DNA from: Christensenella sp. UBA5399
GTDB taxonomy: Bacteria; Bacillota; Clostridia; Christensenellales; Christensenellaceae
Assembly: GCA_002407725.1 (NCBI GenBank)
Contig: DHOD01000130.1
Span: forward strand, 19,917-29,353
Length of the DNA: 9,437 bases
Direction: 5' to 3'
The number at the start of each line of letters is the position of its first letter. Position 1 is the first letter of the stretch. Positions 1 through 9,437 of this stretch are shown piece by piece. The notes under the pieces are model-generated. The model saw only the letters and a list, made by a program, of their open reading frames with translations. It made no database searches and had not been told where the DNA came from. The translations under genes were made by a program, and so were the position numbers.

Positions 1-40
1 TTTTGCGAGGGATTGAAGTGCAGCGTAGTTTGCTGCGACG

Positions 41-86
41 TGGAGCTACTATCGGGATTTGAACCCGAGACCTCGTCCTTACCAAG
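41..86 (-). other. tRNA-Thr(GGT) 3' fragment, integration (att) site
   Basis: Read on the minus strand, this stretch is the 3' part of a tRNA: anticodon loop TTGGTAA (anticodon GGT, Thr), the 3' side of the anticodon stem (GGACG), a 5-base variable loop (AGGTC), a perfect T-arm (TCGGG, TTCAAAT, CCCGA), acceptor strand TAGTAGC, discriminator T and encoded CCA. The 5' side is missing. Bases to the right cannot form the anticodon stem (they give TTTGC where CGTCC is needed), and no D-arm or 5' acceptor follows. It is a known consequence of tyrosine-integrase insertion that the intact tRNA stays at one end and a 3' copy marks the other, with the element on the 5' side of the copy. The element therefore extends rightward from about 86, and 1-40 is host flank. 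The fragment is not expected to be a working tRNA. Confidence 0.85.
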
Positions 87-216
87 CAAAAGACAGGCGC
101 TTTGTCCCGCGCAACAGAAACAGTTTAGTGCAGTAGAAACCCTTATAAACAAAGGCTTTTTTGAGCTCTTGCGCAATTTGTGCTGTTTTTCGCATTAGAC
201 GTCTTTGTAGAATATA

Positions 217-276
217 TGAGCAAAAACGTGAGCAAACGCGTGAGCAAAATGATACTTTAAAACGTGAGCAATGGGA
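217..276 (+). repeat. 12-bp iteron cluster, TGAGCAAA core
   Basis: Three contiguous 12-bp units begin at 217, 229 and 241 (TGAGCAAAAACG, TGAGCAAACGCG, TGAGCAAAATGA). A degenerate unit sits at 253 (TACTTTAAAACG), and a further TGAGCAA begins at 265, still in 12-bp phase. An inverted core, TTTGCTCA, lies at 445-452 inside the end of the SRAP gene. Short direct repeats next to an att core are typical arm-type binding sites for the N-terminal domain of tyrosine integrases. That role is inferred from position and repeat structure only. The units are too short and lack spacers, so they do not form a CRISPR array. Confidence 0.65.
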
Positions 277-289
277 GGTACTCCTATTG
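269..289. repeat. 21-bp imperfect palindrome beside the iterons
   Basis: The arms CAATGGGAG and CTCCTATTG flank GTA and are complementary except for one G-T position (273 against 285). It overlaps the last iteron. No T-run follows, so it is not an obvious terminator. A site for an excisionase or another accessory DNA-bending protein is possible but is inferred only from its position. Confidence 0.45.
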
Positions 290-436
290 TTAAAAATTTG
301 GAAATGACGGATGCAAGCAAAAGCATATTGTAAAGCAGTATTTTTTTGAATGTATCCTTGCGAGAAAAAAACCATTATCAGTCGATGTAGGTAGCGTTTA
401 GTCATAGCACTTATTATATCAAAAAACGTTATAGCC

Positions 437-1000
437 TCAACCTATTTGCTCAAAACACATGTCCAGCACAGCATGTTCTAACGCAGCTGTGCTGTCATAT
501 AGCCAGCTATGCATATAATCCTCTGGAATAATTACCGGCATTCGATCATGAATCCAAGCGAATTCTTCGCCAGGACTGCGAGTAAGGATAGCAAATCCAT
601 CATCGTGATAGATACCCGCCATATAAATAACTTTCTTGCCGGGGCGGAAGAATAAATACTGTTCTTTCTTCTTACTCTCAGTTTCGTGGGGCTCATAGTA
701 ACTGGAAGCTGGAATCAGGCAGCGGCTGGTTTTCATAGCATCTTTGAATGTCCACTTTTCGGCGGCGGTTTCACTTCGTGCGTTTATGAGAGGACGGGAA
801 CCCTGCTTCTTACTGGGAAAGCCGAATCGCATAAATTGAGTATGATTGTCACCGATAATAACGGGGGCATAGTTGCTAGGGACAATGAGACCGGGATTGA
901 ATTCAATCTGCTGCCCGTTTTGCCTCGCGCTATCTTCAGCGGCGTTACAGATATCCCGTAGTTCTTGCTCTTCAATTTCTACATAAAATCGTCCGCACAT
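437..1000 (-). CDS. SRAP-domain protein (YedK/HMCES family)
   Basis: This 187-residue protein belongs to the SOS-response-associated peptidase family. These proteins bind abasic sites in single-stranded DNA and form a covalent thiazolidine link through Cys2 after removal of the initiator Met, shielding the lesion. Every signature residue is visible: MCGRF at the N-terminus with Cys2, the NARSET motif at 73-78 (Asn73), the catalytic Glu103 in the YYEP segment, and His151 in IHDRMPVII. It is a little shorter than E. coli YedK. The start at 1000 has a GGAG site (1007-1010) six bases upstream that overlaps the end of the repressor gene. Only 3 bp separate the two genes, so they almost certainly share an mRNA. 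The context with a LexA-like repressor and a translesion polymerase supports a role in damage tolerance on the element or its host. Confidence 0.93.
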   Translation of the reverse strand: MCGRFYVEIEEQELRDICNAAEDSARQNGQQIEFNPGLIVPSNYAPVIIGDNHTQFMRFGFPSKKQGSRPLINARSETAAEKWTFKDAMKTSRCLIPASSYYEPHETESKKKEQYLFFRPGKKVIYMAGIYHDDGFAILTRSPGEEFAWIHDRMPVIIPEDYMHSWLYDSTAALEHAVLDMCFEQIG

Positions 1001-1003
1001 AAT

Positions 1004-1699
1004 TTACTCCGAACCTACAACTTTGCCGTATACGCGCAGGTCCTCTTCCCCGCTGATATGGATAGGTTTGTAATTGCTATTTAATGAAACAAGTCGGCCT
1101 TCGGAAAGTTTTTTACAGAACGCCTCGTTATTGAGCATGAAGATGCCAATTTCGCCATCTTCTAAAGTTTGTTGCTGTTTCACATAAATGATTTGTCCAT
1201 CAATAAACCGAGGAATCATACTGTCGCCGCATACCCGTACAGCGAAGGTCGCATCATGCGGAACATGATCGTCAGCTTCGATTAACTCGTAATTATCGCT
1301 ATCAAGGAACATTCCGGTTCCGGCAGAAACGGGTAGATCATATAAAGGTATGTACCGCTTAGGCATCTCTGCAACTGGATTCCTCAAATAGCGATTGTCT
1401 TTGAGCAGTAGTGCCGCGTATTCACTTACGCGCCGCAAGCCTTCTTCGTTCAGGTTAGGGTAGTATGTACGAGAAAACTGCCCGATTCCCGAGACACCAT
1501 CCACACCACAGCATTCGCAAATCAAAAGGAATTGCACAGCCGATGGATTGGCTCTACCGCATTCCCATGTGCTGATGGTTTTGGAAGTGGCTTTCGCACC
1601 GCGTTGGCACAGATAATCAGCGACATCGTCCTGAGAATACTTTGAATCTGTCCTTATCTTTTTAATATATGCGCCTATTACGGCAGAATTAATATCCAT
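1004..1699 (-). CDS. LexA/CI-type self-cleaving repressor (HTH-XRE + S24 peptidase)
   Basis: This 231-residue protein has an N-terminal helix-turn-helix of the XRE type (about 7-66, containing the SQDDVADYL and SKTISTWE helices) and a C-terminal S24 peptidase fold (about 115-228). The autoproteolysis signature is complete: Ala126-Gly127 cleavage site in LPVSAGTG, Ser160 in GDSM and Lys197 in FCKKL, with the 37-residue Ser-Lys spacing found in LexA. Proteins of this kind repress until RecA filaments on damaged DNA trigger cleavage. An upstream Met at 1798 in the same frame would put 33 unlikely residues over both promoters. I chose 1699 because the homologous part starts there and a well-formed promoter ends six bases before it. 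There is no Shine-Dalgarno site, so the mRNA is predicted to be leaderless. It probably represses the divergent polymerase operon and itself. Confidence 0.9.
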   Translation of the reverse strand: MDINSAVIGAYIKKIRTDSKYSQDDVADYLCQRGAKATSKTISTWECGRANPSAVQFLLICECCGVDGVSGIGQFSRTYYPNLNEEGLRRVSEYAALLLKDNRYLRNPVAEMPKRYIPLYDLPVSAGTGMFLDSDNYELIEADDHVPHDATFAVRVCGDSMIPRFIDGQIIYVKQQQTLEDGEIGIFMLNNEAFCKKLSEGRLVSLNSNYKPIHISGEEDLRVYGKVVGSE

Positions 1700-1705
1700 A
1701 ATATT

Positions 1706-1734
1706 AGTATAATACCTGATTTGGTAAATGGCAA
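1706..1734 (-). promoter_or_regulatory. Promoter of the repressor-SRAP operon (leaderless)
   Basis: On the minus strand there is a -35 box TTGCCA (1729-1734), a 17-base spacer and a -10 box TATACT (1706-1711). The -10 box ends only six bases before the repressor ATG at 1699, so transcription should begin at or within a base or two of the start codon. The -10 box lies in the 9-bp palindrome GTATAATAC (1707-1715), which recurs inside the operator on the polymerase promoter and suggests autoregulation. Confidence 0.7.
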
Positions 1735-1741
1735 TGATAAA

Positions 1742-1758
1742 ATCTAATATAATTAGAT
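1742..1758. promoter_or_regulatory. Candidate operator, 17-bp palindrome between divergent promoters
   Basis: This is a perfect inverted repeat, ATCTAAT and ATTAGAT around ATA, centred at 1750. The half-site ATTAGAT recurs at 1781-1787, beside the operator on the polymerase promoter. It lies upstream of both -35 boxes. Its centre is 42 bp from the centre of the 1784-1800 palindrome and 39 bp from the GTATAATAC core in the repressor promoter, close to whole helical turns. Binding by the adjacent repressor is inferred. Confidence 0.55.
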
Positions 1759-1765
1759 AAATATA

Positions 1766-1794
1766 TTGAAATGCAAAAATATTAGATGTATAAT
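1766..1794 (+). promoter_or_regulatory. Promoter of the polymerase operon
   Basis: A sigma-A-type promoter consists of -35 TTGAAA (1766-1771), a spacer of exactly 17 bases and a perfect -10 box TATAAT (1789-1794). It lies 31 bases upstream of the polymerase ATG. The -10 box is buried in a perfect 17-bp palindrome, so it should be strong when free and fully blocked when the operator is occupied. Confidence 0.8.
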
Positions 1795-1800
1795 ACATCT
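1784..1800. promoter_or_regulatory. Candidate operator on the polymerase -10 box
   Basis: AGATGTATAATACATCT is a perfect 17-bp palindrome centred at 1792, covering the -10 box of the polymerase promoter. Its central GTATAATAC is repeated at 1707-1715 in the repressor promoter. It matches neither the E. coli LexA box (CTG-N10-CAG) nor the Firmicutes box (GAAC-N4-GTTC), so the element's own repressor is the likeliest ligand. Confidence 0.65.
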
Positions 1801-1824
1801 TACCCTCATGGAAAGGAGCACGCT

Positions 1825-3069
1825 ATGGATAGGACGATATTACATGTAGACGGCAACCATTTTTACGCGAATATAGAGAAAGCCAACGATCCATCGTTGA
1901 AAGGAAAGCCTATGGCTGTAGGCGGCGATGTGGAGCAACGCCACGGAATAATCCTGGCGAAGTCCGATGAGGCCAAAGCGTGTGGTGTAAAGACAGGCGA
2001 AGCACTGTGGCAGGCTCGTGAAAAGTGCTGGGATATTATCATAGTTCCTCCAAATTACCCGTTATATATCCGATACAGCCGATTGCTACATAACATTTTT
2101 GAAGAATATAGCGACAAGGTGCAGGCGTTCGGGTTGGATGAATCCTGGGTTGATGTGACAAACTCTATGGATTACCTGAACATGAGCGGTGAAGAAATTG
2201 CCCATCAGATTCGGGAGCGCGCAATCAGCGAGCTTGGTATTACTGTTTCGGTGGGTGTTTCCTGGAATAAGATATTTGCTAAGTTGGGATCAGATTACAA
2301 AAAGCCCAATGCAGTAACCATCTTTACAAAAGAGAATTATATGAACAAGGTTTGGCCGCTCCCTGCCGAGGATTTGCTGGGCGTGGGGCGCGCTACACAA
2401 ATCAAGCTGAATGCCAGAGGGATAAAGACGATAGGCGATCTCGCTAATACATCTCCTGATATGTTACAAAGCTGGCTACACAAATGGGGATTATTTCTTC
2501 ATGTGTTTGCAAATGGGATGGACACGTCGCCAGTCACTCCGACCGGCTTCGAGGAAGCAATCAAAAGCATCGGAAACTCTACGACCACACCCCGTGACCT
2601 TGTTAACGACAGAGATGTAAGGATTACATTTACTGCATTATGCGAATCAGTAGCCACACGATTGCGCGAGCATGGCTTGCTTGGCAAGACAGTGCAGATT
2701 AGCCTGCGCGATAACAAGTTGTTTAGCTTTGAAAGACAAATGACGCTCCAAAAGCCAACATGTATTGCAACGGAATTGTTGGACGCCGCCATGATATTGT
2801 TTAAAAAGCATTATCGGTGGGATAAGCCGCTCAGAAGCATAGAGGTACGGGCAATGAATCTTGTATCAGAACACACAAGCATTCAATTGGACTTATTTGA
2901 TAATGAGGAAAAGCGCATAAGAGAAGAAAAGCTGGAACGAACCGTAGATAACATACGGAAGCGTTTCGGGCACTATGCGATTCTACGCGGTATGCTCTGT
3001 GAGGATAAAGAGCTTGGGCATTTGAATCCCCGTGACGATCATACAATCCACCCGGTGGGATATTTCTGA
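1825..3069 (+). CDS. Y-family translesion DNA polymerase (DinB/UmuC type)
   Basis: This 414-residue enzyme extends DNA past template lesions with low fidelity. The catalytic palm is recognisable from Asp9 in HVDGNHFYANIE and the Asp105-Glu106 pair in GLDESWVD, which together supply the metal ligands. Tyr14 is at the usual steric-gate position that excludes ribonucleotides. A helix-hairpin-helix thumb segment follows (about 194-230, LLGVGRATQIKLNARGIKTI) and then a little-finger region (about 255-350). Near the C-terminus, QLDLF (354-358) fits the pentapeptide that docks polymerases on the beta sliding clamp. I chose ATG 1825 because AAAGGAG (1812-1818) lies six bases upstream and homology starts there. 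An in-frame ATG at 1786 precedes the -10 box. The gene is divergent from the self-cleaving repressor, so it should be induced by DNA damage. Whether it is closer to DinB or UmuC I cannot settle by eye. Confidence 0.93.
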   Translation: MDRTILHVDGNHFYANIEKANDPSLKGKPMAVGGDVEQRHGIILAKSDEAKACGVKTGEALWQAREKCWDIIIVPPNYPLYIRYSRLLHNIFEEYSDKVQAFGLDESWVDVTNSMDYLNMSGEEIAHQIRERAISELGITVSVGVSWNKIFAKLGSDYKKPNAVTIFTKENYMNKVWPLPAEDLLGVGRATQIKLNARGIKTIGDLANTSPDMLQSWLHKWGLFLHVFANGMDTSPVTPTGFEEAIKSIGNSTTTPRDLVNDRDVRITFTALCESVATRLREHGLLGKTVQISLRDNKLFSFERQMTLQKPTCIATELLDAAMILFKKHYRWDKPLRSIEVRAMNLVSEHTSIQLDLFDNEEKRIREEKLERTVDNIRKRFGHYAILRGMLCEDKELGHLNPRDDHTIHPVGYF

Positions 3070-3083
3070 TAGCAGGTGTAGTT

Positions 3084-3326
3084 ATGAATGATGCAAAAGT
3101 GTATGTTGATGTTCTCGTCAACCACATGAAAAACGGCAAAATCATCCCACTTTGTATCCGGTGGGAGGATGGAGAAAAGTATAGAATTGACCAAATTCTT
3201 GATGTGATTCGTGCCGCCAGCACTAAGGTCGGAGGTACGGGTATTCGGTATACTATCAGGATCGGAAACACAACCTCATTCCTTTTTCTTGAAGAAGATA
3301 AATGGTTTGTAGAGCGGCGTGGATAA
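3084..3326 (+). CDS. Small conserved protein downstream of translesion polymerase
   Basis: This 80-residue protein begins 14 bases after the polymerase stop with an AGGTG site six bases before its ATG, so it is co-transcribed with the polymerase. It is predicted to be soluble and rich in beta strands. Visible hallmarks are WEDGEKYRID (about 27-36), the segment GGTGIRYTIRIG (50-61) and a C-terminal DKWFVE. Small proteins of this look are familiar to me next to Y-family polymerases in Clostridia. It does not resemble YolD, the usual small partner of UmuC in Bacillus. A polymerase-accessory role is a guess from position. I do not recognise a named family with confidence. Confidence 0.75.
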   Translation: MNDAKVYVDVLVNHMKNGKIIPLCIRWEDGEKYRIDQILDVIRAASTKVGGTGIRYTIRIGNTTSFLFLEEDKWFVERRG

Positions 3327-3417
3327 GTGGATTACGATTAACGTTCCTTCGTATTTTTTGATCAACCGAGAGAAAGGTGTTATCGTTGAATTAAGAAATG
3401 AGATGGAGGATACGATA

Positions 3418-3567
3418 ATGAAATTATTATTCGGATTGGCTATATTACTCACATTTGTGGCACTTACAGTAAGCATACAAACAGGCACGATCATTTGGGG
3501 GCTCTGGATCACAACAGCCCTTTGCACCTACCTACCGATTGGCCTGATACTAAGGCGGCAAAGATAA
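3418..3567 (+). CDS. Tiny two-helix membrane protein
   Basis: The 49-residue product is almost entirely two hydrophobic helices, about residues 2-20 (KLLFGLAILLTFVALTVSI) and 23-44 (GTIIWGLWITTALCTYLPIG onward), ending in a basic LRRQR tail that should face the cytoplasm. The frame is open back to a GTG at 3319. I start it at ATG 3418 because GGAGG (3405-3409) sits eight bases upstream, while the GTG lacks a ribosome site and overlaps the previous gene. It is the last gene before the terminator at 3589-3628, so it probably belongs to the damage-inducible operon. The function is unknown. A toxin-like or membrane-stress role is possible, but nothing in the sequence shows it. Confidence 0.6.
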   Translation: MKLLFGLAILLTFVALTVSIQTGTIIWGLWITTALCTYLPIGLILRRQR

Positions 3568-3588
3568 TAAATCAAGCACTTTCACCGG

Positions 3589-3628
3589 GCGCGGGGTGGT
3601 TCAGGAAATGGACATCCCGCGCTTTTTT
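3589..3628 (+). terminator. Intrinsic terminator of the polymerase operon
   Basis: Stem GCGCGGG (3589-3595) pairs perfectly with CCCGCGC (3616-3622) across a 20-base loop, followed by six T. It lies 22 bp after the tandem stop codons of the small membrane protein and separates the repair operon from parAB. Confidence 0.85.
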
Positions 3629-3645
3629 GCGTTTCGGGGCATTTT

Positions 3646-3674
3646 TTGAGAGATCGCCCTGTCAGGCTTAATAT
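3646..3674 (+). promoter_or_regulatory. Possible parAB promoter
   Basis: TTGAGA (3646-3651) and TAATAT (3669-3674) are separated by 17 bases, just after the upstream terminator and 34 bp before the ParA start. The -10 match is modest (4 of 6). A small palindrome, CCTGTCAGG (3658-3666), lies in the spacer and could serve autoregulation by ParA or ParB. That part is speculative. Confidence 0.4.
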
Positions 3675-3707
3675 GGAATTAAAGTAAATATATCGGAGGA
3701 TATGACA

Positions 3708-4592
3708 ATGGCAAGAACAATAGCAGTATCAAATCACAAGGGCGGCGTGGGAAAAACGGCGACAACCAAGAACATCGGAATTGCATTGGCGCGGCAGGGG
3801 CAAAAGGTTTTGCTGATTGAGTTCGACCCGCAGGGCAATCTCACAGTCGGGCTGGGATACAAAAATCTAGATGAACTTCCTTTCACGATATCGGACGTTA
3901 TCATGAAAATCGTGAACAATGAGCCGTTTGACATTATGCAGGGCATTCTATCGCATGAGGAAGGGATTGACCTGATGCCTGCAAACCACAATCTCTCAGG
4001 CTTTGAAGCTAGCCTTATCAATGAGCTTGGGCGAGAAACCCTGCTTAAACGGTATGTGCAGGCTGTCGGAGATATGTACGATTTCATCTTGATCGACTGC
4101 CAGCCGTCCACCAACATCCTGACCATCAATGCGTTTGTGGCGGCGGACAGCATCCTCATACCCACGCAGGCTGAGGAATACAGCAAGGATGGGATTGAGC
4201 AGATGAAATCCCTGCACCACAAGATAACGGCAAGCGGGATGAATGAGACGCTCAAATTTGAGGGTATCGTGTTTACCATGTGGGACAGGCAGACCAGATA
4301 CGCCAACAGGATCAAGGGCGAAATCATAGAGATGTATGGCGGCTCAATCAACATTTTTGAGCCAGTGATTCCCTTCACCGTGCGGATACGGGAAGCCAAC
4401 GATAAAGGCATCAGCATATTTGCGTATGATGAAAAATCTAAGGCAATAGAGCCATTTGAACTGATTGGAAAGGAGATTATATCGAATGAGAGTAGGCGAC
4501 AAGAAAGTAGAAATCAATTCCGACGTTTGGTTCCAGGCGGCGGAGCAGGAACAAGAGGTAAAAAGCAGGATCGTAAAGCTGTCCATAGATGA
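3708..4592 (+). CDS. parA: ParA-type partition ATPase
   Basis: This 294-residue Walker-type ATPase moves or positions DNA together with ParB. Visible motifs are the deviant Walker A KGGVGKT (11-17, signature Lys11), the A' motif IEFDPQGN (Asp40; the first acidic position is Glu, often Asp in relatives) and Walker B FILIDCQPS (Asp130; Gln replaces the usual first Pro). I start at ATG 3708 because GGAGG (3695-3699) is eight bases upstream. The ATG at 3702 is only two bases from that site. The family-like part ends near residue 261. A basic tail of about 33 residues (rich in Arg, Gln and Gly) follows and is read through the start of parB in another frame, giving a 107-nt overlap. Overlaps of about 4 nt are usual, so the tail may come from a frameshift or lost stop. 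ParA on an ICE probably helps maintenance of the excised circle. Confidence 0.93.
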   Translation: MARTIAVSNHKGGVGKTATTKNIGIALARQGQKVLLIEFDPQGNLTVGLGYKNLDELPFTISDVIMKIVNNEPFDIMQGILSHEEGIDLMPANHNLSGFEASLINELGRETLLKRYVQAVGDMYDFILIDCQPSTNILTINAFVAADSILIPTQAEEYSKDGIEQMKSLHHKITASGMNETLKFEGIVFTMWDRQTRYANRIKGEIIEMYGGSINIFEPVIPFTVRIREANDKGISIFAYDEKSKAIEPFELIGKEIISNESRRQESRNQFRRLVPGGGAGTRGKKQDRKAVHR

Positions 4593-5430
4593 GCTACATC
4601 CGTTCCGCGATCATCCTTTCAAAATTCGTGACGATGATGAGATGAACGCGCTGACCAAGAGTGTGCAGGATATAGGGATAAAGATGCCTATATTGGTGCG
4701 GCCACGCAAGCCGCCTGAAGAAGGGTACGAGATCATATCCGGGCACCGCAGGACACAGGCGGCGATAGACGCGGATATGAACAACATACCGGCGATAGTA
4801 GAGGAATTGGATGATGATACTGCTACAATCCTGATGGCAGATTCCAACCTCACACAGCGGGTGAATATACTGCCAAGCGAGAGGGCGAAAGCCCTAAAAA
4901 TGAAATTGGATGCTATCAAACGGCAAGGCAAGCGTACCGATCTAACTTCCGTCCAACTTGGACGGAAGTTATTTTCTGGAAAAGAATCCAGAGATATTGT
5001 TGCAGAAGAATCGGGGGAAAGCAGAACACAGCTACAAAGATTTATTCGTCTCAATGAACTGATTGATCCGCTGCTGGATTCATTGGATGCCGAGGATATC
5101 AAGTTTACCCCGGCGGTGGAATTATCCCATTTGAAACCGGAGGAACAAAGTGAATTGGCATACATTATGGAAACGGAAGAAGTCGCGCCTACTTTGGCGC
5201 AGGCCAAGACGCTAAAGGAACTCAGCCAGCAGGGTGATTTGGATAAGGGAAAGATTGTGGAGATCCTCACCAGGGAAAAAACTATTGATTACAAGGTTGT
5301 GATGAAGGGTAACGAGCTTAAGGAATATTTTCCGCCTGATACCACGCCAAAGGAAATGAAGGAAACCCTGCTCAAGCTACTCAGGGAGTGGAAACGGGAG
5401 CGTGAACAGGATCATGACCCAATAAGGTGA
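4486..5430 (+). CDS. parB: ParB-type partition protein
   Basis: This 314-residue DNA-binding protein should load on a centromere-like parS site and stimulate ParA. The N-terminal ParB/Spo0J domain is clear (about 28-125), with HPFRDHPF at 38-45 and the nucleotide-binding motif ISGHRR at 84-89. A helix-turn-helix region (about 155-190, with RDIVAEESGESRTQLQRF) follows, and the C-terminus is helical and charged. ATG 4486 has GGAG (4472-4475) ten bases upstream, and its TGA-overlapping context (ATGA) looks like a former stop/start junction with parA. An in-frame ATG at 4465 lacks a ribosome site. A long perfect palindrome lies inside the gene at 4943-4971, covering residues 153-162. ParA and ParB must be translated from one mRNA. 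Confidence 0.93.
   Translation: MRVGDKKVEINSDVWFQAAEQEQEVKSRIVKLSIDELHPFRDHPFKIRDDDEMNALTKSVQDIGIKMPILVRPRKPPEEGYEIISGHRRTQAAIDADMNNIPAIVEELDDDTATILMADSNLTQRVNILPSERAKALKMKLDAIKRQGKRTDLTSVQLGRKLFSGKESRDIVAEESGESRTQLQRFIRLNELIDPLLDSLDAEDIKFTPAVELSHLKPEEQSELAYIMETEEVAPTLAQAKTLKELSQQGDLDKGKIVEILTREKTIDYKVVMKGNELKEYFPPDTTPKEMKETLLKLLREWKREREQDHDPIR
4943..4971. promoter_or_regulatory. Candidate parS: 29-bp perfect palindrome inside parB
   Basis: Arms TAACTTCCGTCCAA and TTGGACGGAAGTTA flank a single C at 4957, 14 perfect pairs. It encodes ParB residues 153-162 (around TSVQLGRK) yet keeps full symmetry. Partition sites are palindromes that can lie within parB, as in B. subtilis spo0J. The sequence itself does not match the B. 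subtilis parS consensus. Four T follow the right arm, so a transcription-pausing hairpin is an alternative. No second copy is visible in this window. Confidence 0.5.
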
Positions 5431-5446
5431 CAAAGAATCTGTATGA

Positions 5447-5469
5447 CCGCGAGAGATCGCGGCTTTTTT
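5447..5469 (+). terminator. Terminator-like hairpin after parB
   Basis: CCGCGA (5447-5452) and TCGCGG (5457-5462) pair across a GAGA loop, followed by C and six T. It sits 16 bp after the parB stop. The next gene's ribosome site starts only eight bases after the T-run, leaving no room for a promoter between them, so it probably acts as a partial terminator or attenuator. Confidence 0.8.
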
Positions 5470-5487
5470 AATTTATGGAGGTAAATT

Positions 5488-5649
5488 ATGTTTTCTGTAT
5501 TTATGGCAGCGGTGAGCATCGGGGCATCTGCTCTACTCATACGCTCATACATTAAAAAGAAGCGAAAAGGCGACAGGAATCTGGCAATCGTGTTGCTGGT
5601 ACTGACGGCAATACTCATATTTTCAATGATAACCACACGCATGACGTAG
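5488..5649 (+). CDS. Tiny two-helix membrane protein
   Basis: This 53-residue product has hydrophobic helices at about 2-18 (FSVFMAAVSIGASALLI) and 32-48 (LAIVLLVLTAILIFSMI), joined by a strongly basic loop (KKKRKGDR, 23-30) that should lie in the cytoplasm. GGAGG (5477-5481) six bases before the ATG makes the start convincing. It follows parB and precedes the 144-residue gene by 12 bp, suggesting an operon. It resembles the 49-residue protein at 3418-3567 in architecture only; I see no sequence match. Function unknown. Confidence 0.65.
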   Translation: MFSVFMAAVSIGASALLIRSYIKKKRKGDRNLAIVLLVLTAILIFSMITTRMT

Positions 5650-5661
5650 AAAGGAGCAACA

Positions 5662-6096
5662 ATGGCATTTTTACTGGAAATAAGGCTGTTTCGAGTTGCG
5701 TATGATTCACTCGTGATTTTGGAGATTGAGAGTGCGGAATCAGCAAAGCAACTTGTTCATAGCCTGTATTTATCGAATATTGATACAATCATCTTCAATG
5801 GCAAAAAATATATATCTGAACTGGATTTGCATGGTTTTATAAGCGAGATGAACAAAATGAAGGGCGTAAAGCGCCCGGATGAAATACGGCTTTATCATTT
5901 GCTTTGCAAAATTAATAACAACATCAACATGTTTTGTATTACTGAGATGCAACGCAAGTATGTAAAGCGGCTGCGACAGATCATCTATGACATGGAAGCC
6001 AGATATTATGCGCTGTGTGGCAGGGAAATCTACGAGGAATTGCAGCCCGTGCCACGGTTTCACGGGCAGTTGGGTACTTACGGCGTTCATCGGTAA
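5662..6096 (+). CDS. Hypothetical protein, 144 residues
   Basis: The start has AAGGAG (5651-5656) five bases upstream. The product has no signal peptide or transmembrane segment. The N-terminal third looks alpha/beta (LEIRLFRVAYDSLVILEIE, then IDTIIFNGKKYI). The rest is mostly helical and basic (for example MQRKYVKRLRQIIYDME, about 95-111). I recognise no family or catalytic motif. It is probably co-transcribed with the small membrane protein 12 bp upstream and therefore tied to the partition region. The last codons overlap a 7-bp inverted repeat (6045-6051 with 6061-6067) that lacks a T-run. Confidence 0.75.
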   Translation: MAFLLEIRLFRVAYDSLVILEIESAESAKQLVHSLYLSNIDTIIFNGKKYISELDLHGFISEMNKMKGVKRPDEIRLYHLLCKINNNINMFCITEMQRKYVKRLRQIIYDMEARYYALCGREIYEELQPVPRFHGQLGTYGVHR

Positions 6097-6107
6097 ATTT
6101 GCATTTT

Positions 6108-6137
6108 TCGACAAATCCGAAAAAGCAGGGATATGAT
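6108..6137 (+). promoter_or_regulatory. Probable promoter of the lipoprotein gene
   Basis: TCGACA (6108-6113) and TATGAT (6132-6137), each one base off consensus, are 18 bases apart. The predicted start near 6144 leaves a short leader with GGAGGTG at 6158-6164. An inverted repeat (TTTTTCG 6104-6110, CGAAAAA 6118-6124) overlaps the -35 box and could be an operator, though this is only positional. Confidence 0.5.
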
Positions 6138-6171
6138 GAAATATGAAAATATATCACGGAGGTGTCCTGAA

Positions 6172-6852
6172 ATGAAAAGAAAACTCATATGTATCGGACT
6201 ATGCGTATTCTCTTTATCCCTGCTGATTGGCGGTTGCTCGGATGACGCCGTGCCCGCCGAATCCCAGCCAGCGATAGGGGAAGCGGCGGCAGCATCTTCA
6301 CCCGAAACGGTATCGATTGAAGAAAAGAATATTGAACCTACGGAGTCACCACAACCATCGGCAAATCCGACGTTCCGGCCTTCTGCTTCTGCATCGTCTG
6401 CGCCTTCAGCTACGCAAAACAGTAATGCCGATATGAACGGTAGCAGCGGGAATGGTTTCTCGATTTCACAACCAGCGGGTGGCGGCAATGCAACCCAAGC
6501 GCCTGCCGCAAGCGCACCGATATCCACCACGCCTGCTTCCACGCCACCGCCTGATCCCAATGCAGGGAAAACATGGCATGACGATGTTTATGAGGATGTA
6601 TGGGTAGTAGATGAGCCAGCACGAACTGTGGAGGAACCTGTATTTGAAACGCGGGAGCGCACATACTGCTATATTTGCGACACAGATATCACCGGCAATA
6701 TTCCGGCGCATGGTGACAGGCACTTTGATAGAGATGAAGATTTTCAGTATGGTGGAAAACCTGTTCAGGTCGAGGTCGGCGTAAAACAGGTGACCCTACC
6801 GGAAAAGGGGCATTGGGAGAAAAAGCTGATCAGAAAGGCCGGATGGTACTGA
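6172..6852 (+). CDS. Lipoprotein with C2H2 zinc-finger-like motif
   Basis: This 226-residue protein has a basic N-terminus, a hydrophobic helix and the lipobox-like IGGC with Cys22, so it should be lipid-anchored outside the membrane. A low-complexity linker rich in Ser, Ala, Pro, Thr and Asn (about 24-135) follows, as in wall-spanning stalks. The C-terminal domain (about 138-226) contains WVVDEPARTVEEPV and then Cys166-x2-Cys169-x10-His180-x3-His184, the spacing of a C2H2 zinc site, and ends in a basic KKLIRKAGWY. Similar tryptophan-rich domains with Cys/His pairs occur in exported proteins of Clostridia and their elements, as far as I recall. The ligand and role are unknown. ATG 6172 was chosen for the GGAGGTG seven bases upstream; the in-frame ATG at 6133 overlaps the -10 box. 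The gene has its own terminator. Confidence 0.85.
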   Translation: MKRKLICIGLCVFSLSLLIGGCSDDAVPAESQPAIGEAAAASSPETVSIEEKNIEPTESPQPSANPTFRPSASASSAPSATQNSNADMNGSSGNGFSISQPAGGGNATQAPAASAPISTTPASTPPPDPNAGKTWHDDVYEDVWVVDEPARTVEEPVFETRERTYCYICDTDITGNIPAHGDRHFDRDEDFQYGGKPVQVEVGVKQVTLPEKGHWEKKLIRKAGWY

Positions 6853-6880
6853 TCGGAATACAAAAAATTGAATAATCCAC

Positions 6881-6925
6881 AAGAGGGGCAGTCCTGTAAA
6901 CATATGGGACTGCCCCTCTTTTTTT
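6881..6925 (+). terminator. Strong intrinsic terminator after the lipoprotein gene
   Basis: A perfect 13-bp stem (AGAGGGGCAGTCC at 6882-6894 with GGACTGCCCCTCT at 6907-6919) closes a 12-base loop and runs into a series of T (6919-6925). It is the strongest terminator in the window and isolates the lipoprotein from the adhesin gene. Confidence 0.95.
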
Positions 6926-7119
6926 GCCTTCTACCCCAAGGGCGTAGCGATTGGCTGGCAGCAGGTACGCAAGGCTTTCCCAAGAGACAAGCACATAGTG
7001 CGCGGTCGATTGGGTGAAAGCTACTGCGCGTTCTGCCCAAAAATCTCAACGCCGCATATATTCTAGCATTGCGGTGTTTTCACATATACAAAAATCAAAC
7101 GAAAGAAAGGAAGCAAAGA
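6926..7119 (+). other. Unexplained region upstream of the adhesin
   Basis: This gap holds no complete gene. One frame is open up to a stop at 7064-7066 and reads protein-like (GVAIGWQQVRKAFPRDKH and then GESYCAFCPK) but has no start codon or ribosome site, so it could be a decayed gene end. As RNA it could fold: GGGC and GTAGC near 6938-6946 complement GCTAC (7019-7023) and GCCC (7035-7038), and GCACATAGTGC (6991-7001) is a local hairpin. It does not fit a riboswitch class that I can name. I see no good promoter. The adhesin ribosome site AAGGAA is at 7107-7112. Confidence 0.35.
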
Positions 7120-9437
7120 ATGAAGAAAATTTCCAGAAAAACAATTGGGTTGCTACTCGTTATCATTTTATGTTTCTCGCTTGTGCCCGCATCGGCGTTT
7201 GCCACAGGCATTGCAGAGAACACAGGTGATCAGGTTGAAACAAATCTGGACGAGGAAATTCCCGAAGAACCGGGTGGTGTGGAAGCCGGCGATTACGATG
7301 GCGAGCCTAAGCCGCAGGAACCTATCGAAGTGCCTGTTAATGATACGGAGGAAACGCCCAAGAATGAGGAAAACGGCAATGGGAATATATCCATCACAAA
7401 TGTTGTGGATGCGCCGCTTGCAACGGTTGAGTATCGGTATTACGATGCCACAAAAAACCAAGGCATCGCCAACGTTGCGGATTATTCCATTGAATCCAGC
7501 CACACGTATCATGCACTTGCATCGGCAAATGATTCCGGCATCATCATCGCCGCTAACAAGTATCCGGGCAAGGTTGCTGTCAGCACAGAGACCCTGCGGT
7601 TTTGCGTTCTTTTGAACGGTAGCCAGGATGTTACCGCACAGGTGTCGTATGACGCTGCAACTGGCGTGGTATCTTTGCCCGCCGAATACGCGGGAAACAG
7701 CATCAACGTCATTTGGTTTTGCCCCACAACGGATATCGTGGAACTGCCTGTGAAAGTTACGATAGGCGTTTTCAGCAATGGGCGTACCGAAATGTCGGAA
7801 CAAAACCTATCGCTGGCATCCAATGCAGGCTCTATCGCTATTCCCCTGTCCGGCATTGACAGGATCGTTGTGAACCAAAATGGGTTAGAATTGTTTGCAG
7901 GTGAATACTCCATGAATGGCGATACGCTGACGGTCAATACCTCTGCGTTGGGCGGTGATCTGGTGGTGTCCGCATTCCCGATCAAGAGCAACAACGGGTT
8001 TTCAGTAATGGCTGCATCGACCACGGTAAACCATGAACGCCAGCACTATAACAGTGTGAATTATGGTTATGTCACGTCATATTACGTTGCAAACGGCAAC
8101 GTCGCCTACTGCCTTGATCCATCTGTCAGCGGCGTTAATTCAGGATCCTACGACATCAGCGGGTATATGCAGCGCGGCACCGGCAACGATAACATCATCA
8201 AAGCCGCCTGGTATCTGTACCGCTGTCCGGGTGAAGATGCAAGCCTGTTCTCAGGGCTGGATTGGGAGCACGCCTACGGATATTCCCATGTTGCAGCGTC
8301 ATACATCTATCTTGAGATCATTGGTGACAGCTTGAGCAAAGCCTGGGAGGGACTTGAGGGAAACGCAGCGGCGCAAAACAGAATTATGGGTATCGTCAAC
8401 GCAATAAAATCGAAACCCATGCCGCCATCAGGATTCTCTGTATACCTGTACAATGTGGGAAATCAAACCTCTCAATCGCTTATGGGTTGGGAGTACAAAC
8501 CGAACGGTAATCTTGAAATCCATAAATCCTCGGCCAACCCCGCCATATCGAACGGCAACGGCTGCTATTCGCTGGAAGGCGCTGTATTTGATGTATACAA
8601 CAGCAATAAGGAAAATGTTGGCTCCATCACAACGGATAAGGATGGCAAAGGCAGGCTGGAAGGGCTTCCCGCCGGAGCAGACTACTATATCGTTGAGGTT
8701 ACGCCGCCCACAGGATATATGCTGGACGCAACGCCCATCGAGTTTGAGATCGTATCCGGTGATACTGTTATTGTTCCGGTAAAAGATATCCCGCACAACG
8801 ACCCGGTTGGCATTTTGCTGAAAAAACTGGACAAAGACCTGAACGGCAACACATCCCAGGGCAATACCCGGCTGGAGGGCGCGGAATTCACCATTAAGTA
8901 TTATGACGGCTACTATTCCAAAGAAAGTGAGCTGAAAGGAAAAACGCCCGTCAGGACATGGGTTGTGAAAACCGGCGACAAAGGGACGGCATATCTGCAT
9001 CAGGATTACATTGTACCCGGCAGCGATGAACTGTATAAGAACACGGCGGGCGATCCAGCCCTGCCTTTGGGGACAGTCACAATTCAGGAATCTAAAGCGC
9101 CGGAAGGCTACCTGATCAACGATGAGCTTTTCATCAGGCAGATCACCGGCAGCGGAAAGATTGAGTCAGTCAAGACATACAATGAGCCTGAAATCTCAGA
9201 CGAAGTTATCCGCGGTGGCGTGTCCATTGAAAAATGGGACTTTGAGCTGAACCGCAGGGCTGTCCCTCAGGGCGACGCCATTCTAAAAGGCGCGGTGCTG
9301 GATATCTACAATCGCAGCGTGGGCGATGTTGAGGTGGGTGATAAGAAATATAAGCCGGGCGATGTGGTTTACACCATGACAACCGATGATATGGGAGCAG
9401 CATCCACCGTCGCCGATCTGCTGCCTTATGGCACCTA
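7120..9437 (+). CDS. Large surface adhesin with thioester-like and Cna_B/SpaA domains (3' end outside window)
   Basis: The 772 residues seen show a Sec signal peptide (1 to about 28, ending PASAFA) and an acidic Pro/Glu-rich linker (about 30-85). An unassigned beta-rich region (about 100-300) follows, then a thioester-domain-like region (about 305-450) with Cys331 in AYCLDP and SHVAASY at 389-395. Next come Cna_B/SpaA-type domains at about 463-560 and 563-692 and the start of another at 699. Likely isopeptide residues are Lys469 with Glu526, and Lys569 with Glu657 and Asn688; Lys705 begins the third. The acceptor of the first domain (Asp556 or Asn560) is unclear. Such stalked proteins are usually wall-anchored by sortase and bind surfaces or partner cells. 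On an ICE this may aid mating contact. The sortase motif lies beyond the window. AAGGAA sits seven bases before the ATG. Confidence 0.92.
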   Translation, partial: MKKISRKTIGLLLVIILCFSLVPASAFATGIAENTGDQVETNLDEEIPEEPGGVEAGDYDGEPKPQEPIEVPVNDTEETPKNEENGNGNISITNVVDAPLATVEYRYYDATKNQGIANVADYSIESSHTYHALASANDSGIIIAANKYPGKVAVSTETLRFCVLLNGSQDVTAQVSYDAATGVVSLPAEYAGNSINVIWFCPTTDIVELPVKVTIGVFSNGRTEMSEQNLSLASNAGSIAIPLSGIDRIVVNQNGLELFAGEYSMNGDTLTVNTSALGGDLVVSAFPIKSNNGFSVMAASTTVNHERQHYNSVNYGYVTSYYVANGNVAYCLDPSVSGVNSGSYDISGYMQRGTGNDNIIKAAWYLYRCPGEDASLFSGLDWEHAYGYSHVAASYIYLEIIGDSLSKAWEGLEGNAAAQNRIMGIVNAIKSKPMPPSGFSVYLYNVGNQTSQSLMGWEYKPNGNLEIHKSSANPAISNGNGCYSLEGAVFDVYNSNKENVGSITTDKDGKGRLEGLPAGADYYIVEVTPPTGYMLDATPIEFEIVSGDTVIVPVKDIPHNDPVGILLKKLDKDLNGNTSQGNTRLEGAEFTIKYYDGYYSKESELKGKTPVRTWVVKTGDKGTAYLHQDYIVPGSDELYKNTAGDPALPLGTVTIQESKAPEGYLINDELFIRQITGSGKIESVKTYNEPEISDEVIRGGVSIEKWDFELNRRAVPQGDAILKGAVLDIYNRSVGDVEVGDKKYKPGDVVYTMTTDDMGAASTVADLLPYGT

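What the first reader, a model, noticed from the sequence alone, without database searches (positions are those of the whole stretch)
4943..4971. 29-bp perfect palindrome inside parB, candidate parS
Fourteen consecutive complementary pairs around one base are extremely unlikely by chance and are kept despite coding constraint on ParB residues 153-162. A partition site nested in its own parB gene is known in B. subtilis, but this sequence differs from that consensus, so it may define a new ParB/parS specificity.
Basis: partly seen in the sequence, partly recalled or inferred. Interest (0 to 1): 0.7.

Follow-up and report, generated by a model that had tools for sequence, protein, structure and literature searches.

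The report
ParB gene carrying its own address
Inside a bacterial DNA-partition gene lies a perfect 29-base mirror-symmetric site which, across the gene's relatives, changes in step with the DNA-reading helix of the same protein, so the gene likely carries its own docking site as one swappable cassette that would let related genetic elements keep separate addresses.

Summary
The palindrome is real: 14 of 14 pairs around C4957, one copy in its genome up to 3 mismatches. It is not peculiar to this gene. In 132 of 146 distinct family genes a symmetric site (at least 9 of 13 pairs) lies in the same loop; mean best symmetry over the 146 is 11.3 of 13, against 6.8 with shuffled codons. Its inner bases vary but stay paired, and follow residues of the recognition helix about 25 codons downstream: Arg/Lys181 goes with G at half-site position 5 in 40 of 40 (0 of 75 otherwise), Asp181 with G at position 4 in 27 of 27 (0 of 96). 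Eighteen pairs of genes with flanks at least 90% identical differ in this loop-plus-helix cassette. Of 14 genes without the in-loop site, 8 hold a same-format palindrome elsewhere, in 7 outside the gene's frame, all with the G predicted by their Arg/Lys181. Best reading: the site is the parS-type target of its own protein, and reader and target are exchanged together. Nested parS sites are known; I found no report of a swappable, readable cassette (ten literature searches). Binding is untested.

The parts
4943..4971 (.). 29-bp odd palindrome, predicted parS-type site; half-site A-A-C-T-T-[C-C-G-T-C]-C-A-A around centre C4957
   Evidence: exact inverted repeat; symmetric site at the same loop in 132 of 146 family genes
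4486..5430 (+). parB (314 aa from the ATG; an open frame from TTG 4465 exists)
3702..4592 (+). parA, overlapping the start of parB
   Evidence: Pfam AAA_31 E 5.4e-49, KGGVGKT motif
4924..5055 (+). specificity cassette, codons 147-190 (site + helix-turn-helix), the part that differs between otherwise alike genes
   Evidence: identity profiles
4939..4980 (+). codons 152-165, low-confidence loop that encodes the palindrome
   Evidence: AlphaFold2 pLDDT below 50 for residues 152-165
4987..5013 (+). helix 168-176 of the helix-turn-helix; residue 169 covaries with half-site position 7
5023..5058 (+). recognition helix 180-191; residues 180, 181, 184 covary with half-site positions 4-7

Best explanation
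[quoted passage not shown] Shown here by sequence: the symmetry, its place in a low-confidence loop just before the helix-turn-helix, its conservation through compensated changes, the match between helix residues and site bases, and the cassette pattern. Inferred: that ParB binds the site, loads there as a CTP clamp and recruits the adjacent ParA for partition; and that exchange of the cassette lets an element change its partition specificity in one step, because the new reader arrives with its own target.
For: (1) Place and symmetry: 132 of 146 distinct family genes have at least 9/13 pairs at a codon-phase-0 centre in the loop, 119 have at least 11/13; codon-shuffled versions reach 9 in 5.1% and 11 in 0.16% of 14,600 draws. 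(2) Compensated change: at positions 4-8, 97-109 of 113 distinct sites pair with four pair types each, against shuffle maxima of 54-70. (3) Code: R/K181-G5 40/40 vs 0/75; D181-G4 27/27 vs 0/96; N181-CC 23/23. On a tree of the flanks alone, 19 of 19 and 16 of 16 independent pairs agree. Nearest neighbour by helix predicts positions 4 and 5 with 0.87 and 0.84; by flank 0.40 and 0.35; majority class 0.53 and 0.52. (4) Outside the palindrome-coding loop the strongest covarying residues are 181, 180, 169, 184. By the alignment with Spo0J, 180 and 169 correspond to Caulobacter ParB R173 and Q162, which contact parS (PMC7383237, passages). (5) Cassette: 18 gene pairs with flank DNA identity of at least 90% and different sites drop to 0.48-0.76 in residues 140-189. 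(6) Held-out test free of linkage: of 14 genes without the in-loop site, 8 hold same-format palindromes elsewhere (10 sites), all with G5 as their R/K181 predicts; 7 genes have one outside the parB frame, 14-20 nt after the stop in three and 1.1-2.5 kb away in four; 9 sites met the strict format against 0.05 expected by block shuffling.
Against: No binding data. Adjacent ParA was found in 81 of 135 genes that could be checked (75 of 121 with the site), so many relatives may not be partition proteins. The canonical ParA-binding motif LG-R/K-GL (as given in PMC12704722) is not seen in the window ParB sequence. Some sites keep a conserved mismatch (the TnCG class), three Paenibacillus genes are at 9-10 of 13, and 6 of 14 genes without the loop site show no such palindrome nearby. 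The window's own site type is rare: no exact copy in 2.9 million viral contigs, and its residue T181 belongs to the least strict class of the code (T181: TC 4, AC 4, CC 3).
Confidence: 0.88

Rival explanations
1. The palindrome is an operator for gene control only: ParB binds it to dampen transcription of its own operon or to regulate other genes, without a role in partition.
For: ParA was not found beside 54 of 135 checkable relatives; orphan ParB-like proteins on mobile elements exist and ICE protein BisD regulates genes (PMC12704722, passages). A bound dimer in mid-gene could block RNA polymerase.
Against: In the window parA overlaps parB. The site lies about 450 bp inside the gene, far from a promoter. 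Binding by its own ParB would still hold, so this differs only in the output.
Confidence: 0.25
2. It works as an RNA hairpin in the parB messenger, affecting translation or decay.
For: The window RNA folds into a 13-pair hairpin, -31.6 kcal/mol, z -5.55.
Against: Across 113 distinct sites mismatches are A.C 54, G.T 25, other 63, so G-U pairs are not favoured. The innermost pair, which a hairpin cannot form, pairs in 102 of 113 against a shuffle maximum of 101, a small margin. An RNA hairpin does not explain the match to helix residues, nor same-format sites in DNA outside the gene.
Confidence: 0.04
3. Site and helix agree only because they are neighbours and are inherited together; the palindrome is a recombination hot spot or a mobile palindromic insert and is not bound by ParB.
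For: Site and helix lie within about 130 nt and differ as a block.
Against: The same residue goes with the same base in many different cassettes (R181 occurs with several half-sites, all G5), the covarying residues include homologues of parS-contacting ones, and sites at a distance from the helix obey the rule.
Confidence: 0.05

Closest known systems
ParT-parS of Streptomyces plasmid SCP2 (PMC12260392, passages read)
   Same: the parS, an 18-bp inverted repeat, lies inside the coding sequence of its own ParB-like gene; binding shown there by ChIP-seq and BLI
   Different: one site of one plasmid; in the passages I saw nothing on a swappable loop-plus-helix cassette, many specificities or a site-helix code
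ParB-parS and Noc-NBS specificity switch (PMC7383237, passages read)
   Same: HTH residues set which half-site is read; R173 and Q162 (equivalents of 180 and 169 here) contact parS
BstA and its aba element (PMC8585504, passages read)
   Same: a cognate DNA element in the locus of the protein that it belongs to; variants have separate cognate elements
   Different: aba overlaps the start of bstA, has direct repeats, and confers self-immunity in phage defence
RepB/parS of Rhizobium repABC plasmids (PMC4492784, passages read)
   Same: a parS lies within the repB coding sequence of one plasmid
   Different: other protein family; further parS sites outside the gene
SGI1 parS mimicry of IncC plasmids (PMC10954446, abstract read)
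   Same: an element without the ParB carries the ParB's sites, like the site arrays noticed here
   Different: two copies of one specificity; here up to four different specificities in a row, function untested

Membership tests
ParB (ParABS partition) | ParB_N / CTPase-fold domain | tested here: met
ParB (ParABS partition) | central helix-turn-helix DNA-binding domain | tested here: met
   model helices 168-176 and 180-191, aligned to the Spo0J HTH
ParB (ParABS partition) | adjacent ParA ATPase | tested here: met
   window 3702-4592, AAA_31; in relatives 81 of 135
ParB (ParABS partition) | ParA-binding motif LG-R/K-GL in the N-terminal region of canonical ParB | tested here: not met
   not seen on reading the window protein; motif as given in PMC12704722. 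So it is not filed as a canonical ParB, only as ParB-like
ParB (ParABS partition) | CTP binding and clamp closure | not testable with these tools
   G-H-R-R 86-89 near-matches the known motif (recalled), no assay
canonical chromosomal parS | sequence TGTTTCACGTGAAACA | tested here: not met
   the window site differs; two exact canonical sites lie elsewhere in the same genome, C32 and C159
parS nested in its own ParB-like gene (as SCP2 ParT) | inverted repeat inside the coding sequence | tested here: met
parS nested in its own ParB-like gene (as SCP2 ParT) | specific binding by the encoded protein | not testable with these tools
   only covariation evidence

The most novel reading that the evidence does not exclude
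Probability: 0.45. Interest if true: 0.93.

Novelty: new variant of a known kind. Interest (0 to 1): 0.86.

Why it matters
If binding is confirmed, this is a natural library of many ParB-parS pairs in which each protein comes with its target written in the same gene. That makes the protein-DNA recognition code of the ParB family, and the question how a binding protein and its site change together without a non-functional step, directly testable on natural pairs. It would also explain how several related elements can share a cell, and give orthogonal DNA-labelling pairs.

Tried and rejected
RNA hairpin: strong fold for the window but no G-U excess and no account of the helix code. Chance or codon constraint: rejected by codon shuffles. 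Phylogeny: flank tree and flank nearest neighbours do not predict the site. A distance (Mantel) test gave only a modest partial correlation of site with helix, 0.24, though 0 of 999 permutations reached it. Further copies in the own genome: none up to 3 mismatches. Exact window site in viral contigs: none. Rfam: no match in the window. tRNA: none by ARAGORN. My regex anchors missed 38 of 211 ORFs and left 40 of 149 genes outside a strict position rule (109 inside); many of those 40 have the site in the same loop, so searches used an alignment instead. For one search I kept 146 of 149 genes (HMM score over 220) after thinning 176 distinct genes to 149. Pattern searches: 6 of 398 genomes of the phylum sample have an exact format match; the backward pattern matched in 1 genome, twice; with 1 mismatch 45 of 291 genomes of the class sample match, several hits being plainly unrelated, and the backward control also matched in some 20 genomes. 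A conjugative or integrated nature of the window's element was not shown: pilin, thioester, ester-bond and sortase domains were found, no relaxase or integrase, among the 18 window and contig proteins scanned. Literature: ten searches of an open-access library; the claim that the cassette is unreported rests on these alone.

Full report
OBSERVATION. The palindrome at 4943-4971 is exact, 14 pairs around C4957; the next loopless palindrome in the window has arms of 8. It lies in the 314-codon parB (ATG 4486), covers codons 153-162, and is the only copy in the 161-contig assembly up to three mismatches. The same genome holds two exact canonical parS sites elsewhere, so this ParB, if it binds here, reads something else than the chromosomal ParB does.

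SAME PLACE IN RELATIVES. In one search, 211 family ORFs gave 173 loop segments (38 missed by my anchors), 143 of them distinct. After thinning (176 distinct genes, 149 representatives, 146 with HMM score over 220), 132 of 146 have a palindrome of at least 9/13 pairs centred on the first base of a codon in the loop between the helix KMKLDAIK and the helix-turn-helix; 119 have at least 11/13. The residue before the centre is Gln in 113 of 132 and Pro in 12. With codons redrawn from the family's usage the mean best symmetry is 6.8 against 11.3 observed; 5.1% of 14,600 redraws reach 9 and 0.16% reach 11. The 14 genes without the site also have an unlike loop.

WHAT VARIES. The common form is AACTT-nnnnn-CAA-[G/C/A/T]-TTG-n'n'n'n'n'-AAGTT. 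Position 12 is A and position 3 is C in nearly all; positions 4-8 use all four bases and remain paired in 97-109 of 113 distinct sites, while shuffling of partners gives at most 54-70. Even the inner CAA changes with compensation (CCAnTGG, AAAnTTT, ACAnTGT). Mismatches are A.C 54, G.T 25, other 63, with no excess of RNA-type G-U pairs. A second class of loops (QAGRP type) has other outer bases but is equally symmetric.

A CODE WITH THE HELIX. Site bases were compared with all protein columns. Outside the palindrome-coding loop the top four columns are residues 181, 180, 169 and 184, all in the helix-turn-helix. R or K at 181 goes with G at half-site position 5 in 40 of 40 cases, other residues in 0 of 75; D181 with G at position 4 in 27 of 27, others 0 of 96; N181 with CC in 23 of 23; D169 with G at position 7 in 29 of 29, others 16 of 99. 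Cells without a clear pair were left out of these counts. On a tree built from the flanks only, independent pairs agree 19 of 19 and 16 of 16, and about 14 of 16 for D169. The helix predicts the site, the flanks do not. In the alignment to Spo0J, residues 180 and 169 match Caulobacter R173 and Q162, contacts in the ParB-parS crystal (PMC7383237, passages); this numbering step is mine.

A SWAPPED CASSETTE. Among 27 gene pairs with flank DNA identity of 90% or more, 18 differ in at least two half-site bases; their mean identity is 0.48-0.76 in residues 140-189 and 0.86-0.95 elsewhere. The protein relatives P0003 and P0004 agree in 91/94 and 115/118 residues on the two sides and 16/41 between; the window and P0002 in 89/94, 109/118 and 22/43. 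DNA for these five-or-so closest relatives was not available, so their sites were not seen.

A TEST FREE OF LINKAGE. Site and helix are neighbours, so they could agree by common descent. The 14 genes without the in-loop site were not used for the code. Eight of them hold same-format palindromes: seven have one outside the parB frame (14-20 nt after the stop in L169, L186, L099; 1.1-2.5 kb away in L184, L192, L198, L199), L186 has a second one inside its N-terminal extension, and L200 has one in its loop in another phase. All ten sites have G5 and all eight proteins have R or K at 181. With the family's base rate for G5 (40 of 115) that is about 2e-4 by my arithmetic. Helices of the same type go with the same half-site: SARQ with GTGC, SVKQ with CGGGC, NYK with CTGGA. 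Nine strict-format sites were found where block shuffling gives 0.05. Six genes (L170, L181, L172, L182, L183, L097) gave none by this filter.

STRUCTURE AND CONTEXT. AlphaFold2 (mean pLDDT 80, 60 sequences) gives pLDDT below 50 for residues 152-165, the palindrome-coding loop, and confident helices on both sides: a stretch of protein that can afford to be dictated by DNA. The model matches Noc, ParB and KorB. parA overlaps parB. A ParA homologue lies upstream in 81 of 135 relatives that could be checked, so part of the family may serve other ends. Downstream are pilin-like, thioester, ester-bond and sortase proteins; that the segment is a conjugative element is my inference.

HOW IT WOULD WORK. 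Likely a ParB dimer binds the palindrome, one helix per half-site, loads as a CTP clamp (established for ParB) and with ParA partitions the DNA molecule; being inside parB, the centromere can never be separated from its reader, and exchange of the cassette changes both at once. Binding, loading and partition are inferred.

COMPARISON. A parS inside its ParB-like gene is known in SCP2 (PMC12260392) and in a Rhizobium repB (PMC4492784); BstA has a cognate element in its own locus (PMC8585504). None of the passages I saw describes interchangeable reader-plus-site cassettes. The most novel extension rests on arrays of several different sites next to TnpV and serine recombinase genes.

Noticed in passing
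Two array sites equal, over 23 bases, sites inside parB genes of other genomes (L235, L229); in the script the first was compared in a symmetric form whose 23-base core is that of the fetched copy.
   Followed up: partly
   Followed up: no
P0005: 474-aa protein with two successive ParB cassettes of different type (GTKL..SRNQ and AAKF..SGDT); fusion or assembly error.
   Followed up: no
loci L040, L069, L070 (upstream of parB) and L071: Relatives without ParA sit beside genes that look like a DnaC-type loader or a MobC-type protein (by eye).
   Followed up: no
window 40-115: Minus-strand stretch resembling the 3' half of a tRNA at the edge of the element, possible attachment site; ARAGORN finds no whole tRNA.
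   Followed up: no
window 437-3069: SRAP, S24/LexA-like and Y-family polymerase genes next to parAB, an SOS-like set.
   Followed up: no
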